Assembly: GCA_029865385.1 (NCBI GenBank)
Contig: JAOUGX010000003.1
Coordinates: 1-64,000, forward strand
DNA: 64,000 nucleotides
From: Gammaproteobacteria bacterium
Lineage (GTDB): Bacteria; Pseudomonadota; Gammaproteobacteria; Steroidobacterales; Woeseiaceae
Direction of reading: 5' to 3'
Shown here in pieces: positions 1-64,000 of the stretch. The notes beneath the pieces are model-generated. The model saw only the letters and a program-made list of their open reading frames with translations, made no database searches and was not told the DNA's origin. The position numbers and the translations under genes were made by a program. Position 1 is the stretch's first letter. Every line of letters starts with the position of its first letter.

Positions 1-19
1 TCCGTTCATGCCGGACAAA

Positions 20-63
20 GTGTTAACCATGTGTCCGGAATAAGGTGTAAACCATGTGACCGG
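20..63. repeat. Paired 19-bp repeats, possible insertion-sequence end
   Basis: Two near-identical 19-mers lie side by side at 20-38 and 45-63 (GTGTTAACCATGTGTCCGG and GTGTAAACCATGTGACCGG). Short tandem repeats of this kind occur at the ends of IS21- and IS481-like elements, where the transposase binds. No transposase lies in the window and the element would extend leftwards beyond base 1. The assignment to an IS family is a guess from the layout, not a match I can verify. Confidence 0.35.
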
Positions 64-71
64 TATACACC

Positions 72-100
72 TTTTTTTTAGTGGCGCGCCCGGAGAGATT
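72..100 (-). repeat. Outer fragment of tRNA-Arg 3' end (direct repeat copy)
   Basis: These 29 bases are identical to 238-266. Read on the minus strand they contain the last bases of a tRNA-Arg, the discriminator G, an encoded CCA and the start of the A-rich tail that follows the tRNA. The match stops at base 100, inside the T-arm. It is best read as the scar of an older integration or duplication at the same tRNA site, outside the element bounded by 250-292 and 8459-8501. Confidence 0.6.
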
Positions 101-106
101 GACTCG

Positions 107-172
107 AATCGCCTTTTGGCGATTCTCGGGTCTTCGACCCGCCTGCGGCGTCCAAAACGCTGGCGCGTTTTG
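107..172. other. Three consecutive stem-loops
   Basis: Three perfect hairpins follow one another: 107-124 (AATCGCC, loop TTTT, GGCGATT), 127-141 (CGGGTC, loop TTC, GACCCG) and 153-172 (CAAAACGC, loop TGGC, GCGTTTTG). They lie between two copies of the tRNA-Arg 3' fragment and are followed by the terminator hairpin at 219-237. No credible reading frame covers them. Their role is unknown; a folded transcript or a recombination-related structure are both possible. Confidence 0.55.
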
Positions 173-210
173 TCGAACTGGAGTTCTCATCTGCATCCAG
201 GACACTGCTA

Positions 211-245
211 AACAAAAAGGGCCACCGTTGGTGACCCTTTTTTTT
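211..245 (-). terminator. Terminator hairpin, probably the native tRNA-Arg terminator
   Basis: A stem (219-226 with 230-237, one mismatch, loop GTT) is flanked by a run of A on one side and eight T on the other, so it could work in both directions. On the minus strand it directly follows the displaced tRNA-Arg 3' half and its encoded CCA at 248-250. It was therefore probably the terminator of the tRNA gene before the element inserted. Confidence 0.6.
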
Positions 246-249
246 AGTG

Positions 250-292
250 GCGCGCCCGGAGAGATTCGAACTCCCGACCACCTGGTTCGAAG
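250..292 (-). repeat. Left attachment site: displaced 3' half of tRNA-Arg
   Basis: This 43-bp segment is identical to 8459-8501. It corresponds to the tRNA-Arg from the anticodon loop to the discriminator, and here the neighbouring bases 248-250 still encode CCA. A tRNA 3' half at one end, with an intact tRNA next to a tyrosine integrase at the other, is the classic layout of an integrative element. By this reading the element covers about 8.2 kb. The stretch from 293 to 508 shows nothing else recognisable. Confidence 0.88.
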
Positions 293-508
293 GCGTATAC
301 GTTACGAACCGTTTTCTTTTAAATCAGTAAGTTGGATGGCCCGCCCTCTTCCGTTTTGCCGTCAAACGCCGCTAAGATCCGCGAATCGCCGCCTCAACGC
401 TACGTTTTAGTCGTGGCCCCTAGGCTGAACCCAACAAGACCTTTCATGTGTTTTGCGAGACGAGAAAGTTGCATGATTTGGTCGTCATGAGCCGGTTTCT
501 CGACAAAT

Positions 509-3286
509 CTATTCGCCGGTTGAGTTGAAGCGATCGCCAGAGTCGATCGGCACAGCACCCTGTCCTTGGTCATGCGGCACGCCAATCGTCAGAATTCCGC
601 TGCAGCTGGCTAACGTATTGGAGTCGGTCGCCTCAAACGATAAGATATAGACGCGCCCATCCCCCGTGCCCGACCTCTCCCGACGGATACTTGGCGTGTC
701 GGTACCGACGTCCACGGCATCCGGACTCGTGTCGCCATCTCCGAGTCCGTTGACGGGCTCATCCTGCTCGATTGTCGTCACAATGATATCCGCCAGTTCG
801 CCATTGGTGGCGAAAACTCCGCCAATCGAAACCGGGACCAGCTTGTGGTTGGGCGGCCAGAGTACGCTCGGCGTGGAAAATGCCGGCGTACAGTCGAGCT
901 GCGGAGGCAGGTCATCGTTCAGAATCGTCGCGACTCCAACTGCATCAATCGCCATTGCATTCGCGGACGTGCCAATAAGAGCAAGTTCGAACTGTTCGTC
1001 GGCCTCGATCTCCGTATCACCATATACGTCGATGCTGACGGACTGCGACAGCGCCAAGGTTCCGGGGGCGAAGCTCAGCTGGACTGAGCTGGATTCGTAG
1101 TCGGACGGCGCCGTCGCCGAAATATCGTTTGTCTGCAAATCGACCGTTACACTCTCGGTTGGGTGCGCCTGGTCGATGCTCACAGAGACGACGAACGGCA
1201 CGCTTCCCGCATCGCCTTCCAGTTCCGCGACGTCGCCTACCGTCACCGCGACGAGGTCGTCATTCTCGATTGTCCCGGTGGCGATGGCCGACGATATCGT
1301 GGCGTTGCTGCTCGGATCGTACAGCTCCACATCAAAAGTCTCGTCAGTCTCAACGTCGAAATCACCTATGACGACTACCGGCACCGATTGCGAAAGCTCC
1401 TGCGTGCCCGCTGGAAACACGATTTCCGTGTCCGTCGCATTGTAGTCCTGCCCATCGAGGGCGCTGCCGTCTAGGGTTCGCAATCGCACCGAAACATCGT
1501 TGGCTGCGTCAGGCGCCGTGATTCTGACGTCGAAGGCAAGCTCGGTTGTTCCGGTATCCCCTTCAGCCGATGATGCGCCGCTGACCGAGATCGAGGGCAA
1601 TGTAACGACAGGATCGTCTATAACCATCCCGACATCGAACTCCCGCTCGAGTTCGGAGAAAGAGCAATTATTGTTTTCATTGCGTTCGGGAATATCCGCA
1701 TCAGCATCAGCACATGCCGCCAGGAACTGCACTGTGCCAATAAGCCCTCCCGGGATCGTGAATTGCATCTCGAGACTGTCATCGACTTGCCCGGCCGCGA
1801 GGGGCGGAACCACCCGCTCGCCGAGCGCGACTGCTGTACTGACGTCGATCAGATCGGAATCCGAGATGAAGTACCGCGTGGTGGTCGTTGACGACACGTC
1901 CTGTGTACCGACATTCGATGTCCTGTCGGAAACGTAGATCGTGTCTCCCGATCCGGCAAGGATCACCGGCGGCACGAACGCCGGTACGACGAGGTCAGCG
2001 TCGGCTGTCCACTCTACCTCCAGCAACGCGAGTCGCGGGTACACCTCGAAGTCGCGCTCAACTACTTCGATGACGTCGAGGCCCGTGTTGTTGCCAACGT
2101 AGCCGAAGGTCTTGGGCCCGGTTGCATCGAACTGAACGAGTACGCCAGGCAACAACTGGTCGGCGTTGGCGCAGGGACGGTCCTGAACACACCGAACCAG
2201 CACATTCAGGCTGCCAAGTGGCGGATTATCTTCGAGCGCGCTGTTGTAATACTCCATAGTGAGAGTGAACGTGCTGTCCCGTTCCTGGGTCGCCCCCAGT
2301 GGCGATGCAGTGAACACCGGAATATATGTATTGCGAAGATTCGGCACACGCTCGATCAACCACTCGACATTGAGTACGACAAGGTCACGAAACGCCTGGT
2401 TCGCTGACGACGCCGGGGCGGCCTGGATCAGGTCGAGCATGGCCTCCAGCTCCGCAATTGCAAGCCCATTGTTCCCAATGAACACTTCGTCACGCGCAGT
2501 GCCGAGGTGTGCTTCGAGGTCGTCGACGAGCACTGCATCCGTGGCCCAGCCGAGGGCCTGCGCAGTGCGCATATCGGTCGAAATCCGCGAATAGTGCGGA
2601 AATCCGCCAACCGCAACTTCCGCAGGCCCGAGTGCAAATGACGTGACTGAGATTGAGCGACGCACATTGGCCGCATCTTCGAGTTCCTGATCGGTGACAT
2701 CGTCATGATTGTCCACGACGAGGACCCAGAATGGGGTCAATGAAACAGCACGAATGGTGGGCGGCCGGTCGCTTCGGATGATAAATTCATTGATGGAATC
2801 ACCCGGTCCTATCGAGACGGAATCGTCGGCCGCGGAGAACATGACGTTGCCTTTGATGTTGATGCCGCCGTTCCAGCCCGTGGGGGCCGCCTGGCCCACA
2901 ACGATAACCTCGTTCCCCTCCAACCCATCGAACGGGGCGAACAAGTCGGCCTCTTCTTCCATCGACAGGCTCGCGGTCCCACCTTGGATCGGGTAAGTGC
3001 GATCGACTGATGGGCCGAAGTTATCGCCTGCGCGCTCGGGCGCCGATACGTCGACCTGAAACAGGTAAATCTCACCAACAGCCGTGGCCGGGCTGGTAAT
3101 CGTATAGCGATATTCCGTCTCACCACCGAACAATGGCACGGTCAGGAACGTCGCCTGCGAATCCACGATCGCCCCTGTGATGTCGGGAACCGCCATTTGT
3201 CCCTGGGCTGAAGCGCTCGTGTGAATCAACAAAAGCAAAGAAAGCACACCAAGGCTCTCGGCAATACCACACGCTCGTCCTTTCAT
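509..3286 (-). CDS. Large secreted Calx-beta/CARDB repeat protein
   Basis: The 925-residue product starts with a signal peptide (hydrophobic stretch, probable cleavage after ASA near residue 28). An uncharacterised N-terminal part of roughly 400 residues is followed by a CARDB-like module around 430-545 that ends in NENNN. Two Calx-beta repeats follow (about 555-665 and 670-785), each closing with an acidic xxxNDD motif. The last 130 residues contain LWPPNHKLVPV, typical of a small domain on secreted bacterial proteins. No sortase, PEP-CTERM or membrane anchor is visible at the C-terminus. It is the last gene of a leftward operon after the lipoprotein (12-bp gap) and is cargo of the integrative element. 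A calcium-dependent adhesion or matrix role is plausible from the family but not shown. Confidence 0.85.
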   Translation of the reverse strand: MKGRACGIAESLGVLSLLLLIHTSASAQGQMAVPDITGAIVDSQATFLTVPLFGGETEYRYTITSPATAVGEIYLFQVDVSAPERAGDNFGPSVDRTYPIQGGTASLSMEEEADLFAPFDGLEGNEVIVVGQAAPTGWNGGINIKGNVMFSAADDSVSIGPGDSINEFIIRSDRPPTIRAVSLTPFWVLVVDNHDDVTDQELEDAANVRRSISVTSFALGPAEVAVGGFPHYSRISTDMRTAQALGWATDAVLVDDLEAHLGTARDEVFIGNNGLAIAELEAMLDLIQAAPASSANQAFRDLVVLNVEWLIERVPNLRNTYIPVFTASPLGATQERDSTFTLTMEYYNSALEDNPPLGSLNVLVRCVQDRPCANADQLLPGVLVQFDATGPKTFGYVGNNTGLDVIEVVERDFEVYPRLALLEVEWTADADLVVPAFVPPVILAGSGDTIYVSDRTSNVGTQDVSSTTTTRYFISDSDLIDVSTAVALGERVVPPLAAGQVDDSLEMQFTIPGGLIGTVQFLAACADADADIPERNENNNCSFSELEREFDVGMVIDDPVVTLPSISVSGASSAEGDTGTTELAFDVRITAPDAANDVSVRLRTLDGSALDGQDYNATDTEIVFPAGTQELSQSVPVVVIGDFDVETDETFDVELYDPSSNATISSAIATGTIENDDLVAVTVGDVAELEGDAGSVPFVVSVSIDQAHPTESVTVDLQTNDISATAPSDYESSSVQLSFAPGTLALSQSVSIDVYGDTEIEADEQFELALIGTSANAMAIDAVGVATILNDDLPPQLDCTPAFSTPSVLWPPNHKLVPVSIGGVFATNGELADIIVTTIEQDEPVNGLGDGDTSPDAVDVGTDTPSIRRERSGTGDGRVYILSFEATDSNTLASCSGILTIGVPHDQGQGAVPIDSGDRFNSTGE

Positions 3287-3298
3287 TCTCGCGTCTCC

Positions 3299-3868
3299 TT
3301 ACAAGACACTTGACACGACAACGACTTTCGTAAGTCGATCGGCCGCAAAGGTCATCATTACGTCGATTGTTCCACCTTCCCACGTGGCGAGGTCAGGCAG
3401 TTCAGGGTTTGTGGTGGCAGTGAGGACTAGAGGATTGCGAGGAACTGCGCTCGGCTCTGGCTCGAATACGCGCTCTACGTCGTCCCTCGTGGAACCGATC
3501 GCGAGGCCAAACTTCATCGGAAACGCATTGCCCGTGATCTCGGTAACCATGATCCACGAGCGATCCCCGGATTCGCTCTCGCCAACCCGAAAGCGCACGC
3601 CGTCATAGTCGATCACATGCTCGTTCAGCATCGCATCACTGGTGCGATCGGGTATTGCAACGACATCGGTCGCCATTGGCGCCCCGAAACGAGCAGCTAT
3701 TAAGGCCAGCGCGTTCTGGTCAATGCCCCAGTCGCCGATCGGTGTTTCGAATGGGTCCATCGCGAACGCCTGAAGACGATGCGCTACCGTCGCTGCGGTT
3801 TCGTCGGCCGTTGAGGCGCCGCCGCAAGCGACGAGGAAAGCAAGGACTACGAGTGCATAGAGTCTCAT
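3299..3868 (-). CDS. Hypothetical lipoprotein
   Basis: I start the gene at the Met of MRLYALVVLAFLVACGG, because it gives a clean lipoprotein signal with lipobox LVAC; an in-frame Met seven codons upstream would place charged residues before it. The mature part of about 170 residues has no motif I recognise. It lies between the zinc peptidase (7-bp gap from this start) and the Calx-beta protein on the same strand, so the three are very likely co-transcribed. The product should sit in the inner or outer membrane as a lipid-anchored periplasmic protein. Function unknown. Confidence 0.75.
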   Translation of the reverse strand: MRLYALVVLAFLVACGGASTADETAATVAHRLQAFAMDPFETPIGDWGIDQNALALIAARFGAPMATDVVAIPDRTSDAMLNEHVIDYDGVRFRVGESESGDRSWIMVTEITGNAFPMKFGLAIGSTRDDVERVFEPEPSAVPRNPLVLTATTNPELPDLATWEGGTIDVMMTFAADRLTKVVVVSSVL

Positions 3869-3875
3869 CGTCTCG

Positions 3876-4970
3876 CTACGGGATGACAATCGGTGTTACA
3901 TAACCGCTCGGCCGCTTCATGGTCGTAATGTCGATATGATAGTTGCCGGGATCACTTGGAAATCCCGAACTTGCAGTCTCACACAACAGGGCGGACGAGC
4001 TGTTCGGATCTGGATTCAGCGGGTTGTCGCGCAAGATTGTGTCCACGGCAGTTTGCACAGCAAAATAGTTGTCGCAGCGCTGGCCGCCCGGCTTGTTGAC
4101 GTCTATGTCCAGTCCTTCGCGATGAGAAGAATGGCCGAAGCCCTTTTCCCAGGGAAACAGATCCGGCCGAACCTCGAATATCCCGCCGAGGGGCAAGCTA
4201 ATGTCGTTGTAGGAGATGAGGCTACCGGTGTTGTTCTTGTACGTTCTGCCGATTGCGCGTAGCGCCCAGACCGCCCGCTCCTGCGCCGAATATGAATCAT
4301 CATCGGTATGCCATTGGTCACCGTTGCGACCCTTGTCATAATACAAAATGCCATCGTCAGGTAGCTGCCTCAGGTCCGGAAACTTTACCTCGGCAATTCC
4401 GTCCGCCTTGATCGCGTCCCAAAACTGAAGAACGCCGTTACCAAAGGTCACAAACTTCCTTCCAACTGCCGGCAACATTGTGGATTCGAACTTGTAGTAA
4501 CCACCGATGTGCGGAACGGTCCAGCGAAATCCGTCAAAGAGCCCTGTTGAGCTTGGCTCATCCGTGACCGTAAGGTCGTTCCCGTCAGTGTCGGAGAAAT
4601 ACCGTACTTTTGTGCCCGCATAGATCACGGGCCGGCTCAACAAATCATGGATGTGACCGCCATGCCCGCAAGTCAACGTATCGACGGAACGGTTGGCACC
4701 GTATACGCAGTCATTCGTCACACCATTGATGACAAGCGGATCCGTGCTGGGCAGGAGCGCGAACGAGACAGTACAGACGTTGAGCAGGCGGCCTGTGTGT
4801 CCGCTATAACAAAGCCAGCCACGGGTCACCTCATTCTGGACGCTCTTCAACTCGTTCGATGGTTGAGCCGAGACGGTCCAGGTCCTGGACAAAGTCACAC
4901 CTTGTGCCGTGGAGTCCAATGACGCAGACAAAGCCAATGAGAATAGAAAAAACTTTGATATGGACTTCAT
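3876..4970 (-). CDS. Secreted LAS-type zinc peptidase (MepA/M15-like)
   Basis: The 364-residue product has an N-terminal signal peptide (cleavage after STA, near residue 22). In its last quarter it carries GHSSHREGLDIDV, matching the HxxxxxxD zinc-binding motif of LAS peptidases (M15 D,D-carboxypeptidases and M74 murein endopeptidases). The second LAS motif, normally HxH, appears as YHIDIT, so the final residue is Asp rather than His; either Asp is used or the site is altered. Several Cys residues suggest disulphides in the periplasm. The likely substrate is peptidoglycan, by family only. It is the first gene of the three-gene cargo operon of the integrative element. Confidence 0.75.
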   Translation of the reverse strand: MKSISKFFLFSLALSASLDSTAQGVTLSRTWTVSAQPSNELKSVQNEVTRGWLCYSGHTGRLLNVCTVSFALLPSTDPLVINGVTNDCVYGANRSVDTLTCGHGGHIHDLLSRPVIYAGTKVRYFSDTDGNDLTVTDEPSSTGLFDGFRWTVPHIGGYYKFESTMLPAVGRKFVTFGNGVLQFWDAIKADGIAEVKFPDLRQLPDDGILYYDKGRNGDQWHTDDDSYSAQERAVWALRAIGRTYKNNTGSLISYNDISLPLGGIFEVRPDLFPWEKGFGHSSHREGLDIDVNKPGGQRCDNYFAVQTAVDTILRDNPLNPDPNSSSALLCETASSGFPSDPGNYHIDITTMKRPSGYVTPIVIP

Positions 4971-5057
4971 AAATTGCCCTAGAAACTGAAGGCGGGCTCC
5001 GGTTTCGACGGATCACCATGAATCGTTCGTGCGGCATACTTTTAACGTGTTCACAGT

Positions 5058-5333
5058 TTGCCGTCAAATCTGGTCCTTTTAACCCATGATTTTGCCGGGC
5101 GAACGAGGGAGCCGTTGAACGCCATTGAGCGGGGTCAGTGCATGCCTTCGCTGGAAATCGCGCATCGTATTGCCAACGCGTTGGATTGCAGTTTGGACGA
5201 TGTGTTTCTTTGCGAATCCGAATCTCCCGCGAACAACGATGGCGACGGCCAGATAGCGATCACGGTCCGTACCGACGATGAACCGGAATGGTGGAGATCC
5301 GACGACGTCAGCCGCGTCACTACCAGAGCGTAG
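5058..5333 (+). pseudogene. Truncated XRE-family regulator
   Basis: Residues about 8-45 match the second half of an XRE/Cro helix-turn-helix domain: TREPLNAIERG, then PSLEIAHRIANAL and SLDDVF. The first helix and the usual Met are missing. The available ATG falls in the middle of the domain, and the upstream bases show no in-frame remainder with a start. A 40-residue acidic tail follows. It is probably the remnant of an element-borne regulator, divergent from the cargo operon. If a non-standard upstream start exists it could still be functional. Confidence 0.5.
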
Positions 5334-6252
5334 CGCTGTAGTGACGCGGCGCTCTGAACCAGCAATGGCGCGAGATCTGGCCGATTTCCACGAGTTCCCC
5401 GCGAGTGATGCGGCCATCTGCGCGCACTAGGCGATCTGCGGCCAACGGCGAGCGAAATGCTGTACCAGCGTACTTCCTGTTGATAACAGCATTCTGGCGC
5501 GATTTGCGACGAAATGCGGGAGGAAACCGGGGCTAAAGACGTGCCCCCGTTTCCGCTGGTCCGGATAGAGAATCGGCGGTAGGGTACTTGCATCAACACC
5601 CTCGTCGTTGCGGTATACCAACGACACCCCCGCTTCAGTGTTTAGCTGAAGCACCCAAGCGCTGAAAGGGATTGTGCAAAGCAGCGCGCGGCCTGACCCG
5701 TCAATCCTCACTTCCTGCCCAATGCGGTCGGCGCCCGATCTTGTCAAGAAAAAACCCTTTCACGAATTGACAGGGTTTTCTATAGACAGGGCCGGTTCTA
5801 TTGTTCTAGCGTCTCCAGCACGTACCGAGGCCACTGCGATAAGTGTGGCAACAAGGCGCCTCAGGATCCTGGCAGCAGGCGCATCGATCATTGATCGAGG
5901 ATCCATCTTCATACCCAGCTGAACCCCGACGTTCAGCATACTCATTTCAGTAGGGCCAAGCGCCCTGCACTGGCGGCGGCGGACAGGAATGTCCGTCTAT
6001 TCGGCGTCGTACGCCCATGGGCGTTTCATTGACTCAACAAAGAAGGAGGTAGACATCCACTCAAAAAGCAACTGCCCGAGAGGGCAACTGGTAGTCGCCA
6101 GCGGCGCTCAGAAGAGAGCTCCGGCGAACCGGATCACGGCTTCAGGCTGTAAGGGACTGGTGTCCCTGGACCAACTCCGATCTTGAATCGGACCTCGTCA
6201 GCTCACAAGGCGGCGAGGTGGTCATCAAAACTAACCGAACGAGATCAGCACC
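5334..6252. other. Long stretch without a confident gene
   Basis: This 919-bp interval inside the integrative element has only weak reading frames. On the minus strand there are a 61-codon frame (5760-5945) and a TTG-started 106-codon frame (5427-5747); neither has a recognisable domain or convincing ribosome binding site. It does contain a terminator-like hairpin at 5749-5779. The last 220 bases are the leader of the recombinase gene at 6253. A GGAGG at 6043-6047 has no start codon at a usable distance. Confidence 0.5.
5749..5779 (-). terminator. Putative rho-independent terminator
   Basis: On the minus strand AAAACCCT (5779-5772) pairs with AGGGTTTT (5758-5751) across a 13-base loop, and the T-run continues to 5749. 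It would end a leftward transcript coming from the region near 5945-6250. No confident gene feeds it. Confidence 0.5.
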
Positions 6253-7119
6253 ATGAAGGACCTGAACTACCAGTTGATGAAACTCTGTAAGGCAAATCGG
6301 GATGGAAGCTACTCCACCCAGGCGACACGATCGAGGATTCTCGATCTGACCGCCAATCAGTTGCACGAGCTGGGTTACAAACACATGCAGGCGAGATCCT
6401 TGAAACCAAAACATGTCGATGCGCTCGTCTCCCGGTGGAAAGATCAGAGCATCAGCGTCGGTACGTTCAAGAATCGATTATCGGCGCTCCGATGGTGGGC
6501 GAATAAAGTCGGCAAGGCCGACATTGTAGCGAGGGACAACAAAGCCTACGACATCGGCAATCGCCGCTACGTTGGCGACGAATCGAAAGCCAAATTGCTC
6601 GACGACAAGCAACTGGAAAAAATCGCCGACGAGCACGTTCGCTTAAGCCTCCGACTGCAGTCAGCTTTCGGTCTGCGGCGCGAGGAGGCGATCAAGTTCT
6701 CACCCAGCTATGCGATCAAGGACGATCACATCAAGCTCAAAGCCAGCTGGACCAAGGGCGGACGTATGCGAACCGTGCCAATCCGGAACGACGAGCAACG
6801 GCGACTACTCGACGATGTCAGGAAACTCGCCAAGGGCGGCGCGCTGATTCCGCCCGAACGCAACTACGTGGAACAGCGCAATCGCTACGATCGGCAGGTC
6901 CGCGATGCAGGGATCAAGAATCCCCACGGGCTCCGGCACGCGTACGCGCAAGTGCGCTACGAAGAGCTAACCGGTTGGAAGGCAGCGCTGGCCGGCGGCC
7001 CAGTATCGAACTCACTTAATTCAGAGCAACGCGCGCTCGATGAGAAAGCGCGCGCCGTGATCTCGAGAGAACTCGGACACGACCGCACATCGATTACTCA
7101 AACCTACCTCGGAAAATAG
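6253..7119 (+). CDS. Tyrosine recombinase, integrase-domain (Integrase_1) type
   Basis: The 288-residue protein has an N-terminal SAM-like DNA-binding half (about 1-110) and a catalytic half. The tyrosine-recombinase residues are readable: Arg in GLRREEA, Lys in WTKGGR, HGLRH, the second His in LGHDR, and the nucleophile Tyr in TQTYLGK at the very C-terminus. This type is common on integrative elements of Pseudomonas and relatives, usually in addition to the main integrase. Here it lies 32 bp upstream of the excisionase-like gene in the same direction. It may assist excision, or it may be a passenger. Confidence 0.88.
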   Translation: MKDLNYQLMKLCKANRDGSYSTQATRSRILDLTANQLHELGYKHMQARSLKPKHVDALVSRWKDQSISVGTFKNRLSALRWWANKVGKADIVARDNKAYDIGNRRYVGDESKAKLLDDKQLEKIADEHVRLSLRLQSAFGLRREEAIKFSPSYAIKDDHIKLKASWTKGGRMRTVPIRNDEQRRLLDDVRKLAKGGALIPPERNYVEQRNRYDRQVRDAGIKNPHGLRHAYAQVRYEELTGWKAALAGGPVSNSLNSEQRALDEKARAVISRELGHDRTSITQTYLGK

Positions 7120-7151
7120 ACGCATGAATTACGTCCCAGGCTCAGAACATC

Positions 7152-7481
7152 ATGGCCGATCTCAATGACTCTCATGCCTTCGCCGATATTCAGCCGCGCT
7201 GCCTCTCCCGCGAGCAGGCCGCACGCTATCTCGCCATCGGCAGAACCTTGCTCACGCGCGTCGGCCCGCCGCCGGTTCGGCTGGGACGACGACTGGTCTA
7301 CGACCGGGTTGACCTCGACCGCTGGCTCGACGAGACTAAGTCTCGAGGGCGGGCCATAAAGGAGGATTTATGGCCCGAGAAAAAGGACTCTACAGGAGGA
7401 AGGACTCACCGTACTGGTGGGTCGACGTTGTCCTCTCAGACGGACGCCGAATATGTCAAAGCACTCGGCTTAAGGTCTTAG
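7152..7481 (+). CDS. Excisionase-like helix-turn-helix protein
   Basis: Residues about 15-60 form a MerR/AlpA-like winged-helix segment (LSREQAARYLAI, then VRLGRRLVYDRVDLDRWLDE), the pattern of small DNA-binding excisionases and helix-turn-helix_17 proteins. The 109-residue frame overlaps the start of the following integrase by 112 bp, and the integrase has its own strong Shine-Dalgarno inside this gene. The C-terminal 35 residues are low complexity and may be only a by-product of the overlap. The position next to the integrase fits a directionality factor or local regulator. Confidence 0.75.
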   Translation: MADLNDSHAFADIQPRCLSREQAARYLAIGRTLLTRVGPPPVRLGRRLVYDRVDLDRWLDETKSRGRAIKEDLWPEKKDSTGGRTHRTGGSTLSSQTDAEYVKALGLRS

Positions 7482-8413
7482 CGGACGCTGAAGAGTATCT
7501 AGTACGCCTGAAGGCTGAAGCCTACGAGGCTGCCCGAACCGGAATGCCGGTTGAGCACAATTGGCAGGATGCGGTCGTCCAGTATCTTGAAGACAGCGTT
7601 GATAAACGCAGTCTTGTTGACGACAAAGCGCACCTCCAGAAACTCGACCCGTATCTCCGGGACAAACGGCTGGTGGACATCAACATGAATGCCCTGAGGC
7701 CGTTTGTCCGGCATCGAAAGCAGATAGATGGAGTGGCTAACTCGACCATCAATCGTGCTCTCGAAGTCGTTCGACGCATTCTCTACCTGGCTCGTGATGA
7801 CTGGGGATGGATCACGCGGGTTCCTAAAATCCGCATGCTAAAGGAACCCAGGCGTCTCGTACGTTTTCTCACGAACGAGGAAGCGGTTCGGCTGATCGAG
7901 GCACTGCCCGAGCATTTGGTACCCGTGGTGCAATTTGCTCTGGCAACCGGCTGCAGGATGACGGAAATCCTTAGGCTGGAATGGCGCCGCGTTGATTTCG
8001 ATCGGCGGGTGTCCTGGCTGGATCCGGGCACGACAAAGAACGGAGACGGCCGCGGTATTCCCCTGAACCGCGACGCTGTCCTTGCGCTGAGAGGTGTTCA
8101 AGGGCAGCACAATCGGTGGTGCTTTACCTATCAGGGGAAACGCATGGAGAAAGTCGGCTCGGCCTGGAAACGCTCATTGAAGCGTGCAGGAATCGAGAAA
8201 TTTCGGTTCCACGACTTGCGCCATTCCTGGGCAAGTTGGCACGTGATGAATGGCACGACCCTGCAAGAGCTGATGGAGCTAGGAGGTTGGAAGTCGTACG
8301 AGATGGTGTTGCGGTACGCGCACTTGGCGCCGGAACATTTGTCGAATGCGGCGGCGAGAATCGAACGGCGCTTGGGTATCGTAGAAAACGACTCTACGAT
8401 TTCTCTACGTTAG
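7370..8413 (+). CDS. Site-specific tyrosine integrase of the tRNA-Arg element
   Basis: The 347-residue protein has an N-terminal arm-type segment (YWWVDVVLSDGRR), a SAM-like core-binding domain (about 65-150) and a catalytic domain. Catalytic residues are Arg in GCRMTEIL, Lys in TTKNGDGRG, HDLRHSWASW, GGW (Trp at the second-His position, as often seen) and Tyr in RYAHL. The ATG follows a strong AAAGGAGGATTT. It ends 46 bp from the tRNA-Arg whose 3' half is duplicated at 250-292, so this is very likely the enzyme that inserted the element. A hairpin terminator follows directly. Confidence 0.93.
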   Translation: MAREKGLYRRKDSPYWWVDVVLSDGRRICQSTRLKVLADAEEYLVRLKAEAYEAARTGMPVEHNWQDAVVQYLEDSVDKRSLVDDKAHLQKLDPYLRDKRLVDINMNALRPFVRHRKQIDGVANSTINRALEVVRRILYLARDDWGWITRVPKIRMLKEPRRLVRFLTNEEAVRLIEALPEHLVPVVQFALATGCRMTEILRLEWRRVDFDRRVSWLDPGTTKNGDGRGIPLNRDAVLALRGVQGQHNRWCFTYQGKRMEKVGSAWKRSLKRAGIEKFRFHDLRHSWASWHVMNGTTLQELMELGGWKSYEMVLRYAHLAPEHLSNAAARIERRLGIVENDSTISLR

Positions 8414-8417
8414 AAAA

Positions 8418-8455
8418 ACAAAGGGCTCACCCTTTCGGATAAGCCCTTGTTTTTA
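8418..8455. terminator. Bidirectional terminator between integrase and tRNA-Arg
   Basis: AAGGGCT (about 8421-8427) pairs with AGCCCTT (8442-8448), flanked by AAAAACA on the left and GTTTTT on the right. It can end the integrase transcript on the plus strand and the tRNA transcript on the minus strand. Confidence 0.8.
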
Positions 8456-8458
8456 AAT

Positions 8459-8501
8459 GCGCGCCCGGAGAGATTCGAACTCCCGACCACCTGGTTCGAA
8501 G
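8459..8501 (-). repeat. Right attachment site, inside the intact tRNA-Arg
   Basis: This is the second copy of the 43-bp direct repeat found at 250-292. It spans the tRNA-Arg from position 33 (anticodon loop) to the discriminator base plus one. By the usual logic this copy was brought by the element and restores the tRNA, while the original 3' half was pushed to the left end. The base triplet after the discriminator reads CAT here instead of CCA. Confidence 0.88.
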
Positions 8502-8533
8502 CCAGATACTCTATCCAACTGAGCTACGGGCGC
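8460..8533 (-). tRNA. tRNA-Arg(UCG)
   Basis: The minus strand folds as a complete tRNA: acceptor GCGCCCG with CGGGCGC, D-arm starting GCTCAGTTGGATAGAG, anticodon stem TCTGG/CCAGG with loop CTTCGAA, and T-arm GGGAGTTCGAATCTCTC. The anticodon TCG (8499-8497) reads CGA arginine codons. The CCA end is not encoded; the downstream bases are CAT. It is the integration site of the element to its left, and its 5' end is partly duplicated at 8732-8763. Confidence 0.95.
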
Positions 8534-8763
8534 ATTGTTCGGTACTGCGTGAGACAAATCATGTTGTCTCGATGTGGCAGCGCTTCGCGCTGCACGATAC
8601 TCGCCTCGACACTGCGTGTCTCGGCCCCGGCCACTCGCTAGTGGTAGTGGCCTCACCTCCGTATCACCTTCGATGCTAAAGGTCAGTCCGCGATCACCAG
8701 TTAGGTACTTTACATCAACATTTGCGGACTGGAGCTACGGGCGCATTGTTCGGTACTGCGTGA
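8521..8763 (-). repeat. 32-bp direct repeat of tRNA-Arg 5' end and upstream flank
   Basis: The 32 bases at 8521-8552 recur exactly at 8732-8763. Read on the minus strand, each copy carries the flank upstream of the tRNA (TCACGCAGTACCGAACAAT) and the first 13 bases of the tRNA itself. The copies bracket about 180 bp with no gene. An extra tRNA 5' fragment upstream of an intact tRNA suggests an additional insertion or duplication at this site. The minus-strand tRNA promoter must lie in or just beyond this interval. Confidence 0.7.
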
Positions 8764-8770
8764 ATCGCTG

Positions 8771-8950
8771 TCGCCTGCAATGCAGGCTCCTACAGGAAAG
8801 TCGTTCCTGTCTCGATCCGGTCGCCTGCAATGCAGGCTCCTACAAGAAAGTCGTTCCTGTCTCGATCCGGTCGCCTGCAATGCAGGCTCCTACAGGAAAG
8901 TCGTTCCTGTCTCGATCCGGTCGCCTGCAATGCAGGCTCCTACAAATACG
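8771..8950. repeat. REP-containing tandem array, 50-bp unit
   Basis: Three 50-bp units (8771-8820, 8821-8870, 8871-8920) differ by a single base, and a fourth breaks off after about 25 bases. Each begins with the palindrome GCCTGCAATGCAGGC followed by TCCTACA, the core of a REP element of the TGTAGGAGCCTGC type. The rest of the unit (AGTCGTTCCTGTCTCGATCCGG) is constant, so these are not spacers. No REP-associated transposase gene is present in the window. The remaining bases to 9009 show nothing else. Confidence 0.85.
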
Positions 8951-9009
8951 TCGTCCTTGCCGCAAGCAGGGGCGGCATTGTAACCGGGACGTTCCAAAGG
9001 GGACAGCCC

Positions 9010-9606
9010 TTATTGGGTCAGGATGAAGCGATAGGGACGGGCCGCGTCCTCGCCGGCATAGTCAATCCCGATGCGGGGTCCGGCCTTGATTTTGCTGACG
9101 TCGGGCACGATGCCGGTATCCTCGATCCAGATGCGCTCGCTCCAGAGGCTCTCTCCGGTCAGCCGGGTCGTGATGCCCAGCGCCTTCGACAAAGAACCGG
9201 GGCCGCCCAGCAATGCTTTGTCCACGCTCTTTTTTTGACGGCGCCGCAGCATCAGCATTTCGCCTTCTGCCGGGATGGCCGCTCGGATCAACACGGCATG
9301 CGGTATGCCTTCGACATTGGTAACGACGTTGAACAGGTGATGGATTCCGTAGCAAAGGTACACGTAGGCGGTCCCGCCGTCGGCATACATCGGTTCGGTC
9401 CTTGCGGTCCTTCGTCCGCCGTAGGCATGGCTCGCCCGGTCGTCGATGCCGGCATAGGCTTCTGTCTCAGTGATGATAGCCTTGGTGACGCCGCCGTTGA
9501 GCTTCGTGCACAGTCTCTTGCCCAGCAGCTCGCGACTCACGGCGACCACATCCGGGCGCGCGTAAAAAGCTTTTGGCAGAGCTGCCAAAATTGTGCGCTC
9601 CTTCAT
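9010..9606 (-). CDS. DNA-3-methyladenine glycosylase (AAG/MPG family)
   Basis: The product removes alkylated purines, such as 3-methyladenine and hypoxanthine, in base excision repair. I start it at MKERTILAALPKAFY, which gives the usual length of about 198 residues; a 36-residue upstream extension has no family support. Family landmarks are ARELLGK-like SRELLGKRL, ITETEAYAGIDDRASHAYGG with its catalytic Glu region, TEPMYADGGTAYVYLCYGIHH, and LLGGPGSL near the C-terminus. It stands alone on the minus strand between the REP array and a bidirectional terminator. Confidence 0.92.
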   Translation of the reverse strand: MKERTILAALPKAFYARPDVVAVSRELLGKRLCTKLNGGVTKAIITETEAYAGIDDRASHAYGGRRTARTEPMYADGGTAYVYLCYGIHHLFNVVTNVEGIPHAVLIRAAIPAEGEMLMLRRRQKKSVDKALLGGPGSLSKALGITTRLTGESLWSERIWIEDTGIVPDVSKIKAGPRIGIDYAGEDAARPYRFILTQ

Positions 9607-9810
9607 ACTTTGGCTATTGGCATTGAGTCGCAACGCGGCGATACTGTCTTCGGGCCAATTGCACAAAAAGGGGGTGATCCAATGTCTAGTGAGATATCGA
9701 CTGTATCTACTCAACTGTTGGGTCTCAACCGGTTAGCGAGGCAATCCTCCTAGTCCGTTTGAAACCACGGATCACTGAGATCCTGAGGTTGATGGATACT
9801 CAATCTCACG

Positions 9811-9840
9811 GAAAGCCCCTGCAAAGGGGCTTTTCTGTTT
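9811..9840. terminator. Bidirectional rho-independent terminator
   Basis: AAAGCCCC and GGGGCTTT form an eight-pair stem with a short loop, followed by TTCTGTTT on the plus strand. It lies just downstream of the leftward lipoprotein operon that ends at 9851, so it probably terminates that operon on the minus strand, although its T-run is better on the plus strand. Confidence 0.65.
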
Positions 9841-9850
9841 CTGCGGCTCG

Positions 9851-10474
9851 TCAGCTGCCAGACGAAGCAGTCGCAGGTACGCGGATCGCAGCACTTTTTA
9901 TCAGCGCCTCCGCGTCAGCCTTGTGCTTGTCGTAGTAATGCGGTGTCGCGGCGAGAAACATGATCATGTAAAGCTTCTTGTCGAAGATGACAGCGCCGAC
10001 CATACCGCGGTAATCCGGGCTTTCCGTGACTGCCGCACGAACATCGAACAGGACGCCGCGGTGCTCCGCGAACGCCCAGGGGCGCAAATTCTCTGTACTG
10101 ACGGCGGCGTTGCCCTCACCGAAAAGCTTGACGATCGTGGATTCGGTCAGCTCCTCCAGTTCATTTGGCAGCATGTTGGCGCGAAACGGCGGCAATGCGG
10201 CCGCCTTGTCGCGACTCTTGAAGATAGGTTCGCCGTCATTGATTGCGGGAATGATTACCAGCCGATCAAGCAGCAGACCGTCTTTCGTCCAGGTCTGCGA
10301 GTCAGGCCAGGCCCCGGGCGTTGCATACGACGATGCCAGGTTCCAGCCGTCACCAGCCGTGATCTGCAATAAACCCAGCGAATTCACACCCGGTAACACC
10401 TGCCGGTAACCGGCCGTTGCGCACGCGGCCAGCGCGATCATACTTACTGCCAGCAATAAACCGTTCTTTCTCAT
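9851..10474 (-). CDS. Hypothetical lipoprotein of the M48 protease operon
   Basis: The 207-residue product begins with a lipoprotein signal (SMIALAACATAG, lipobox ALAAC). The mature part has no motif I recognise; it contains a central FRANMLPNELEELTES segment and ends in low-complexity residues. Its start overlaps the stop of the M48 protease gene by 4 bp (ATGA), so the two are translationally coupled. It is the last gene of a three-gene operon with a second lipoprotein upstream. A role as partner or substrate of the protease at the envelope is an inference from this layout only. Confidence 0.85.
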   Translation of the reverse strand: MRKNGLLLAVSMIALAACATAGYRQVLPGVNSLGLLQITAGDGWNLASSYATPGAWPDSQTWTKDGLLLDRLVIIPAINDGEPIFKSRDKAAALPPFRANMLPNELEELTESTIVKLFGEGNAAVSTENLRPWAFAEHRGVLFDVRAAVTESPDYRGMVGAVIFDKKLYMIMFLAATPHYYDKHKADAEALIKSAAIRVPATASSGS

Positions 10475-11649
10475 TGCGGAACATCCTCCAGGTAGAATTC
10501 GATCATCGCGCGATCGGACGCGTCGGGTGCCAGTGCCAGGTATTCGCGAAAACTTTCCTGTGCGGAAACCGGGTTATCCGTCTTCAAATACAGGTAGCCA
10601 AGATTCTTGTAGGCTTCCGGCGGCGGCGATCCGCCTTCGATGGAATGCCGGTAGGCAGCCATTGCCAGCTCCGTGTCACCTTCCTCACCGCGCTGGCGGA
10701 ACATCTCACCATAGAAATAACGTACCAGGCTCGGGTTGATGCCGATGGCGGCGTGGCGTTGCAACAATTCTTCGGAGCGGCCGAATCGATTGGTGTCGAT
10801 CTGGTCTTCCATCAGGAACAGGTAGTGATTGTTCAGGACGTCCAGAAGTGCCTGGTCGGTCCCCTCTTCCAGGTCGCCCGGCCCGTAACGCGTCGACACC
10901 CACGCTTTGAGTTCCTTGGCACGATCCTCGGCTGCAGGATGCGTCTTGGCGAACATGCCCGGCTCGCGTCGCTTCGCGACCGCGGCCGCTTCTTCGGCGA
11001 TAATTTTTTCCCACACTTTATACGACGCGTGCGGATCGAGGCCCGCTTCGGCGACCAGCCGCGCTCCGAGGAAATCCGCCTCCGATTCCTGCTCGCGGCT
11101 GAACGCCAGCACGCCCAGCATCGCGGAGGCCTGGCCGATGCTCGATGAGTAGCCGGTCAATACGGCCAGGCCGATATCGAATATCGAACCCGCTGTCGCG
11201 CTCGCTTTCAGTTTGCGCAATCGCTCCAGCGTATGCAGCCGCGTGTAGTGCGCAATCTCGTGGCCTATGACCGCCGCGAGCTCGTCAGTCGACGATGCGC
11301 GCACCAGCAGCCCGGTCCAGATCTGCATCATTCCGGTCGCGGTCATCGACGCATTGAAGTTCGGGTTGCGCACGAGATAGACGCGAATGTCGTTGCAGTA
11401 ATCGCCGGCCACGCGACACACGACGGACTGCAGGTAGTTGTTGATCTCCGGATCGCGTACCAGCAGCGCCGACTTGTTCAGCGCAAGCTCGTAATCCTCG
11501 ATCTCCATCCACAGCCCCTGCTCGTCGCGAGCTTCTTCGGGCTGGTAGCCGGGCGGAATCTTGTGATCGATGTCCTGCGAAAGCACCGGAGTACTGGCGC
11601 AAGCAAGCACTGCACAGGCGCCCAGGGAGAGAAGACGCCTGTTCATCAT
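10471..11649 (-). CDS. Periplasmic M48 metalloprotease with TPR repeats (BepA-like)
   Basis: The 392-residue protein has a signal peptide ending at VLS. The zinc motif HEIAH is at residues 130-134, and the third ligand is in SEADFLGARLV about 60 residues later. The C-terminal third contains TPR-like helices (AYKNLGYLYLKTDNP, SAQESFREYLALAP). This architecture matches BepA/YfgC-type proteases that watch over outer membrane protein assembly, though BepA is longer. It overlaps both neighbours by 4 bp and lies between two lipoprotein genes. Substrate unknown. Confidence 0.9.
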   Translation of the reverse strand: MMNRRLLSLGACAVLACASTPVLSQDIDHKIPPGYQPEEARDEQGLWMEIEDYELALNKSALLVRDPEINNYLQSVVCRVAGDYCNDIRVYLVRNPNFNASMTATGMMQIWTGLLVRASSTDELAAVIGHEIAHYTRLHTLERLRKLKASATAGSIFDIGLAVLTGYSSSIGQASAMLGVLAFSREQESEADFLGARLVAEAGLDPHASYKVWEKIIAEEAAAVAKRREPGMFAKTHPAAEDRAKELKAWVSTRYGPGDLEEGTDQALLDVLNNHYLFLMEDQIDTNRFGRSEELLQRHAAIGINPSLVRYFYGEMFRQRGEEGDTELAMAAYRHSIEGGSPPPEAYKNLGYLYLKTDNPVSAQESFREYLALAPDASDRAMIEFYLEDVPQ

Positions 11650-12383
11650 TCCTCGGGCGCGGTATTCGTCGGGATGTCTTTAAACAAGGCCGCCACGGCC
11701 GTGGCAGCGCCCTCCTTCTTGCGCAGCTCACCACTGCCGGCTGTGACGACGTTGAACCATACGATGTCGCCGGTACGCAGATCGACCAACGAGGCGAAGC
11801 CGCTCTCCGACCCGATACTCGCTGCCCCACCGGCCGCGGCTGCCAGTATTGCGAAAGCAACCCGGCCGCCTGAAGCCTGGTAATCACGGTAGTGAACGAA
11901 CAGCGCGTAGTCTGCATCGTGCTGTTCGCCGATCTCGCGAATCTCAGGACCCAGGGACCAGTCGAACCGGCCATTCTTGCTCGGGAGTTTCGAATAGCCG
12001 AAATAATTGTTGATGATCGTGAAACCGACAGCAGCGTGCAGCTCTTCGTACTGGATCTCGACAGGGCTCAGGTTCCTTTTGTCGACCAACTTGAGGTTGG
12101 TGCCAATCGAAGTCGCGTAATTGCTGACAGCTTCGCCGAAGTTTTGCTGGGCCGCCTCGGTCCACTCGGCATTAGGCTCCGGCACGCCGCCCGCGGTGAG
12201 CAGGTAGTACTTGATGTCGGGCGGCATCAACAGGATGCGCGGATTCTCGCCAATCGATTCGAGCCGGTCGATTTGCTGCACGTTGGTCGCCGCGCAGCCG
12301 CCCAGCCAGAAAATGCTGAATGCAAGCAGCAGTATTCGCTTTTTCGCCGGATCTGCCAATGCGTTCTTGCTTGTTGTCTTCAT
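11646..12383 (-). CDS. Hypothetical lipoprotein, first gene of the M48 operon
   Basis: The 245-residue product has a lipoprotein signal (FSIFWLGGCAAT). The mature part contains a short Gly/Ala-rich hydrophobic stretch (AFAILAAAAGGAAS), and near the end GDIVWFN, a pattern seen in proteins with a GNA1162-like fold; I give that only as a possibility. The gene overlaps the M48 protease start by 4 bp. A good sigma-70 promoter lies about 65 bp upstream. Function unknown. Confidence 0.85.
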   Translation of the reverse strand: MKTTSKNALADPAKKRILLLAFSIFWLGGCAATNVQQIDRLESIGENPRILLMPPDIKYYLLTAGGVPEPNAEWTEAAQQNFGEAVSNYATSIGTNLKLVDKRNLSPVEIQYEELHAAVGFTIINNYFGYSKLPSKNGRFDWSLGPEIREIGEQHDADYALFVHYRDYQASGGRVAFAILAAAAGGAASIGSESGFASLVDLRTGDIVWFNVVTAGSGELRKKEGAATAVAALFKDIPTNTAPEE

Positions 12384-12448
12384 TCGAATTCCCCTGAAGA
12401 ATCGTCTTGTGAGCTTGGTCTGTGTCGCTCCCGGGTGGGTGCACGCTC

Positions 12449-12477
12449 ACTATAGGCTGCGCTACCGGCAGCAACAA
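12449..12477 (-). promoter_or_regulatory. Sigma-70 promoter of the lipoprotein/M48 operon
   Basis: On the minus strand TTGTTG (12477-12472) and TATAGT (12454-12449) are separated by 17 bp. Transcription would begin near 12442, about 60 bases before the start codon at 12383. Confidence 0.6.
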
Positions 12478-12520
12478 CGGATCGGTGTTGATCACCGGAT
12501 TAGTGGCTGATTTTTCACCG

Positions 12521-12552
12521 AAAAAAAGGGCGGCGAGCCGAGCCCGCCGCCC
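12521..12552 (-). terminator. Strong rho-independent terminator
   Basis: GGGCGGCG (12528-12535) pairs with CGCCGCCC (12545-12552). On the minus strand the stem is followed by seven T. It ends the transcript of the secreted-protein gene whose stop codon is at 12578. Confidence 0.88.
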
Positions 12553-12577
12553 TGTCGAACCGTTCCTGGATTTTTGC

Positions 12578-13354
12578 TTAGCGCAACTTCGCCGCTCGCC
12601 GGCTTGTCGCGAGATAAACGCGCGCATCGTCGCAATCGTCGATGTCGGCGAAAATCTCCTGGCTGGACTCGCGACCGCCGCCGTTGGCGTTGCGCTCCAT
12701 ATCGGCGCCGAGGTCCACGTAATTTTCGTAAGCAAAGACCACCTTGTAATCAAAATCGGCATCGCCGCCACCGAAGGTCGGGAACCAGTGCCAGTAGCCT
12801 GCTTTCGAGCCGCCGTCGCCCAGGTATTTTGCCCACTTCATTTCGGCGTCCTTGATGTCCGAATAGCGCTTTCCGTCGTTCAGTTTGCAATCCATCATCG
12901 TAATGATGCCGGAGGCCGGTGTCTCATTATTTGCCGGCGCCTTGTACATTGCCGACGACATCAACGCGTGGCCGTTGCAGTCCAATACGTCGAAGTACGC
13001 TTTCTGCAATTCCCCGCCTTTGGTGAGCCAGGTATTGATACCGGATCCCATCGCGTTGAAGTCGGCAAACGCGCCCATCCAGATAACGTCGAAATCCTGG
13101 TTCGGGCCGTAGTGGTACGGCGTCAGGGTCCAGGCAGCGTAGTCATTGATGCCGTTATCGTCCATGTACTTGGTCCAGCGCGTAATGACTTTTTCGAGGT
13201 CAGCGGCGCTCTTGCCGTCATGGTATTTGCAGGCGAACAATTCAACCGGCAAAACCTTGCCCAAGCCGTCCTTACTTACCTGTGCCAGCACGGAACCCGA
13301 AACGAGCAGCGCAAGCATTGCTGCCATGGTGGCAACGATGTTGTGTTTCTTCAT
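12578..13354 (-). CDS. Secreted protein with two tandem homologous domains
   Basis: The 258-residue product has a signal peptide (cleavage after VLA, near residue 24). Two halves (about 33-135 and 145-250) resemble each other: each starts with a Cys and DGK, then a helix with W-x-KYM/YL, an aromatic strand segment ending in FA-DFN or YENY, and a final Cys-containing strand (VLDCNGHA, DIDDCDDAR). The pattern suggests a duplicated dimeric alpha/beta-barrel fold exported to the periplasm. The gene stands alone with its own terminator; a TATACT -10 element is visible at 13430-13425. Function unknown. Confidence 0.82.
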   Translation of the reverse strand: MKKHNIVATMAAMLALLVSGSVLAQVSKDGLGKVLPVELFACKYHDGKSAADLEKVITRWTKYMDDNGINDYAAWTLTPYHYGPNQDFDVIWMGAFADFNAMGSGINTWLTKGGELQKAYFDVLDCNGHALMSSAMYKAPANNETPASGIITMMDCKLNDGKRYSDIKDAEMKWAKYLGDGGSKAGYWHWFPTFGGGDADFDYKVVFAYENYVDLGADMERNANGGGRESSQEIFADIDDCDDARVYLATSRRAAKLR

Positions 13355-13555
13355 GATTTTTTCCCCAATGATTGACTATTTTTCTTGCCGCACGCGGACG
13401 CGCGATCGCCGCGAGCGATGAACCAGTATAGAACAGCCGATAAAGATTGCCGGTCAATACGGAGATTAGGTGGCGATTACTTACTGGACTTGGTCCCGAT
13501 CCAGAGGTACGAGGGTTTTTTCGACCACAACCGTGCGAAGATCGCCGCTCGACGC

Positions 13556-14839
13556 CTAGGCAACATTCGCACGCGGCAGTATTTCCGCAAGTGATACCAG
13601 TAATCGATCGATTTCCTGCACCGTGTTGTAGTGCACCGGGCCGACGCGAATCGCACCGCCCTTGTCGTAGATTCCGAGCGCCTTCGCCGCTTCGACGGCG
13701 TAGTTGTGTCCGCTCCAGACGAAGATGTTCTTCTTTGCGAGCGCTTTCGCTACATCGGACGGCGCGAGTTGCTCGACGACGAAGGAAACCGTCGGCACAC
13801 GTCGATGCAATGCGGCAGGATCGGTAACGCCCTGCACCCGCACGCCGGGGAGTTGCTGCAAACCGTCGATCAGGTGCTTTGCCAGTCCTTTCTCGTACTC
13901 GAACAGAAAATCGAACGCTGCATGAACGTATTGGCTGCGCCCTTTGTATCGCGCGTTCCTCGCATGATAGTCGCCGGCCATCGTCTTGCCGATCCAGGCG
14001 AAGTAATCCACGGCCTCCATCGTGCCGGCCAGACCTTCGTGACTCTGCGTACCGGTTTCGAAGCAGCCCGGTATGTCGTCGGATGCCGGGCGCACCTTGT
14101 AAGGTTCCAGCGACTCGAGGATTTCCCGGCGCCCCCACAGGATGCCCTGATGCGGGCCGAAGAATTTGTACGCCGAACAAACGAGGAAATCGCAACCGAG
14201 CTCCTGCACATCCGTCGGCACGTGCGGCACGGACTGCACTGCGTCGATATAAGTCCATGCCCCGACTGCCCGGGCCTTTTTGCTTACCGTGCGAATGTCG
14301 TTCAGCGTACCGGTCATATTGCTCGCGCCGCCGATGCATACCAGTCGCGTTTTCTCATTGAGAATTTCATCAAGCTTTGCCAGGTCGAATTCGAAGGTAC
14401 TCGTGTCGAATGGCAACCAACGTACAATCAGGCCGAGATCGCGAGCGAGCAATGTCCACGGCGTGACGTTCGCGTCGTGATCCATGCGCGACAAGATAAT
14501 TTCGTCGCCACGTTTGAATTTCCTGCCTATCGAACGAGACAGGTGCAGCGTGATCGTCGTCATGTTCTGCCCGAAGACAATTTCGTCCGGCGACGGCGCA
14601 TTGAGGAAGTCCGCCATCGCCGTATGCGCGTCATCGACAAGTTGTGTGGCTCGCTCCGAGGTCGTGAAATAGCCGCCCAGGTTGGCGTTCGCCTCGAAAA
14701 GGCAGGCTGTCATCGCGTCCGCAACCCGCCTGGGTACCTGGGTACCGGCCGGGTTGTCGAAATAGATTCTGGGGACGTTGTTGTCGGTGATGGCAAGCGC
14801 GGGAAACTGCGCCCGAATGGTATCGATGTCGTATGTCAT
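13556..14839 (-). CDS. Cysteine desulfurase-like PLP enzyme (TIGR01976-type)
   Basis: I start at MTYDIDTIRAQFPAL, which has GGAAGA six bases upstream and gives 427 residues; the longer frame adds 35 residues without family support. It is a class V aminotransferase fold: IYFDNPAGTQVP near the N-terminus, GGASNMTGT and DAVQSVPH in the cofactor region, and the PLP lysine in CSAYKFFGPHQG (Lys225). The C-terminus lacks an obvious IscS-type active-site cysteine loop, as is usual in this subfamily, so sulfur mobilisation is uncertain. No iron-sulfur genes are nearby. Confidence 0.9.
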   Translation of the reverse strand: MTYDIDTIRAQFPALAITDNNVPRIYFDNPAGTQVPRRVADAMTACLFEANANLGGYFTTSERATQLVDDAHTAMADFLNAPSPDEIVFGQNMTTITLHLSRSIGRKFKRGDEIILSRMDHDANVTPWTLLARDLGLIVRWLPFDTSTFEFDLAKLDEILNEKTRLVCIGGASNMTGTLNDIRTVSKKARAVGAWTYIDAVQSVPHVPTDVQELGCDFLVCSAYKFFGPHQGILWGRREILESLEPYKVRPASDDIPGCFETGTQSHEGLAGTMEAVDYFAWIGKTMAGDYHARNARYKGRSQYVHAAFDFLFEYEKGLAKHLIDGLQQLPGVRVQGVTDPAALHRRVPTVSFVVEQLAPSDVAKALAKKNIFVWSGHNYAVEAAKALGIYDKGGAIRVGPVHYNTVQEIDRLLVSLAEILPRANVA

Positions 14840-14876
14840 TTTTCTTCCGGTGGTGTGCAGGGCGTGGTCGAACCCA

Positions 14877-15083
14877 TCATTCGTGATCCGTATAACCCCA
14901 TTTTTCCCGATGCGCGGCTTCTGCCTGTTGTTGTACGCCGGCATGCCGGTTGGACAGCAGAAGTGAGTTCGGATCGCAGACTCGCGCTTTGATAATGCCG
15001 AGGTCGCTCGCCGCGTCGAACAGGCTCGGGTACCACCGCTCCCAGTTCGGCAGAAGTTCCTCGACTTTGCTGCGCAGGCTCAT
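14877..15083 (-). CDS. Possible small hypothetical protein
   Basis: A 68-codon frame (MSLRSKVEELLPNWERWYPS at its start) ends 37 bp before the desulfurase-like gene on the same strand. It has a plausible amphipathic composition and no domain I recognise. The ribosome binding site is weak. It could be a real small gene in front of the desulfurase, or chance; conservation in relatives would decide. Confidence 0.35.
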   Translation of the reverse strand: MSLRSKVEELLPNWERWYPSLFDAASDLGIIKARVCDPNSLLLSNRHAGVQQQAEAAHREKWGYTDHE

Positions 15084-15223
15084 GCTGCCAATGTATATGA
15101 GGAGGCAATTGCTGACAACGACGGCGTCACGTTTTATAACACCGCGCGCTTGGATTTTCGTGTGCGAACGCGCAGCAGGATTTCCGGCCGGCCAGGGCCG
15201 ACAATTCGGTATTCAGCCGGGTT

Positions 15224-15574
15224 CTAGCGCCGGGTCAGCTTGCCGAACATCAGGACGGCCATCAGCAACGTGCCGCCCAACACGATGGTCGACAGCTGCG
15301 GCACCTGTGCCAGCGGCGATGCACCGATATTGCTTGCCAGCGTCTGCGGAATGAATTTCAGCAATGCGTACAGTGCCTGTATCAACTGCGAAACGGGTTT
15401 CGCCGCAATCGCCGCGCCGACTACAAAAGCAACCGGCAGTGCAAAGCGCTGCACCAGGATCTGCCGCCGCACCCGCGCCATCACCCGGCGACTGAATCCG
15501 TCGTCCTCAATGGGCGCCGACGCAAACAGAGCCTGGAGCTTCCGGTCCTCGCTGTCTCTGATTCTTTCAACCAT
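15224..15574 (-). CDS. Small membrane protein coupled to the ECF sigma factor, putative anti-sigma factor
   Basis: I start at MVERIRDSEDRKLQ, whose ATG overlaps the sigma factor stop by 8 bp, giving 116 residues. The first 50 residues are charged and cytoplasmic; two hydrophobic segments follow (ALPVAFVVGAAIAA and STIVLGGTLLMAVLMFG). Position and topology fit an anti-sigma factor that tethers the sigma factor to the membrane. There is no zinc-binding HxxxCxxC motif, so if it is an anti-sigma factor it is not of the ZAS type. Confidence 0.75.
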   Translation of the reverse strand: MVERIRDSEDRKLQALFASAPIEDDGFSRRVMARVRRQILVQRFALPVAFVVGAAIAAKPVSQLIQALYALLKFIPQTLASNIGASPLAQVPQLSTIVLGGTLLMAVLMFGKLTRR

Positions 15575-16103
15575 ATTTATGATCTTCGATTCCAAAGCTA
15601 TCCCTGATCTTCTGCTTGCCACGAAAAATAATCGATTTGACGGTGCCAACCGGTTGATTCGTGGCGTCGCCGATTTCCCTGTGCGACAGCCCGCAGGCGT
15701 AGGACATGATCATCACCGCCCGCTCCTCCTCTGTCAAAACCGCCAGAAACTTGTCGAGGTCGCTGATGTCACTGGATTCCGAGTGATGCGCCGGATCGCC
15801 GGCTTCCACGGCTACCTGCTCCAGCACGTCCCGATACCGCTTCGACTTGCGTTTCGACTGCAGAAACGTGGTGTACGCCACTTTCAGCAACCAGCCTATG
15901 AACGAGCCGTGACCGACGTAGGTATGCAGCCGGTCCCAGGCGTGCAAAAAAGCTTCCTGCGCCAGGTCGTCGGCGGCATCCACGTCGCGGGTGAGCTTGC
16001 GCAGGAAATTTCGCACCTGCGACTGGTGCCGGCGCACCAGCTCGCCGAACGCGCCAGCATCCTGCTGCGCGACCACTCTCGCGACGAGAAAGGTATCGTC
16101 CAT
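15567..16103 (-). CDS. ECF-type RNA polymerase sigma factor
   Basis: The 178-residue protein has region 2 (DVDAADDLAQEAFLHAWDRL) and region 4 (LTEEERAVMIMSYACGLSHREI, then PVGTVKSIIFRGKQKIR), separated by a short linker, and no region 3. This is the standard group 4 sigma-70 architecture. It is followed with overlap by a small membrane protein and preceded, 25 bp away, by a DUF6249-like membrane protein. Such trios are common in Gammaproteobacteria and usually respond to envelope signals. I see no clear autoregulatory promoter. Confidence 0.93.
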   Translation of the reverse strand: MDDTFLVARVVAQQDAGAFGELVRRHQSQVRNFLRKLTRDVDAADDLAQEAFLHAWDRLHTYVGHGSFIGWLLKVAYTTFLQSKRKSKRYRDVLEQVAVEAGDPAHHSESSDISDLDKFLAVLTEEERAVMIMSYACGLSHREIGDATNQPVGTVKSIIFRGKQKIRDSFGIEDHKYG

Positions 16104-16128
16104 TCCTTAAATCCAGGCTCCGCCAGTT

Positions 16129-16509
16129 TCAGACTTTGTCCGTCCGGACTCCGTAGCGCCACATGATGATGTAAGCAATGCCGATGGAAAACGGAAATGC
16201 CGCCCCCGCCAGGCAGCCGCGCAGGGTATAGCCGGACGGATCGGGCACTGCCCAGCCGCACAATGCCAGGCCCACGGCCAGCGCGAGCCAGACCAGGCCG
16301 TTCCGCAGATCCCTGTTCTTCGGCGGCTCCGGCTCGCTGATGCTTTTCATCAGCTCCGGTGTCAGTTCGGCGCCTTTTTCAAGCGCCAGGCGAATCGTCT
16401 GCTGCTTTTCGGCACGCCCGCGGTGGCCAAAAAACACGAACAGCCAGAAAACAAGCGCGATCGTGCCGAAAAATGCGATTGGTACCAGTACGTCTTCCAT
16501 CATTTCCAT
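16129..16509 (-). CDS. DUF6249-like membrane protein
   Basis: I start at MEMMEDVLVPIAFFG (126 residues). There are three hydrophobic segments: VLVPIAFFGTIALVFWLFVFF, GLVWLALAVGLALCGWAV and an FPFSIGIAYIIMW stretch. A charged cytoplasmic linker (EKQQTIRLALEKGAELTPEL) separates the first two. This is the pattern of DUF6249 proteins that accompany ECF sigma factors. It is the first gene of the sigma factor operon; its biochemical role is not known. Confidence 0.78.
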   Translation of the reverse strand: MEMMEDVLVPIAFFGTIALVFWLFVFFGHRGRAEKQQTIRLALEKGAELTPELMKSISEPEPPKNRDLRNGLVWLALAVGLALCGWAVPDPSGYTLRGCLAGAAFPFSIGIAYIIMWRYGVRTDKV

Positions 16510-16623
16510 GCTCCAGTCCTCGAAGGCCCGATTCGGCCTCGTCACCCATCAGATGCACCCCGGCCGGACATTGGATGCGAGATTCCCGAACTTTTATTGT
16601 CAATAAAAACAAAAAGTTGGCAT

Positions 16624-19107
16624 TTACGCGACCCGAGTCGCATCGGACCGCGCCATCGCGCGTATCCCGCGAGGCCTCATTTTCAGCTCCAGCGCACTGC
16701 CGAGCAAATACAGCTTCTGCCAGTTGCGAACCACGGTAGGCAGGAACGGCTGCGGACGGAAGCGGTGCATCAAGGTATACAAGGGCAAGCGGTTGATGAT
16801 CAGGTGGCGCAGGGACAGCATGAAGCCGCGATGCCAGCGCAGCTTGTCGATAGCGGCGCCCGATGCGATCTCCAGCTCCTGACGATGCAATTCGAGATAC
16901 GCCACCAGTTCCGCCGGCCCGCTGTTCGGCGGCAATACGAAGCACAGCAGTTCCGCGAGGTCCCGTTGCGGCACATCGATCGCGCTGAGTTCCCAGTCGA
17001 AAAACAGTGGCGTCGCATGAACCCCGTTGCGCCGCAGAGCAAAGTTGCGCGGGTTGCAGTCGTTGTGCACCAGCGTGCGCGGCAAAGACCGCATTTCCGG
17101 CCACCAGTCGCCGAGAGTGTCGATAAGCCGCTTTTGCAGTGGCAGGACGGACTGGTCCAGCCATTGGTCGAACCACGGCGCGCTGTACTCGGACAGCGAC
17201 TGCCACAGCGCCGACATCGCCAGCATTCGCGCCGTAACGGGCGGGGCCGAGAACCAGCGCGACCTCTCCAGCTCCGGGTCACGTCCGAAGTTCGCGGCAT
17301 GAATCCCGGCCAGGCCATGAATAACATCGCCAATGTCTCGCGCGTTCCACTTCGCATTCGCGACGTCGTAGCACTCTGCTTCGCCCAGGTATTCCATCGC
17401 GATGGCCCAGACACCACCGCCTGAATCGTCGCGACCATTGCGACCCGTACCGTAAATTCGCGGTAAGTAGCTGCGCAACGCAGGTGACGCATCCTCATAC
17501 ACAGCGAGCTCGCGTTCGTGGCTGCCAGCCAGCCCGAGATCCCATTTGAAATTCTCGAAAAGTATCCCGAGCTGCGGACTGCACAACGTCGCCACCTCAA
17601 CCAGCAAGTCCTGCATCACGGAATCGGAGGGTTTCGTCTTCAACAGAATGTCGAGTGTTTGCGGTCGGCCGGACTGGCGATGAATGATACTTAACTCCAA
17701 ACGCCGAATACCGATGCCGTTGCCAACGCGTGCTGACGCGACTTCGTTGAAAATGCCGTTGTGCGAGGCAATGTTCTTTTCACCGATACGGCCCAGATCG
17801 AATCTATTTGTATCAAGCCATCCGGAAATCGCGCCGCGCAGAACTTCGTCGCCGCTTCGTCGTGCTCCTTTGCCGCTCCGCGCCCGTTTTGTCGCGGGCA
17901 GCATACCGGTCCTTGCGTAGTGCTGCAGGTAGCGCTCGAGGAGAGTTGCATCCAATGCCGGGGCCGACAGGCCGAGATCGGCGAGGGTCGCGAGGGTCAA
18001 GACGTTCCGGACACGCCCCTGGCGATTCCTGAGAAAAGACTCGTAAGGTGCCGGGCCATTGTTTCGGGATGTGTTTGCACCGAAAAAGCGACGATAGCCA
18101 AACAGGCTGTATCGGGCATTAAGCCGGTCGAACGTACGCTCCAGCCACTCCGGATGCCGCATCAGCGCTATCGGGTAGCCGTATAGATTCATCCACAGCA
18201 CTACCTCGCGCCATGCGCGGCCGTGCTCGTTGTACAGGTTCAACAATTCCCAGTGCGGGCGCGCCGTCGTTCCAAGACCTGCGAGCACCTTTGCCACGTA
18301 ATCGACCGGCACACAGTCGAGCTGCCAGTCGGTGTCGATCGCCGCGCCGGATGCGACACAGCTCTCGATCAATGCGGAGATCAGGTCGGCCGGGTTGGCG
18401 GCGCCGGTTTCACTGTGCCCGGAAATCAGTGATGGGCGTATGACCGATACCGGCAATCCACGACTGGATGCAGCGCGCAACAGCGACTCGGATACGCATT
18501 TTGTTTGTGCATAAGCCAGCGGCATGCGCTCGACGTAATCCAGCATGTCGGTGCTTTCGTCGACGAGGTCCGGTGCTTCGGTAGCAAAGCAAACGGCAAT
18601 GGTGGACGCATAAAGGACACGCTTTCGATGCCCGGTGCAGGCGAAACGGATGACCTCGAGCGTGCCACTGACATTGCTTGGACGCAGTTGCCGATAGCCT
18701 CGAGCCCAGTTCACTTCTGCGGCACAGTGATAGATGGTGGCGACCTGGTCCGCCAGCCTGCGGTATTCGGAGTCGTCCAGGCCGAAACGAAGCCGGTCGG
18801 TGGCGCCGGCAATGGCAAACACGCGATCCGCATACGCGGCAATGTCGACACCGGCCTGCCTGAGCGAATTCGCCAGTCGTTCGCGCGCCTCGATTGTACT
18901 TCCGGCGCGAACCAGGCAATGCAACTCGCCAGCGCTACGCTCAAGCAGTTGCCGAACGACGAATCGACCCAGGAAACCGGTTGCGCCTGTCACAAGCGCA
19001 GCGGAACGCGGGATAAGGCTTTCCTCTCCCGGTACGATTTCCGCCGGCAGCAGTGCGTCACTGCGCATCAGTGCCGTGAGCGCGGATCGGCTGTTTTGCC
19101 TAGCCAC
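16624..19107 (-). CDS. Thioester reductase domain fused to APH/choline-kinase-like phosphotransferase
   Basis: The product joins two enzymes. The N-terminal half is a thioester-reductase-type extended SDR: ALVTGATGFLGRF (NADPH site), YHCAAEVNW, and the catalytic YAQTK. Such domains reduce acyl thioesters to aldehydes or alcohols. The C-terminal half (about 440-800) is a kinase of the aminoglycoside/choline phosphotransferase fold, with catalytic LVHNDCNPRN and the metal-binding FFDWE. I choose the GTG at 19107, which overlaps the upstream stop by 8 bp and gives 827 residues; an ATG at 19068 is an alternative. It is the last gene of the seven-gene lipid operon. Making and then phosphorylating an alcohol on one polypeptide is an attractive inference. 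Confidence 0.85.
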   Translation of the reverse strand: MARQNSRSALTALMRSDALLPAEIVPGEESLIPRSAALVTGATGFLGRFVVRQLLERSAGELHCLVRAGSTIEARERLANSLRQAGVDIAAYADRVFAIAGATDRLRFGLDDSEYRRLADQVATIYHCAAEVNWARGYRQLRPSNVSGTLEVIRFACTGHRKRVLYASTIAVCFATEAPDLVDESTDMLDYVERMPLAYAQTKCVSESLLRAASSRGLPVSVIRPSLISGHSETGAANPADLISALIESCVASGAAIDTDWQLDCVPVDYVAKVLAGLGTTARPHWELLNLYNEHGRAWREVVLWMNLYGYPIALMRHPEWLERTFDRLNARYSLFGYRRFFGANTSRNNGPAPYESFLRNRQGRVRNVLTLATLADLGLSAPALDATLLERYLQHYARTGMLPATKRARSGKGARRSGDEVLRGAISGWLDTNRFDLGRIGEKNIASHNGIFNEVASARVGNGIGIRRLELSIIHRQSGRPQTLDILLKTKPSDSVMQDLLVEVATLCSPQLGILFENFKWDLGLAGSHERELAVYEDASPALRSYLPRIYGTGRNGRDDSGGGVWAIAMEYLGEAECYDVANAKWNARDIGDVIHGLAGIHAANFGRDPELERSRWFSAPPVTARMLAMSALWQSLSEYSAPWFDQWLDQSVLPLQKRLIDTLGDWWPEMRSLPRTLVHNDCNPRNFALRRNGVHATPLFFDWELSAIDVPQRDLAELLCFVLPPNSGPAELVAYLELHRQELEIASGAAIDKLRWHRGFMLSLRHLIINRLPLYTLMHRFRPQPFLPTVVRNWQKLYLLGSALELKMRPRGIRAMARSDATRVA

Positions 19108-19846
19108 GACGGTGTTCACGATGCCACTCCAGGAATTGATTGCGAACGCGCTCCTTGTTTGAAACAAGGTCCGCAAGCTGCCAGCCGGACGTATCTATTG
19201 CCGGCTTAAAATAGATGTCCACCTGCCCTGCTCCGGCGCAGTAACCCATGCCCGGATCCACTTCCGGCGGTGTCGCGATATAGAAAGGAACCATTGGCGC
19301 ACCGAGCGCAGTCGCGAGGTGAAACGAGCCCTTGTTGAAGGAACCGAGTTCGCCGCCGGTCACACGACGACCTTCCGGACTGAGATAGACGGATTCGCCG
19401 GTATTTCGCAGCAATTGCTCGGCGCGGCGGAAAATCTCGACCCGGCGCTCGGGGAAAATTTGCGGTACGGTCCAGATGATGCCGGTCAGGTAACCGATGA
19501 TCGCAAGCGGCGGAAATTTCCGCAGGAAGCCGCTCATGAAAAAGCGCGTGTTCGGCAGCGCCAGCGCTATCAACACGAACAGGTCGATCGTCGATGTGTG
19601 ATTCGAGATATACACACGTTGCTGAGCAGAATCGGGCGGAGCATCGTGCACGATGACGCGAACGCCCCAGATACGCAGCGTCAGTCGGCCCAGCGGCGCT
19701 GCGAGGCTTTCGGTGTAGAAACGCCGCGCCTGGAACGCCGTCAACAATCCGGCAAGCAACATCACGAGCGAGCCGATCGACATCAGCAGCAGCGTCAGTG
19801 CCGCCTTCGGTCGGCAGAATCGCCTGTTGTGAGTCAAGGCATTCAT
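19100..19846 (-). CDS. 1-acyl-glycerol-3-phosphate acyltransferase-like (PlsC family)
   Basis: The 248-residue product begins at MNALTHNRRF, whose ATG overlaps the methyltransferase stop by 4 bp. An N-terminal membrane helix (LTLLLMSIGSLVMLLAGLLTAF) precedes the acyltransferase core. Motif I is ISNHTSTIDLF (HxxxxD), and motif III appears as SPEGRR in place of the more usual FPEGTR. The family transfers acyl groups from acyl-ACP or acyl-CoA to lipid alcohols at the inner membrane. Here it is sixth in the lipid operon and probably acylates that pathway's product rather than serving bulk phospholipid synthesis. Confidence 0.9.
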   Translation of the reverse strand: MNALTHNRRFCRPKAALTLLLMSIGSLVMLLAGLLTAFQARRFYTESLAAPLGRLTLRIWGVRVIVHDAPPDSAQQRVYISNHTSTIDLFVLIALALPNTRFFMSGFLRKFPPLAIIGYLTGIIWTVPQIFPERRVEIFRRAEQLLRNTGESVYLSPEGRRVTGGELGSFNKGSFHLATALGAPMVPFYIATPPEVDPGMGYCAGAGQVDIYFKPAIDTSGWQLADLVSNKERVRNQFLEWHREHRRG

Positions 19847-20805
19847 CGGGAGCCCGGCGCCCTGCAAATCACGGTTTGCATCGCCAGGTTGAGTTTCTTC
19901 TCGAACAGCAGTACCGGAAGCAACAGCAACTGGCCGAGGAAGTACGGATAGATCGCTTTCGACAGGTTCAGGCCGCGGCCTTTCAGCCATTTGAACGCGG
20001 TCCCGGCGAACAGGTAGAAGTAGGCGGGAAATGCACCGTAGGGCAGATACTCGACGACCTCGAGGCCGGCCTGCTCAACCATCGCCAGCAGGGTTTTCTT
20101 ACTGTAAAGCGCGGTATGTTGCGGAGCCTGCAAGCCGGGCCAGCGTTCTTTGAACAGGCGATATGACACGCTGTCCAGACGCGGTACTTCGATGACGAGC
20201 TTGCCGTCCGTTGCCAGAAGATCACGTGCATGCCGCAGCGTGCGGACCGGATCGTAGTCGTGCTCGAGAAAATGCCACATCGTAATCAGGTCGAATCGGT
20301 GTTCGGCAAATTCCTGTTCGTAGAAAAGGCCGAGGTGAAAATCGATCAGCTCGAACGACGGCAGGTGTGTCAGATCCTTGAAGTCGACGCCGCTGACAGT
20401 CGCCATGCTGCGTTTGTGAATTTCCTCGAGAAACGTACCTGCACCGCAGCCGACGTCGAGTACCTTGGAATGACTTGTGAGCGCTACGTAGTTTCCGACC
20501 AGCGTGCATTTGTCGCGATCGTGTTTGCCCATGGCCCATTCGTAAAGCGGCTTTAACGGTCCCCAGTCGGTTTTCTTTCGATGCGCGATGTACTCGTCAT
20601 CGTAGTAAGCGCTGATCCAGTCCAGTTTGAGCCTGGGATTCTGGTACACGAGTTCGCATTGCTGACACTGGACGAACAGAAAACGGCCGGGCTTGCCCGT
20701 CAGGTCTTCCTCGGCGATGACCAGCGGCACCGAATCCTGGCAGCCGCAGCAATAGCAGTGGACCCGCTCGAACTGGCTTGCAACTGGCGTACGCAGTGCC
20801 GTCAT
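19843..20805 (-). CDS. SAM-dependent methyltransferase with N-terminal zinc ribbon
   Basis: I start at MTALRTPVASQFERV, because its ATG overlaps the upstream stop by 4 bp; this gives 320 residues. The N-terminus has a four-cysteine ribbon (CYCCGC and CQQCELVYQNPR). The Rossmann core is a class I methyltransferase: KVLDVGCGAGTFLEEI (SAM binding), VSGVDF, FDLITMWHFLEH. The C-terminal 60 residues are hydrophobic (YPYFLGQLLLLPVLLFEKKL) and likely membrane-associated. The ribbon-methyltransferase layout is common in natural-product and sugar biosynthesis. The methyl acceptor is unknown; the operon suggests a lipid or its head group. Confidence 0.9.
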   Translation of the reverse strand: MTALRTPVASQFERVHCYCCGCQDSVPLVIAEEDLTGKPGRFLFVQCQQCELVYQNPRLKLDWISAYYDDEYIAHRKKTDWGPLKPLYEWAMGKHDRDKCTLVGNYVALTSHSKVLDVGCGAGTFLEEIHKRSMATVSGVDFKDLTHLPSFELIDFHLGLFYEQEFAEHRFDLITMWHFLEHDYDPVRTLRHARDLLATDGKLVIEVPRLDSVSYRLFKERWPGLQAPQHTALYSKKTLLAMVEQAGLEVVEYLPYGAFPAYFYLFAGTAFKWLKGRGLNLSKAIYPYFLGQLLLLPVLLFEKKLNLAMQTVICRAPGSR

Positions 20806-21458
20806 GACAGGACTCCGCTGGAGTAATGGAACGCCGTTGCGATCACTACGCCTGCCGTCACGCCGCCAATGAATTGAAATTTGGCAGCGCCGCGCAACGA
20901 GCGATCGTCGTGCCATTCGAAAGCAGCGAGAATTGCGTAGACGACCAGACCGGAAGCCCACAAACGAAATGAAAGCGAGCCGGCCAGGATGAGGAACACC
21001 GGGTACTTGGCAAGTAACAACCCGGCGCGAAATGGCCGCGCTGCACTCCTGCCCGGCGGGCTGTGGTACAGCAACGCCAGCAGCAGGCTGAGCAATAGCA
21101 GAACCGCCAGTCTGTGACTGTCGTCGCGAAGCAGCCAGGCGAGCGAAGACAAGCCGGCAAGGACCGCAACGACAAATGGCAACAGGCTTTCCGCAGTCAC
21201 CAGCACCCTCTGCGGATGATGCAGCCTGTCGTACGTGAGGTCCGCGAGGTCATCCCATAGCCTGAAAGTCACTATCGCAAGCACCAGGAAACCGGCCTGC
21301 CTGATCAGAATATCAGGTGACGGCACTGCGATGGTCGACACGACAAGCGCTGCAAGCAACAGCAGGCACAACGCGGCGATGCGCAAGCCCAGAATGCGCG
21401 TACCCGCATAGCGTGCTGCTTCAGTGATGATTGAATTCGACAAGGCCCTGATCTCCAT
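20802..21458 (-). CDS. UbiA-like prenyltransferase family membrane protein
   Basis: About seven hydrophobic segments are visible in 218 residues. The first loop carries FRLWDDLADLTYDR, which fits the NDxxDxxxD Mg-prenyl-diphosphate motif with Asp in place of Asn. LLYHSPPGR resembles the Tyr-Ser-x-Pro-Pro segment of UbiA enzymes, and EWHDDRS could be the second Asp-rich site. The protein is shorter than usual (about 280), so a role in prenyl transfer is likely but not certain. The start is unclear: ATG 21458 overlaps the previous gene by 38 bp, and TTG 21443 is an alternative. The stop overlaps the methyltransferase start. Confidence 0.72.
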   Translation of the reverse strand: MEIRALSNSIITEAARYAGTRILGLRIAALCLLLLAALVVSTIAVPSPDILIRQAGFLVLAIVTFRLWDDLADLTYDRLHHPQRVLVTAESLLPFVVAVLAGLSSLAWLLRDDSHRLAVLLLLSLLLALLYHSPPGRSAARPFRAGLLLAKYPVFLILAGSLSFRLWASGLVVYAILAAFEWHDDRSLRGAAKFQFIGGVTAGVVIATAFHYSSGVLS

Positions 21459-24060
21459 CGACCCGTAACCGGTCGCCGTCGCGAATGACGCGGGTCGCAT
21501 CCAACACTCCGACGACTGCTGGAATCCCGTACTCCCTGGCGATGATCGCTCCGTGCGACAACATTCCGCCGCGTTCGATGACGAGGCCGTGCACCAGGAA
21601 GAACACCGAGGCCCAGCCCGGATCAGTCTGGCGCGTCACCAGTATTTGTCCGGCCTTGACGCGACCTGCCTGCGAAACGTCCAGTACGACAGCCGCATCG
21701 CCGAGCGCCGAACCGCCGCAGGCACCGCTGCCGTGCAGCGCCTGCACATGCTTCTGCGGGCCAGCCTGCGGCAATGTGCCCGCAACAGGGCGCCACGAAT
21801 CCTGAGCTTTCAGCACCAGCCGGTCCGGCGGCTGCATCTGCTGAAACTGCTGCAGCGCGTCTCGTCGCAGAAGGATTTCATGCGCAAGTACCGGTGCAGC
21901 ACGCTGACTGTTGGTGACCAGCGCCAGGACTTCGGCTGACGTCAACATGAAAACGTCCTCACGCGTTTCCAGCACACCACGCTCCAGCAGGCGCTCGCCG
22001 AGTGCAAGGACAACATGGCGCAGTCGCGTATACAGAAGTGCCTGTTTCATCCTGGCGCGCTCGCGCAGGCGAATGGAGCCCTGCGTAAGGGACAGCAGAA
22101 TGCGAAAGCGACTCGCCCTGCTGAGCAGCGGAATCGCTCGCTGCCATTTCTCGGGTGTCATGCCGGCTGCAACCCGGCCCGTTGTTTCGAGACGCGCATT
22201 CCTCTGTGAACGGGAACGCACCTCCGGACTGTCCACAGTGGACAAAACGTATGCGCGCAACAAATCCAGCAGCGGGCGCGGGTCCTCGACCGGCGTCGGC
22301 TTTGTCAGCATGAGCTCCGCCGAAGAACGAAATCCCCACTCGTCAAGGTATTTGTCGAACTCAGCGGAAAACTCCGTGAATGCGGGTTCACGCATGGCGA
22401 GAAGAATTTCATCCGCCGTGCTATCGGTGAAGAGCGATCTGAGAGCATCGTCGTCGACGATGCGCCGCGACAGCCGCCACAGTGCCTCGACGGGCAGCGC
22501 ACTGGCGAGGCCCGGCAATCCTTTGAGCAAATCATTGTGCAACGCAGACTGATCGGCGAGATCGCGCCACTTCGCCAGCTGCGCCTTGAGAGCGCCATAA
22601 CAAACCATCGCCGCGGTATCGGCGAGCGCCGCATCGTTCCATTGCTCGAAACGGATCTTCAGGAATCCTGAAAGATCGGCGGCAAGCTCGCCAGGGCTCT
22701 TGTGCCGCAGCTTCGACGGCTGCGTCCGATCGGCATATCGATCGACGCGTTTTTCAAAACGGCGGATTCGCCGGTGAACAAACAGGTATTGCCAACTTAC
22801 CGATGCGGCAATACGAATTGCCTCCACCGCGCGCGACAGGCGGCTCAAACTGATGCTCTCCGGCGGAGGAATTTTGTCGGCGCCAACGAAGAGGTTGAAA
22901 AATTCCACGAGGCGCGCTCCGGACGGCATCATATACAGCAGCGCGTGGATGTTGCTCAGGTTGTAGTAAAGCCTGCCACCCTGCAGGCCGACAATGTTGT
23001 CGAAGGCGCCCGCCATTGCGTCGATTCGTTTCCGTGACAAGCCGAAACCGACTGCCAGGTTTCGGAAGTACGCGCTGTATCCTTGCCGAACGATCGAATA
23101 CAGGAACGGCGAAACCGGTTCCGGAAAGTTCTCAGCGATGTTGGCGTTGCTCCAGTGCTGCTCCGCCCCTGAATGGAACCCTGCCGTCGCCGGCCTTGCC
23201 TGCACGATGACGAGCTGATTCGCTTCATCGATGCACCACTCGATATCCTGTGCGGCGCCGTACGCTTTTTCCAGTCGCAAACCGAGATTTGCGAGCTCGA
23301 CGAGGGCGGCAATAGCGGCTCTATCAGGCGATTCGACGCCCGGTGCCGTATGTTCGACAGCAAACGCAAAATCGCTGCGGCCAATTCGTAGCCTGGCCGG
23401 TGTGATTTCGCCGCTGACCAGCCGGTCGCCGAGGCCCGGACCGTACTCCAGCAGCATGCTGTCGGAATGCCGGCCGGTGGGCTCTCGGGTAAACAGAACG
23501 CCGGACCACGACGCACGCACCAGCGGTTGTATGATGACGCCCATCTTCCGCACTGTGATCTTGTTGTGTCTGCAATACAGCAGGACGCGCGATGAAAACA
23601 GCGAACTCCAGGTTGCCTTGACCGAGTGCTCGAGTGCCGCCGGCGAATCGACGTTCAGAAAACTGTCGAGTTGCCCTGCGAATGAGGTCCGCACCGTGTC
23701 TTCGCCGACTGCGGAACTGCGCACGGCATAGCTCGTGTACTGGCCGCCCGTTTCCCGTGTGATGGCCTCGCGCAAATCCTCTGCAAGCGGCGCATCGACA
23801 ATGCGTCGGCGAATGCATTCTGCGGTGGATTCGATAAGCGATTGCGGCCAGGAATTCAATCCGGCAAACAGATTCTCGATTTCCGGCAATACAGCCGCGC
23901 GCGCCAGGTGTTGTTGAAAAACCCGGTCCGGTATAACGACCCCGCCCGGCGTTCGGACGTCAAGTTTTGCAGTGCGGCCGAGGTTAAATGCTTTGCTTCC
24001 GGCCTCGTCGGCATTGGCGAGCGATGAGAGATCGACAAGCAGTTTGTCGGAGCGGCTCAC
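21421..24060 (-). CDS. PEP synthase/rifampin phosphotransferase-like dikinase
   Basis: I start at the GTG of VSRSDKLLVDL, whose GTGA overlaps the preceding stop by 4 bp; this gives 879 residues, close to rifampin phosphotransferases. An N-terminal PPDK-type ATP-grasp domain (about 15-320) includes YAVRSSAVGED, SFAGQLDSFLN and QPLVRASWSGVLFTREP. A long helical middle region follows. The C-terminal mobile domain carries the phospho-accepting His in GGMLSHGAIIAREYG, preceded by TDPGWASVF. The PEP-binding TIM barrel of true PEP synthase is absent, so it probably transfers phosphate to another acceptor, as Rph does. In this operon the acceptor may be a lipid precursor. Confidence 0.86.
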   Translation of the reverse strand: MSRSDKLLVDLSSLANADEAGSKAFNLGRTAKLDVRTPGGVVIPDRVFQQHLARAAVLPEIENLFAGLNSWPQSLIESTAECIRRRIVDAPLAEDLREAITRETGGQYTSYAVRSSAVGEDTVRTSFAGQLDSFLNVDSPAALEHSVKATWSSLFSSRVLLYCRHNKITVRKMGVIIQPLVRASWSGVLFTREPTGRHSDSMLLEYGPGLGDRLVSGEITPARLRIGRSDFAFAVEHTAPGVESPDRAAIAALVELANLGLRLEKAYGAAQDIEWCIDEANQLVIVQARPATAGFHSGAEQHWSNANIAENFPEPVSPFLYSIVRQGYSAYFRNLAVGFGLSRKRIDAMAGAFDNIVGLQGGRLYYNLSNIHALLYMMPSGARLVEFFNLFVGADKIPPPESISLSRLSRAVEAIRIAASVSWQYLFVHRRIRRFEKRVDRYADRTQPSKLRHKSPGELAADLSGFLKIRFEQWNDAALADTAAMVCYGALKAQLAKWRDLADQSALHNDLLKGLPGLASALPVEALWRLSRRIVDDDALRSLFTDSTADEILLAMREPAFTEFSAEFDKYLDEWGFRSSAELMLTKPTPVEDPRPLLDLLRAYVLSTVDSPEVRSRSQRNARLETTGRVAAGMTPEKWQRAIPLLSRASRFRILLSLTQGSIRLRERARMKQALLYTRLRHVVLALGERLLERGVLETREDVFMLTSAEVLALVTNSQRAAPVLAHEILLRRDALQQFQQMQPPDRLVLKAQDSWRPVAGTLPQAGPQKHVQALHGSGACGGSALGDAAVVLDVSQAGRVKAGQILVTRQTDPGWASVFFLVHGLVIERGGMLSHGAIIAREYGIPAVVGVLDATRVIRDGDRLRVDGDQGLVEFNHH

Positions 24061-24638
24061 AGCGCACGTTCCTTGACGCCCAGCCAGAACAGGAAAATGC
24101 TGAACAGCGCGTGCAGTCCGGGCCCCATCAATAACACCCAAAGCCAGGTCAACGCCGGCACAGGCACCAGCAGGCTCACGGCTATCAGCACACCGAGTGC
24201 GGAGTCGAATCGGTCGAGCAATGGACAGACGATGCGCGCCAGACCGGTGGTCGGCAGCCTGCCAGGCGCCACGCCAAGCTGCCGCTTGAGAAAGGAGTTG
24301 GGCAGTTCGGCCAGCATGAAACCAAGGCCCGCCGCGAAACCTGTCCACGCATAGCGCTGAATCGACATGTCCCACAGGTTATCCGCCAGCGGCCCCGGCA
24401 AATGCTCGCGAAATGCCGCGGTCAATGCGAACGCGCCGGCAGCCGCAATCGGCAGTGCAATGAATCCTCGCAGTCGTTTGTGATCGCCGAATACACGCCG
24501 GCCACGATAATTGGCACCGAGATCGACCGGCATAAGCAGTACGCCGGTTTGCACCGAACGCAGCCACGCGATATGTACAAGCCCGGCGACACTCATCGCT
24601 AGCAACAGGAAAACGGCAAGGCTCAGGCTATAGGTCAT
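24057..24638 (-). CDS. CarS-like CDP-archaeol/CDP-lipid synthase
   Basis: The 193-residue integral membrane protein has four to five hydrophobic segments. It shows the CarS (PF01864) signature: MPVDLGANYRGRRVFGDHK followed by RG, then FMLAELPNSFLKRQLG, and a final LLDRFDSALG. This family activates a lipid phosphate with CTP to form a CDP-lipid; the archaeal member makes CDP-archaeol, and the bacterial CdsA belongs to the wider group. It follows the desaturase by one base and overlaps the dikinase by 4 bp. A second CDP-lipid activator in a bacterial operon points to a dedicated lipid rather than housekeeping phospholipids. Confidence 0.82.
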   Translation of the reverse strand: MTYSLSLAVFLLLAMSVAGLVHIAWLRSVQTGVLLMPVDLGANYRGRRVFGDHKRLRGFIALPIAAAGAFALTAAFREHLPGPLADNLWDMSIQRYAWTGFAAGLGFMLAELPNSFLKRQLGVAPGRLPTTGLARIVCPLLDRFDSALGVLIAVSLLVPVPALTWLWVLLMGPGLHALFSIFLFWLGVKERAL

Positions 24639-24639
24639 G

Positions 24640-25599
24640 TCAGACGCGCACGCCGGTATCGTTCCAGTTGCGGAACAGGAAGTCCGTGCCCTTCAGGCCG
24701 CGCACTGCTTTGAGCCAGCGCCACCAATGCACCTCGTTCTCTGGCACATAATCGATATTGCGAAGCCGGTATCCAGGCACATACGGATACATGTGATGCA
24801 ACTCGTGGGCATCGAAATGCATAAGCAGCGCAGACAACCAGCGCGGCAATATCAGCGAACGCGTAAAGGCTTCCTGTTGCCGCGGGCTGAACGGTCGTAC
24901 ATCCTTCCCATCGCTGACATGCTGAGGGACGTGCGTGTGCTGACTGAGAATCAGGAACTCCTGCAACACGAGGCTCAGCAGGAAAGCCGGACCGATCAGC
25001 TCAAGCAAAGTCAGCGGGCCGATGATCGCAATCAGTAGCGTGTAAGCGATCAGCACCAGCAGCGTGTTTGCGCGGATACGCCGCATGTTCCGCGCATTGC
25101 TCACATAACGCGCAATTCGTGGCAAGTTCCAGTAGTTCTGCAGTCTGTACAACACGGCAAACAGCGGCAGACCGGTCGCCCAGGCAAAATTTACGATGCG
25201 CCGCTCCCAGGGGTGAATTCGGTGCGGAACCAGCGCTGCGGTCGTCGCATCGAGGTCCTGCCAGCCCGTGTAGTGATGATGGCGCGCGTGGATACGCTGC
25301 CAGTTCCAGAAAGGTAAAAACGTGAGAAAACCGGCCGCGTGGCCAATCAGCCGGTTCAGCCGGCGGTGTGGAAACAGCGTGTCGTGCCCTGCTTCATGCA
25401 ACAGGACGAAAGCGTGGACAAAGAAGAACGCCAAAAGAAGCTGGCTGCCGGCATAGGCCCAGGCATTTTCTGCGAGTGCCAGCCAGACGCCTGAGGCCAG
25501 GGTGATCGCCGCGACGCCCGTGTGTATCAAACCGCCGGCAACGGACGGTTTGAGTGCAGCGATCTCGGCTGCAGACGGCAGAACTTCGCGGTCTCTCAC
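24640..25599 (-). CDS. Membrane fatty acid desaturase
   Basis: The 319-residue protein has the three histidine clusters of the membrane di-iron desaturases: HEAGHD near residue 67, HARHHH near 103 and HELHH near 265, plus an extra QHTH. Hydrophobic segments lie between them. The GTG start follows GAGGAGA with a long (11-base) spacing. It is the first gene of the seven-gene operon and is preceded by a single REP palindrome. It probably introduces a double bond or hydroxyl into an acyl or isoprenoid chain used by the downstream enzymes. Confidence 0.9.
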   Translation of the reverse strand: MRDREVLPSAAEIAALKPSVAGGLIHTGVAAITLASGVWLALAENAWAYAGSQLLLAFFFVHAFVLLHEAGHDTLFPHRRLNRLIGHAAGFLTFLPFWNWQRIHARHHHYTGWQDLDATTAALVPHRIHPWERRIVNFAWATGLPLFAVLYRLQNYWNLPRIARYVSNARNMRRIRANTLLVLIAYTLLIAIIGPLTLLELIGPAFLLSLVLQEFLILSQHTHVPQHVSDGKDVRPFSPRQQEAFTRSLILPRWLSALLMHFDAHELHHMYPYVPGYRLRNIDYVPENEVHWWRWLKAVRGLKGTDFLFRNWNDTGVRV

Positions 25600-25628
25600 T
25601 GGATAAATCTCCTCGCGGATGAATACCT

Positions 25629-25657
25629 TGTAGCAGCTTGCTCTGCAGGCTCCTACA
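25629..25657. repeat. Single REP palindrome
   Basis: The sequence begins TGTAGCAGCTTGC and ends GCAGGCTCCTACA, an imperfect palindrome of the same family as the arrays at 8771 and 26884. It lies between the lipid operon and the Tat-exported epimerase gene. Confidence 0.7.
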
Positions 25658-25716
25658 TAGTGTTGCCTAGGATATGCAATTGGCTGGCGCGTTCCACTTG
25701 GAAACGCTGATGAATG

Positions 25717-26844
25717 TCAGATGTTTTTCTGATGCCAATCCGAAAGGAGTTTTGCTTCGCTTTCCGCCGACAGGCCGGCGCGCATAGTATCCCGCCTTTC
25801 CGCCGGAAGCGTTTTCCACCAGCTCAATATGTCGCGGCACGTCTCGCGGGGCGGCCGGGTTTGCAGACCGACCATTCGGGCTCGTTCGCCGCTCACACTG
25901 GCGACGTTTTTCGAATCGCCAACCGGCGATGCCCAGATCGGGATGGACGAACCGGCAGCCAGCTCGTGCCCGGCAAGAAACTCGCCGCTGACCCAGACCG
26001 CTGTGATATCTGCGGCGGAAACGGCGACGGCGTCGTTTTTCAGATCGCCGATCGTATACGAGGCAACCGGCGTTACCGTGTTGTAGGTGCCAAAAATGTT
26101 CTTCTCGATGCAATCCACCGTGAAATTTGCAAGGTCACGCACGTCGATGATCTGGATCGGATCCGTCGGCATGCCCGGCCATAGCATTTCTCCGCCACGC
26201 TGGGTACGGACCGGCCAGTACGAGAATCGGTCGGTGCGGTCGCCCGGCCCGCAGATGTAGGTAGGGCGCAGAATGGTCAGACGATCATTGCCAATCTCGG
26301 CACTGGCACGTTTCTCGCAAAGCGCCTTCATCGGCCCGTAGGTCTCACCCGTCACCTCTTCGACCGATTCGTCCGTCATTGCAGCCAACGGCGAATTCTC
26401 TTCGTTCGCCACCGCGAAACTCTCGTAGACCGAAATCGTCGAGATATAAAGGTAATGAGAGACCGCAGACGCGAGGAGTCGCGCGGAATCCGCGACGTGC
26501 CGTGGCACGTACCCTGAATTGTCTACAACGGCATCCCACTCCCGTCCCTTGAGCACATCGAGGCCGCCATCCCTGTCGCCGATCAGTGTCTCCAGATCCG
26601 GAAAAATGTCCTCGTTCGTGCGCCCGCGATTGAATAGCGAGACCTCGTGGCCACGGCGCAGGAACTCACTGACCATGTGCGGACCGATGTAGCCGGTTCC
26701 CCCGAGCATCAGGATGCGCAGGGATTTCGCGGAAGAGCCTTTCTCTTTGGCCGATGCGCCGGCCAGTGCGGGCAGCGCAGCACTTGCAGCGATCGCACCG
26801 CCGGCAAGTCCGGCCTTCACAAACTGTCTTCTTGATTTGTCCAC
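25717..26844 (-). CDS. Tat-exported NAD-dependent epimerase/dehydratase-like protein
   Basis: The 375-residue product opens with a twin-arginine signal (SRRQFVKAGLAGGAIAAS, cleavage near ALAGA), so it should be exported folded. The mature part is an extended SDR: ILMLGGTGYIGPHMV (GxxGxxG), YISTISVYES, YGPMKALCE, LRPTYICGPGDRTDR and RDLANFTVDC. YGPMK stands where YxxxK is expected, so the catalytic pair is present. A nucleotide-cofactor enzyme in the periplasm is unusual; a bound cofactor, as in glucose-fructose oxidoreductase, would be needed. It stands alone between REP elements. Confidence 0.85.
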   Translation of the reverse strand: MDKSRRQFVKAGLAGGAIAASAALPALAGASAKEKGSSAKSLRILMLGGTGYIGPHMVSEFLRRGHEVSLFNRGRTNEDIFPDLETLIGDRDGGLDVLKGREWDAVVDNSGYVPRHVADSARLLASAVSHYLYISTISVYESFAVANEENSPLAAMTDESVEEVTGETYGPMKALCEKRASAEIGNDRLTILRPTYICGPGDRTDRFSYWPVRTQRGGEMLWPGMPTDPIQIIDVRDLANFTVDCIEKNIFGTYNTVTPVASYTIGDLKNDAVAVSAADITAVWVSGEFLAGHELAAGSSIPIWASPVGDSKNVASVSGERARMVGLQTRPPRETCRDILSWWKTLPAERRDTMRAGLSAESEAKLLSDWHQKNI

Positions 26845-26883
26845 GAGCAGTCCTTGTCAGGCGAAAACGTCGGACTTGAAATG

Positions 26884-27079
26884 TCGCCTGCGGTGCAGGC
26901 TCCTACAAAAAATTCACTGCGATTTCCCGGCGTGCCTTGTAGGAGCCTGCACCGCAGGCTCCCGCAAATAATTCACCGCGATTTCCCGGCGTGCCTTGTA
27001 GGAGCCTGCACCGCAGGCTCCCGCAAATAATTCACCGCGATTTCCCGGCGCGCCTTGTAGGAGCCTGCACCGCAGGCGA
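26884..27079. repeat. REP array with 59-bp period
   Basis: Four REP palindromes occur here. The first (26884-26907) is in one orientation and the next three, starting at 26938, 26997 and 27056, are inverted and spaced exactly 59 bp apart. Each reads TGTAGGAGCCTGCACCGCAGG. The segments between them (AATAATTCACCGCGATTTCCCGGCG) are almost identical, so it is a tandem duplication and not a CRISPR. It sits just downstream of korB. Confidence 0.88.
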
Positions 27080-27102
27080 CCTCATGACCACGCACTCATC
27101 AA

Positions 27103-28158
27103 CTAGCGATATCGGCTCATCACTTTAGCCAGCATCTCCTTGCCGGGATTCAGCTCCTGGTAAGGAATCGACGCGAGCGGTTTGTCTACGCTGCCCGAAA
27201 GATTGTGCATGTCACCGGATTCGTGATCGATATATAGCAGGCCGGTGATAATCTCACCTCGTTGCACGCTGTCTCTCAAGTAAGTGAATGCTGCTGCGCG
27301 GCTGGTCGGGTCGTAATGCCGGTCTAATTTCCGGAATACTATCTTGCTGCCATCGTGCAACTCCACCGGCATGGCCTCGCCTTCGTCGTAAGCTGCCTTG
27401 ATCTCGGCCGCCGGCGGAACGAAATCGGTGTCGATGACATGATGGTAAAAGCGACGGGTGTGCGAATAACTCTTGGTCGACCCTTCGTGATCGTTGAACG
27501 TGACACAGGGACTGATGATGTCCAGCAACGCAAATCCCTTGTGTGTCAACGCGCCCTTGATCAGCGGCACCAGCTGCTGCTTGTCGCCGGAGAAACCGCG
27601 CGCAATGTAAGTCGCGCCCAGCCCGATGGCTGTGCTGACCGGATCGATCGGCATCTGCTTGTTTGCCGGGCCCTTCTTGGCTTTGGTGCCAACATCGGCC
27701 GAGGCCGAGTACTGGCCCTTGGTGAGGCCATAAACACCATTATTTTCAATGATATAACACATGTTGAGGTTGCGCCGGATGACGTGCGCAAACTGCCCCA
27801 TGCCGATGGACAGCGAGTCGCCGTCGCCAGAGACGCCAATGTAGGTCAGATCGTGATTTGCGGCGTTCGCGCCCGTCGTTACCGACGGCATGCGGCCGTG
27901 CACGGAATTGAAACCGTGCGACTGACTGACGAAATAAGCGGGTGTCTTCGATGAGCATCCTATGCCACTCATCTTTGCCAGGCGATGAGGTTCGATGCCG
28001 AGTTCGAAAACGGCCTGAATGAGCGCCGCCGTGATCGAATCGTGACCGCAGCCCGCACAAAGGGTCGATACCGCACCTTCGTAGTCTCGTACCGTCAATC
28101 CGAGGTTGTTCCGCGGAATTTTCGGATGAGTGACTTTCGGCTTGGCTATGTAACTCAT
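27103..28158 (-). CDS. korB: 2-oxoacid:ferredoxin oxidoreductase, beta subunit
   Basis: The 351-residue protein carries the thiamine-diphosphate signature: LCAGCGHDSITAAL, GIGCSSKTP, and GDGDSLSIGMGQF followed by NNGVYGLTKGQ. Together with the alpha/gamma subunit upstream it should oxidise 2-oxoglutarate or a related 2-oxoacid to the acyl-CoA and reduce ferredoxin, or run in reverse. The sequence resembles the 2-oxoglutarate class (KorB), but substrate choice cannot be proved from sequence alone. It is the third gene of an operon with the alpha subunit (23-bp gap) and an NADPH/Fe-S flavoprotein. Confidence 0.9.
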   Translation of the reverse strand: MSYIAKPKVTHPKIPRNNLGLTVRDYEGAVSTLCAGCGHDSITAALIQAVFELGIEPHRLAKMSGIGCSSKTPAYFVSQSHGFNSVHGRMPSVTTGANAANHDLTYIGVSGDGDSLSIGMGQFAHVIRRNLNMCYIIENNGVYGLTKGQYSASADVGTKAKKGPANKQMPIDPVSTAIGLGATYIARGFSGDKQQLVPLIKGALTHKGFALLDIISPCVTFNDHEGSTKSYSHTRRFYHHVIDTDFVPPAAEIKAAYDEGEAMPVELHDGSKIVFRKLDRHYDPTSRAAAFTYLRDSVQRGEIITGLLYIDHESGDMHNLSGSVDKPLASIPYQELNPGKEMLAKVMSRYR

Positions 28159-28181
28159 ATCTTTACCTGCATCTCTAAGTA

Positions 28182-29984
28182 TTACGCGGCCTGCCCCTTG
28201 GCAAGCTCTGCAAGCACACGATTAACGACGAATCCCGCGTGGATGGGCATGCCATCGTAGTGCAGCAGCGGCACCATCCTTGCCGGGTCGATTTCGAGAT
28301 CGAGCATCAGCAGGGCGCGAAGCTGGGCGTCACGATTCTGTTCGACGACGTAGATCTGGTCGTGCTTTTCGATGAAATCGCGAACCTCGGCAGAGAAAGG
28401 AAACGCTTTTACCCGGCAATAATTCAGGCCAATGTTCTTTTCCTTCAGCCGGACCAGCGCTTCGTTGACTGCGCCATCGCAGCTGCCGACCGACACGATT
28501 CCCACCCGGTTGAACTTCGAATACTTGATCGCCGGACCCGGCACCAGCTTCCTTGCTGTTTCCCATTTGACCAGCAACCGATCGACGACTTCCTTGTACT
28601 CGGCCGAGTCCTCAGTATAGGCGCCGTACTTGCTATGGCCCGATCCGCGGGTGAAATAGGACCCCTTGGGATGCACACCGGGAAGGGTCCGGTAAGGAAT
28701 TCCGTCGCCGTCTACGTCCAGGTAGCGGTGAAACTTCGTCATTGACTCGAGTTCCTCGGCGCTCAGCACCTTGCCGCGGTCCGGAACGTAACTCTCGTCC
28801 CATTGCAGCTCCGGGCACATCCAGTCATTCATGCCGATATCGAGGTCCGACAACACCATGACCGGCGTCTGCAGCCTGTCGGCCAGGTCGAATGCCTCGA
28901 TAGCACTATAAAAACATTCTTCCGGACTTGCCGGGAACAACAGCACATGGCGGGTGTCGCCGTGCGACGCAAAAGCGCAGGCCATGAAGTCGCATTGCTG
29001 GGTACGCGTCGGCATACCGGTTGAGGGACCAGCTCGCTGCACGTCGAAAATAACCGCAGGCAATTCGGCATAGTAAGCGTAGCCGAGGAACTCCCCCATC
29101 AGCGATATGCCGGGGCCGCTCGTCGGAGTAAATGCGCGCGCGCCGTTCCAGGTTGCACCCAGCACCACGCCGATGGCCGCGAGTTCATCCTCCGCCTGCA
29201 CGATGCAGAATTTCTTTTTGTCCGTGCCCTCTTCCCTGCGGAACTGTTTGCAGAACGCCTTGTAGGCGTCCATCAGCGATGTCGACGGCGTGATCGGATA
29301 CCACGCTCCAACCGTCGCTCCGGCATACACACAGCCAAGGCCTGCCGCGGTATTGCCATCGATGATGATGTGGCCCCTGGTTTTGTCCATGGGCTTGACC
29401 GTGACCGGCAATGGACAGGTGAAATTTTCCCGTGCGTAGTCGTAGCCGAGCCGTATCGCATCCTGATTCTGTTTCACCAGGTGCTTTTTCTTCGCAAACG
29501 TTTCTTCGAGCAGCCCGGTGATGATTTCGAGATCGATTTCCAGCAATGCCGCAACGACGCCGACGTAGGCGATGTTCTTCATCAGGATCCTGGCGCGAGC
29601 CCCTTCGAAGTGCTCATTGCACATTCGCGACAAGGGCACACCCAGTACGGTAACGCCTTCCCTCGTCAACAAGTTGCTCCGCGGCCAGGTGGAATCGTAA
29701 ATCAACCAACCGCCACTGGTGACTTCCGCGAGGTCCTTCGCGTAGGTCTGGGCATTCATCGCGACCATGATATCGACCCTGTCTGATCGCGACTGGTAGC
29801 CATCGCCGGTGACGCGGATTTCATACCACGTGGGCAGGCCCTGAATATTGGATGGGAAATAGTTCTTGCCGACGACCGGAACGCCCATGCGGAATATGGC
29901 CTTCATCAGAAGACCGTTCGCGCTGGCGGAACCGGTTCCGTTGACCGTTCCGATCTTGATGACTACATCGTTGACTCTGGACAC
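28182..29984 (-). CDS. korA: 2-oxoacid:ferredoxin oxidoreductase, fused gamma/alpha subunit
   Basis: The 600-residue protein begins with the gamma domain (about 8-175: VNGTGSASANGLLMKAI, FPSNIQGLPTWYEIRV), which binds the CoA end. The alpha pyrimidine-binding domain follows (GNTAAGLGCVYAGATVGAWYPITPSTS, then QAEDELAAIGVVLGATWNGAR), and a C-terminal transketolase-like domain completes it. This gamma-alpha fusion is typical of the two-subunit KorAB/OorAB type. No ferredoxin domain is fused; the partner Fe-S protein is probably the upstream gene product. It lies between that gene (78-bp gap) and korB. Confidence 0.92.
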   Translation of the reverse strand: MSRVNDVVIKIGTVNGTGSASANGLLMKAIFRMGVPVVGKNYFPSNIQGLPTWYEIRVTGDGYQSRSDRVDIMVAMNAQTYAKDLAEVTSGGWLIYDSTWPRSNLLTREGVTVLGVPLSRMCNEHFEGARARILMKNIAYVGVVAALLEIDLEIITGLLEETFAKKKHLVKQNQDAIRLGYDYARENFTCPLPVTVKPMDKTRGHIIIDGNTAAGLGCVYAGATVGAWYPITPSTSLMDAYKAFCKQFRREEGTDKKKFCIVQAEDELAAIGVVLGATWNGARAFTPTSGPGISLMGEFLGYAYYAELPAVIFDVQRAGPSTGMPTRTQQCDFMACAFASHGDTRHVLLFPASPEECFYSAIEAFDLADRLQTPVMVLSDLDIGMNDWMCPELQWDESYVPDRGKVLSAEELESMTKFHRYLDVDGDGIPYRTLPGVHPKGSYFTRGSGHSKYGAYTEDSAEYKEVVDRLLVKWETARKLVPGPAIKYSKFNRVGIVSVGSCDGAVNEALVRLKEKNIGLNYCRVKAFPFSAEVRDFIEKHDQIYVVEQNRDAQLRALLMLDLEIDPARMVPLLHYDGMPIHAGFVVNRVLAELAKGQAA

Positions 29985-30062
29985 GACAAAACTACCTCAT
30001 AGAACCAGGGCGCCTGTGCTTTGACAACTAAAATAAGCGCGCATTGCGATTTCCGAACCTTC

Positions 30063-31877
30063 TCAGCCGGTCGATGCCTTGGCTCTCTGTGGGGTTGGCG
30101 GGGATTCATGGCACGCGTACGGGATAAGGACTGTCGATTTCTGCATATCCCACGCGCCCGTCGGGCAGCGCTCGGCACACAGGCTGCAATGCACACATAG
30201 ATCCTCGTCTTTGACCATGACCCGTCCCGTCTGTGGCAGTGCCGCGGAGACGTACAGGTCCTGCGTCAGGTTTTCGGCAGGCGCCGAGAGCCTCGTCCGC
30301 AGCTCCTGCTCCTCGCCGTTTGCCGTAATGGTCAGGCAATTGACCGGGCAGATATCGATGCATGCGTCGCACTCGATGCACAGCTTGGCCTCGAAGACCG
30401 TTTGAATATCGCAATTAAGGCAGCGCTCGACTTCCTGCAATGCCTGCTCGGCAGTAAACCCCAGCTCGACTTCGATATCGATCTTCTTGAAGCGCTCCTT
30501 GAGATCGACGTGCGGCATCAGGCGACGCTCGGCCGGGTCGTAATTATTCGAAAAACTCCATTCATGCATACCCATTTTCTGGCTGTCGAGCTTCAGACCA
30601 GGGGCCAACCGATCGTTGATATCCAGGTCACTGCAGAAACGATGTATCGAAATTGCCGCTTCGTGACCGTGAGCGACCGCCCAGATGATGTTCTTTGGAC
30701 CAAAAGCCGAATCGCCACCGAAGAACACGCCTTCGCGCGAGGACATCATCGTTTTCTCTTCGACGATCGGGCATTCCCAATCGTTGAACTCGATGCCGAT
30801 GTCTCTTTCGATCCACGGAAACGCGTTGTCCTGCCCGATAGCGAGGATGACGTCGTCACACGGAATCATCACTTCACCGACCGCCGTGCCGCGATCAATC
30901 TCGCCTCTGTCGTCGATCTTGTATTCCATTTTGTCGAACAACATGCCGACCAGCTTGCCCTTCTCGACAACGAACTGTTTCGGCGAGTGGTTGACGATTA
31001 TTTCGACGTTTTCTTCCTCGGCATCTTCTAGTTCCCACTCCGATGCCTTGAAAAAGCCGCGGGGTTTGCGGGCCATGACTTTGACGCTTTTTGCACCGAG
31101 CCGCAGTGAACTGCGACAGCAGTCCATCGCGGTATTGCCGACGCCGATGATCAGCACGTTTTCGCCGATCGAATCCACGTGTTCGAATGCCACCGATTCC
31201 AGCCACTCGATGCCGATATGAACGTTCTCGGAGTCGTAACGCCCCGGCAACTTCAGTTCCTTGCCTTTCGGTGCGCCGGTGCCGACAAACACGGCATCAT
31301 ATTCCGAGCTGTCCAGCAGCTCCTTCAGGCTTTCGATACGATGATTGAGATGCAATGTCGCGCCCATATCGACGATGTAGCCAATTTCTTCGTCGAGCAC
31401 TTTCGGCGGCAGGCGAAACTGCGGAATGTTGGTGCGCATCAGCCCGCCGGTGGTCGTCAGTGCTTCGAATATGGTGACGTCGTAGCCGAGCGGGATCAGG
31501 TCGTTTGCGACCGTCAGCGATGCACAGCCGGCGCCGATAAGGGCAACTTTCTTGCCGTTTTTCCGCGCCGGCGCTTTAGGCAGGCGATCGCGGATATCGT
31601 CACGATTGTCCGCCGCAACCCGCTTGAGGCGGCAGATAGCGACCGGTTTCTCCTCGATACGGCCGCGGCGGCAGGCGGGCTCGCAGGGACGATCGCAAAC
31701 GCGCCCGAGGATGCCGGGGAATACGTTCGATTCCCGGTTCAGCATATAGGCGTCGGAAAAACGGCCCTGTGCTATCAGCCGAATATAGTTGGGTACGTCG
31801 GTGTGGGCCGGGCAGGCCCACTGGCAATCGACGACTTTATGGAAATAATCCGGATTGGAGGTATCAGTCGGCTTCAT
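30063..31877 (-). CDS. GltD-like FAD/NAD(P)H oxidoreductase with C-terminal 2x[4Fe-4S]
   Basis: The 604-residue protein has an N-terminal four-Cys Fe-S region (CQWAC, CDRPCEPACRRG) as in the glutamate synthase small subunit. The FAD site is KVALIGAGCASLTVA and the NADPH site NVLIIGVGNTAMDC. GGDSAFGPKNIIWAVAHGHEAA closes the flavin domain. A C-terminal ferredoxin module has two CxxCxxCxxxCP clusters (CIECDACIDICP and CVHCSLCAERCP), preceded by an extra CLNC. It begins the operon with korA and korB, so it most likely links the ferredoxin oxidoreductase to NADPH. It is not a glutamate synthase subunit here, since no GltB is present. Confidence 0.9.
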   Translation of the reverse strand: MKPTDTSNPDYFHKVVDCQWACPAHTDVPNYIRLIAQGRFSDAYMLNRESNVFPGILGRVCDRPCEPACRRGRIEEKPVAICRLKRVAADNRDDIRDRLPKAPARKNGKKVALIGAGCASLTVANDLIPLGYDVTIFEALTTTGGLMRTNIPQFRLPPKVLDEEIGYIVDMGATLHLNHRIESLKELLDSSEYDAVFVGTGAPKGKELKLPGRYDSENVHIGIEWLESVAFEHVDSIGENVLIIGVGNTAMDCCRSSLRLGAKSVKVMARKPRGFFKASEWELEDAEEENVEIIVNHSPKQFVVEKGKLVGMLFDKMEYKIDDRGEIDRGTAVGEVMIPCDDVILAIGQDNAFPWIERDIGIEFNDWECPIVEEKTMMSSREGVFFGGDSAFGPKNIIWAVAHGHEAAISIHRFCSDLDINDRLAPGLKLDSQKMGMHEWSFSNNYDPAERRLMPHVDLKERFKKIDIEVELGFTAEQALQEVERCLNCDIQTVFEAKLCIECDACIDICPVNCLTITANGEEQELRTRLSAPAENLTQDLYVSAALPQTGRVMVKDEDLCVHCSLCAERCPTGAWDMQKSTVLIPYACHESPPTPQRAKASTG

Positions 31878-31950
31878 TCACTGGACAAACGGCGGGCATC
31901 TGGAAGCGGCGCTCCGGGATCAGCCAAAATGGGGGTTGGATTGTGCGATT

Positions 31951-31978
31951 AGCATAACGGGCTCTGGCGGAAAGTAAA
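31951..31978 (-). promoter_or_regulatory. Sigma-70-like promoter of the korAB operon
   Basis: On the minus strand TTTACT (31978-31973) and TATGCT (31956-31951) are 16 bp apart, about 75 bp upstream of the start at 31877. Moderately good match, no other evidence. Confidence 0.42.
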
Positions 31979-32047
31979 CAGTTTTGGATGATTGGCCTGA
32001 TATTCGCCATGATCCTGTCAAATAGCCGTGGGATGAGGGCGTTTATC

Positions 32048-33388
32048 TCAGCGAGCCCGGGCAAATTCCATCTTCTGACCGGCTATCTGACCTGTCAGGC
32101 TGCCGTCCTCGTAAACGATTTCGCCGTTGACTATCGTGGTATCGATGCTGCTGCCGAAAGTATGCCCCTCGAACGGCGACCAGTGGCACTTCGCAAGCAG
32201 ATTGGTCGAATTGACGTTGTACGGCGAATCCGGGTCTATCAGCACGAGATCGGCGTAGTAGCCCTCCCGTACGTAGCCGCGATCCACTATGCCGAATATA
32301 TCGGCAACCGCATGGCTGGTTTTTTCCACGACCAGCCCCAGGCCCAGCTGACCGGCAGCCACCAGGTCCATGAGAGTCAGCAGCGCGTGCTGCACCAAAG
32401 GCAATCCGGCCGGCGCCTTGAAATAGGTCTTCTTCTTTTCGCTGGCGGTGTGTGGCGCGTGGTCGGTCGCAATGATATCGATTCGCCCTTCATTTACCGC
32501 CTTGATCAGTGCCAGCCGGTCCTGCTCCGTCTTGATCGCCGGGTTGCACTTGATCCGCGCCCCCAGATCGGCATAGCGACTTTCATCGAACCACAGGTGG
32601 TGGACACAGACTTCGGCAGTGATGCGCTTTTCGCTACGCGGCGCGCGGGAAAAGAGCGCCATCTCGATGGCGGTAGTCAGGTGCAATACGTGCAGCAGGG
32701 AATCGTGTCTTCGAGCCAGCTCCGTCGCCATACTCGACGACGCGAGGCAGGCCTGAGCCGAGCGAATTCTCGGATGCTCGGACATGGGTACGTTTTCGCC
32801 GAACTCGGCTTTCGCCCTCGCTTCGTTGTCGCGAATGGTCGGCGTATGCTCGCAGTGCGTCAGAACGATCACCGGTGCGTCCGCAAACAGCTGCTCCAAC
32901 GCCTCCGGGCTGTCGACGAGCATGTCGCCAGTCGATGCACCCATGAATACCTTGATGCCTGCCGCCTCACCCACTTTCAGCGCCCGGATTTCTTCGATAT
33001 TGCGATTGGTAGCACCGAGATAGAAACCGTAGTTGGAAACGCAGCGCCCCTCGGCAATCCGATACTTGTCTGCCAGCGCTGCACGCGTCGTCGTCTGCGG
33101 ATTGACATTCGGCATGTCGATAAAACTGGTGATTCCGCCAGCCGCTGCGGCCGCCGATTCCGTTTCCATGTCACCCTTGTTGGTCAGGCCCGGCTCACGA
33201 AAATGCACCTGGTCGTCGATCATCCCCGGCAACAGGTATTTGCCAGCCGCGTCGATGACGGCGGCCCCATTCGGTACGGCAATCGATGCCGCGATTTTTT
33301 CGATCCGCTCCCCGGCGACGAGAACATCCACTTCGCGGATCTCGCCTTCGTTGACGAGCCGCGCGTTGCTGATCAGCAGTTTCTTCAA
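32048..33388 (-). CDS. pyrC: Dihydroorotase
   Basis: The 446-residue amidohydrolase has the metal-binding motif DDQVHFREPG, the carboxylated Lys region GIKVFMGAS, His ligands in LTHCEHTP and LHVLHLTTA, and the catalytic ATDHAPHT. The family hydrolyses or forms dihydroorotate in pyrimidine synthesis. This is the class I type, also close to allantoinases, but the DQVHFREPG form and the absence of purine genes favour dihydroorotase. The start overlaps the stop of the upstream proline iminopeptidase by 4 bp. Confidence 0.88.
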   Translation of the reverse strand: MKKLLISNARLVNEGEIREVDVLVAGERIEKIAASIAVPNGAAVIDAAGKYLLPGMIDDQVHFREPGLTNKGDMETESAAAAAGGITSFIDMPNVNPQTTTRAALADKYRIAEGRCVSNYGFYLGATNRNIEEIRALKVGEAAGIKVFMGASTGDMLVDSPEALEQLFADAPVIVLTHCEHTPTIRDNEARAKAEFGENVPMSEHPRIRSAQACLASSSMATELARRHDSLLHVLHLTTAIEMALFSRAPRSEKRITAEVCVHHLWFDESRYADLGARIKCNPAIKTEQDRLALIKAVNEGRIDIIATDHAPHTASEKKKTYFKAPAGLPLVQHALLTLMDLVAAGQLGLGLVVEKTSHAVADIFGIVDRGYVREGYYADLVLIDPDSPYNVNSTNLLAKCHWSPFEGHTFGSSIDTTIVNGEIVYEDGSLTGQIAGQKMEFARAR

Positions 33389-34362
33389 TGGTGATGTACC
33401 TGGTAAGTTGAGAATGAATCAGTTGCCATGACGAGTTCATGAATATTGCCCGGCTCGAACGCCGAATGACCGGCGTCCGGCACGATACGCAGTTTCGCTT
33501 CCGGCCAGGCACGAGACAATGCCCAGGCTGTACTTGCAGGACATAGGACATCGTAGCGACCGTGCACGATGACTGCCGGGATCTTTCGAACCTTGCCGAT
33601 GTCGCGCAACAACTGCCCTTCCTGCATGAATCCCCTGTTCACGAAGTAATGCGTTTCGATTCTCGCCATGGCAAGCGCGACATCATCCGCAACGAAAGAG
33701 CTGGCAACGGCAGCATCCGGCAGCAAGGTGATAGTCGAGCCTTCGAATGCTGACCATGCCTTCGCCGCCTGAAGGCGCAATACCGGATCATCGCTGGTGA
33801 CGCGCTTGTGATAGGCGCGCAGAAGGTCACTGCGCTCTGCTTTCGGAATCGGTTTTATGAAATCATTCCAGTGATCCGGAAACAGTTCGCTGGTACCGAA
33901 GCGGTACATCCAATCCATTTCCTGTTGCTGCATCAGGAAAATGCCGCGCAAGACCAGCTCGCTTACTTTTTCCGGATGCGTCTCCGCATACGCGAGCGCC
34001 AGTGTACTGCCCCAGGAGCCACCGAAAACCTGCCATCGGTCGATTTGCAGAGCAGACCTGAGCACTTCAATGTCATCGACCAGGTGCCAGGTCGTGTTGT
34101 GCTCCAGCCCGGCATGGGGCTTGCTCCTGCCGCAACCGCGCTGGTCGAACAATACAATTCGGTACACGTCCGGATTGAAGAATCGGCGCATGTTGGCGTT
34201 GCAGCCGCCGCCGGGCCCGCCGTGCAGGAACACCACCGGCTTGCCGTGCGGATTGCCGCATTCTTCATAATAGAGTTGATGCCCGTCACCGACATCGAGG
34301 GTGCCGCTGCGATTCGCTTCGATCGGTGGATACAAAGTTCTGCGGGACGCGTATTCATTCAT
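33385..34362 (-). CDS. pip: Proline iminopeptidase
   Basis: This is an S33 alpha/beta hydrolase of about 325 residues that releases N-terminal proline from peptides. Motifs: VFLHGGPGGGCN (oxyanion hole), LFDQRGCGRS, the nucleophile elbow GGSWGSTLALAY, then GRYDVLCP and the catalytic His in DAGHSAFE. These match the proteobacterial Pip subfamily well. I use the Met of MNEYASRRTLYPP; three codons of upstream frame are also possible. The gene is upstream of and coupled to pyrC, with no obvious functional link. Confidence 0.93.
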   Translation of the reverse strand: MNEYASRRTLYPPIEANRSGTLDVGDGHQLYYEECGNPHGKPVVFLHGGPGGGCNANMRRFFNPDVYRIVLFDQRGCGRSKPHAGLEHNTTWHLVDDIEVLRSALQIDRWQVFGGSWGSTLALAYAETHPEKVSELVLRGIFLMQQQEMDWMYRFGTSELFPDHWNDFIKPIPKAERSDLLRAYHKRVTSDDPVLRLQAAKAWSAFEGSTITLLPDAAVASSFVADDVALAMARIETHYFVNRGFMQEGQLLRDIGKVRKIPAVIVHGRYDVLCPASTAWALSRAWPEAKLRIVPDAGHSAFEPGNIHELVMATDSFSTYQVHHH

Positions 34363-34478
34363 GGAGCGCATTATGAAAGGCTGTCGGCGGGATTGCTATC
34401 CATATTGAACCTTGTGCGATGAACTCAGTCTTTAGGCTAAACTCGTAGCAAATTTCTGTTCTGAAGAGACCAATAACG

Positions 34479-37214
34479 ATGATTCGCCTTATTAAAGTCT
34501 GCTTGTGTGCCGCAAGTCTCGGGACTGCCCTGAATGCCCATGCGACCGACATCGATATCACGTTCAACCAGTACACGCTGGACAACGGGCTTCGATTGAT
34601 TGTTCACCAGGACAGGAAAGCACCGATCGTTGCCGTCAACCTCTGGTATCACGTGGGCTCGAAAAACGAAAATCCGGGCAAGACCGGTTTCGCTCACCTG
34701 TTCGAGCACCTGATGTTCAACGGCAGCGAGAATTACAACGACGAATACTTTGGGCCGTTCGAAAAAGTCGGCGCAACCAACATGAACGGTACGACGAACT
34801 TCGATCGAACCAATTATTTCGAGAACGTGCCCAACACGGCTTTGGACATGGCTTTGTGGATGGAATCCGATCGCATGGGCCACCTGCTCGGCGCAATTTC
34901 GCAGGAGCGCCTCGATGAACAGCGCAGCGTCGTGCAGAACGAGAAACGCCAGGGCGAAAACCAGCCCTACGGACTGGTGTTCAACCATATCGTCGAGAAC
35001 CTGTTTCCAGCGGATCACCCGTATTCCTGGCTGCCCATCGGTTCGATGGAAGATCTCAACGCGGCCAGCGTCGAAGACGTGCATGAGTGGTTCAAGTCGT
35101 ATTACGGGCCGAATAATGCCGTCATAGTGATTGCTGGCGATATCGAACCGGAACGGGCGCTGGCAAAAGTGCAGGAATATTTCGGGGACATTCCGCCGGG
35201 GCCGCCGATAGCGAAACACCAATCATGGGAATTTCGCCTCGATCGTGACAAGCGCCAGGTAATGCAGGACCGCGTGCCGCAGGCGCGCATATACAAGGTG
35301 TGGGGTGCCCCGCAATTTGTTTCCGAGGACGCAGACCTCCTGCAGCTTGCCGATGCCATCCTGACGTCGGGCAAGAATTCCCGACTTTACAAACGGTTGG
35401 TGTACACCGACCAGATAGCGACCGACGTTGGCTCCTGGCAGTTTGCCGGCGAGATTGCGGGAATGTACCTGTTGCAGGCTTCCGCACAGCCGGGCGGCGA
35501 TCTTGCGAAAGTCGAAGCTGCGATGAACGAGGAGCTTGAGTTGTTCCTGCAGAAAGGACTGACGCAGGACGAGCTCGACCGGGTCAAGGCGCAGATGAAA
35601 TCCGGCTTCGTGCGAGGTATAGAGCAGGTCGGTGGCTTCGGCGGTAAATCCGACATCCTCGCGGAGAACGCTGTTTACGCCGGCGACCCCGCGTTCTACA
35701 AGACGTCGCTCGAGCGCTTCGAGGCGGCAACGCCGGAATCGGTCATCGGCGCTGCACGCCGCTGGCTGGCATCGGGCGCCTACCACCTGGAGGTTCACCC
35801 GTTCCCGCCACTCAGCGCTGCTGCAGAGGGCGTAGACCGGTCGGCAGTGCCGGAGACGACAAGCTTCCCGGATGTCCGCTTCACGACCTTCGAGCGCAGT
35901 AACCTCAGGAATGGCCTGGAAGTCATTGTCGCAAACCGGAACGCAATTCCTGCAGTAACTATCGGCATGCAGTTCGACGCAGGTTTCGCTGCCGACCAGT
36001 TCGGCGAGCCGGGAACATCGAGCCTTGCGATGGCGATGCTCGACGAGGGCACACGCAAGCGCGACGCATTGCAGATAAGCGACGAACTCGACCGCCTCGG
36101 CGCATCGATTGGCACCGGTTCGGGAATCGACTCGTCGAGCGTGCGGCTGAACGCATTGAAGGAAAACCTGGACGCGTCGCTTGCGCTGTATGCCGACGTC
36201 GTGTTGAACCCGGTATTTCCGGAAGGCGAGCTGGAGCGACTTCGCAAAGCGATGCTCGCGCAGATAAAGCAGGAGAAAACCCGCCCGGTTGGCATGGCAC
36301 TGCGGATTTTTCCGCAGCTGCTCTACGGTGAGGGCCACGCGTATGCGCTGCCGCTGACCGGTTCCGGTACCGAGGATTCGATCAGCCGCATCACACGCGA
36401 GTCGCTTGTCGATTACCACGCCACCTGGTTCAAGCCGAACAATGCGACGATGATCGTCGTCGGCGACACGAGCATGGCGGAGATCAAACCGAAACTGGAG
36501 AAACTTTTCGGCAGCTGGAAGTCGGGAACCGTGCCAACAAAGAATATCTCTACAGTGGCACCTCAGGATCGCGAACGGGTGTTCCTGATCGACCGCCCAG
36601 GTTCCGAGCAATCGATTATTCTGGCAGCAAACGTTGCACCTGCAGTCGGCGTTGGCAACGAAATCGCCATTGAAACAATGAACGAGATTTTCGGTGGCAG
36701 TTTCACGTCGCGCATCAACACCAACCTGCGCGAGGACAAAGGCTGGTCTTATGGCGCAAGTTCGTTGCTCATAGACACGCGCGGCCAGCGCCCGTTTATC
36801 GTCTACGCTCCGGTGCAGACCGATAAGACGAAGGAGTCGATTGCGGAGATCCGTCGCGAACTGGCCGAGTACCTCGGCGACGAACCGGCGACCGGTGAAG
36901 AAATGGACAAAGTGAAAGCAAATAACACGTTGAGTTTGCCAGGTCGCTGGGAAACCGCCGCCGCGGTTCTGCGGGACATCGGCGAAATAGTCGACTACGG
37001 ACTCGCCGATGACTACTGGGATACCTATGCGGATAGCGTGCGCGGCTTGACGGCAGGCGAGGTTTCCGCCGCGGCCGATGAAGTGATCAAGCCGGATGGA
37101 CTCACGTGGGTTGTCGTCGGCGACCGGGCACGAATCGAATCGGCCATTCGTGAGCTGGAGATCGGCGAGATCTCCCTGCTGGATCCGGACGGCAAGCCTG
37201 TAAGCGCGCAGTAG
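34479..37214 (+). CDS. Exported M16 family zinc peptidase (pitrilysin-like)
   Basis: The 911-residue protein has a signal peptide (cleavage after AHA near residue 22) and two M16 halves. The active half has the inverted zinc motif in HLFEHLMFNG (HxxEH, about residues 76-80) and a downstream ligand Glu in LDEQRSVVQNEKRQ. The second half (from about 465) is the inactive partner, beginning with another NGLEVIVANR segment. Such double-domain secreted M16 proteases degrade peptides in the periplasm. It is monocistronic and followed by a strong terminator. Confidence 0.93.
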   Translation: MIRLIKVCLCAASLGTALNAHATDIDITFNQYTLDNGLRLIVHQDRKAPIVAVNLWYHVGSKNENPGKTGFAHLFEHLMFNGSENYNDEYFGPFEKVGATNMNGTTNFDRTNYFENVPNTALDMALWMESDRMGHLLGAISQERLDEQRSVVQNEKRQGENQPYGLVFNHIVENLFPADHPYSWLPIGSMEDLNAASVEDVHEWFKSYYGPNNAVIVIAGDIEPERALAKVQEYFGDIPPGPPIAKHQSWEFRLDRDKRQVMQDRVPQARIYKVWGAPQFVSEDADLLQLADAILTSGKNSRLYKRLVYTDQIATDVGSWQFAGEIAGMYLLQASAQPGGDLAKVEAAMNEELELFLQKGLTQDELDRVKAQMKSGFVRGIEQVGGFGGKSDILAENAVYAGDPAFYKTSLERFEAATPESVIGAARRWLASGAYHLEVHPFPPLSAAAEGVDRSAVPETTSFPDVRFTTFERSNLRNGLEVIVANRNAIPAVTIGMQFDAGFAADQFGEPGTSSLAMAMLDEGTRKRDALQISDELDRLGASIGTGSGIDSSSVRLNALKENLDASLALYADVVLNPVFPEGELERLRKAMLAQIKQEKTRPVGMALRIFPQLLYGEGHAYALPLTGSGTEDSISRITRESLVDYHATWFKPNNATMIVVGDTSMAEIKPKLEKLFGSWKSGTVPTKNISTVAPQDRERVFLIDRPGSEQSIILAANVAPAVGVGNEIAIETMNEIFGGSFTSRINTNLREDKGWSYGASSLLIDTRGQRPFIVYAPVQTDKTKESIAEIRRELAEYLGDEPATGEEMDKVKANNTLSLPGRWETAAAVLRDIGEIVDYGLADDYWDTYADSVRGLTAGEVSAAADEVIKPDGLTWVVVGDRARIESAIRELEIGEISLLDPDGKPVSAQ

Positions 37215-37223
37215 CTCACGGAG

Positions 37224-37256
37224 ATCGCCCGCCGGGAAATTGCGGGCGATTTTTTC
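37224..37256 (+). terminator. Rho-independent terminator of the M16 peptidase gene
   Basis: ATCGCCCGC (37224-37232) pairs with GCGGGCGAT (37242-37250), followed by six T. Confidence 0.9.
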
Positions 37257-37332
37257 TTCAAGACGTGCTCGTGTAGTCGGCACCGCGGTGTTGAGATAGT
37301 CTACGGCCGTATTTCCCCACCCGGTGCGACAA

Positions 37333-38850
37333 ATGAACACGGCAGATTATCTCGAGCTGATTGAGCAGGCGAACGTTTACGATGTCGCCATCGAGACGCC
37401 ACTCGAATTCGCCGGAAACCTTTCGGCTCGTATCGGCAATCGAATCCTCTTCAAACGCGAAGATCTGCAGTCTGTATTCTCCTTCAAGCTTCGCGGCGCT
37501 TATAACAAGCTGAGCTCGCTTCCACCCGAGCTCCTGGAAGGCGGTGTTATCTGCAGCTCGGCCGGTAACCACGCCCAGGGCGTGGCGCTGGCCGCGAGCC
37601 GCAAGAAAGTGCGCGCTGTCATCGTAATGCCCGTGACGACGCCGACCATAAAAGTCGACGCCGTGCGCAAGCTCGGTGGCGAGGTCGTGCTGCACGGAGA
37701 CGCATACGACGACGCCTACGCGCACGCGCGAAAAATCGGAACCGAACAGCAACTGACGTTCATACACCCGTTCGACGACCCGCATGTGATTGCCGGCCAG
37801 GGAACCATCGGCCGCGAGATCCTGCGTCAGGCCGACGAGCCCTTGTTCGCCATTTTTGTGCCGGTTGGCGGTGGCGGGCTGATCGCCGGTATCGCAACCT
37901 ACGTCAAGTCAATGAACCCCGACATAAAGGTTATTGGCGTGGAGCCGGACGACTCGTCCGCGATGCGGCAGTCGTTGCAGGCGGGCAGGCCGGTCATCCT
38001 GCAGCACGTCGGTATCTTCGCCGACGGTGTGGCGGTTCGCCGCGTCGGTGACGAGACCTTCAGGCTCTGCCAGGAGTTCGTCGATGAGGTCATTACGGTG
38101 GACACCGACCAGGCATGTGCCGGTATTCGCGATATTTTCAATGACACGCGTTCAATCGTCGAACCGGCCGGTGCACTCGCAGTTGCGGGGGCAAAAAAAT
38201 ACCTCGCGGATCACAAGCTGAAGGGTAAGACCGTGGTGGTAGTGAACGGTGGCGCCAACGTGAATTTCGACAGGCTGCGGCATATCGCCGAGCGCGCCGC
38301 CGTGGGCGAACAGCGTGAAATGCTGCTCGCCGTGGAAATCCCGGAACATCCGGGCAGCTTTCGCACGTTTTGCGAGGCCATTGGCAAACGCAGTGTCACC
38401 GAGTTCAACTACCGTTACAGCGACTCGACGAAGGCCCACATCTTTGTAGGCGTAGAGCTTAGCCAAGGTGCAAAGGAACGCCGCAAATTGATCGAGAAGC
38501 TACGCGGACTCGGTTACCCGGTATCGGACCTTAGCGACAACGAGGTGGCAAAACTGCATGTACGGCATATGGTCGGCGGTCGTGCGCAGAATCTGCAGGA
38601 CGAGCGACTTTTTCGCTTCGAGTTTCCCGAGCGGCCGGGCGCACTTGTGAATTTTCTTAAAGCGATAGGCACGAACTGGAACATCAGCCTTTTCCACTAC
38701 CGCAACCACGGATCCGACTACGGGCGCATCCTCGCCGGCATCCAGGTACCGCAGGAGGAGTCTGCCGAACTCGAGGCGCACCTGGCGGAACTCGGATACG
38801 CTCATTGGGAAGAAAGCGACAATCCTGCTTACGCCATGTTCCTCGCCTGA
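37333..38850 (+). CDS. ilvA: Threonine ammonia-lyase, biosynthetic
   Basis: This PLP enzyme converts threonine to 2-oxobutyrate for isoleucine synthesis. The PLP lysine is in FSFKLRGAYNK, the phosphate loop is SSAGNHAQGVAL, and the glycine-rich GGGGLIAG site is VPVGGGGLIAGIA. Two ACT-like regulatory domains follow (about 330-405 and 425-500), each with an FPERPG-type or EHPGSF segment, as in the isoleucine-inhibited E. coli enzyme. The length of 505 residues is normal. I choose ATG 37333 over the in-frame GTG nine bases upstream. It is convergent with the aldolase gene. Confidence 0.95.
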   Translation: MNTADYLELIEQANVYDVAIETPLEFAGNLSARIGNRILFKREDLQSVFSFKLRGAYNKLSSLPPELLEGGVICSSAGNHAQGVALAASRKKVRAVIVMPVTTPTIKVDAVRKLGGEVVLHGDAYDDAYAHARKIGTEQQLTFIHPFDDPHVIAGQGTIGREILRQADEPLFAIFVPVGGGGLIAGIATYVKSMNPDIKVIGVEPDDSSAMRQSLQAGRPVILQHVGIFADGVAVRRVGDETFRLCQEFVDEVITVDTDQACAGIRDIFNDTRSIVEPAGALAVAGAKKYLADHKLKGKTVVVVNGGANVNFDRLRHIAERAAVGEQREMLLAVEIPEHPGSFRTFCEAIGKRSVTEFNYRYSDSTKAHIFVGVELSQGAKERRKLIEKLRGLGYPVSDLSDNEVAKLHVRHMVGGRAQNLQDERLFRFEFPERPGALVNFLKAIGTNWNISLFHYRNHGSDYGRILAGIQVPQEESAELEAHLAELGYAHWEESDNPAYAMFLA

Positions 38851-38869
38851 GAATTTACAGTGCGGGCCC

Positions 38870-39640
38870 TTAGTTGCGGAACGAGCTGTCGTGGCGATCC
38901 AGCTTGCGCAGGAGTCCCGGCCAGGCCAGCTTCCCGCCGAGGCCCTTGGTAACCGCTTCGGCCTGGGCCTTTATGCCCGCCAGTATTTGCTTGCTGATCG
39001 ACGTGAGCGGCACGCCCGCCGATTGCGCCAATACCTGTGTCTGGCAGGCGGTTTCGAGTACGTACATGGAGAGGAATGCGTCCGGAATACTCGCCGCCGC
39101 TGTCAGCAGGCCGTGATTTCTCAGGATCAGGTTCGAACGGTCGCCGAGATCGGCAACCAGCCGCGGTTTCTCCTCTTCGTTTAACGCCACGCCCTCGTAG
39201 TCGTGATAGGCGATCGACGCCAGCGGGAAAAGCGACACCTGCGAGAGCGGCAATAATCCGTCGGTCTGCGCCGACACGGCTACGCCGGCTTTGGTGTGAG
39301 TATGGATAACACAAGCCACATCGTGGCGCGCTTCGTGAATGGCGCTGTGAATCGTAAATCCGGCAGGATTGATCATGTACGGAGACTTGAGCACCTGATT
39401 TCCATTGAGGTCGACTTTGACCAGGCTGCTTGCAGACATTTCCTCGAACAGCAAGCCGTAGGCGTTGATCAGGAAATGCTCCTCGGGCCCGGGTACCCGG
39501 GCCGAGATGTGCGTGAATACCAGGTCGTCCCAACCGTGCATCGCGATAAGCCGGTAGCAGGCAGCCAGATCCACGCGCGTCTGCCATTCCGCCTCGGATA
39601 CCTGGTCGCGCACGGACAGGCTTTTTGCTGTACTGCTCAT
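38870..39640 (-). CDS. Class II aldolase/adducin family protein
   Basis: The 256-residue protein has the fold of fuculose-phosphate aldolase-like enzymes: LVFTHISAR near residue 42, VIHTHTKAGVAVS with two zinc-binding His near 110, and LRNHGLLTAA with a third His. The catalytic acid is the Glu in the HSAIHEARHD region. Many members of this subgroup, without sugar-pathway neighbours, have no known substrate. The gene is monocistronic and faces ilvA tail to tail. Confidence 0.88.
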   Translation of the reverse strand: MSSTAKSLSVRDQVSEAEWQTRVDLAACYRLIAMHGWDDLVFTHISARVPGPEEHFLINAYGLLFEEMSASSLVKVDLNGNQVLKSPYMINPAGFTIHSAIHEARHDVACVIHTHTKAGVAVSAQTDGLLPLSQVSLFPLASIAYHDYEGVALNEEEKPRLVADLGDRSNLILRNHGLLTAAASIPDAFLSMYVLETACQTQVLAQSAGVPLTSISKQILAGIKAQAEAVTKGLGGKLAWPGLLRKLDRHDSSFRN

Positions 39641-39653
39641 GGAAATCTCCCAG

Positions 39654-39738
39654 GGGGACAGTGACCCTGATTATGCCGAAACCCTGCGCCAAGACGGAAT
39701 CAGACGTCTCATCGCGCATAGTCAGGGTTACTGTCCCC
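39654..39738. repeat. Inverted-repeat element (GGGGACAGT type)
   Basis: GGGGACAGTGACCCTGATTATGC at 39654-39676 is repeated inverted at 39716-39738 with two mismatches, leaving a spacer of about 40 bp. Palindromic units starting GGGGACAGT are common dispersed elements in Gammaproteobacteria, often moved by REP-associated transposases. The left arm lies directly upstream of the aldolase start and may influence its transcript. Confidence 0.6.
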
Positions 39739-39739
39739 A

Positions 39740-40006
39740 AATTGCCGGCCGTATCTATCGAAAGTAAATCAGCTATATCGCCGTGGCTTATTCCAAATAG
39801 TTTGCAACCATTCGTGCATCCGCTGCATCAAAGAACAGAAGACGCGGGAAAGGATCCTGCAAACGTTTTTCGAACATTTGGTGCCGCCGACAGTATTTCC
39901 GGTTGTGTGCCGAAAAGTCTTACTGAGTGGCAGACGAAACAAATATACCCCTTATGCAGTTTGTTTCGTACCTTGACGGTGGCTTCGGCCACCGTCTTTT
40001 TTTTTT
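39740..40006 (+). ncRNA. Candidate small RNA
   Basis: This intergenic stretch has no reading frame on the plus strand that I trust, yet ends in a strong plus-strand terminator at 39975-40006. Just before it, ACGAAACAAA (39934-39943) pairs perfectly with TTTGTTTCGT (39960-39969). Two stacked hairpins with a terminal U-run, and no upstream plus-strand gene since ilvA ends at 38850, suggest an independent transcript. The 5' end is not defined and I do not recognise the RNA family. Confidence 0.35.
39975..40006 (+). terminator. Strong rho-independent terminator
   Basis: GACGGTGGC (39975-39983) pairs with GCCACCGTC (39988-39996) across a TTCG loop, followed by ten or more T. The T-run is only on the plus strand, so it does not serve the leftward gene ending at 40031. 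Confidence 0.9.
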
Positions 40007-40030
40007 GCGGACGAGTTCGCCGCGAATTGC

Positions 40031-40693
40031 TCAGGCGGGCATTGAATAGGCGCTGGAATGAATGTGGCTGATCTTTTCCGGCTGCGGCATGCGATAGAAG
40101 TGCCGAAGTTCATCGAGACAGCCGAAGCTGTCTCCCTGCATGCGCTTCAACAGCCCGTGACAAAAGCGGCCTGCATAGTTATTCGCGGTCTCGTAGCGCT
40201 GCCGCTGGGTGGGATTCAGGGCGGGATTGAAGCGCACATCGCCAAACAGCCAATCGTGCAGCAGGTGCCCGAAATCGCAGTGCGCCTGCGAATTTGCGAG
40301 CAACCAGGTACTGACAAACTTGTCGACCTCGGCCTGCATCTCCAATTCCATCAAGGTTACCTTGCGGTCTTGTCGGGCATTCCAGACCAGGTAGTTGAAA
40401 TGGCTTACGCCCTCGAGAACGGTCCAGACGTCCTTTAGCCTTCCCGCACGCAGGAATTCGAGCGGGTTTTCACCGGCCAGCCGATCGAGCAACTGTTGAT
40501 CAAGAAACAGGCAAAGATCCAGGTTATTGCCGTCCTCCGACATCAGTACCGATTCCTCGGTTTGTGGAACCAGATTGCCACGTCCCAGTATCGCCGCCAG
40601 AGCGGGGTCGGTAACCAGGAAGTCGGTTACCGCGCATCCGGGGTCGGCACGGTAAATGCCGCTGAGATAATCTTGCAGCTCGCAGAGCATCAT
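40031..40693 (-). CDS. Conserved-looking protein of unknown function (second of pair)
   Basis: I start at MMLCELQDYLSGIYR, whose ATG overlaps the upstream stop by 4 bp, giving 220 residues. The protein is soluble, without signal or membrane segment. Notable parts are SHFNYLVWNARQDRKVTLMELEMQAEVDKF and HCDFGHLLHDWLFGDV, with several His, Glu and Asp residues that could bind metal or a ligand. I do not recognise the family. It is co-transcribed with the gene before it. Confidence 0.8.
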   Translation of the reverse strand: MMLCELQDYLSGIYRADPGCAVTDFLVTDPALAAILGRGNLVPQTEESVLMSEDGNNLDLCLFLDQQLLDRLAGENPLEFLRAGRLKDVWTVLEGVSHFNYLVWNARQDRKVTLMELEMQAEVDKFVSTWLLANSQAHCDFGHLLHDWLFGDVRFNPALNPTQRQRYETANNYAGRFCHGLLKRMQGDSFGCLDELRHFYRMPQPEKISHIHSSAYSMPA

Positions 40694-41322
40694 TGATTGT
40701 GTCGCGTGCCGAGCCCGGTGATCGGAACTACACCATTCTGTTTCAGCAGCATTGCCGCCCGACGGCTTCCCGTCTTCAACCACACCTCGTAAGTGCGCAG
40801 CAAATCGATGTCGGAAGATTGTCGGGTTGTGTCCCTGACATCGTTCAATATATCGACAACCACCTGGAATTTCGCAGCCAGCTCGGCGTAGACATCGGCC
40901 AGTGCGCGCCCGCGGGCCGTGCCACGAACCTCGTCAGACAAAGAACCGTAGGCACTGCCACCCATATAAATGTAATAGTCGAGATCAACCAGCTTGTGCG
41001 CCAGGCTGTCCGCAAAGAATCCGGAAATGAAAAGCGCAACATCACCGATTCGCTGCAACGCAAGACTTCTTTGTTCCGCCGATCGGGCATCGACTGCATC
41101 GGCAAGCATCAGTGCCAGCGGCCGCAGGCCGTACGCGTCGCCATGATCTTCGTACAGTTGCTCGGATCGGGAAAAAAGCGTCAGCAAGTTGACTACGTAG
41201 TGTGTGGCATGGCCATCTACGGCAACGCCCTGCCGATCGATAGCATCGTCAATGGACTGGCGAAAATATTCCCGCAGATTGCGGACCGGCATGACCTGGC
41301 CGGCGGTGGAGCTGAGTTTCAT
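40690..41322 (-). CDS. Protein of unknown function (first of pair)
   Basis: This 210-residue, mostly helical cytoplasmic protein starts at MKLSSTAG. Segments such as NLLTLFSRSEQLYEDH, LADAVDARSAEQRSLALQRIGDVALFISGFF and DLDYYIYMGGSAYGSLSD suggest a compact helical bundle. I do not recognise the family. It overlaps the next gene by 4 bp, so both products probably work together. The 320 bp upstream, shared with the divergent DUF1761 gene, hold no other gene that I can see. Confidence 0.8.
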   Translation of the reverse strand: MKLSSTAGQVMPVRNLREYFRQSIDDAIDRQGVAVDGHATHYVVNLLTLFSRSEQLYEDHGDAYGLRPLALMLADAVDARSAEQRSLALQRIGDVALFISGFFADSLAHKLVDLDYYIYMGGSAYGSLSDEVRGTARGRALADVYAELAAKFQVVVDILNDVRDTTRQSSDIDLLRTYEVWLKTGSRRAAMLLKQNGVVPITGLGTRHNQ

Positions 41323-41642
41323 GGGCAAGCTTTCCTCCTCGCGAAAAGAAAACCTGGTGACTCAGCCGTCCGATAAGTGACATCGCAAAGCGTGCGTACT
41401 CAGTTCATGGCTGCTGAGACCACCGCAATCCACCTCTTGCGCCCCTGCATATGACGCGTAAAGGCAGCTTATGTATATCTGTTTTAGAGCCTCGCGTTCG
41501 TGACAAGGTTCACGGTAACCTTCACGTGCCGCCTGGCTGAACCGCAAAATGTGACCTACTGAGCAGTGCTGAAATTGTCCGGGCTCTGCTAGACTAAGTC
41601 ATTCGGAAAAATAATAACTCAAAAAATAACGGGGATCCGACC

Positions 41643-42059
41643 ATGGGCTTGTCCGATACTCTTGCAAGCATTAACTGGCTCGCAGTGATTGCCGCAACGG
41701 CAGCGGCATTCGCTTTGGGCGGATTGTGGTATTCGAAATACCTTTTCGGCAACGCATGGATGCAGGAGGTCGGACTCACGCAAGAGTCGCGGGATAACTT
41801 CCGTTTAGGGCCGATACTTTCGGGAACCGCTTTGCTGCAGTTCGTATCCGCAACAGCGCTTGCGGTTTTCCTTGGACCCGGCAGCACCTGGCTCATCGGC
41901 CTTCAGTCCGGACTGATTGTCGGAGTGTGCTGGCTTGCCACGGCTTACGGGATTACTTATTTGTTCGAGCAGCGATCGCTGCGTCTGTTCGGCATCAATG
42001 CCGGCTACTACATGGCGGTGTTTGCGATGATGGCCACCATCATCGGCGCCTGGCATTGA
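41643..42059 (+). CDS. DUF1761 family membrane protein
   Basis: The 138-residue protein has four hydrophobic segments. It begins with the DUF1761 signature NWLAVIAATAAAFALGGLWYSKYLFGNAW (residues about 11-39). The domain is widespread, and its function is unknown. The gene is monocistronic, divergent from the pair at 40031-41322 and convergent with the helicase gene. Confidence 0.88.
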   Translation: MGLSDTLASINWLAVIAATAAAFALGGLWYSKYLFGNAWMQEVGLTQESRDNFRLGPILSGTALLQFVSATALAVFLGPGSTWLIGLQSGLIVGVCWLATAYGITYLFEQRSLRLFGINAGYYMAVFAMMATIIGAWH

Positions 42060-42071
42060 CGACGCGAATAA

Positions 42072-44174
42072 CTACCACATTTCCCGCAGACGCCCTGCAA
42101 CGTCCAGTTGCTTCCCGCTTCCGGGAACCAGGCGCACCGAAGTTGCTTCGCTTCTACCGTGAAAACTTGCCTGCATCGTCCGCATCAGGCGATCTGTCAT
42201 GAAGCGGCTTCTTGCACCATAGACATGCTTGTCACCGTCGCGACGTTGCTGCGTAACGTGGTACTTGAGCGGCGCAATCAAATGTAACGACTGTTTTGCC
42301 CGAGTCATCGCCACGTACAGCAGCCGGCGTTCTTCCTCTATGAGTTCGGCCTTGCCGGTCGCGAACTCGGACGGGAAATTGCCGTCCGAGAAATTCAGCA
42401 GGTAAACAGCGTCCCATTCCTGCCCTTTCGCGGAATGCACCGTAGACAGGATGAGGTAGTCCTCATCGAGCAATGGGTCGCCGGCAAGATCTCCGCCGGC
42501 AGCCGGCGGATCCAGTGTCAGTTCGGTCAGAAATCTTTCGCGCGTCGCGTAGCGGCCCGATATCTGCTCGAGCTGCTCGAGATCGGCCTCGCGGGTTTCC
42601 AGTCCGTCATACAGTCGCTCGAGCTGCGGCTGATACCACTTCCTGGCGGCACCGATCTGTACCTGCCAACCACTGTCGTCGAGTGCTGCCGACGACAGCT
42701 GCTGCATCAGCTCACAGAAACCCGGCCAGTCCTCGCGCGCGCCTGCCGGCGGTGCGAAATACTGCAAGGAAGTAAACCGGAAATCCGCCATCGCGTGATG
42801 ATCGAAACAACGTGAGGCATTCACAGGGCCCATGCCCGGCAACAACTTCAGTACCCGGAATGCCGCAACCTGATTACGTGGATTCTCGGCCCATTTGAGT
42901 ATCGACAACATGTCCTTGACATGGCCTGCTTCCAGGAACTTCAAGCCGCCATATTTGACGTAAGGGATGTTTCTCCTCACGAGTTCCAGCTCGAGCCTGT
43001 CACTGTGGTGTGCGCCGCGAAACAACACAGCCTGATTTTTCAACAACATGTCCTGTTCGCGATTTGCCAGTATCCCGTGCACAACAAACTCTGCTTCGGC
43101 TTCACCATCCTCGACAGTGACATACTGCGGTCGGGCACCATTTTTTTTCGCGGAAAACAGATTCTTGCGGTACTGCCTTTCACTCTCGGAGATAAGGCAG
43201 TTCGCACTGTCAAGTATCGGCTGCGTTGAACGGTAATTTTCCTCGAGGCTGATGACGGTCGCTGACGGCATGTACTGATCGGCAAATCCGAGTATGTTTT
43301 CCACTTCGGCAGCACGAAATGAATAGATGGATTGGGCATCGTCGCCCACCACGGTCAAGCCCCTTCCTTCGGGCTTTATTGCATTCAGGATATCCGCCTG
43401 CAGCAGGTTGGTATCCTGGTACTCGTCGACCAGCACGTGATCGAACCAGGAACCGATTTCCGTGGCTATGTCGGGCTCCGCAACCAGGTGGCTCCAGTAC
43501 AGGAGCAGGTCGTCGTAATCGAGCGCATTGCTCTGCTGTTTTCGTTCGACGTAGGCACGAAAAAGCTCGCGAAGCTCCTGCTCCCAGTCCTGGCACCAGG
43601 GAAAAGTGCCGTTCAACACATCAGTAAGCGGCTGACGCGCATTGACACATCGGGAATAGATCGCCAGGCACGTGTCTTTCTTGGGGAAACGCCGTGCTTT
43701 CTTCGACAGGTTCAACTCGTGGCGTACAACGTCCATGACGTCTGCGGAATCGCCGCGATCGAGAACCGAGAATCCCGGATCGAGGCACAGGTTATGCGCG
43801 TAGTGCCGCAACAGCCGATTGGCAACGGAATGGAAGGTTCCCGACCATGTCAGCATCGGTCGTGTGTTGCCATCGTTAGCGTTCGTTTTTTGAATCTGAC
43901 GAATTATTGATTCCACGCGTCGCGTCATGGTCTGCGCCGCACGCCGTGTAAAAGTAAGCAACAATATTCGTTCCGGGCTGACGCCCTGTATGACGAGATG
44001 CGCCACGCGATGCGCCAGCGTCATGGTCTTGCCGGTTCCAGCGCCGGCGATGACCAGCAACGGTCCGGAGTCGAAGCGACCATCGCTGTTCCTGGCGCCA
44101 AACGCGGCGGCTTGGCGCTGTGCCGGGTTCAGACCTGCCAGGTAATCCGCTTCGGTTTCAGCTACTGCGCCCAT
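42072..44174 (-). CDS. UvrD/Rep-family ATP-dependent DNA helicase
   Basis: I start at MGAVAETEADYLAGLN, giving 700 residues; the frame extends a further 116 codons upstream but that part overlaps the neighbouring gene and has no family resemblance. Superfamily 1 motifs are present in order: AGAGTGKT (I), DEYQDTN (II), GDDAQSIYSFR (III), ENYRSTQ (IV), TVHSAKGQEW (V) and YVAMTRAK (VI). These are 3'-5' helicases in repair and replication restart. It differs from UvrD in its C-terminus, so I do not give a gene symbol. It lies 49 bp downstream of the alpha/beta hydrolase gene. Confidence 0.93.
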   Translation of the reverse strand: MGAVAETEADYLAGLNPAQRQAAAFGARNSDGRFDSGPLLVIAGAGTGKTMTLAHRVAHLVIQGVSPERILLLTFTRRAAQTMTRRVESIIRQIQKTNANDGNTRPMLTWSGTFHSVANRLLRHYAHNLCLDPGFSVLDRGDSADVMDVVRHELNLSKKARRFPKKDTCLAIYSRCVNARQPLTDVLNGTFPWCQDWEQELRELFRAYVERKQQSNALDYDDLLLYWSHLVAEPDIATEIGSWFDHVLVDEYQDTNLLQADILNAIKPEGRGLTVVGDDAQSIYSFRAAEVENILGFADQYMPSATVISLEENYRSTQPILDSANCLISESERQYRKNLFSAKKNGARPQYVTVEDGEAEAEFVVHGILANREQDMLLKNQAVLFRGAHHSDRLELELVRRNIPYVKYGGLKFLEAGHVKDMLSILKWAENPRNQVAAFRVLKLLPGMGPVNASRCFDHHAMADFRFTSLQYFAPPAGAREDWPGFCELMQQLSSAALDDSGWQVQIGAARKWYQPQLERLYDGLETREADLEQLEQISGRYATRERFLTELTLDPPAAGGDLAGDPLLDEDYLILSTVHSAKGQEWDAVYLLNFSDGNFPSEFATGKAELIEEERRLLYVAMTRAKQSLHLIAPLKYHVTQQRRDGDKHVYGARSRFMTDRLMRTMQASFHGRSEATSVRLVPGSGKQLDVAGRLREMW

Positions 44175-44223
44175 GTCCGCCACCCCGGGAAAGTTCTGTA
44201 TTTTTATACAGTACTGGACGAAT

Positions 44224-45117
44224 TTACAAGTCGGGCAGGAGAAAGGCCTCGATAAGCGCGGCCAACCGCTCCGGCTGCTCGAAATGCACCATATGGCCGG
44301 CTCCGGGAATGACCCGCGTCTCTGCTCCGGCGTAAAGCACTTCGCCCTGATCGGCATCCAGCCAGGCTTTGGCGGCCGTGAAGAACTCGGATTCCTCGCC
44401 CGTGACGAGCAACACGCGGGCTTCGATTCGCTCCCGACAGGCAACGGCTTCGGCGCGCCGGTATTGCACGGCGTTGGGCAGTTTGTGAGCCGGGTCAGCC
44501 CGCAGCTCGACGCCCGTTTCACTTTCGGCGCCCCACAGCCGGGCGACGAAGCGTGCCCTGTCTTCGCTCATGCGCGGGCTGCGTTTGAGTATTCTCGGTA
44601 CCAACTCTTCGAAGGAACGGTATTTGATGTAGCCACGGATCCGCCGACCGGCCTCGATCCATCGACGGTAATGAGCGGGCGCATTGGCCGGATCACTGTC
44701 TGCCAGGCCAAATCCTTCCACATTGACGAAGTGAGAGACGCGCTCCGGCATGATGCCGGCATACAGACCCGCGACGTTGGCGCCCATGCTGTGTCCGACC
44801 AGCCTCGCCGGCCCCTGCGGACTGTAGATATTCAGCAGCGCATCGAGATCGGCAACATAGTCGGGGAACCAGTACGCCTCGGTGCGGCAATACGATTCTC
44901 CGAAGCCCCGCCAGTCGGGCGCCACGACATGCCATGCCGAGGCAAGCGCATCGACGATGAACTGAAAGCTGCCGCCGGCATCCCCCCATCCATGTAGCAG
45001 AACGAGCATGGGATCACCGGTCTCGCCCCACTCGCTGATGTGGTAGTCAACGCCACGGATCCGGTGACTCGACGAGCGTCGCTGCACTTTCGGTACATAA
45101 CAGTTGTTTGAACTCAA
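44224..45117 (-). CDS. Alpha/beta hydrolase
   Basis: The 297-residue protein has an oxyanion segment VLLHGWGDAGG, DWRGFGES, the nucleophile elbow VGHSMGANVAG, an acidic residue region in VTGEESEFF and a catalytic His in GAGHMVHFEQP. It has no signal peptide. The substrate is unknown; the helical cap between residues about 140 and 210 is rich in Arg and Glu. It is followed by the helicase gene on the same strand. The 179-bp upstream region is shared with the divergent SLC13 gene. Confidence 0.88.
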   Translation of the reverse strand: MSSNNCYVPKVQRRSSSHRIRGVDYHISEWGETGDPMLVLLHGWGDAGGSFQFIVDALASAWHVVAPDWRGFGESYCRTEAYWFPDYVADLDALLNIYSPQGPARLVGHSMGANVAGLYAGIMPERVSHFVNVEGFGLADSDPANAPAHYRRWIEAGRRIRGYIKYRSFEELVPRILKRSPRMSEDRARFVARLWGAESETGVELRADPAHKLPNAVQYRRAEAVACRERIEARVLLVTGEESEFFTAAKAWLDADQGEVLYAGAETRVIPGAGHMVHFEQPERLAALIEAFLLPDL

Positions 45118-45296
45118 TGCTCCGGCCTTTCTTGAAAACGTGATGAGGGCTTTAGCTAATTGCTCGGCCGTCGTGTATAAATTCGTAGAACCAATCCCAG
45201 CATACCGCGTGGTGGCTCACGGGGTTCTTGAGATAGGTTCCAGTAATTCTGATTCAGGACCATCGGGCAGTACAGGGCAGCCACGCCCGGACAACA

Positions 45297-47663
45297 ATGA
45301 CATTTGAGATCGCACTGGTTCTCGGCATCCTCGCCATTTCGCTGATTCTGTTCATCAGCGAAGTCATACGTATGGATCTGGTGGCAATGCTGGTGCTGGG
45401 CACACTGGCTGTAACCGGACTGGTCGGGGCGGATGCCATCTTCCTCGGCTTCAGCAACAGTGCGGTGATCACGGTATGGGCCATGTTCATCCTTAGCGAG
45501 GGTCTCACCCGAACCGGCATTGCCAATATCATCGGCAACCAGGTAATGCGGGTTGCCGGCAAGCGCGAAGTCCCGATGATCCTTGTCATCATGATGACGG
45601 CCGGCGTGTTGTCGGCTTTCATGAACAATATCGGAGTTGCGGCCCTGATGCTGCCCGTCGCCGTGGATATCGCAAGGCGTTCCGGTATTCCTGTATCACG
45701 ATTGCTGATGCCGCTGGCCTATGCAACCTTGCTCGGCGGCTTGACCACCCTGATCGGCACGCCGCCGAATCTGCTCATCAGCGCAGCGTTGACCCGAGGC
45801 GGATACGAACCTTTCAAGCTTTTCGACTTCACACCGATCGGCGGAATGCTGATGGTAATCGGTGTGTTGTTTGTAGCTCTCGTCGGCAGGTTGCTGTTAC
45901 CCAAGACCGAGGTCGCCAGAACGCGGCAGCATAGCCAGCGCAGTTTGCGCTCGCGTTACAAACTCCAGGAACAGACTTTCATGATGCGGGTTCCCGAAGA
46001 CTCGGTGCTTGTCGGCAAGACGCTGGCCGAAAGCCGCATCGGTTCGTCGACCGGCCTCATTATTCTCGCGCTTGTCCGCTACGGCCGCAGCGAAACACTG
46101 CCCGGCCGGCAGACCGTGTTGCGGGGTGGCGACGGCATCCTCGTCCAGGGGCGTCTCGACCAGTTTCGCGAGTTACAGCGATGGAGCGATCTCGTCATCG
46201 AACGCGAGGCGCCGGTGCTGAAATCGATGGTGGCCGCAAAGATCGCGTATGCCGAGGCAATACTTCAGGAGGGATCGCCGCTGGTCGGCGAACTCGTTCG
46301 GCACGCATCGTTTCGGACCCGCTTCAACGTCAGCGTAGTCGGCGTCTATCGCCGCCAGCAATACCGCCTGACCAACCTGAGCTACGTGCCATTGCGAGCC
46401 GGCGACCGCTTGTTGCTGCAGGGAGAGATCGAAGACATTGCCAACCTGGAAAAGCATGCCGACTTTGGCAGTGTCGAAGTATTGACTCCGGAACGACTGC
46501 AGGAGCTTTACAAAGGAGATGAGCGGCTGTTTGTCGTGCGCCTGCCTAATTACAGCGACCTGGTCGACGTAACGTTACGCAAGAGTCGGCTGGATGATTT
46601 TTTTGATTTCCGTGTACTCGCCATATTTCGCGAAGGAGAGCTGAAAGTCATGCCGCGCGGCGACGAAGTCCTCGCGGGCGGCGATCTTCTGCTGATCGAA
46701 GGACAACACGAGGATCTCGACGTACTTCGCGGCTTGCAGGAACTGGAGATCGAGACCCAGGTGGCACCGAACCTGGGCGCATTCGAATCGGAGCGCCTGA
46801 CGCTGATGGATGCAACCCTCGATCCACGCAGCACCCTGGCAGGCAAGACCGTGGGAGAACTCAATTTTCGGGAACGCTATGGCATCGAACTGGCCGCAAT
46901 CTGGCGGGAAGGCGGTCCGGTCGGCACGGATCTCACCGATGAACGCCTGCAGATCGGTGATGCTCTGCTGCTGTTGGGTCCGCGCGACCGGCTGACCTTG
47001 CTCGACAACGATTCGGATTTCCTGATCCTGACGCCTCTGGGCCAGGAACCGCCGGATACCCGCAAAGCACCGGTCGCTGCGATGATCATGTTCGGCGTAG
47101 TGGCCAGCGTGATGGGCGGGCTGGCTCCGATTGCCGTGGCAGCGGTGGTCGGCGGCAGCGTGATGGTGCTGGTCGGCTGCATGAATATGGAGCAGGCGTA
47201 CCGGGCGATCGACTGGAAAGCGATATTCCTGATTGCAGGCATGCTGCCGCTCGGCACGGCGATGGAGGATACCGGCGCAGCCTCTTACCTCGCGACGCAG
47301 GTCATGGCACTTCTCGGCGATTCCGGACCCTGGCCGGTCATCATGGGACTGTACGTGCTGACCGCAATGGCGACGATGATCATTCCCACTGCCGCGCTGG
47401 TGGTACTGATGTCACCCATCGTGCTGACCGCCATGGCGGACATGGGTCTGCAGCCGGAAACGGCTATGATGGCCATCGCGATGGCAGCATCGGCAAGTTT
47501 CACGAGCCCGATCTCGCACCCGGCCAATATCCTGGTCATGGGCCCCGGCGGCTACCGCTTCGTGGATTACCTCAAGGTGGGCGTGCCGCTTACCATCATT
47601 ATTTTCGCTGCGGCGATGCTCTTGTTGCCGGTCTTCTGGCCATTGGTTCCGATTCAGCCCTGA
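45297..47663 (+). CDS. SLC13/DASS-type permease with four RCK_C domains
   Basis: The 788-residue protein has an N-terminal block of membrane segments (1-200) including the NNIG loop (SAFMNNIGVAALMLP) and TTLIGTPPNLLIS, both typical of citrate/sulfate/divalent-anion transporters. A large cytoplasmic insert (about 210-600) contains four RCK_C/TrkA-C-like repeats, each with a GDxLLLxG-type end. A second membrane block (about 600-785) includes SFTSPISHPANILVMGPGGY. Such proteins take up anions with sodium or protons; the ligand bound by the RCK domains is unknown. It is monocistronic. Confidence 0.92.
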   Translation: MTFEIALVLGILAISLILFISEVIRMDLVAMLVLGTLAVTGLVGADAIFLGFSNSAVITVWAMFILSEGLTRTGIANIIGNQVMRVAGKREVPMILVIMMTAGVLSAFMNNIGVAALMLPVAVDIARRSGIPVSRLLMPLAYATLLGGLTTLIGTPPNLLISAALTRGGYEPFKLFDFTPIGGMLMVIGVLFVALVGRLLLPKTEVARTRQHSQRSLRSRYKLQEQTFMMRVPEDSVLVGKTLAESRIGSSTGLIILALVRYGRSETLPGRQTVLRGGDGILVQGRLDQFRELQRWSDLVIEREAPVLKSMVAAKIAYAEAILQEGSPLVGELVRHASFRTRFNVSVVGVYRRQQYRLTNLSYVPLRAGDRLLLQGEIEDIANLEKHADFGSVEVLTPERLQELYKGDERLFVVRLPNYSDLVDVTLRKSRLDDFFDFRVLAIFREGELKVMPRGDEVLAGGDLLLIEGQHEDLDVLRGLQELEIETQVAPNLGAFESERLTLMDATLDPRSTLAGKTVGELNFRERYGIELAAIWREGGPVGTDLTDERLQIGDALLLLGPRDRLTLLDNDSDFLILTPLGQEPPDTRKAPVAAMIMFGVVASVMGGLAPIAVAAVVGGSVMVLVGCMNMEQAYRAIDWKAIFLIAGMLPLGTAMEDTGAASYLATQVMALLGDSGPWPVIMGLYVLTAMATMIIPTAALVVLMSPIVLTAMADMGLQPETAMMAIAMAASASFTSPISHPANILVMGPGGYRFVDYLKVGVPLTIIIFAAAMLLLPVFWPLVPIQP

Positions 47664-47697
47664 AGTCCGGACCGGCAGGTCCCGCGTCAGGACTTCA
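47661..47697. terminator. Possible terminator between convergent genes
   Basis: TGAAGTCC (47661-47668) pairs with GGACTTCA (47690-47697) across a 21-base loop that contains a smaller hairpin. There is no T-run, so it may be only a stem-loop between the ends of the permease and oxidoreductase genes. Confidence 0.3.
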
Positions 47698-47706
47698 AAT
47701 GCGAAT

Positions 47707-48684
47707 CTAGGGAATAAGAACGGTCGACCCGGTCGTCTTTCTGCCCTCGAGATCCGCCTGTGCTTTCGCCGCATCCTTCAGTGAATAGCGCTGGTTTATG
47801 TTGATCTTCACCGTGCCGTCTGCAAGCAGGCCGAACAACTCCGCACAGGCAGCCAGCAGGTGCTCCCGTGAATCGATAAAATCAAAGAGAACCGGACGAG
47901 TGACGTAGAGAGAATGTCGTTTCGCAAGCTCTGAAGGCGCGAATGGCGCAACCGGCCCCGATGAATTACCGAAAGACACCATAACGCCATGCGGCCTCAG
48001 GGAATCGAGCGAGGCGAAGAAGGTGTCCTTGCCCACCGAGTCGTACACCGCAGCAACGCCCCTGCCGTCCGTTAATCGGCGTACCGCTCCGGGCAGGTCC
48101 GGGTTGTCGGCCATGATGATATGCCTGCAGCCCTGCGACTTCGCAATCTTCGCTTTGTCGTCGGTGCTGACGACGCCGATGACCGTGGCGCCGAGAGCCT
48201 TTGCCCACTGGCTGGCAATCGAACCTACTCCGCCTGCCGCCGCATAAAGAAGCACTGAATCGCCTTTCCTGACGGGATAGCTGCGCCGCAACAGGTACCA
48301 GGCTGTGAGCCCCTTGAGCAACACGGCGGCTGCCTGCTCGTCGCTGACTTCGTCCGGTATCGGAACCAGTCTGTCCGCGGAAAAATTTCGCGCCTCCGAA
48401 AACGCGTCGGCCGGCCGGCCCGTATAGACGACTCGATCGCCCGGTCGGACAATCGTGACTCCCGGACCCACGGCCTCGACGACGCCTGCCGCTTCGCTAC
48501 CCAAGCCTGCCGGCAGTGCGGATGGATACAACCCGGTACGAAAATAGGTATCGATGAAGTTGAGGCCTATCGCCGTATGCCGAATCCGTGCTTCCCCATC
48601 TGCCGGCTCGGGCAGATCGATCTCTTCAAAGCGGAGAACTTCCGGGCCGCCGAATTCATGAATTCTTATTGCATGCGTTTTCAT
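47707..48684 (-). CDS. qor: NADPH:quinone oxidoreductase, zinc-free MDR family
   Basis: The 325-residue protein starts at MKTHAIRIHEFGGPEVL, the standard start of this family; an upstream extension is ignored. It has the GroES-like domain with GLNFIDTYFRTGLY and GSEAAGVVEAVGPGV, then the NADPH site YAAAGGVGSIASQWAKALGA. The zinc ligands of alcohol dehydrogenases are absent. Qor enzymes reduce quinones and some enones. It is divergent from the SDR gene. Confidence 0.92.
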   Translation of the reverse strand: MKTHAIRIHEFGGPEVLRFEEIDLPEPADGEARIRHTAIGLNFIDTYFRTGLYPSALPAGLGSEAAGVVEAVGPGVTIVRPGDRVVYTGRPADAFSEARNFSADRLVPIPDEVSDEQAAAVLLKGLTAWYLLRRSYPVRKGDSVLLYAAAGGVGSIASQWAKALGATVIGVVSTDDKAKIAKSQGCRHIIMADNPDLPGAVRRLTDGRGVAAVYDSVGKDTFFASLDSLRPHGVMVSFGNSSGPVAPFAPSELAKRHSLYVTRPVLFDFIDSREHLLAACAELFGLLADGTVKININQRYSLKDAAKAQADLEGRKTTGSTVLIP

Positions 48685-48810
48685 AATCACCGAACTATTA
48701 TGGACCAAGGGACAATCGGTAGCATATCGCAAGTACAATGACGAATGCTTCTCGATGATCGGACGTCGGTGATTGCAGGTTAATGCTCAAATGCGGAATT
48801 GGAGACAGGG

Positions 48811-49581
48811 ATGGGGCGGGCGGAAAACAAGATTGCATTCGTAACCGGCGCGGCGCAGGGACTTGGTGCGGCAATCGCGTCGATGCTCGCAAGCGAGGGC
48901 GCCCGCGTCATGTTGACCGATATTAACGCGGATGGCGCCGCGGCGACTGCAGCCGAAATAAACAGGCTGCGACCGGAAAGCGCGGCGTCCGTGCACCACG
49001 ACGTTACCGATGAGGATCGCTGGCGCGAAGTGCTGGACATAACGGTCAAGAAATTCGGCGGCCTGAACATCCTGGTAAACAATGCCGGCATCGGATCCGT
49101 CGGTAGCATCGAGGATGAGAGTCTGGAAAATTGGCACCGCGTGCATTCTGTTGACCTCGACAGCGTTTTTCTTGGTTGCAAGCACTCGATTCCGTATATC
49201 GCCAGCAGCGGCGGCGGTTCGATCGTCAACATCTCCTCCATCTCCGGAATCATTGCGGCACACAATCTGGCTGCCTACAACTCCGCGAAAGCCGCAGTAC
49301 GTCACCTGAGCAAATCCGTTGCCTTGCACTGCGCGAAGTCGCGCAACAACATTCGCTGCAACTCCGTCCATCCGGTGTTCATCGATACGCCGATTCTCGA
49401 TGGCATGGTCGGTGACGCAGACCGGCACAGCGTTTTGCAGAAACTTGGTCGCCAGATTCCGCTTGGTCGCGTCGGCCAGCCCGACGATGTCGCCTACGCC
49501 GTTCTTTATCTCGCCAGCGACGAATCGCGATTTGTCACCGGCACGGAAATCCGCGTCGACGGCGGCATAAGTGCAATGTAG
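48811..49581 (+). CDS. Short-chain dehydrogenase/reductase
   Basis: The 256-residue protein starts at the ATG of MGRAENKIAF, which has GGAGACAGGG immediately upstream. It is a classical SDR: VTGAAQGLGAAI (cofactor), NNAG at the end of strand 4, and the catalytic Ser (NISSISG), Tyr and Lys (YNSAK). The Asp in LTDINADG after strand 2 suggests NAD(H) preference. The ferredoxin reductase gene follows in the same direction after 21 bp. The substrate is unknown; closest relatives include hydroxysteroid and cyclohexanol dehydrogenases. Confidence 0.9.
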   Translation: MGRAENKIAFVTGAAQGLGAAIASMLASEGARVMLTDINADGAAATAAEINRLRPESAASVHHDVTDEDRWREVLDITVKKFGGLNILVNNAGIGSVGSIEDESLENWHRVHSVDLDSVFLGCKHSIPYIASSGGGSIVNISSISGIIAAHNLAAYNSAKAAVRHLSKSVALHCAKSRNNIRCNSVHPVFIDTPILDGMVGDADRHSVLQKLGRQIPLGRVGQPDDVAYAVLYLASDESRFVTGTEIRVDGGISAM

Positions 49582-49602
49582 ATTGGCGGCGGACATCCAG
49601 CT

Positions 49603-50823
49603 ATGAATCGAGTACTGATTGCAGGGGCGGGGCATGCTGCCGGTCAGGCGGCAGCCACGCTCAGACAGAAAAAGTTCGGCGGTGAAGTAATCCTGCTAGG
49701 CGAGGAACCGTATTTTCCCTATCAGCGGCCACCGCTGTCGAAGAAGTTTCTTGCCGGCGAGCTGCCCGCGGAACGGCTTTACTTCAAGCCGGAAAGTTTC
49801 TATTCCGACTCGGAAATTGAAGTCCGACTGAACACCAAAGTGGAGCAGATCAATCGCGGCGACCGGTCGCTGACCCTTGCTGGCGGCGAAATTCTTTCAT
49901 ACGGCAGGTTGATACTCGCGACAGGTGCCAGGGTTCGAAGGCTGGCGCTGCCCGGCTCGCAACTCCGTGGCATCCACTACCTGCGAAGCATCACTGACGT
50001 GAAAAACATGCGTGAGGAACTGGTCGCCGGCCAGCGCATGGTCGTTATCGGCGCCGGCTATATCGGACTGGAAGTAGCGGCAGTGGCCTGCCAGCTCGGG
50101 CTGGACGTCTCGGTTGTCGAAATGGAAGACCGTGTCATGAGTCGCGTGGTTTCGAAACCGGTTTCGGCATTCTACGAAAAGGAACACCGGCGGCACGGGG
50201 TCAATTTATTGCTTTCGACAGCAATTGGCGGTTTTGCCGGCGATGACAGGGTTTCCGCTGTGAATCTCGCGAACGGCGCGCAGCTGCCGGCGGACATTGT
50301 GCTGATCGGCATCGGCATCGAACCGAACGTCGAACTGGCGGCAAGCGCCGGCCTCGAAATCGACAACGGGATTGTAGTCGACGACAAGTGTCGCACCATG
50401 GACGAAAATATCTATGCGATCGGCGACTGCACGAACCACCCCAATGACATCATTGGTCGCCGCATCCGCCTCGAATCCGTTCACAACGCCCTGGAACAAG
50501 CCAAGACCGCCGCGCTGAACATTTGTGGCGAGGAATCGACGTATCACCAGGTGCCCTGGTTCTGGTCGGACCAGTACGATATCAAGTTACAGATTGCGGG
50601 CTTGTCACAGGGCTATGACGACATCGTCTTGCGCGGCGACCCGGACAGCCGGTCATTTTCCTGCCTGTATCTGGAACGCGGCCGCTTGATTGCGGTCGAC
50701 GCAATCAATTGCCCGAAGGACTTCGTGCAGGCGAAATCGCTGATTGCCTCTCACGCCATTCTGAATGCTGATTTGCTCGGCGATGCGGAAGTCGCGCTGA
50801 AGGACATTCAGACGCAATCCTGA
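49603..50823 (+). CDS. Ferredoxin/rubredoxin-type FAD reductase
   Basis: The 406-residue flavoprotein has the FAD site VLIAGAGHAAGQAAATLR, EEPYFPYQRPPLSKKFL, an ATGARVRRL segment, the NAD site VVIGAGYIGLEVAA and the second FAD site IYAIGDCTNH. These match the oxygenase-coupled reductases (CamA, ThcD, RhdA types), which pass electrons from NADH to a small Fe-S protein. No ferredoxin or P450 gene is next to it. It probably forms an operon with the SDR upstream. Confidence 0.92.
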   Translation: MNRVLIAGAGHAAGQAAATLRQKKFGGEVILLGEEPYFPYQRPPLSKKFLAGELPAERLYFKPESFYSDSEIEVRLNTKVEQINRGDRSLTLAGGEILSYGRLILATGARVRRLALPGSQLRGIHYLRSITDVKNMREELVAGQRMVVIGAGYIGLEVAAVACQLGLDVSVVEMEDRVMSRVVSKPVSAFYEKEHRRHGVNLLLSTAIGGFAGDDRVSAVNLANGAQLPADIVLIGIGIEPNVELAASAGLEIDNGIVVDDKCRTMDENIYAIGDCTNHPNDIIGRRIRLESVHNALEQAKTAALNICGEESTYHQVPWFWSDQYDIKLQIAGLSQGYDDIVLRGDPDSRSFSCLYLERGRLIAVDAINCPKDFVQAKSLIASHAILNADLLGDAEVALKDIQTQS

Positions 50824-50826
50824 TTA

Positions 50827-51519
50827 TTATTCCTTGCCATCCGACGACTTCGGGACCGCGATCAGAAGGCTTCCTGACATGGCAACCGGTCCCTCGTTGG
50901 CAGAGTAAGCCGAGGCACTGATTGACTCCACTGCCTCGGCCCTGACTCCGGCAAATTCGCCGGTTTGGCCAACCACTCTGGCCGTACGCAATGCACCTGG
51001 TCCCGCGGTCGTGATTCCATGCCAGCTGGCACGCCAACTGTCGCTGGAACTCCAGCGTGCAGGAATGACGATGTCGCGGAGGAAATGCCAGTAATTCTCC
51101 GACTCCTCGACGAACAGCGTTCCGCGGCCCGGCAAATACACGTGCCAGATACTATCGACCAACGCTTCGGCATTTAACGGCCGGGTCGCTTCGGATGTCG
51201 AAGAAAACTTGACACCGACGCCGATCGGCTCGCCGCGGGCGCTGCTAAGTTCGACGACGGAAACCCAGGTTTGTTCGATAGCGGGTTCCCAAAGCTGTTG
51301 AACCTTGAGCGGGTTCGGGCTTCGCACGGAATCACCGTTGTTGGTAAACAGAATGGACTCGGACGGAACCATGGAGAAATCGAGGACCACAAGCTCGTCG
51401 TCGGATACGGCAAGCGGCGACACCGATGCTTTGGATGCGAACGGATTCAGGTACAAACCTGCAAAAAGCAGCGCTGCGCCGAAGACAAGACCGAACACAA
51501 GAGATACGAGATACTTCAT
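50827..51519 (-). CDS. Membrane-anchored protein, paralogue of its neighbour
   Basis: The 230-residue product has an N-terminal transmembrane anchor (YLVSLVFGLVFGAALLFAGLYL) and a periplasmic, beta-rich remainder. It shares layout and short motifs with the upstream gene product: an IGVGVKFSS-like strand, and VYLPGRGTLFVE against VHLPARGTVYLS. The two genes overlap by 4 bp. I do not recognise the family. The tandem arrangement suggests a hetero-oligomer in the envelope. Confidence 0.78.
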   Translation of the reverse strand: MKYLVSLVFGLVFGAALLFAGLYLNPFASKASVSPLAVSDDELVVLDFSMVPSESILFTNNGDSVRSPNPLKVQQLWEPAIEQTWVSVVELSSARGEPIGVGVKFSSTSEATRPLNAEALVDSIWHVYLPGRGTLFVEESENYWHFLRDIVIPARWSSSDSWRASWHGITTAGPGALRTARVVGQTGEFAGVRAEAVESISASAYSANEGPVAMSGSLLIAVPKSSDGKE

Positions 51520-52103
51520 TCTGCTTCGTCCTGTTGTGCCATGAGCGTCAATCGAAGGTCGATGCGGCCTTCGTTGTCTGCGCCCTCTTCGCCACCCCCT
51601 TCGACACCGGTGCGCACAAACGTCTCACTGGCCGATCCGCGCAGCGAAGCGAATTCGCGCGTGCCTGCACTGAGAACGCCTGCCCGTGCCTGGCCTGGTG
51701 CAGGACTTGGCTCCATAGACAGGTAAACCGTTCCTCTTGCCGGGAGATGGACGACCCATTGCACGAAAGCATTGCCCGATGCCTCAGAACGTGCAATCCG
51801 GCTCCCGACACCGATAACCGTATCGTCACTATTGCGGATCTTGAAGAGCTCGGTTTTGAATCCGCCGAAGAGCGCTGATTCGGGCCAAGCCAGTCCTGCC
51901 GGAACGCGCATGCTGGCGACAGGGTCGCCGGACATGATTCGATCACCCGGCAAGCTGACGCTGAAGACCTCGAAATTTCCGCCGTTGGTCTGTACCGATA
52001 TCTGCGAGGGCACGCGGTGCAGGTCGACGACCGGCACGAAATAGAGCAAAGCCCCGGTCCCGAAGAACCCGAGAACAGACCCGACAATGAACGTCCTGAA
52101 CAA
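51516..52103 (-). CDS. Membrane-anchored protein, first of a paralogous pair
   Basis: The 195-residue product begins with a hydrophobic anchor (FIVGSVLGFFGTGALLYFVPVV). The periplasmic part resembles that of the next gene (VIGVGSRIA, VHLPARGTVYLSM). The Gly/Glu-rich segment TGVEGGGEEGADNEG near the C-terminus is flexible. Function unknown. A divergent promoter region of about 200 bp separates it from the sulfotransferase-like gene. Confidence 0.75.
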   Translation of the reverse strand: MFRTFIVGSVLGFFGTGALLYFVPVVDLHRVPSQISVQTNGGNFEVFSVSLPGDRIMSGDPVASMRVPAGLAWPESALFGGFKTELFKIRNSDDTVIGVGSRIARSEASGNAFVQWVVHLPARGTVYLSMEPSPAPGQARAGVLSAGTREFASLRGSASETFVRTGVEGGGEEGADNEGRIDLRLTLMAQQDEAE

Positions 52104-52310
52104 AAGCGCACCTTGGAGCTAAAGGTCAAAAGTGAAGTAACAGTCCTCAGAATTCTAATTGGAAAGCAGGAAACCCTCACGCCGCGCGCCACGAAGTGTG
52201 ACATGGTGCACAATTCGACGCTGGATCGGCGGTTTCCGATCACGAAGCAATTGGTTTGGCCGCCCGTTAGCCACGCTATAGAATGAATATGACTCTACCG
52301 GAGGCGCCTT

Positions 52311-53042
52311 TTGCAAGCTATATGTTTGTGGTCCGGTCCGCGCAATGTTTCGACGGCATTGATGTACAGTTTCGCGCAACGTAGCGACACGCGGGTCGTT
52401 GACGAACCACTGTACGGTCATTACCTGAAAGCAAGCGGTGCCGCACATCCGGGTCGCGATGATGTGATCGCTGCGATGAACTGCGACGGAAATTCGGCGA
52501 TTCGCGAGCTGCTGCAGCCCGCAGTTGCGCCAGACCGGCCACTGCTATTCATGAAGCACATGGCGCACCACCTGACCGGAATCAACCTGGACTTTATGGA
52601 CCGGACTCAGAATATATTTCTCGTGCGCGACCCGCGCGAAATGCTGCCATCCCTGACGATTCAGCTGCCGAACGCGACGCTGGCGGATACCGGTCTTGCG
52701 GTACAGTCGGCTCTGTTCGAAATGTTGCAGAAGCATGGCAGCCAGCCTGCAGTAATCGACTCTCGTCAGCTGCTGCTCGATCCGCAACGTGTCCTGACTG
52801 AGTTGTGCCACCACCTTGAAATTCCCTTCGAATCAAAGATGCTGAGTTGGCCCAAGGGGCCGATTCCGGAGGATGGCATCTGGGCAAAACATTGGTACCA
52901 CGCGGTTCACAATAGCACCGGGTTCTCTCGGTACCGTCCGAAAAATAACTTTCCTCCGGCACTTGAAGGGCTGTTGCAAGAGTGCAAACCGCATTACGAC
53001 ATGCTTTTCAGCCACGCGATTCGAGCCACCACAGGAGACTGA
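52311..53042 (+). CDS. Sulfotransferase-like P-loop protein
   Basis: The start is a TTG preceded by a strong CGGAGG seven bases away; no ATG is available in frame near the N-terminus. The 243-residue protein has the PAPS-binding start LWSGPRNVSTALMYSFAQR and a second motif NIFLVRDPREMLPSL, both typical of sulfotransferases. The segment FRYRPKNNFPP-like end differs from known subfamilies. It overlaps functionally, with the stop one base before the next start, with a class IV aminotransferase. That pairing recurs in bacteria, and the substrate is not known. Confidence 0.82.
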   Translation: MQAICLWSGPRNVSTALMYSFAQRSDTRVVDEPLYGHYLKASGAAHPGRDDVIAAMNCDGNSAIRELLQPAVAPDRPLLFMKHMAHHLTGINLDFMDRTQNIFLVRDPREMLPSLTIQLPNATLADTGLAVQSALFEMLQKHGSQPAVIDSRQLLLDPQRVLTELCHHLEIPFESKMLSWPKGPIPEDGIWAKHWYHAVHNSTGFSRYRPKNNFPPALEGLLQECKPHYDMLFSHAIRATTGD

Positions 53043-53043
53043 T

Positions 53044-53946
53044 GTGCAGATCCCGGACCCACGAAACAAGGACATCGTCGTTTTCGTAAACGGAAAACTG
53101 CTGCCACGATCCGAAGCGCGAGTTTCGGTTTTCGACAGCGTGGTGCAGGGCGGCGACGCCGTATGGGAGGGTCTGCGAGTCTACAACGGCAGAATCGCGG
53201 CTTTCGCGGATCATTTGTTGAGACTGCAACATTCGGCGAAAGCGCTGGCCTTTGCAGCAGTACCGGCATCGGACGAAATCCGTAAAGCCGTTTTTGCGAC
53301 TCTGGAAGCCAATGGCATGACGGATCAGTCGCACATTCGTCTCACATTGACCCGTGGAGAAAAAATTACCTCGGGAATGAACCCAAGACTCAATCAGGCG
53401 GGATGTTCGCTCATCGTACTCGCCGAATGGAAACCACCGGTGTATGCGGACAGCGGCATCGAGGTGATTACTTCTTCGGTTCGACGGAATACGCCGCAGT
53501 GCCTGGATTCGAAGATCCATCACAATAATCTCCTGAACAACATACTTGCAGCCATCGAAGCCAATGTCGCCGGTGCCGACAGCGCAGTGATGCTCGACGT
53601 GCATGGATATATTTCCGAGACCAACGACACCAACATCTTTATCGTTCGTGACGGCAAGCTGTTAACACCGTTTGCGGATAGCTGCCTGCCCGGGCTGACG
53701 CGACAGATGATCCTCGACATCGCAGCGGACAATCAAATCCCGGCACGGGAAAAGAACCTGTCGCTTACGGAGCTCTATACGGCGGAGGAGGTATTTACCA
53801 GCGGCACCATGGGAGAATTGACGCCAATTCTGAAAGCAGACGGTAGAATCATTGGCGATGGTCGATGCGGTCCGGTTACGAAGCGTTTCCAGCAGTTGCA
53901 CCGGGAGTTCGCATTTGAGCACGGCGAAGCGCTGCCGTTCTGTTAG
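53044..53946 (+). CDS. Class IV aminotransferase (branched-chain type)
   Basis: The start is the GTG at 53044, one base after the preceding stop, with ACAGGAGAC upstream; this gives 300 residues. It is a fold-type IV PLP enzyme: VFVNGKLLPRSEARVSVFD near the N-terminus, the PLP Lys in LDSKIHHNNLLNN, GYISETNDTNIFIV and the phosphate loop FTSGTMGELTPI. Homology is to branched-chain aminotransferase, D-alanine aminotransferase and aminodeoxychorismate lyase; which reaction applies cannot be settled here. Coupling to the sulfotransferase-like gene suggests a shared pathway. Confidence 0.9.
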   Translation: MQIPDPRNKDIVVFVNGKLLPRSEARVSVFDSVVQGGDAVWEGLRVYNGRIAAFADHLLRLQHSAKALAFAAVPASDEIRKAVFATLEANGMTDQSHIRLTLTRGEKITSGMNPRLNQAGCSLIVLAEWKPPVYADSGIEVITSSVRRNTPQCLDSKIHHNNLLNNILAAIEANVAGADSAVMLDVHGYISETNDTNIFIVRDGKLLTPFADSCLPGLTRQMILDIAADNQIPAREKNLSLTELYTAEEVFTSGTMGELTPILKADGRIIGDGRCGPVTKRFQQLHREFAFEHGEALPFC

Positions 53947-53966
53947 GCATCCCCGAAGAAGCTGTT

Positions 53967-55529
53967 TCAATCCCGGCTGAAATACGCCGCCAGGTATTCG
54001 TCCAGACTCAAGCTGTCGCCTTTTTCGATGGCTCTCTGCCGTTGCAATGATTCGCTGGCTTCTTGTTCCATGTGCTTCAGTCGATCCTGTTGCATCGGTT
54101 CCACGGCAGCAAAATATTCCTTATGGCCTTTTGCTGCCTGCAACGCAAAATCGAAAAAGCCGGTGCCCGCCAGATTCAGCTCCTCGAGTAAGCGCGCCGA
54201 CGGCGTCGAATCCGGATCCTCCAGCAACCCGGACTGGACATCGACAGCGTCGCGATAATCGCTGCCGCCATTGCCTCGATCGATAAGCTCGGCGACGTTG
54301 TGCACAGCGCGCACGATCTCGCTCCCCCAATCCCGCAATGACACCGGCTCGCCACCGCGCATGAGGCGAAAATCCGGATCACGGCCATTCTTTGCCGTTT
54401 GCGTGTGGTTTCGTGCCGCCTCTTCGCTTGCCTGGTCGTCCAGCGGCGGACTTTCCTGCAACAAACAATAAATGACGAATGCCTCGACGAATCGCATGGC
54501 GTTCTGATTGATGCCGGCCGGGTCGAACGGGTTGATATCCAACGAACGGATCTCTACGTATTCGACGCCACCGCGTCGTAATGCGGCGGTCGGCCGCTCG
54601 CCCGAATTGGCGACGCGTTTCGGGCGGATCGGACTGTAGTATTCGTTTTCGATCTGTAACTGATTGACACTCAGTTGCACATACTCTCCGCCCGCCTTAA
54701 CGCCAAACTTCTCGAAAGCAGGTTCCGGCGTGTGAATTGCACGAGTCAGGTCGTCAATGTATTCATCGATGTGGTTCAGTGAAATATTGATTTTAGCCTG
54801 CGTCCTGTTGCTGTATCCCAGGTCGCTCATACGCAGGGACGTCGCAAAAGGCTGGTAAAGAGTATCGCCATTGAGCAAAGGCATTTTCGGACCGTTTTCG
54901 CCTGCGAAAGACCTGCAAAGCGCCGGCGACGCGCCGAATAAATACAATATCAGCCATCCGAATCGCCGAAAATTTCTCACAAGTCCGAAGTACGCTTCCG
55001 ACCGCAGAAACTCCATACTTCCACTGAATGCTTCAATATCTTTAAATACGGGCCAAAACGCATCCGGCAAGGAATAATTGAAATGCACGCCGGCAATCGT
55101 TTGCATGCTACGGCCATACCTAAGCCCCAGGCCGTTACGATAGATTGTCTTCATCCGGCCTACGTTCGAGCTGCCATACCTGGCAAGTGGAATATCGTCA
55201 TCCGCACCGATGCGACAAGGCATGCTGGATACCCATAACAGTTCGTCCCCCAGCCCCGCATAGCTGAACTGGTGTATGTCGCAGAGAAATCGCAGCGTCT
55301 CCCACGTATTGCTGAACGCCGGTGTAACGAATTCCAGCAGCGCTTCGGAAAAATCAGTGGTGATGTAACGATTGGTCAATGCCGAGCCGAAAGCCGGCGG
55401 ATGAGGTTTACCGGATAAATGCCCTGTTGCGGTTACGCGCAAGCTTTCTTTCTCGACACCTTTGCGGCCCCCTACAAGCGGATTGATCGACGATTCGGCG
55501 GCCAGACGATTTATTCTTCTGTCAAACAT
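53967..55529 (-). CDS. gshA: Glutamate-cysteine ligase
   Basis: The 520-residue protein matches the gammaproteobacterial type: GGRKGVEKESLRV at the N-terminus, TDFSEALLEFVTP, GVHFNYSLP in the active site, and VEYVEIRSLDINPFDPAG with its binding residues. It catalyses the first step of glutathione synthesis from glutamate and cysteine. It is monocistronic, with a good promoter upstream. It converges with the aminotransferase gene. Confidence 0.96.
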   Translation of the reverse strand: MFDRRINRLAAESSINPLVGGRKGVEKESLRVTATGHLSGKPHPPAFGSALTNRYITTDFSEALLEFVTPAFSNTWETLRFLCDIHQFSYAGLGDELLWVSSMPCRIGADDDIPLARYGSSNVGRMKTIYRNGLGLRYGRSMQTIAGVHFNYSLPDAFWPVFKDIEAFSGSMEFLRSEAYFGLVRNFRRFGWLILYLFGASPALCRSFAGENGPKMPLLNGDTLYQPFATSLRMSDLGYSNRTQAKINISLNHIDEYIDDLTRAIHTPEPAFEKFGVKAGGEYVQLSVNQLQIENEYYSPIRPKRVANSGERPTAALRRGGVEYVEIRSLDINPFDPAGINQNAMRFVEAFVIYCLLQESPPLDDQASEEAARNHTQTAKNGRDPDFRLMRGGEPVSLRDWGSEIVRAVHNVAELIDRGNGGSDYRDAVDVQSGLLEDPDSTPSARLLEELNLAGTGFFDFALQAAKGHKEYFAAVEPMQQDRLKHMEQEASESLQRQRAIEKGDSLSLDEYLAAYFSRD

Positions 55530-55586
55530 CAGCTACTCGGAAAATCAGCGCACGCGGAATGCGGCATTTTCGGCCGGATAGTCCGG

Positions 55587-55615
55587 ACTATACAGGCGAC
55601 CCCGAATCGTGCCAA
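55587..55615 (-). promoter_or_regulatory. Sigma-70 promoter of gshA
   Basis: On the minus strand TTGGCA (55615-55610) and TATAGT (55592-55587) have exactly 17 bp between them. Transcription would start near 55580, about 50 bases before the gshA start at 55529. Confidence 0.62.
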
Positions 55616-55733
55616 CGAAAAAATCTTTTCTATGACAATGACTTGAGAACTGAATGACGTTGCCCCCCACTGTTTCGCTGATTGCTGCCCGGATCGTTTA
55701 TCATGTCAGGCAGAGTGCGCGGCGATGGTAACC

Positions 55734-56132
55734 ATGAACCGAGTCATCCGGAACAATGCAGGGAAGCACGCAGTTGGCACAGCAATGCTGTGCAGCTTGC
55801 TGCTGCTCAGTCATCCGGCTGAAGCTTTCCGTTGCGGCAGCCGCATCATCAGGGACGGCATGCATGAAGGCCAGGTCATTGCACTTTGCGGAGATCCGAT
55901 CGCAATTCGTCAGCTCGGCCTCGTCTTGCGAAGCTACAGCCCGCGAGTTTATTCGCTCGGAGGCCTTAGTGGCACTTATTACCGCCACGGCTATTACAAC
56001 GAGGTAGTCGCAACCGAGTTCGTTTACAACTTCGGGCCGCGCAAGCTGATTCGCATCCTTCGCTTCGAAGGCGGGTATCTGGTTGATATCAAGACCGCCG
56101 GTTACGGATACCTGGAAAAGGACGATCAGTGA
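55734..56132 (+). CDS. DUF2845 family secreted protein
   Basis: The 132-residue product has a signal peptide (GTAMLCSLLLLSHPAEA, cleavage before FRCG). The mature start FRCGSRIIRDGMHEGQVIALCGDP is the DUF2845 signature, with two conserved cysteines that could pair. These small periplasmic proteins have no known function. I start at the Met of MNRVIRNN; an in-frame start three codons upstream is possible. It stands alone. Confidence 0.85.
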   Translation: MNRVIRNNAGKHAVGTAMLCSLLLLSHPAEAFRCGSRIIRDGMHEGQVIALCGDPIAIRQLGLVLRSYSPRVYSLGGLSGTYYRHGYYNEVVATEFVYNFGPRKLIRILRFEGGYLVDIKTAGYGYLEKDDQ

Positions 56133-56219
56133 TTGCCAACTGATTCACAATATCGTTGTCGCTGACATAATATGATGGCGCAAACCTGAGCACCGTCAGG
56201 TCAGCGGAGATCCTTAGGA

Positions 56220-56621
56220 ATGGGTGAATTCAAATCACGTCGGGTGACCGATCGACACAGCGGGCCCGCAACGCTGATCAGTGAGTCGTGCAAGATCACC
56301 GGTACCCTCGCCGGTAGTGGCAATTTCATGGTCAGCGGTGAAATTGAAGGTGACTGCAACGTCGACGGAACGCTTACTCTTTCCAGTAACGGCCGATGGA
56401 AAGGCACTATCCGGGCCCGGACTGTAATCATTGCCGGAACCATTGAAGGTGACATCGAGGCATCGGGTAACGTTGAAATTACGGACTCGGCGAGGATAAC
56501 CGGCACAGTCGCCGGGGAAGCCATTGCTGTGGCCGAAGGCGCAGTGGTTCAGGGCGTAATGAAAACGACCGGTCGATCGGAGCCGGTAGAGTTTGTCGAA
56601 AAACGCAAGAGTGACGAGTAG
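56220..56621 (+). CDS. Bactofilin
   Basis: The 133-residue protein has the bactofilin (DUF583) right-handed beta-helix: repeats of about 17 residues from SESCKITGTLAGSGNF through GEIEGDCNVDGTLTL, GTIRARTVIIAGTIEGDI and ARITGTVAGEAI. A positively charged N-terminal tail and an acidic C-terminal tail flank it. Bactofilins polymerise without nucleotide into filaments that place envelope proteins. Partners are not evident; the convergent neighbour is a receiver-domain protein. Confidence 0.92.
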   Translation: MGEFKSRRVTDRHSGPATLISESCKITGTLAGSGNFMVSGEIEGDCNVDGTLTLSSNGRWKGTIRARTVIIAGTIEGDIEASGNVEITDSARITGTVAGEAIAVAEGAVVQGVMKTTGRSEPVEFVEKRKSDE

Positions 56622-56629
56622 GCGGCGAC

Positions 56630-58006
56630 TCACCGATCCCGGACAGAGTCCGCGACCAGCGATACCAGCACACGATTGTTGACTGCCGATATCTTGTTCC
56701 AACTCCCGGCGCTCAACCCTGCCAGCGAAGCCGGATAGGGTAATGCCGGTTCCGCATTACCCAGTGAGGCAATCTCGAAGCGGATTCTTCCCTGTGTTTG
56801 CGCCCAGGATACGTTTACGAAGTTGGCAAATGCCACAGACTGCCTCAGTCCCAGTTGGGCAGACTCACTGGGTCCAAACCCGATGGAATCGCACTGATCG
56901 GCGGCGAAGCCCTCCGGTGGCAGAGTGTATTCATCGGGTCCGATTGCAATCATGCAAAAATCGCCCACATGGGTCTCTACTCTCACAAGGCCCGAGAATC
57001 CAATTTCCAAGAGACGTGCGGACATGTCTTCAAACAGCGCCAGCCGCTTGTCGCCCAGTGGTATCTCGTCAAAGCCGTACGGTGCCGCCTGATTTACACC
57101 CCACTCGATTGAGGCCAGCGCCACGGAGTATGCCGAGCCCAGAGAATTGCGATACTCATCAATTCTTTTTTGTATTTCCGACGCGCCCGCTGCGTTACTG
57201 TTGTTCTCCTGTGCGATTGCATTGCGCAACATCGCGTTCTCTTGCTGGACGTCTTGCCAGCTCTGCTCGCGAATCCAGTACAACGATGCAAACACAAAGA
57301 CCAGGGCAGAGAGAATTGCTATCGCGATTTTCAGTCGTGCGGGAATATCGTCACCGGGTTCCTCGTCGATCTCTTCAGGAATCGTGTCGGTATCGGGAGC
57401 GGGGCGAATTTCGTCGGCAACTCGCGATGCAATGACCTCATAACTGTCGAGCAAATCCCTGCGCAAAACGGCTCGTTGCTGGTCGAACAAATCCTGGATC
57501 AGCGTTCTGAGATCTTTGTCGAGCCTTTCTATGCCCGGGTACTCACCCGAATTCGCAGTGGCGGTGTCTGAATCGACTGCCACGTTCCTTCTTTCGGCTT
57601 CGTCACCTATAACACGAAGCGAGCGAAGCACCTTCGATACCTCGACAGGCTCTACCTGCTTTGGCAGGACACCGACGGCGCCGAGCGCTCGGGCCTGCCC
57701 GACGTAGAGCTCTCCCTCCTGGGACGTATACATCATGATGGGTATGGTGGCGGTGTCGGGATTGCTCTTGATAGCCGTAACGGCTTCGAACCCGTCCATA
57801 CCCGGCATCAGGTGATCCATGAACACGACGTCCGGACGATGTTCCGTCAGGTATTCGAGCGCGGCCTCTGCAGATTCGGCTGTATCGACGTCCAGGTCGT
57901 GAGACTCGAGCAGGCGCTTGAGTACAACCCTTGCGGATTTCGAATCATCGACAATCAGTGCCGTTTTGCGCAATCGAGGTTCCCCGGAAGGGTGGCAAGC
58001 GGACAA
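56630..58006 (-). CDS. Receiver-domain protein with transmembrane and periplasmic module
   Basis: Residues about 14-130 form a CheY-like receiver: ALIVDDSKSAR (acidic pair), VVFMDHLMPGMDG (phosphorylated Asp) and VLPKQ (Lys). A linker of about 90 residues leads to one membrane helix (KIAIAILSALVFVFASLYWI, near 225-245), a coiled-coil stretch (QQENAMLRNAIAQENN) and a C-terminal domain of about 180 residues. If the receiver is cytoplasmic, that domain lies in the periplasm and is not a recognised output. The order receiver then membrane then sensor-like part is unusual. The start may be the TTG at LRKTALIV. Confidence 0.82.
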   Translation of the reverse strand: MSACHPSGEPRLRKTALIVDDSKSARVVLKRLLESHDLDVDTAESAEAALEYLTEHRPDVVFMDHLMPGMDGFEAVTAIKSNPDTATIPIMMYTSQEGELYVGQARALGAVGVLPKQVEPVEVSKVLRSLRVIGDEAERRNVAVDSDTATANSGEYPGIERLDKDLRTLIQDLFDQQRAVLRRDLLDSYEVIASRVADEIRPAPDTDTIPEEIDEEPGDDIPARLKIAIAILSALVFVFASLYWIREQSWQDVQQENAMLRNAIAQENNSNAAGASEIQKRIDEYRNSLGSAYSVALASIEWGVNQAAPYGFDEIPLGDKRLALFEDMSARLLEIGFSGLVRVETHVGDFCMIAIGPDEYTLPPEGFAADQCDSIGFGPSESAQLGLRQSVAFANFVNVSWAQTQGRIRFEIASLGNAEPALPYPASLAGLSAGSWNKISAVNNRVLVSLVADSVRDR

Positions 58007-58320
58007 TTTCGTCCTTATACCGCCATTATGTCACGGTGCAAACAACGATTATGAGACCTGCGTCTACCGAGCGGTATCCGCTAAGTACATGTTTAGTGGG
58101 ACTAATCTTGCCTGTGCCGAGCTGTTGCGGCAATTCAGGCGGCTGTGGCAGGAAATGGCCTTCGATGGACATTAGGCAGAGTGCTAAACTTTGCCGGTAT
58201 ATACGTTGTCGGTGCAAAGAAGCCGGCTTCTTCGGCCGAACGTCAGGCAATTGCTACAAGAACTATGACAGCTGTTGGCGTGCATGGAATTGACCATGCC
58301 AATCAGAGTCTTAAAAATAA
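58007..58320. other. Divergent intergenic region
   Basis: These 314 bp separate the receiver-domain gene (leftward) from the GGDEF-EAL gene (rightward). Short frames occur on both strands but none has a domain or a good ribosome binding site. It presumably holds the two promoters; I cannot point to a convincing pair of hexamers. Confidence 0.4.
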
Positions 58321-60768
58321 ATGCACCGCACCAGGCCACCCAGATACGTAGTTCTATCCGCGGCACTTGCTGTCGTAGTAATCGCATCCCTGTCGACCGT
58401 CTTCTACGTTCAGTATCGCGGACTCGCCAACAGTATCGTCAGTTTAGGCGTGGACCAACACGAGGCCAGCGTACTGGCCGAGTTTGAATCCCGGGCCGCA
58501 AGATACGTCGACCAGTTGGCCGAGCAGATCGCAATGACTGACGAGGCACCCGACGCGCTCCTTCCATCGATAATGGCCAGCGAACGCTCGGTCGAAAACA
58601 AGTTGGTTGCACTGCGCATGGAAAAGCTTGGTGACTCATCTGCACAGATCGGAATCATACCCGCCGATTTGACTGAGAGTGCGACGAACTGGCGGCCAAA
58701 TCAACTATACGTTTCGCGGGCTGTCGTCCGTGATGGGCAGCCGGTCGGCAGGCTGACCGCGGCATTCGAATTGCGCAATGTGCGCAATGCGATGGACACA
58801 TACCGCGCTGAACTCGTCTCCACGGAGCAACGCCAGACACAGTTAGGTTATTCATGGGTCGTTATTAGCATACTGGCCATGCTGCTTCTTTGTATCGGTA
58901 CGATCTGGCTGCTGGTTCGGTCCCATCATCGACGCATCCGCCAGCTGCAGACCCAAGTTCGGAAACTGACTGAATCGGATTTCGGTGAGCCCATTCCAAT
59001 TACAGCAAACGATCCGCTTGGAGAACTCGCCGCATTCTTCAATACGATGCGCGACAAGCTGCAGGAAACCACGATATCCGCAAACTACGTGGATAGTGTT
59101 CTCGCGAATATGAACGAGGCCATAATCATCACTTCGGCTGATGGGCTGATCAAACGTATCAACAAGGCAACGTCGAAATTGCTCGGATATACCGAGGATG
59201 AACTTATCGGCATGAGCATCGACAAGATCGTGGACAATCGGAAGAGCGGTCGCCTCGAATCGTCCCCGCGGTCGAATACTCCTCGTGAAACGCTACTCGT
59301 TTCTAACGCCGGTAAATCGATTCCCGTCTCTTATACCAGCGCCGCTATGGACAGCGGCAACGGTAAGGCTGCCGATATCATTTATGCCGCACAAAACATT
59401 ACCGAGCGAAGGAAAGCAGAGCAGCGAATCCGATACCTGGCACGAATCGATGCACTCACCAAAGTGCCGAACCGAATGCAGTTCCAGCACCTCTTGCAGA
59501 GAGCCATCGCACGCGCAACCCGCTCAAAAAATGCACTTGCATTGCTTTATATCGACATCGATCACTTTAAGGAGATTAACGACACTTTCGGACACCTTGC
59601 CGGCGACGCGACGCTGGAAACCGTCGCGGCACGTCTGAACAAGGCGCTACCGCCAGAGTCGGTCATAGGCAGACTTGCCGGTGACGAGTTTGCTGTGATT
59701 GTCGACCGCCTAGAGTCGGGCACAGATATGAAAACCGGCGTTGACAGTCTGGCCAGGAAATTGCTGGACCGGCTGGCCGACCCGTTCTTCGTCCAGGGTC
59801 ACGAGGTGTTCATGACGGCAAGCATGGGAATAGCATTCTTTCCGGTGGACGCTCCTAACGTAATTGATCTGATTCGCAACGCGGATGCTGCGCTTTATCA
59901 TGCGAAAAGAAGTGGCGGGAATATTTTCTCGCATTATGCGCCGGAAATGAATGAGGCTGCCGTTGAACGACTTATGACCAAGAGCAAGCTTAAGCGCGCC
60001 TTCGAACGAAATGAACTCCTGGTGCATTATCAGCCCAAGTACAACATCGAGACCGGCGAGGTAATTGGTGCGGAGGCATTGGTTCGCTGGGAATTACCCG
60101 AGCGAGGCATAATTTTGCCGGCCGACTTCATTCCGATCGCAGAAGAAACGAACCTGATCATAGAAATCGGAGAGTGGGTTCTGGATCGGGTTTGTGAAGA
60201 CTTCCGATACTGGAGTCAGTCCGTTTCATCGCCCGGACGCGTATCGGTGAATTTGTCATTGAAGCAGCTGAAGCAGCCGAACTTCATCAATCGCATCAGT
60301 TCAATTCTGCGAAGTTACGAGCTGTCACCAACATCGCTGGAGCTCGAAATTACCGAGACGACGCTGATGGAGAATCCAGAACGCACAATTAAATTGCTCG
60401 ACCAACTCTATGCGCTGGGTCTGCACATGGCCATCGACGACTTCGGTACTGGCTACTCTTCGCTTAGCGCACTACAACAGTTTCCGATAAATACACTGAA
60501 AATCGATCAGTCTTTCGTCAAGAATATTGCGGTCAATGCCGACGATGCGACAATTGTCGGCACAATCATCCACATGGGGAAAAGTCTGAATATGGACGTA
60601 GTGGCGGAAGGCGTCGAAACAGAGGAGCAGTTGAATTTCCTGCAGACACTGCAATGCACGTATGTTCAAGGCCTGTTGTTCGGCGACCCCATGAGCTCCG
60701 ACAGTTATCTTGAGCTGCTCCTTTCTCAAGCCGATGGAACGGATACGCATCGGGCACTGTTCGCTTGA
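58321..60768 (+). CDS. Membrane GGDEF-EAL protein (cyclic-di-GMP enzyme) with HAMP and PAS
   Basis: The 815-residue protein has a membrane helix (about 10-30), a periplasmic sensor region of about 140 residues, a second helix (VVISILAMLLLCIGTIWLLV near 180), a HAMP segment, a PAS domain (about 255-370, SVLANMNEAIIITSADG), a GGDEF domain and an EAL domain. The diguanylate cyclase signature reads RLAGDEF, with Ala for the first Gly, a variant often still active. The EAL domain is complete: EALVRW, EITETTLM, DDFGTGYSSL and AEGVET. It can therefore probably hydrolyse cyclic-di-GMP, and perhaps also make it. Confidence 0.94.
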   Translation: MHRTRPPRYVVLSAALAVVVIASLSTVFYVQYRGLANSIVSLGVDQHEASVLAEFESRAARYVDQLAEQIAMTDEAPDALLPSIMASERSVENKLVALRMEKLGDSSAQIGIIPADLTESATNWRPNQLYVSRAVVRDGQPVGRLTAAFELRNVRNAMDTYRAELVSTEQRQTQLGYSWVVISILAMLLLCIGTIWLLVRSHHRRIRQLQTQVRKLTESDFGEPIPITANDPLGELAAFFNTMRDKLQETTISANYVDSVLANMNEAIIITSADGLIKRINKATSKLLGYTEDELIGMSIDKIVDNRKSGRLESSPRSNTPRETLLVSNAGKSIPVSYTSAAMDSGNGKAADIIYAAQNITERRKAEQRIRYLARIDALTKVPNRMQFQHLLQRAIARATRSKNALALLYIDIDHFKEINDTFGHLAGDATLETVAARLNKALPPESVIGRLAGDEFAVIVDRLESGTDMKTGVDSLARKLLDRLADPFFVQGHEVFMTASMGIAFFPVDAPNVIDLIRNADAALYHAKRSGGNIFSHYAPEMNEAAVERLMTKSKLKRAFERNELLVHYQPKYNIETGEVIGAEALVRWELPERGIILPADFIPIAEETNLIIEIGEWVLDRVCEDFRYWSQSVSSPGRVSVNLSLKQLKQPNFINRISSILRSYELSPTSLELEITETTLMENPERTIKLLDQLYALGLHMAIDDFGTGYSSLSALQQFPINTLKIDQSFVKNIAVNADDATIVGTIIHMGKSLNMDVVAEGVETEEQLNFLQTLQCTYVQGLLFGDPMSSDSYLELLLSQADGTDTHRALFA

Positions 60769-60947
60769 TTGTAAGCATTAACGGTCAATTGAAGCAGCAG
60801 CCACAGGATCAATAACACATTGATTTAAAAGATAAAACGTTAATGACTTCACAGTCACAGCATGTCGTGATTTAATAACCCGGCAATTATTTCAATCGAT
60901 GTTTGCCGGCTCAAATCGTAGCAAGCGCCCAGACAAAAGACAGGACC

Positions 60948-61310
60948 ATGACCAATTTGATCAGGATTCTTTCCGCCACTGCCATCGTGCTCTTCGCTCA
61001 GATCATTTGGGCTTGCGAGTATCCCGCCAACATTTCAATTGCTAACGGGAGTACTGCGTCGAAGGATGAAATGGTGGCGAGCCAATCGGCTGTTAAGCAG
61101 TACGTTGCCGACATGGAAACGTATCTCACCTGTATTGTTGACGAGGAAAAATCAGCACGAGCTCTGATGGATGACATTGCGCCTGAGGAAGAAGAACAGC
61201 GCGAAGAAATGCTCAATAAGAAATACAATGCTGCTGTCGAGCAGATGGAAAAGGTAGCCGCCGACTTCAATAGCGAGGTGCAGGCATACAAGTCCAGGGA
61301 CGACACCTGA
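60948..61310 (+). CDS. Small secreted helical protein
   Basis: The 120-residue product starts at MTNLIRILSATAIVLFA, giving a signal peptide that ends near WACEYP. The mature part is acidic and helical, with DMETYLTCIVDEEKSARALMDDIAPEEEEQREEMLNKKYN. Two cysteines remain after export and may pair. I do not recognise the family. The 179 bp upstream are AT-rich and hold no other gene. Confidence 0.72.
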   Translation: MTNLIRILSATAIVLFAQIIWACEYPANISIANGSTASKDEMVASQSAVKQYVADMETYLTCIVDEEKSARALMDDIAPEEEEQREEMLNKKYNAAVEQMEKVAADFNSEVQAYKSRDDT

Positions 61311-61399
61311 CGATTGGGTCGCCGGTCCCACTCGAACCGATGAGCACCGGCTTTAAATGAAAAATCTGCAAGCGCTATTTCGATCTCGCAATTTCAAAT

Positions 61400-61621
61400 T
61401 CACAGGGAATCGATCTCTCGTTTGAGGTCATACCGATTCTCGGTAATGATTCTTTCCAGAACACGAATACGCTCTTCGAGTTGGTCGATCTTTTCCAGCG
61501 ATTCTTCAAGCTCGGGATCTACTTCCGATTTCTTTCTGCGGCGCTTGCATCTACCCTGAATTATATTTGCGCACAAGACAATGGCAATAATCGAAAGCAC
61601 AAAGATCTGGGTGCTGGACAT
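61400..61621 (-). CDS. PspB-like small membrane protein, end of psp operon
   Basis: The 73-residue product has an N-terminal membrane helix (IFVLSIIAIVLCANIIQ), a basic stretch (RCKRRRKKSE) and a C-terminal coiled coil (EESLEKIDQLEERIRVLERIITENR). Helix plus coiled coil is the layout of PspB, and the LEERIRVLERII segment resembles its end. It is the last gene after two pspC genes, 27 bp downstream, so I take it as an accessory member of the stress operon. Confidence 0.7.
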   Translation of the reverse strand: MSSTQIFVLSIIAIVLCANIIQGRCKRRRKKSEVDPELEESLEKIDQLEERIRVLERIITENRYDLKREIDSL

Positions 61622-61648
61622 TTTTGATCCTCTTACGTTCGCTCGTAA

Positions 61649-62035
61649 TTACAGTTTTCTGAATTCTTGATCGAGATTGAATCTCGACGACGTTACGTAG
61701 CGCTCGAGCGTGGCAAGCCGCCGATCCAGTGACTGGTATCGTCGTCGCACATCTCCCAGCGTCTGTGCCGGCGCGGCACGCACAGCTCGCCTGAATTCCG
61801 CGTCGTATGACGGCGGTTTCTTATCTTCGGAGGTTGCAGGAATCAGAAAGACCGCTCCAAAGTACGCTATCAAGGTAATAGGCATCGCCATAAAAAGAGA
61901 TATGACGGCGAGAACTCTTGTGGCCTTCAGGTTGAAGCCGAAATAGTCTGCAAGCCCGGCGCAGACCCCCGCGATCATCGCTCGATCCTTGCTGCGGGTA
62001 AATCGTCGCCGGGGATAGGAGTCAGCGTAACTCAT
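61649..62035 (-). CDS. PspC-domain membrane protein (second copy)
   Basis: The 128-residue product has a PspC domain: RFTRSKDRAMIAGVCAGLADYFG, then ATRVLAVISLFMAMP and a second helix. A C-terminal cytoplasmic helical tail (TLGDVRRRYQSLDRRLATLERYV) follows and is a likely contact for PspA or PspB. The start overlaps the upstream pspC-like gene by 4 bp. In the E. coli system PspC signals envelope stress with PspB. Confidence 0.88.
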   Translation of the reverse strand: MSYADSYPRRRFTRSKDRAMIAGVCAGLADYFGFNLKATRVLAVISLFMAMPITLIAYFGAVFLIPATSEDKKPPSYDAEFRRAVRAAPAQTLGDVRRRYQSLDRRLATLERYVTSSRFNLDQEFRKL

Positions 62036-62328
62036 GTTCGTCCCCAGTCTCGCTCCGTGTCTCGACGGCGCCAGAATTCATACTCTGCACGGCTTCCGGA
62101 ATAGACCAACGGCTTTTCCCTGAAAAGCAGGGTTGCGCCGATGTACAGCAGTACCGTTGCCCAGAAAAACACGATCAGGCAAACAAAAGCAATCAGCCTG
62201 ACTGTACCCACCCGGAAGTTGCAGAAATCCGCCAGTCCGGCGCACACACCAAAGACCCAGCCATTTTCCGGATCACGGTACAAGCCACGTGGGCGACCGC
62301 GGTCAATGTTCCAGGTTTCTCTGCTCAT
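62032..62328 (-). CDS. pspC: PspC-domain membrane protein (first copy)
   Basis: I start at MSRETWNIDRGRPRG, whose ATG overlaps pspB by 4 bp, giving 98 residues. It has GLYRDPENGWVFGVCAGLADFC, typical of PspC, then VRLIAFVCLIVFFWATVLLYIGATLLF as membrane segments. It lacks the long C-terminal helix of the second copy. Two PspC proteins in series suggest divided roles in sensing. Confidence 0.87.
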   Translation of the reverse strand: MSRETWNIDRGRPRGLYRDPENGWVFGVCAGLADFCNFRVGTVRLIAFVCLIVFFWATVLLYIGATLLFREKPLVYSGSRAEYEFWRRRDTERDWGRT

Positions 62329-62570
62329 AATTTCTTCCTCCACTCCGGTATTTCGCTGTCGAGTATGGTTTCCAGGGATTCCATCCTTTCCTCCAGCCTC
62401 TGTGACAGCTGCCAAAGATCTTCGAGCATTCTTTCATCGCCTCCGGATATCTCTCGTGCCTGTTTCCATTTGGTTATGAAATGCAGGACGATGAACAGTG
62501 GCGCCGGAATTGCTATGAATACAATTACAGCAATGGTAATAAGTTCGCCCAACGCCATCTCCAGTATCAA
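62325..62570 (-). CDS. pspB: Phage shock protein B
   Basis: The 81-residue product has one membrane helix (ELITIAVIVFIAIPAPLFIVLHF) and a cytoplasmic coiled coil ending ESLETILDSEIPEW, very close to the LESILDAEHPNW end of E. coli PspB. The start codon is uncertain: a TTG at 62570 overlaps the pspA stop by 4 bp, like the other junctions of the operon, while the ATG at 62558 has GGAG immediately adjacent, too close to act as ribosome site. Confidence 0.9.
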   Translation of the reverse strand: MILEMALGELITIAVIVFIAIPAPLFIVLHFITKWKQAREISGGDERMLEDLWQLSQRLEERMESLETILDSEIPEWRKKL

Positions 62571-63247
62571 TTCACGTCAGTTGATCGGTTGCCAGCCACG
62601 CGCTTCTTCAGATCACTCAATTCTCTCGCTACGGATTCTTCGGCCTCAAGGCCTGCGAACTCGTGATTCAGGTCTTTTGGCAATCCCAGGTCGTAGGCTT
62701 CGATACGCCCCTCGACATCGTCGATTCGCCGAGTGTATTGCTCGAACCTGACCATCGCGTCTTCTATCTGGTAGTCGTGAATTTTCTTGCGCGCCGCCAA
62801 TCTGCTCGTGGCCGTTTTGTGACGCGCCAGCAACGATTTCTGCCTGGCCTTGGCATCTTGAAGCTTGCTTTCCAGCCTTGCGATATCGTCATTCAGCTTC
62901 GCGAGCCCGTCATCGATCACCAGGTAATCCGATTTGATCAATTCCGCTGCACCTGTGACACGCGACTTTTCGACCAGAGCTGCCTTGGCCAGATCCTCGC
63001 GACCCTTGCGCAGTGCAAGTTCCGCCTTTCCTTCCCAATCTGCCTGCTCTCTCTCCATAGTCTCGAGCTTTCGATTGAGATCCTTCTTGTCCGCAATTGA
63101 CCGCGCGGCGGCCGATCGAACCTCGACCAGCGTGTCTTCCATTTCCTGGATCATTAGCCGGACGATCTTTTCCGGATCCTCGGCCTTGTCCAGGATCGCG
63201 TTGATATTCGAGTTCACGATGTCACTGAATCTCGTGAATATGCCCAT
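62567..63247 (-). CDS. pspA: Phage shock protein A
   Basis: The 226-residue protein is a PspA/IM30 coiled-coil protein. It begins MGIFTRFSDIVNSNINAILDKAEDPEKI, the amphipathic membrane-binding helix and conserved EDPEK turn, and continues as long helices rich in Lys and Glu. PspA forms ESCRT-III-like assemblies that protect the inner membrane and inhibits PspF when unstressed. It is first in the operon, with AGAGGATCAAG as ribosome site and a sigma-54 promoter just upstream. Confidence 0.95.
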   Translation of the reverse strand: MGIFTRFSDIVNSNINAILDKAEDPEKIVRLMIQEMEDTLVEVRSAAARSIADKKDLNRKLETMEREQADWEGKAELALRKGREDLAKAALVEKSRVTGAAELIKSDYLVIDDGLAKLNDDIARLESKLQDAKARQKSLLARHKTATSRLAARKKIHDYQIEDAMVRFEQYTRRIDDVEGRIEAYDLGLPKDLNHEFAGLEAEESVARELSDLKKRVAGNRSTDVN

Positions 63248-63283
63248 GACTTGATCCTCTTTGGTGAAAACTCACACGACATG

Positions 63284-63301
63284 TTGCATTATCTGTGCCA
63301 A
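63284..63301 (-). promoter_or_regulatory. Sigma-54 promoter of the psp operon
   Basis: On the minus strand TTGGCACAGATAATGCAA has GG at 63299-63298 and GC at 63287-63286 with exactly ten bases between, the -24/-12 pattern of RpoN promoters. Transcription would start near 63274, about 27 bases before pspA. The divergent pspF next door is the matching enhancer-binding activator; its sites should lie between 63302 and 63435. Confidence 0.85.
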
Positions 63302-63435
63302 TTGGCCGAGGCCTTCGTATGTACTTGTTTTATATTATTTTTTCTCGACTTCAGGGTCAGCGACATGCGTTCTCGAAGTAGTTTTTTTCGCCATTTAATG
63401 GTATTTTTCGCACTAACTTGACGGAAAAGACCAGT

Positions 63436-64000
63436 ATGGCCGAAAGACCAAACCAGACCATCATCGGCGAAGCCCCGGTTTTCCTGGAGATGCTCGAGCA
63501 CGTGTCACGAGCTGCCACGCTCAGCAAGCCGGTATTGGTTGTGGGCGAAAGGGGAACCGGCAAAGAACTCATTGCGGCCCGACTCCACTTCCTGTCGCCC
63601 CGCTGGGAAATGCCGCTGGTCAAAGTCAACTGCGCGGCTCTGACCGAGTCGATACTGGAATCCGAGCTGTTCGGTCATGAAGCCGGAGCATTTACCGGTG
63701 CTTCGCGGTCGCACATCGGACATTTCGAACGTTCAGACGGCGGTACGCTGGTTCTTGATGAATTGGCCACAATATCGTTGCGAATGCAGGAAAAAATCCT
63801 TCGTGTCATCGAATACGGAGAACTGCAACGCGTCGGTGGCAGCGATACTATTCAGGTTGATGTCCGAACGGTCGGTTCGACCAATGCGGACCTCAAGCTT
63901 CTGGCAGAGAAGGGTCAATTTCGCGAAGATCTTCTCGACAGGCTCGCCTTCGACGTCATCACAGTGCCGCCGCTGAGAGATCGACTGGAGGATGTACTGC
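63436..64000 (+). CDS. pspF: psp operon activator PspF (partial, runs off the window)
   Basis: The first 188 residues are present. They begin MAERPNQTIIGEAPVFLEML, like E. coli PspF, and carry a sigma-54 activator AAA+ domain: Walker A GERGTGKE, the sigma-54 contact GAFTGA, Walker B GGTLVLDELA, and FREDLLDRLAFDV, which resembles PspF closely. There is no receiver or sensor domain before the AAA+ part, as expected. PspF activates the divergent psp operon and is held back by PspA. Confidence 0.96.
   Translation, partial: MAERPNQTIIGEAPVFLEMLEHVSRAATLSKPVLVVGERGTGKELIAARLHFLSPRWEMPLVKVNCAALTESILESELFGHEAGAFTGASRSHIGHFERSDGGTLVLDELATISLRMQEKILRVIEYGELQRVGGSDTIQVDVRTVGSTNADLKLLAEKGQFREDLLDRLAFDVITVPPLRDRLEDVL

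Follow-up and report, generated by a model that had tools for sequence, protein, structure and literature searches.

What would a small integrative element gain from carrying a peptidase, a lipoprotein and a large multidomain protein, all of them probably exported? The question arises near the start of a 64,000-nucleotide stretch from a gammaproteobacterium of the Woeseiaceae (assembly GCA_029865385.1, contig JAOUGX010000003.1, positions 1 to 64,000), referred to here as the window. The three ORFs are intact, share the minus strand and are separated by gaps of 7 and 12 nt, a spacing that suggests an operon. Export was judged by eye from signal-like N-termini, together with a hydropathy scan rather than a trained signal-peptide predictor. 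The scan reached its maximum in the N-terminal segment of the large protein (P0001) and of the lipoprotein (P0002), and at residue 62 of the peptidase (P0003), whose N-terminus, MKSISKFFLFSLALSASLDSTAQG, is signal-peptide-like by inspection only. A preliminary description had recognized three exported proteins on an island, and the intact ORFs and signal-like N-termini bear this out, with export probable.

A minimal island at a tRNA-Arg gene

The element spans 8.2 kb between two exact copies of a 43-nt direct repeat that reconstitutes the 3′ end of tRNA-Arg (chance expectation 0.00), with a third, shorter copy of the att repeat at 70-100, and a tyrosine integrase adjoins the tRNA gene (Table 1). 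The region from 250 to 8501 is thus very likely a tRNA-integrated island, in line with the earlier proposal of an island. The accompanying statement that it carries only the three exported proteins does not hold: two tyrosine recombinases, an AlpA-like ORF and a truncated HTH remnant also lie within it. The AlpA-like ORF matched phrog_66 (excisionase/regulator, E 1.5e-4) and PADLOC mad1 (E 5.8e-5), and in the remnant only positions 26-54 of the HTH_3 profile are matched (E 1.1e-4, just under the cut-off). Among the seven island ORFs scanned with profiles, no relaxase or conjugation gene was recognized, and there was no match to RadC or YqaJ. Small integrative islands at tRNA or tmRNA genes that encode IntY and AlpA but have no genes for autonomous transfer are described in PMC12595487. 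The present island resembles these in having a tRNA as its target, direct repeats, a tyrosine integrase and an AlpA-like ORF, and in that no transfer gene was recognized among the ORFs scanned. It differs from those described there in its 8.2-kb size, its two recombinases, an exported pair as cargo and the lack of a RadC or YqaJ match.

At the same tRNA gene, a genome of the same genus (G002) carries a different, 1.6-kb insert, also flanked by repeats, with candidate phage-defence genes; two other members of the genus (85% and 67% complete) yielded only weak matches to P0006 (E 2.3e-6 and 9.8e-5). An antiphage role for the trio by homology was considered and rejected, as none of the three had a PADLOC match.

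Table 1. Features of the island and its cargo; positions are those of the window unless given as residues.
Feature	Position	Strand	Remarks
attL, displaced copy of the tRNA-Arg 3′ part	250-292	.	Exact repeat of 8459-8501
P0001, partner protein, probably exported, 925 aa	509-3286	-	Pfam; N-terminus homologous to the gene 3′ of the peptidase elsewhere
P0001 conserved N-terminal domain	About residues 35-190
P0001 probably helical region	About residues 230-316		Weak, low-confidence model
P0001 CARDB	Residues 430-541		Pfam E 3.2e-8, above cut-off
P0001 Calx-beta	Residues 579-676, second repeat after about 690		Pfam E 1.5e-24, above cut-off
P0001 WPPNHK..VPHDQG stretch	C-terminal		Named by eye
P0002, lipoprotein, 189 aa	3299-3868 (listed ORF 3299-3889)	-	Lipobox LVAC
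P0003, LAS/M74-like metallopeptidase, probably exported, 364 aa	3876-4970	-	GGHIH at 104, HxxHx6D at 280-290, late H345; no HxH
XRE-type HTH regulator remnant, truncated	About 5058-5333	+	N-terminal part missing
Tyrosine recombinase (Phage_int_SAM_2 / Integrase_1)	6253-7119	+	Pfam
AlpA/excisionase-like HTH ORF	7152-7481	+	Overlaps following gene; HTH_17 E 1.7e-4, below cut-off
Tyrosine integrase, tRNA-proximal	7370-8413	+	Pfam Phage_integrase E 6.2e-30; phrog_1 E 6.2e-60
attR, within tRNA-Arg, ending in the anticodon loop	8459-8501	.	Exact 43-nt repeat
tRNA-Arg (TCG), integration target	8459-8533	-

The peptidase and its presumed zinc site

The M74 family is that of MepA, the penicillin-insensitive murein endopeptidase (PF03411; PDB 1tzp/1u10), and its hallmark is the zinc-dependent cleavage of D-Ala-mDAP cross-links. 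P0003 falls below the cut-off of both family profiles, Pfam PF03411 (E 0.12; 12.4 bits against a curated 25) and NCBIfam NF006947 (14 against a curated score of 272), but PF03411 picks up 10 of 14 members of the peptidase family when E values as high as 1 are admitted (best 6.9e-7). Profile-profile comparison (hhalign) of the family with MepA-type proteins gave 96.9% over 62 columns, with a PDB match to MepA at E 0.0054, and the NDxSLxxGG...HxxHx6D region of the peptidases can be aligned with ‘GDISLPQGG..GHSSHQTGLDID’ of MepA-type proteins. The HxxHx6D motif and the late histidine are kept in all 18 peptidases examined, P0003 included, and the order of H-x6-D and late histidine is that expected for a zinc site. 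The earlier assignment to the LAS-type peptidases is upheld to this extent, as M74-like only.

Like M74/MepA, P0003 carries an SLPxGG..H region followed by the H-x6-D motif of the zinc site; unlike them, it lacks HxH, has an N-terminal region with GGHxH in place of MepA’s own N-terminus, and is accompanied by an exported partner. The GGHxH motif was found by pattern in the N-terminal region of 12 of the 18 peptidases, and the third peptidase copy of G116 is without the SLPxGG stretch. Eight of the 18 have HxH, every one of them from the Ghiorsea family, and a peptidase fragment from G648 has it as well; it is missing from the other ten, including P0003, which has YHID near its C-terminus where HxH was sought. 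P0003 is therefore called M74-like and not filed as M74, and peptidase activity cannot be assumed. AlphaFold2 models of the peptidase (mean pLDDT 33.6, six sequences) and of P0001 (46.2, five sequences) were too poor to use, so that neither fold nor contact has structural support.

The distribution of HxH, named as characteristic of MepA in the available text of PMC3927764, lends some weight to the idea of a pseudo-peptidase, with part of the family, this copy included, no longer catalytic and acting as a zinc-binding subunit. We consider this quite unlikely: the presumed zinc ligands persist in every peptidase examined, which would be unusual for a dead enzyme, and, according to the same text, YcbK, which lacks HxH, altered cell appearance when expressed, and VanX has ExxH in its place (PMC3927764).

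A partner gene beside the peptidase gene

At each of 18 further loci, from Gammaproteobacteria and Mariprofundales, a partner that shares the N-terminal domain of P0001 is encoded directly 3′ of the peptidase gene. No such gene was seen at any of 11 control loci of the M74/MepA type, of which L031-L038 offered no more than about 1-1.3 kb of sequence downstream and L101-L103 a longer stretch. Pairwise distances among peptidases and among partners are strongly correlated (Mantel r=0.93; 17 pairs, window included; 0 of 20,000 permutations as high), a comparison in which the three near-duplicate G116 copies are not independent, the G633 peptidase is truncated N-terminally and the G582 partner is open, reaching only 479 aa. 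Left out were the pairs of G566, where the partner runs in two frames at the edge of a contig, and of G648, where the contig stops within the peptidase. The correlation falls to 0.23 within the long-partner group (four pairs, six distances), and the window’s place in this group differs between the peptidase and partner trees; physical linkage alone would also make both trees agree.

Profile searches bear on the same linkage. Both G442 loci and the third of G116 were found with a peptidase profile (A5) that lacked them, and all three had the partner. A partner profile matched in only six of 369 genomes of the class, namely five with strong peptidase matches and G332, which has one partner without a recognizable peptidase; since this profile (A8, 17 partners, whose own matches arise by construction; G566, G648 and G332 not included) was built partly from the partners of those five genomes, the informative part is the absence from the other 363. 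Some Mariprofundales partners gave only weak matches (3e-6, 3e-5), or none, to an initial small profile (A3), and their link thus rests on alignment with the other partners.

The peptidase and the large protein therefore almost certainly form a conserved pair. The pair is patchy and accessory: it is present in one of 99 related genomes, the own genome, and occurs more than once in several others (three times in G116, twice each in G466, G719, G442 and G266). Because the two recur together, matched, across distant bacteria, a two-part cell-surface system is the probable reading, rather than an odd assortment of genes. A chance assembly of unrelated exported genes on the island, which would fit a lipoprotein without counterpart in the other loci, is extremely improbable in view of the invariable adjacency and matched divergence of peptidase and partner. 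No description of such a pair was found in open-licence full texts, although the few terms searched make this weak evidence.

Looking for the three genes in relatives divides the trio: peptidase and partner are adjacent and have diverged in step, and the lipoprotein stands outside this association. Its lipobox lies 3′ of an internal ATG at 3868, so that the real gene is probably the shorter form in Table 1. P0002 had no match among the ORFs of the other pair loci, and outside its own genome gave one weak match (E 8e-4) among the 99 genomes searched, own included. Both G442 loci have a lipoprotein as third gene (L076 3269-3742, L077 2951-3586); neither is matched by P0002, and the trio is for this reason not called conserved. 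By eye, the G442 lipoproteins resemble the partner tail. Judged from sequence, P0002 is a local addition to the pair.

P0001 was described as a Calx-beta/CARDB protein, correctly in that both domains score above the Pfam cut-off, as in other exported proteins of this kind. It is unlike these in that the part common to the partners is another, N-terminal domain, for which no Pfam family matched more than one of 17 scanned (best E 0.0019, to DUF2436). Partners range from 314 to 925 aa, and their tails are of the CARDB, Calx-beta, Ig-like or PKD-like kind. Calx-beta itself was not found in any of the seven other partners scanned with Pfam (one only to its open end; beyond these seven, only the N-terminal domain was scanned), and its proposed place as the key binding module and core function was rejected on this ground. 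As far as scanned, the Calx-beta repeats are a local addition, and calcium-dependent binding is an unlikely shared function.

None of the other pair loci has been shown to be an island, and in several genomes the pair lies among apparent housekeeping genes, named by eye. The peptidase had no match in plasmids or phages, and scans of viral contigs with short peptide patterns, which reach mainly close relatives, detected no peptidase, no G431- or G116-type partner and no lipoprotein. Of the proteins scanned there, only the integrase has relatives (10 loci, best 70% identity); at the best of these, L106, it lies beside an apparent tRNA 3′ end identified by eye, ARAGORN found no tRNA, and the att motif of the window is absent.

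Possible roles at the cell envelope

How might such a pair act? It is about an even call that the cargo of this minimal tRNA-Arg island is an exported module of two genes, one for an M74-like zinc-peptidase-like protein and one for its cognate partner. Both proteins would leave the cytoplasm, to judge from their signal-like N-termini, possibly via type II secretion. A type II secretin scored above the curated cut-off in 11 of 12 genomes tested (from 14 carriers of either gene; G582 fell below) versus two of 14 controls, although bacteria of this sort commonly have this secretion system. The peptidase would then cut peptide cross-links in peptidoglycan, its own or that of neighbours, and the partner would bind it through the constant N-terminal domain, leaving the variable Ig-like, PKD, CARDB or Calx-beta tail to target, tether or restrain it. 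The lipoprotein of this strain may contribute attachment to the membrane or protection of the producing cell. Peptidoglycan as the substrate is a tentative proposal, short of an even prospect, and a targeting or control function for the partner is more doubtful; partner-guided peptidoglycan cleavage is our best guess. The surface competition, adhesion or wall modification first suggested for the payload may plausibly apply.

If the cleavage were directed at the cell’s own wall, the peptidase might open peptidoglycan for the fitting of, for example, a surface layer or appendage, with the partner as its structural or adhesive element. The modular partner tails would suit this role, as would the genes flanking some pairs (named by eye), which lie between mltF-like and tadA-like genes in G431 and beside an ftsY-like gene in G466, G617 and G695. 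The neighbouring genes vary from locus to locus, however, and presence in a single one of 99 genomes argues against a basic function; we regard this alternative as rather unlikely. If the target were instead the neighbours, the peptidase would be an exported lytic toxin and the partner, or the lipoprotein, would protect the producer. This reading draws on the patchy distribution, on several cognate pairs in single genomes, on the mobile element that carries the pair in the window and on the candidate phage-defence genes inserted at that tRNA in a same-genus genome. Against it, the partners look, in our judgement, like binding or structural proteins and not like immunity proteins, and Pfam, NCBIfam and PHROGs scans of the trio revealed no toxin-delivery domain, in addition to the absence of PADLOC matches. 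Such a weapon is unlikely.

Partner-guided cleavage can be extended to a bolder proposal, which we put forward as doubtful: the pairs may constitute an undescribed family, each joining an M74-like peptidase to a dedicated partner that delivers and aims it and whose binding tails are exchangeable. The family would spread between bacterial classes, here with a minimal tRNA island as its vehicle, inserted where a related genome has defence candidates. Such a mobile system for attacking or remodelling the envelope would belong to none of the known toxin or secretion classes.

What began as three puzzling cargo genes has become a definable gene pair, with the prediction that the partner binds the peptidase, and with an exported domain that has no convincing Pfam match and, in the genomes covered by the searches, nearly always lies next to members of a single enzyme family. 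Defence genes are cargo on some small tRNA islands; these findings suggest that envelope-acting systems common to Gammaproteobacteria and Mariprofundales can be cargo there as well.

Three genes for probably exported proteins and a conserved pair

The 8.2-kb element is delimited by an exact 43-nt repeat and the end of tRNA-Arg, and its three cargo genes lie tightly packed on one strand (see the table). A preliminary description had called them a cargo operon of three exported proteins. The observation of a probably exported trio on the island is confirmed: all three N-termini are signal-like by eye, and a hydropathy scan agrees for the large protein P0001 and the lipoprotein P0002, with the maximum for the peptidase P0003 falling at residue 62. 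The coordinates and domain calls were also correct, except for the lipoprotein start. The interpretation held only in part: P0003 and P0001 belong to a conserved peptidase/partner pair, whereas P0002 is local to the window and Calx-beta was found in none of the seven other partners scanned with Pfam.

Features of the tRNA-Arg island
Feature	Position	Strand	Remarks
Direct repeat	250-292		exact copy of the 3' 43 nt of tRNA-Arg
P0001, 925 aa	3286-509	minus	intact ORF; CARDB and Calx-beta domains (Pfam)
Lipoprotein P0002	3868-3299	minus	intact; likely start ATG at 3868; lipobox LVAC
Peptidase P0003, 364 aa	4970-3876	minus	intact ORF; GGHIH at 104, HSSHREGLDID at 280
Second recombinase	6253-7119		within island
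AlpA-like ORF	7152-7481		matches weak
Integrase	7370-8413		adjoins tRNA-Arg
tRNA-Arg(TCG)	8459-8533		target of the island

Searched as a single sequence, P0003 had no match in 98 other related genomes and weak matches in three other genomes (five loci) among 369 of the class. At three of these loci the peptidase gene is followed by one for an exported protein with an N-terminus like that of P0001, and a partner was later found at the remaining two, both in genome G266. The G431 partner N-terminus matched P0001 at E 7e-9 in a single comparison; the G116 partner alone gave no BLASTP alignment to P0001, and its link therefore rests on alignment and profiles. Profile searches for the peptidase recovered 8/369 class genomes (five strong, three weak), 7/61 genomes of family f220, which includes Ghiorsea of the NCBI order Mariprofundales (one match being a fragment at a contig end), and 16/398 genomes of the phylum, namely the window's own genome, seven of f220 and eight weaker matches (E 9.5e-6 to 5.0e-4). 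One of these eight, when checked, was a MepA equivalog.

The partner lies downstream of the peptidase on the same strand in all 18 loci outside the window (three in G116; two each in G266, G442, G719 and G466; one each in G582, G431, G617, G633, G695, G566 and G648). In ten of them 9-12 nt separate the listed ORFs, the rest showing overlaps, wider gaps or uncertain starts; the window has the lipoprotein gene between the two. No partner accompanied any of 11 M74/MepA-type control loci, eight of which show only ~1-1.3 kb of downstream flank. A profile built from 17 partners matched 6/369 class genomes: the five with strong peptidase matches, in equal locus numbers (1, 3, 2, 1, 2), and G332, whose partner gene (L099 5527-6603) has no recognisable peptidase neighbour. 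As those five genomes supplied profile rows, the informative part is the absence of a match in the other 363.

Two of these genomes show further features. The three G116 copies (L021, L078) fall within ~21 kb, amid duplicated genes and, by eye, transposase-like ORFs, and the NDxSLxxGG stretch is missing from the third peptidase. A divergent tyrosine recombinase gene (L048 6800-7588; Phage_integrase E 4.8e-20) lies just upstream of the G266 pair.

Matched divergence and variable tails

Distance matrices for the peptidase and the partner domain correlate at 0.93 over 17 pairs, the highest of 20,000 permutations reaching 0.57, in samples that are not independent and for genes whose physical linkage alone yields agreeing trees. 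Three groups are common to both trees: a short peptidase with a long partner (the window, both G266 copies and G582), a long peptidase with a short partner (G431, weakly attached in the partner tree, G116 and G442), and a Mariprofundales type. In this third group the trees agree in joining G617 to the first G719 copy, the first G466 copy to the second G719 copy, and G633 to G695, with the second G466 copy next (partner-tree support only 0.10). Taken separately, the four long-partner pairs give a correlation of only 0.23, and the two trees place the window differently among them; the other groups give 0.99 and 0.78. That G582, a member of f220, groups with gammaproteobacterial pairs suggests either that the pair was transferred from one class to another or that a contig is misplaced in this genome, which is 88% complete and 1% contaminated.

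Beyond the common domain, CARDB is shared by P0001 and its G266 relatives in Pfam, and the C9 copy of G266, 36% identical overall to P0001 in a full alignment, also has the segment that follows the N-terminal domain and the stretch at the C-terminus. Other lipoproteins are encoded as third genes in G442.

Turnover at the tRNA-Arg site

A third, shorter copy of the tRNA end lies at 70-100 and hints at an earlier insertion at the same place; the window starts at a contig end. Identical 31-nt copies at 70-100 and 236-266, 166 nt apart, suggest an older insertion or a decayed element to the left of the island. In the same-genus genome G002, tRNA-Arg(TCG) stands beside a homologue of window gene 9010-9714 (by eye, a 3-methyladenine-DNA-glycosylase-like protein) and carries a different insert of ~1.6 kb (L058 4103-5772) between 52-nt direct repeats that are 94% identical. 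Both of its genes match PADLOC PDC-M36A, a phage-defence candidate, and no further ORF of at least 120 aa lies wholly inside. The different inserts mark the tRNA as a site at which cargo turns over.

Two exact 32-nt copies of the 5' end of tRNA-Arg plus leader lie at 8521-8552 and 8732-8763, and G002 has a similar duplication (57 nt, 93%). A REP-like 22-mer, GCCTGCAATGCAGGCTCCTACA, occurs in nine copies with at most three mismatches (0.00 expected) at 8773-8944 and 25636-27077, four of them at 50-nt spacing. Elsewhere in the window's own genome, another integrase (C72:8756-9778, 35% identity) near a tRNA-like match (C72:9896-9975) is possibly a second island.

Relation to MepA and possible role

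The catalytic region can be aligned with that of MepA (hhalign 96.9%), described in PMC6403190 as a zinc-dependent D,D-endopeptidase. The Pfam M74 (MepA) family PF03411 matches 10/14 family members with E values no higher than 1, the lowest being 6.9e-7, a PDB search returned MepA at E 0.0054, and HxxHx6D with a late His is present in 18/18 peptidases examined. In contrast to MepA, for which PMC3927764 gives HxH as characteristic, P0003 lacks this motif, which 8/18 peptidases keep, and P0003 alone scores below curated Pfam and NCBIfam cut-offs; it is therefore MepA-like at best in action and is not assigned to the family.

Of the 12 genomes tested (from 14 carriers of either gene, G633 and G648 being left out), 11 have a Type II secretin scoring above its curated cut-off, versus 2 of 14 control genomes, which makes export beyond the outer membrane possible, by a link that is not specific. 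We favour a peptidase that would act on peptidoglycan and be held or aimed by the partner; a weapon with immunity and self-remodelling are close rivals, and the two structure predictions were too poor to favour any of the three. What is new is that peptidase and partner form a conserved exported pair whose members diverged in parallel.
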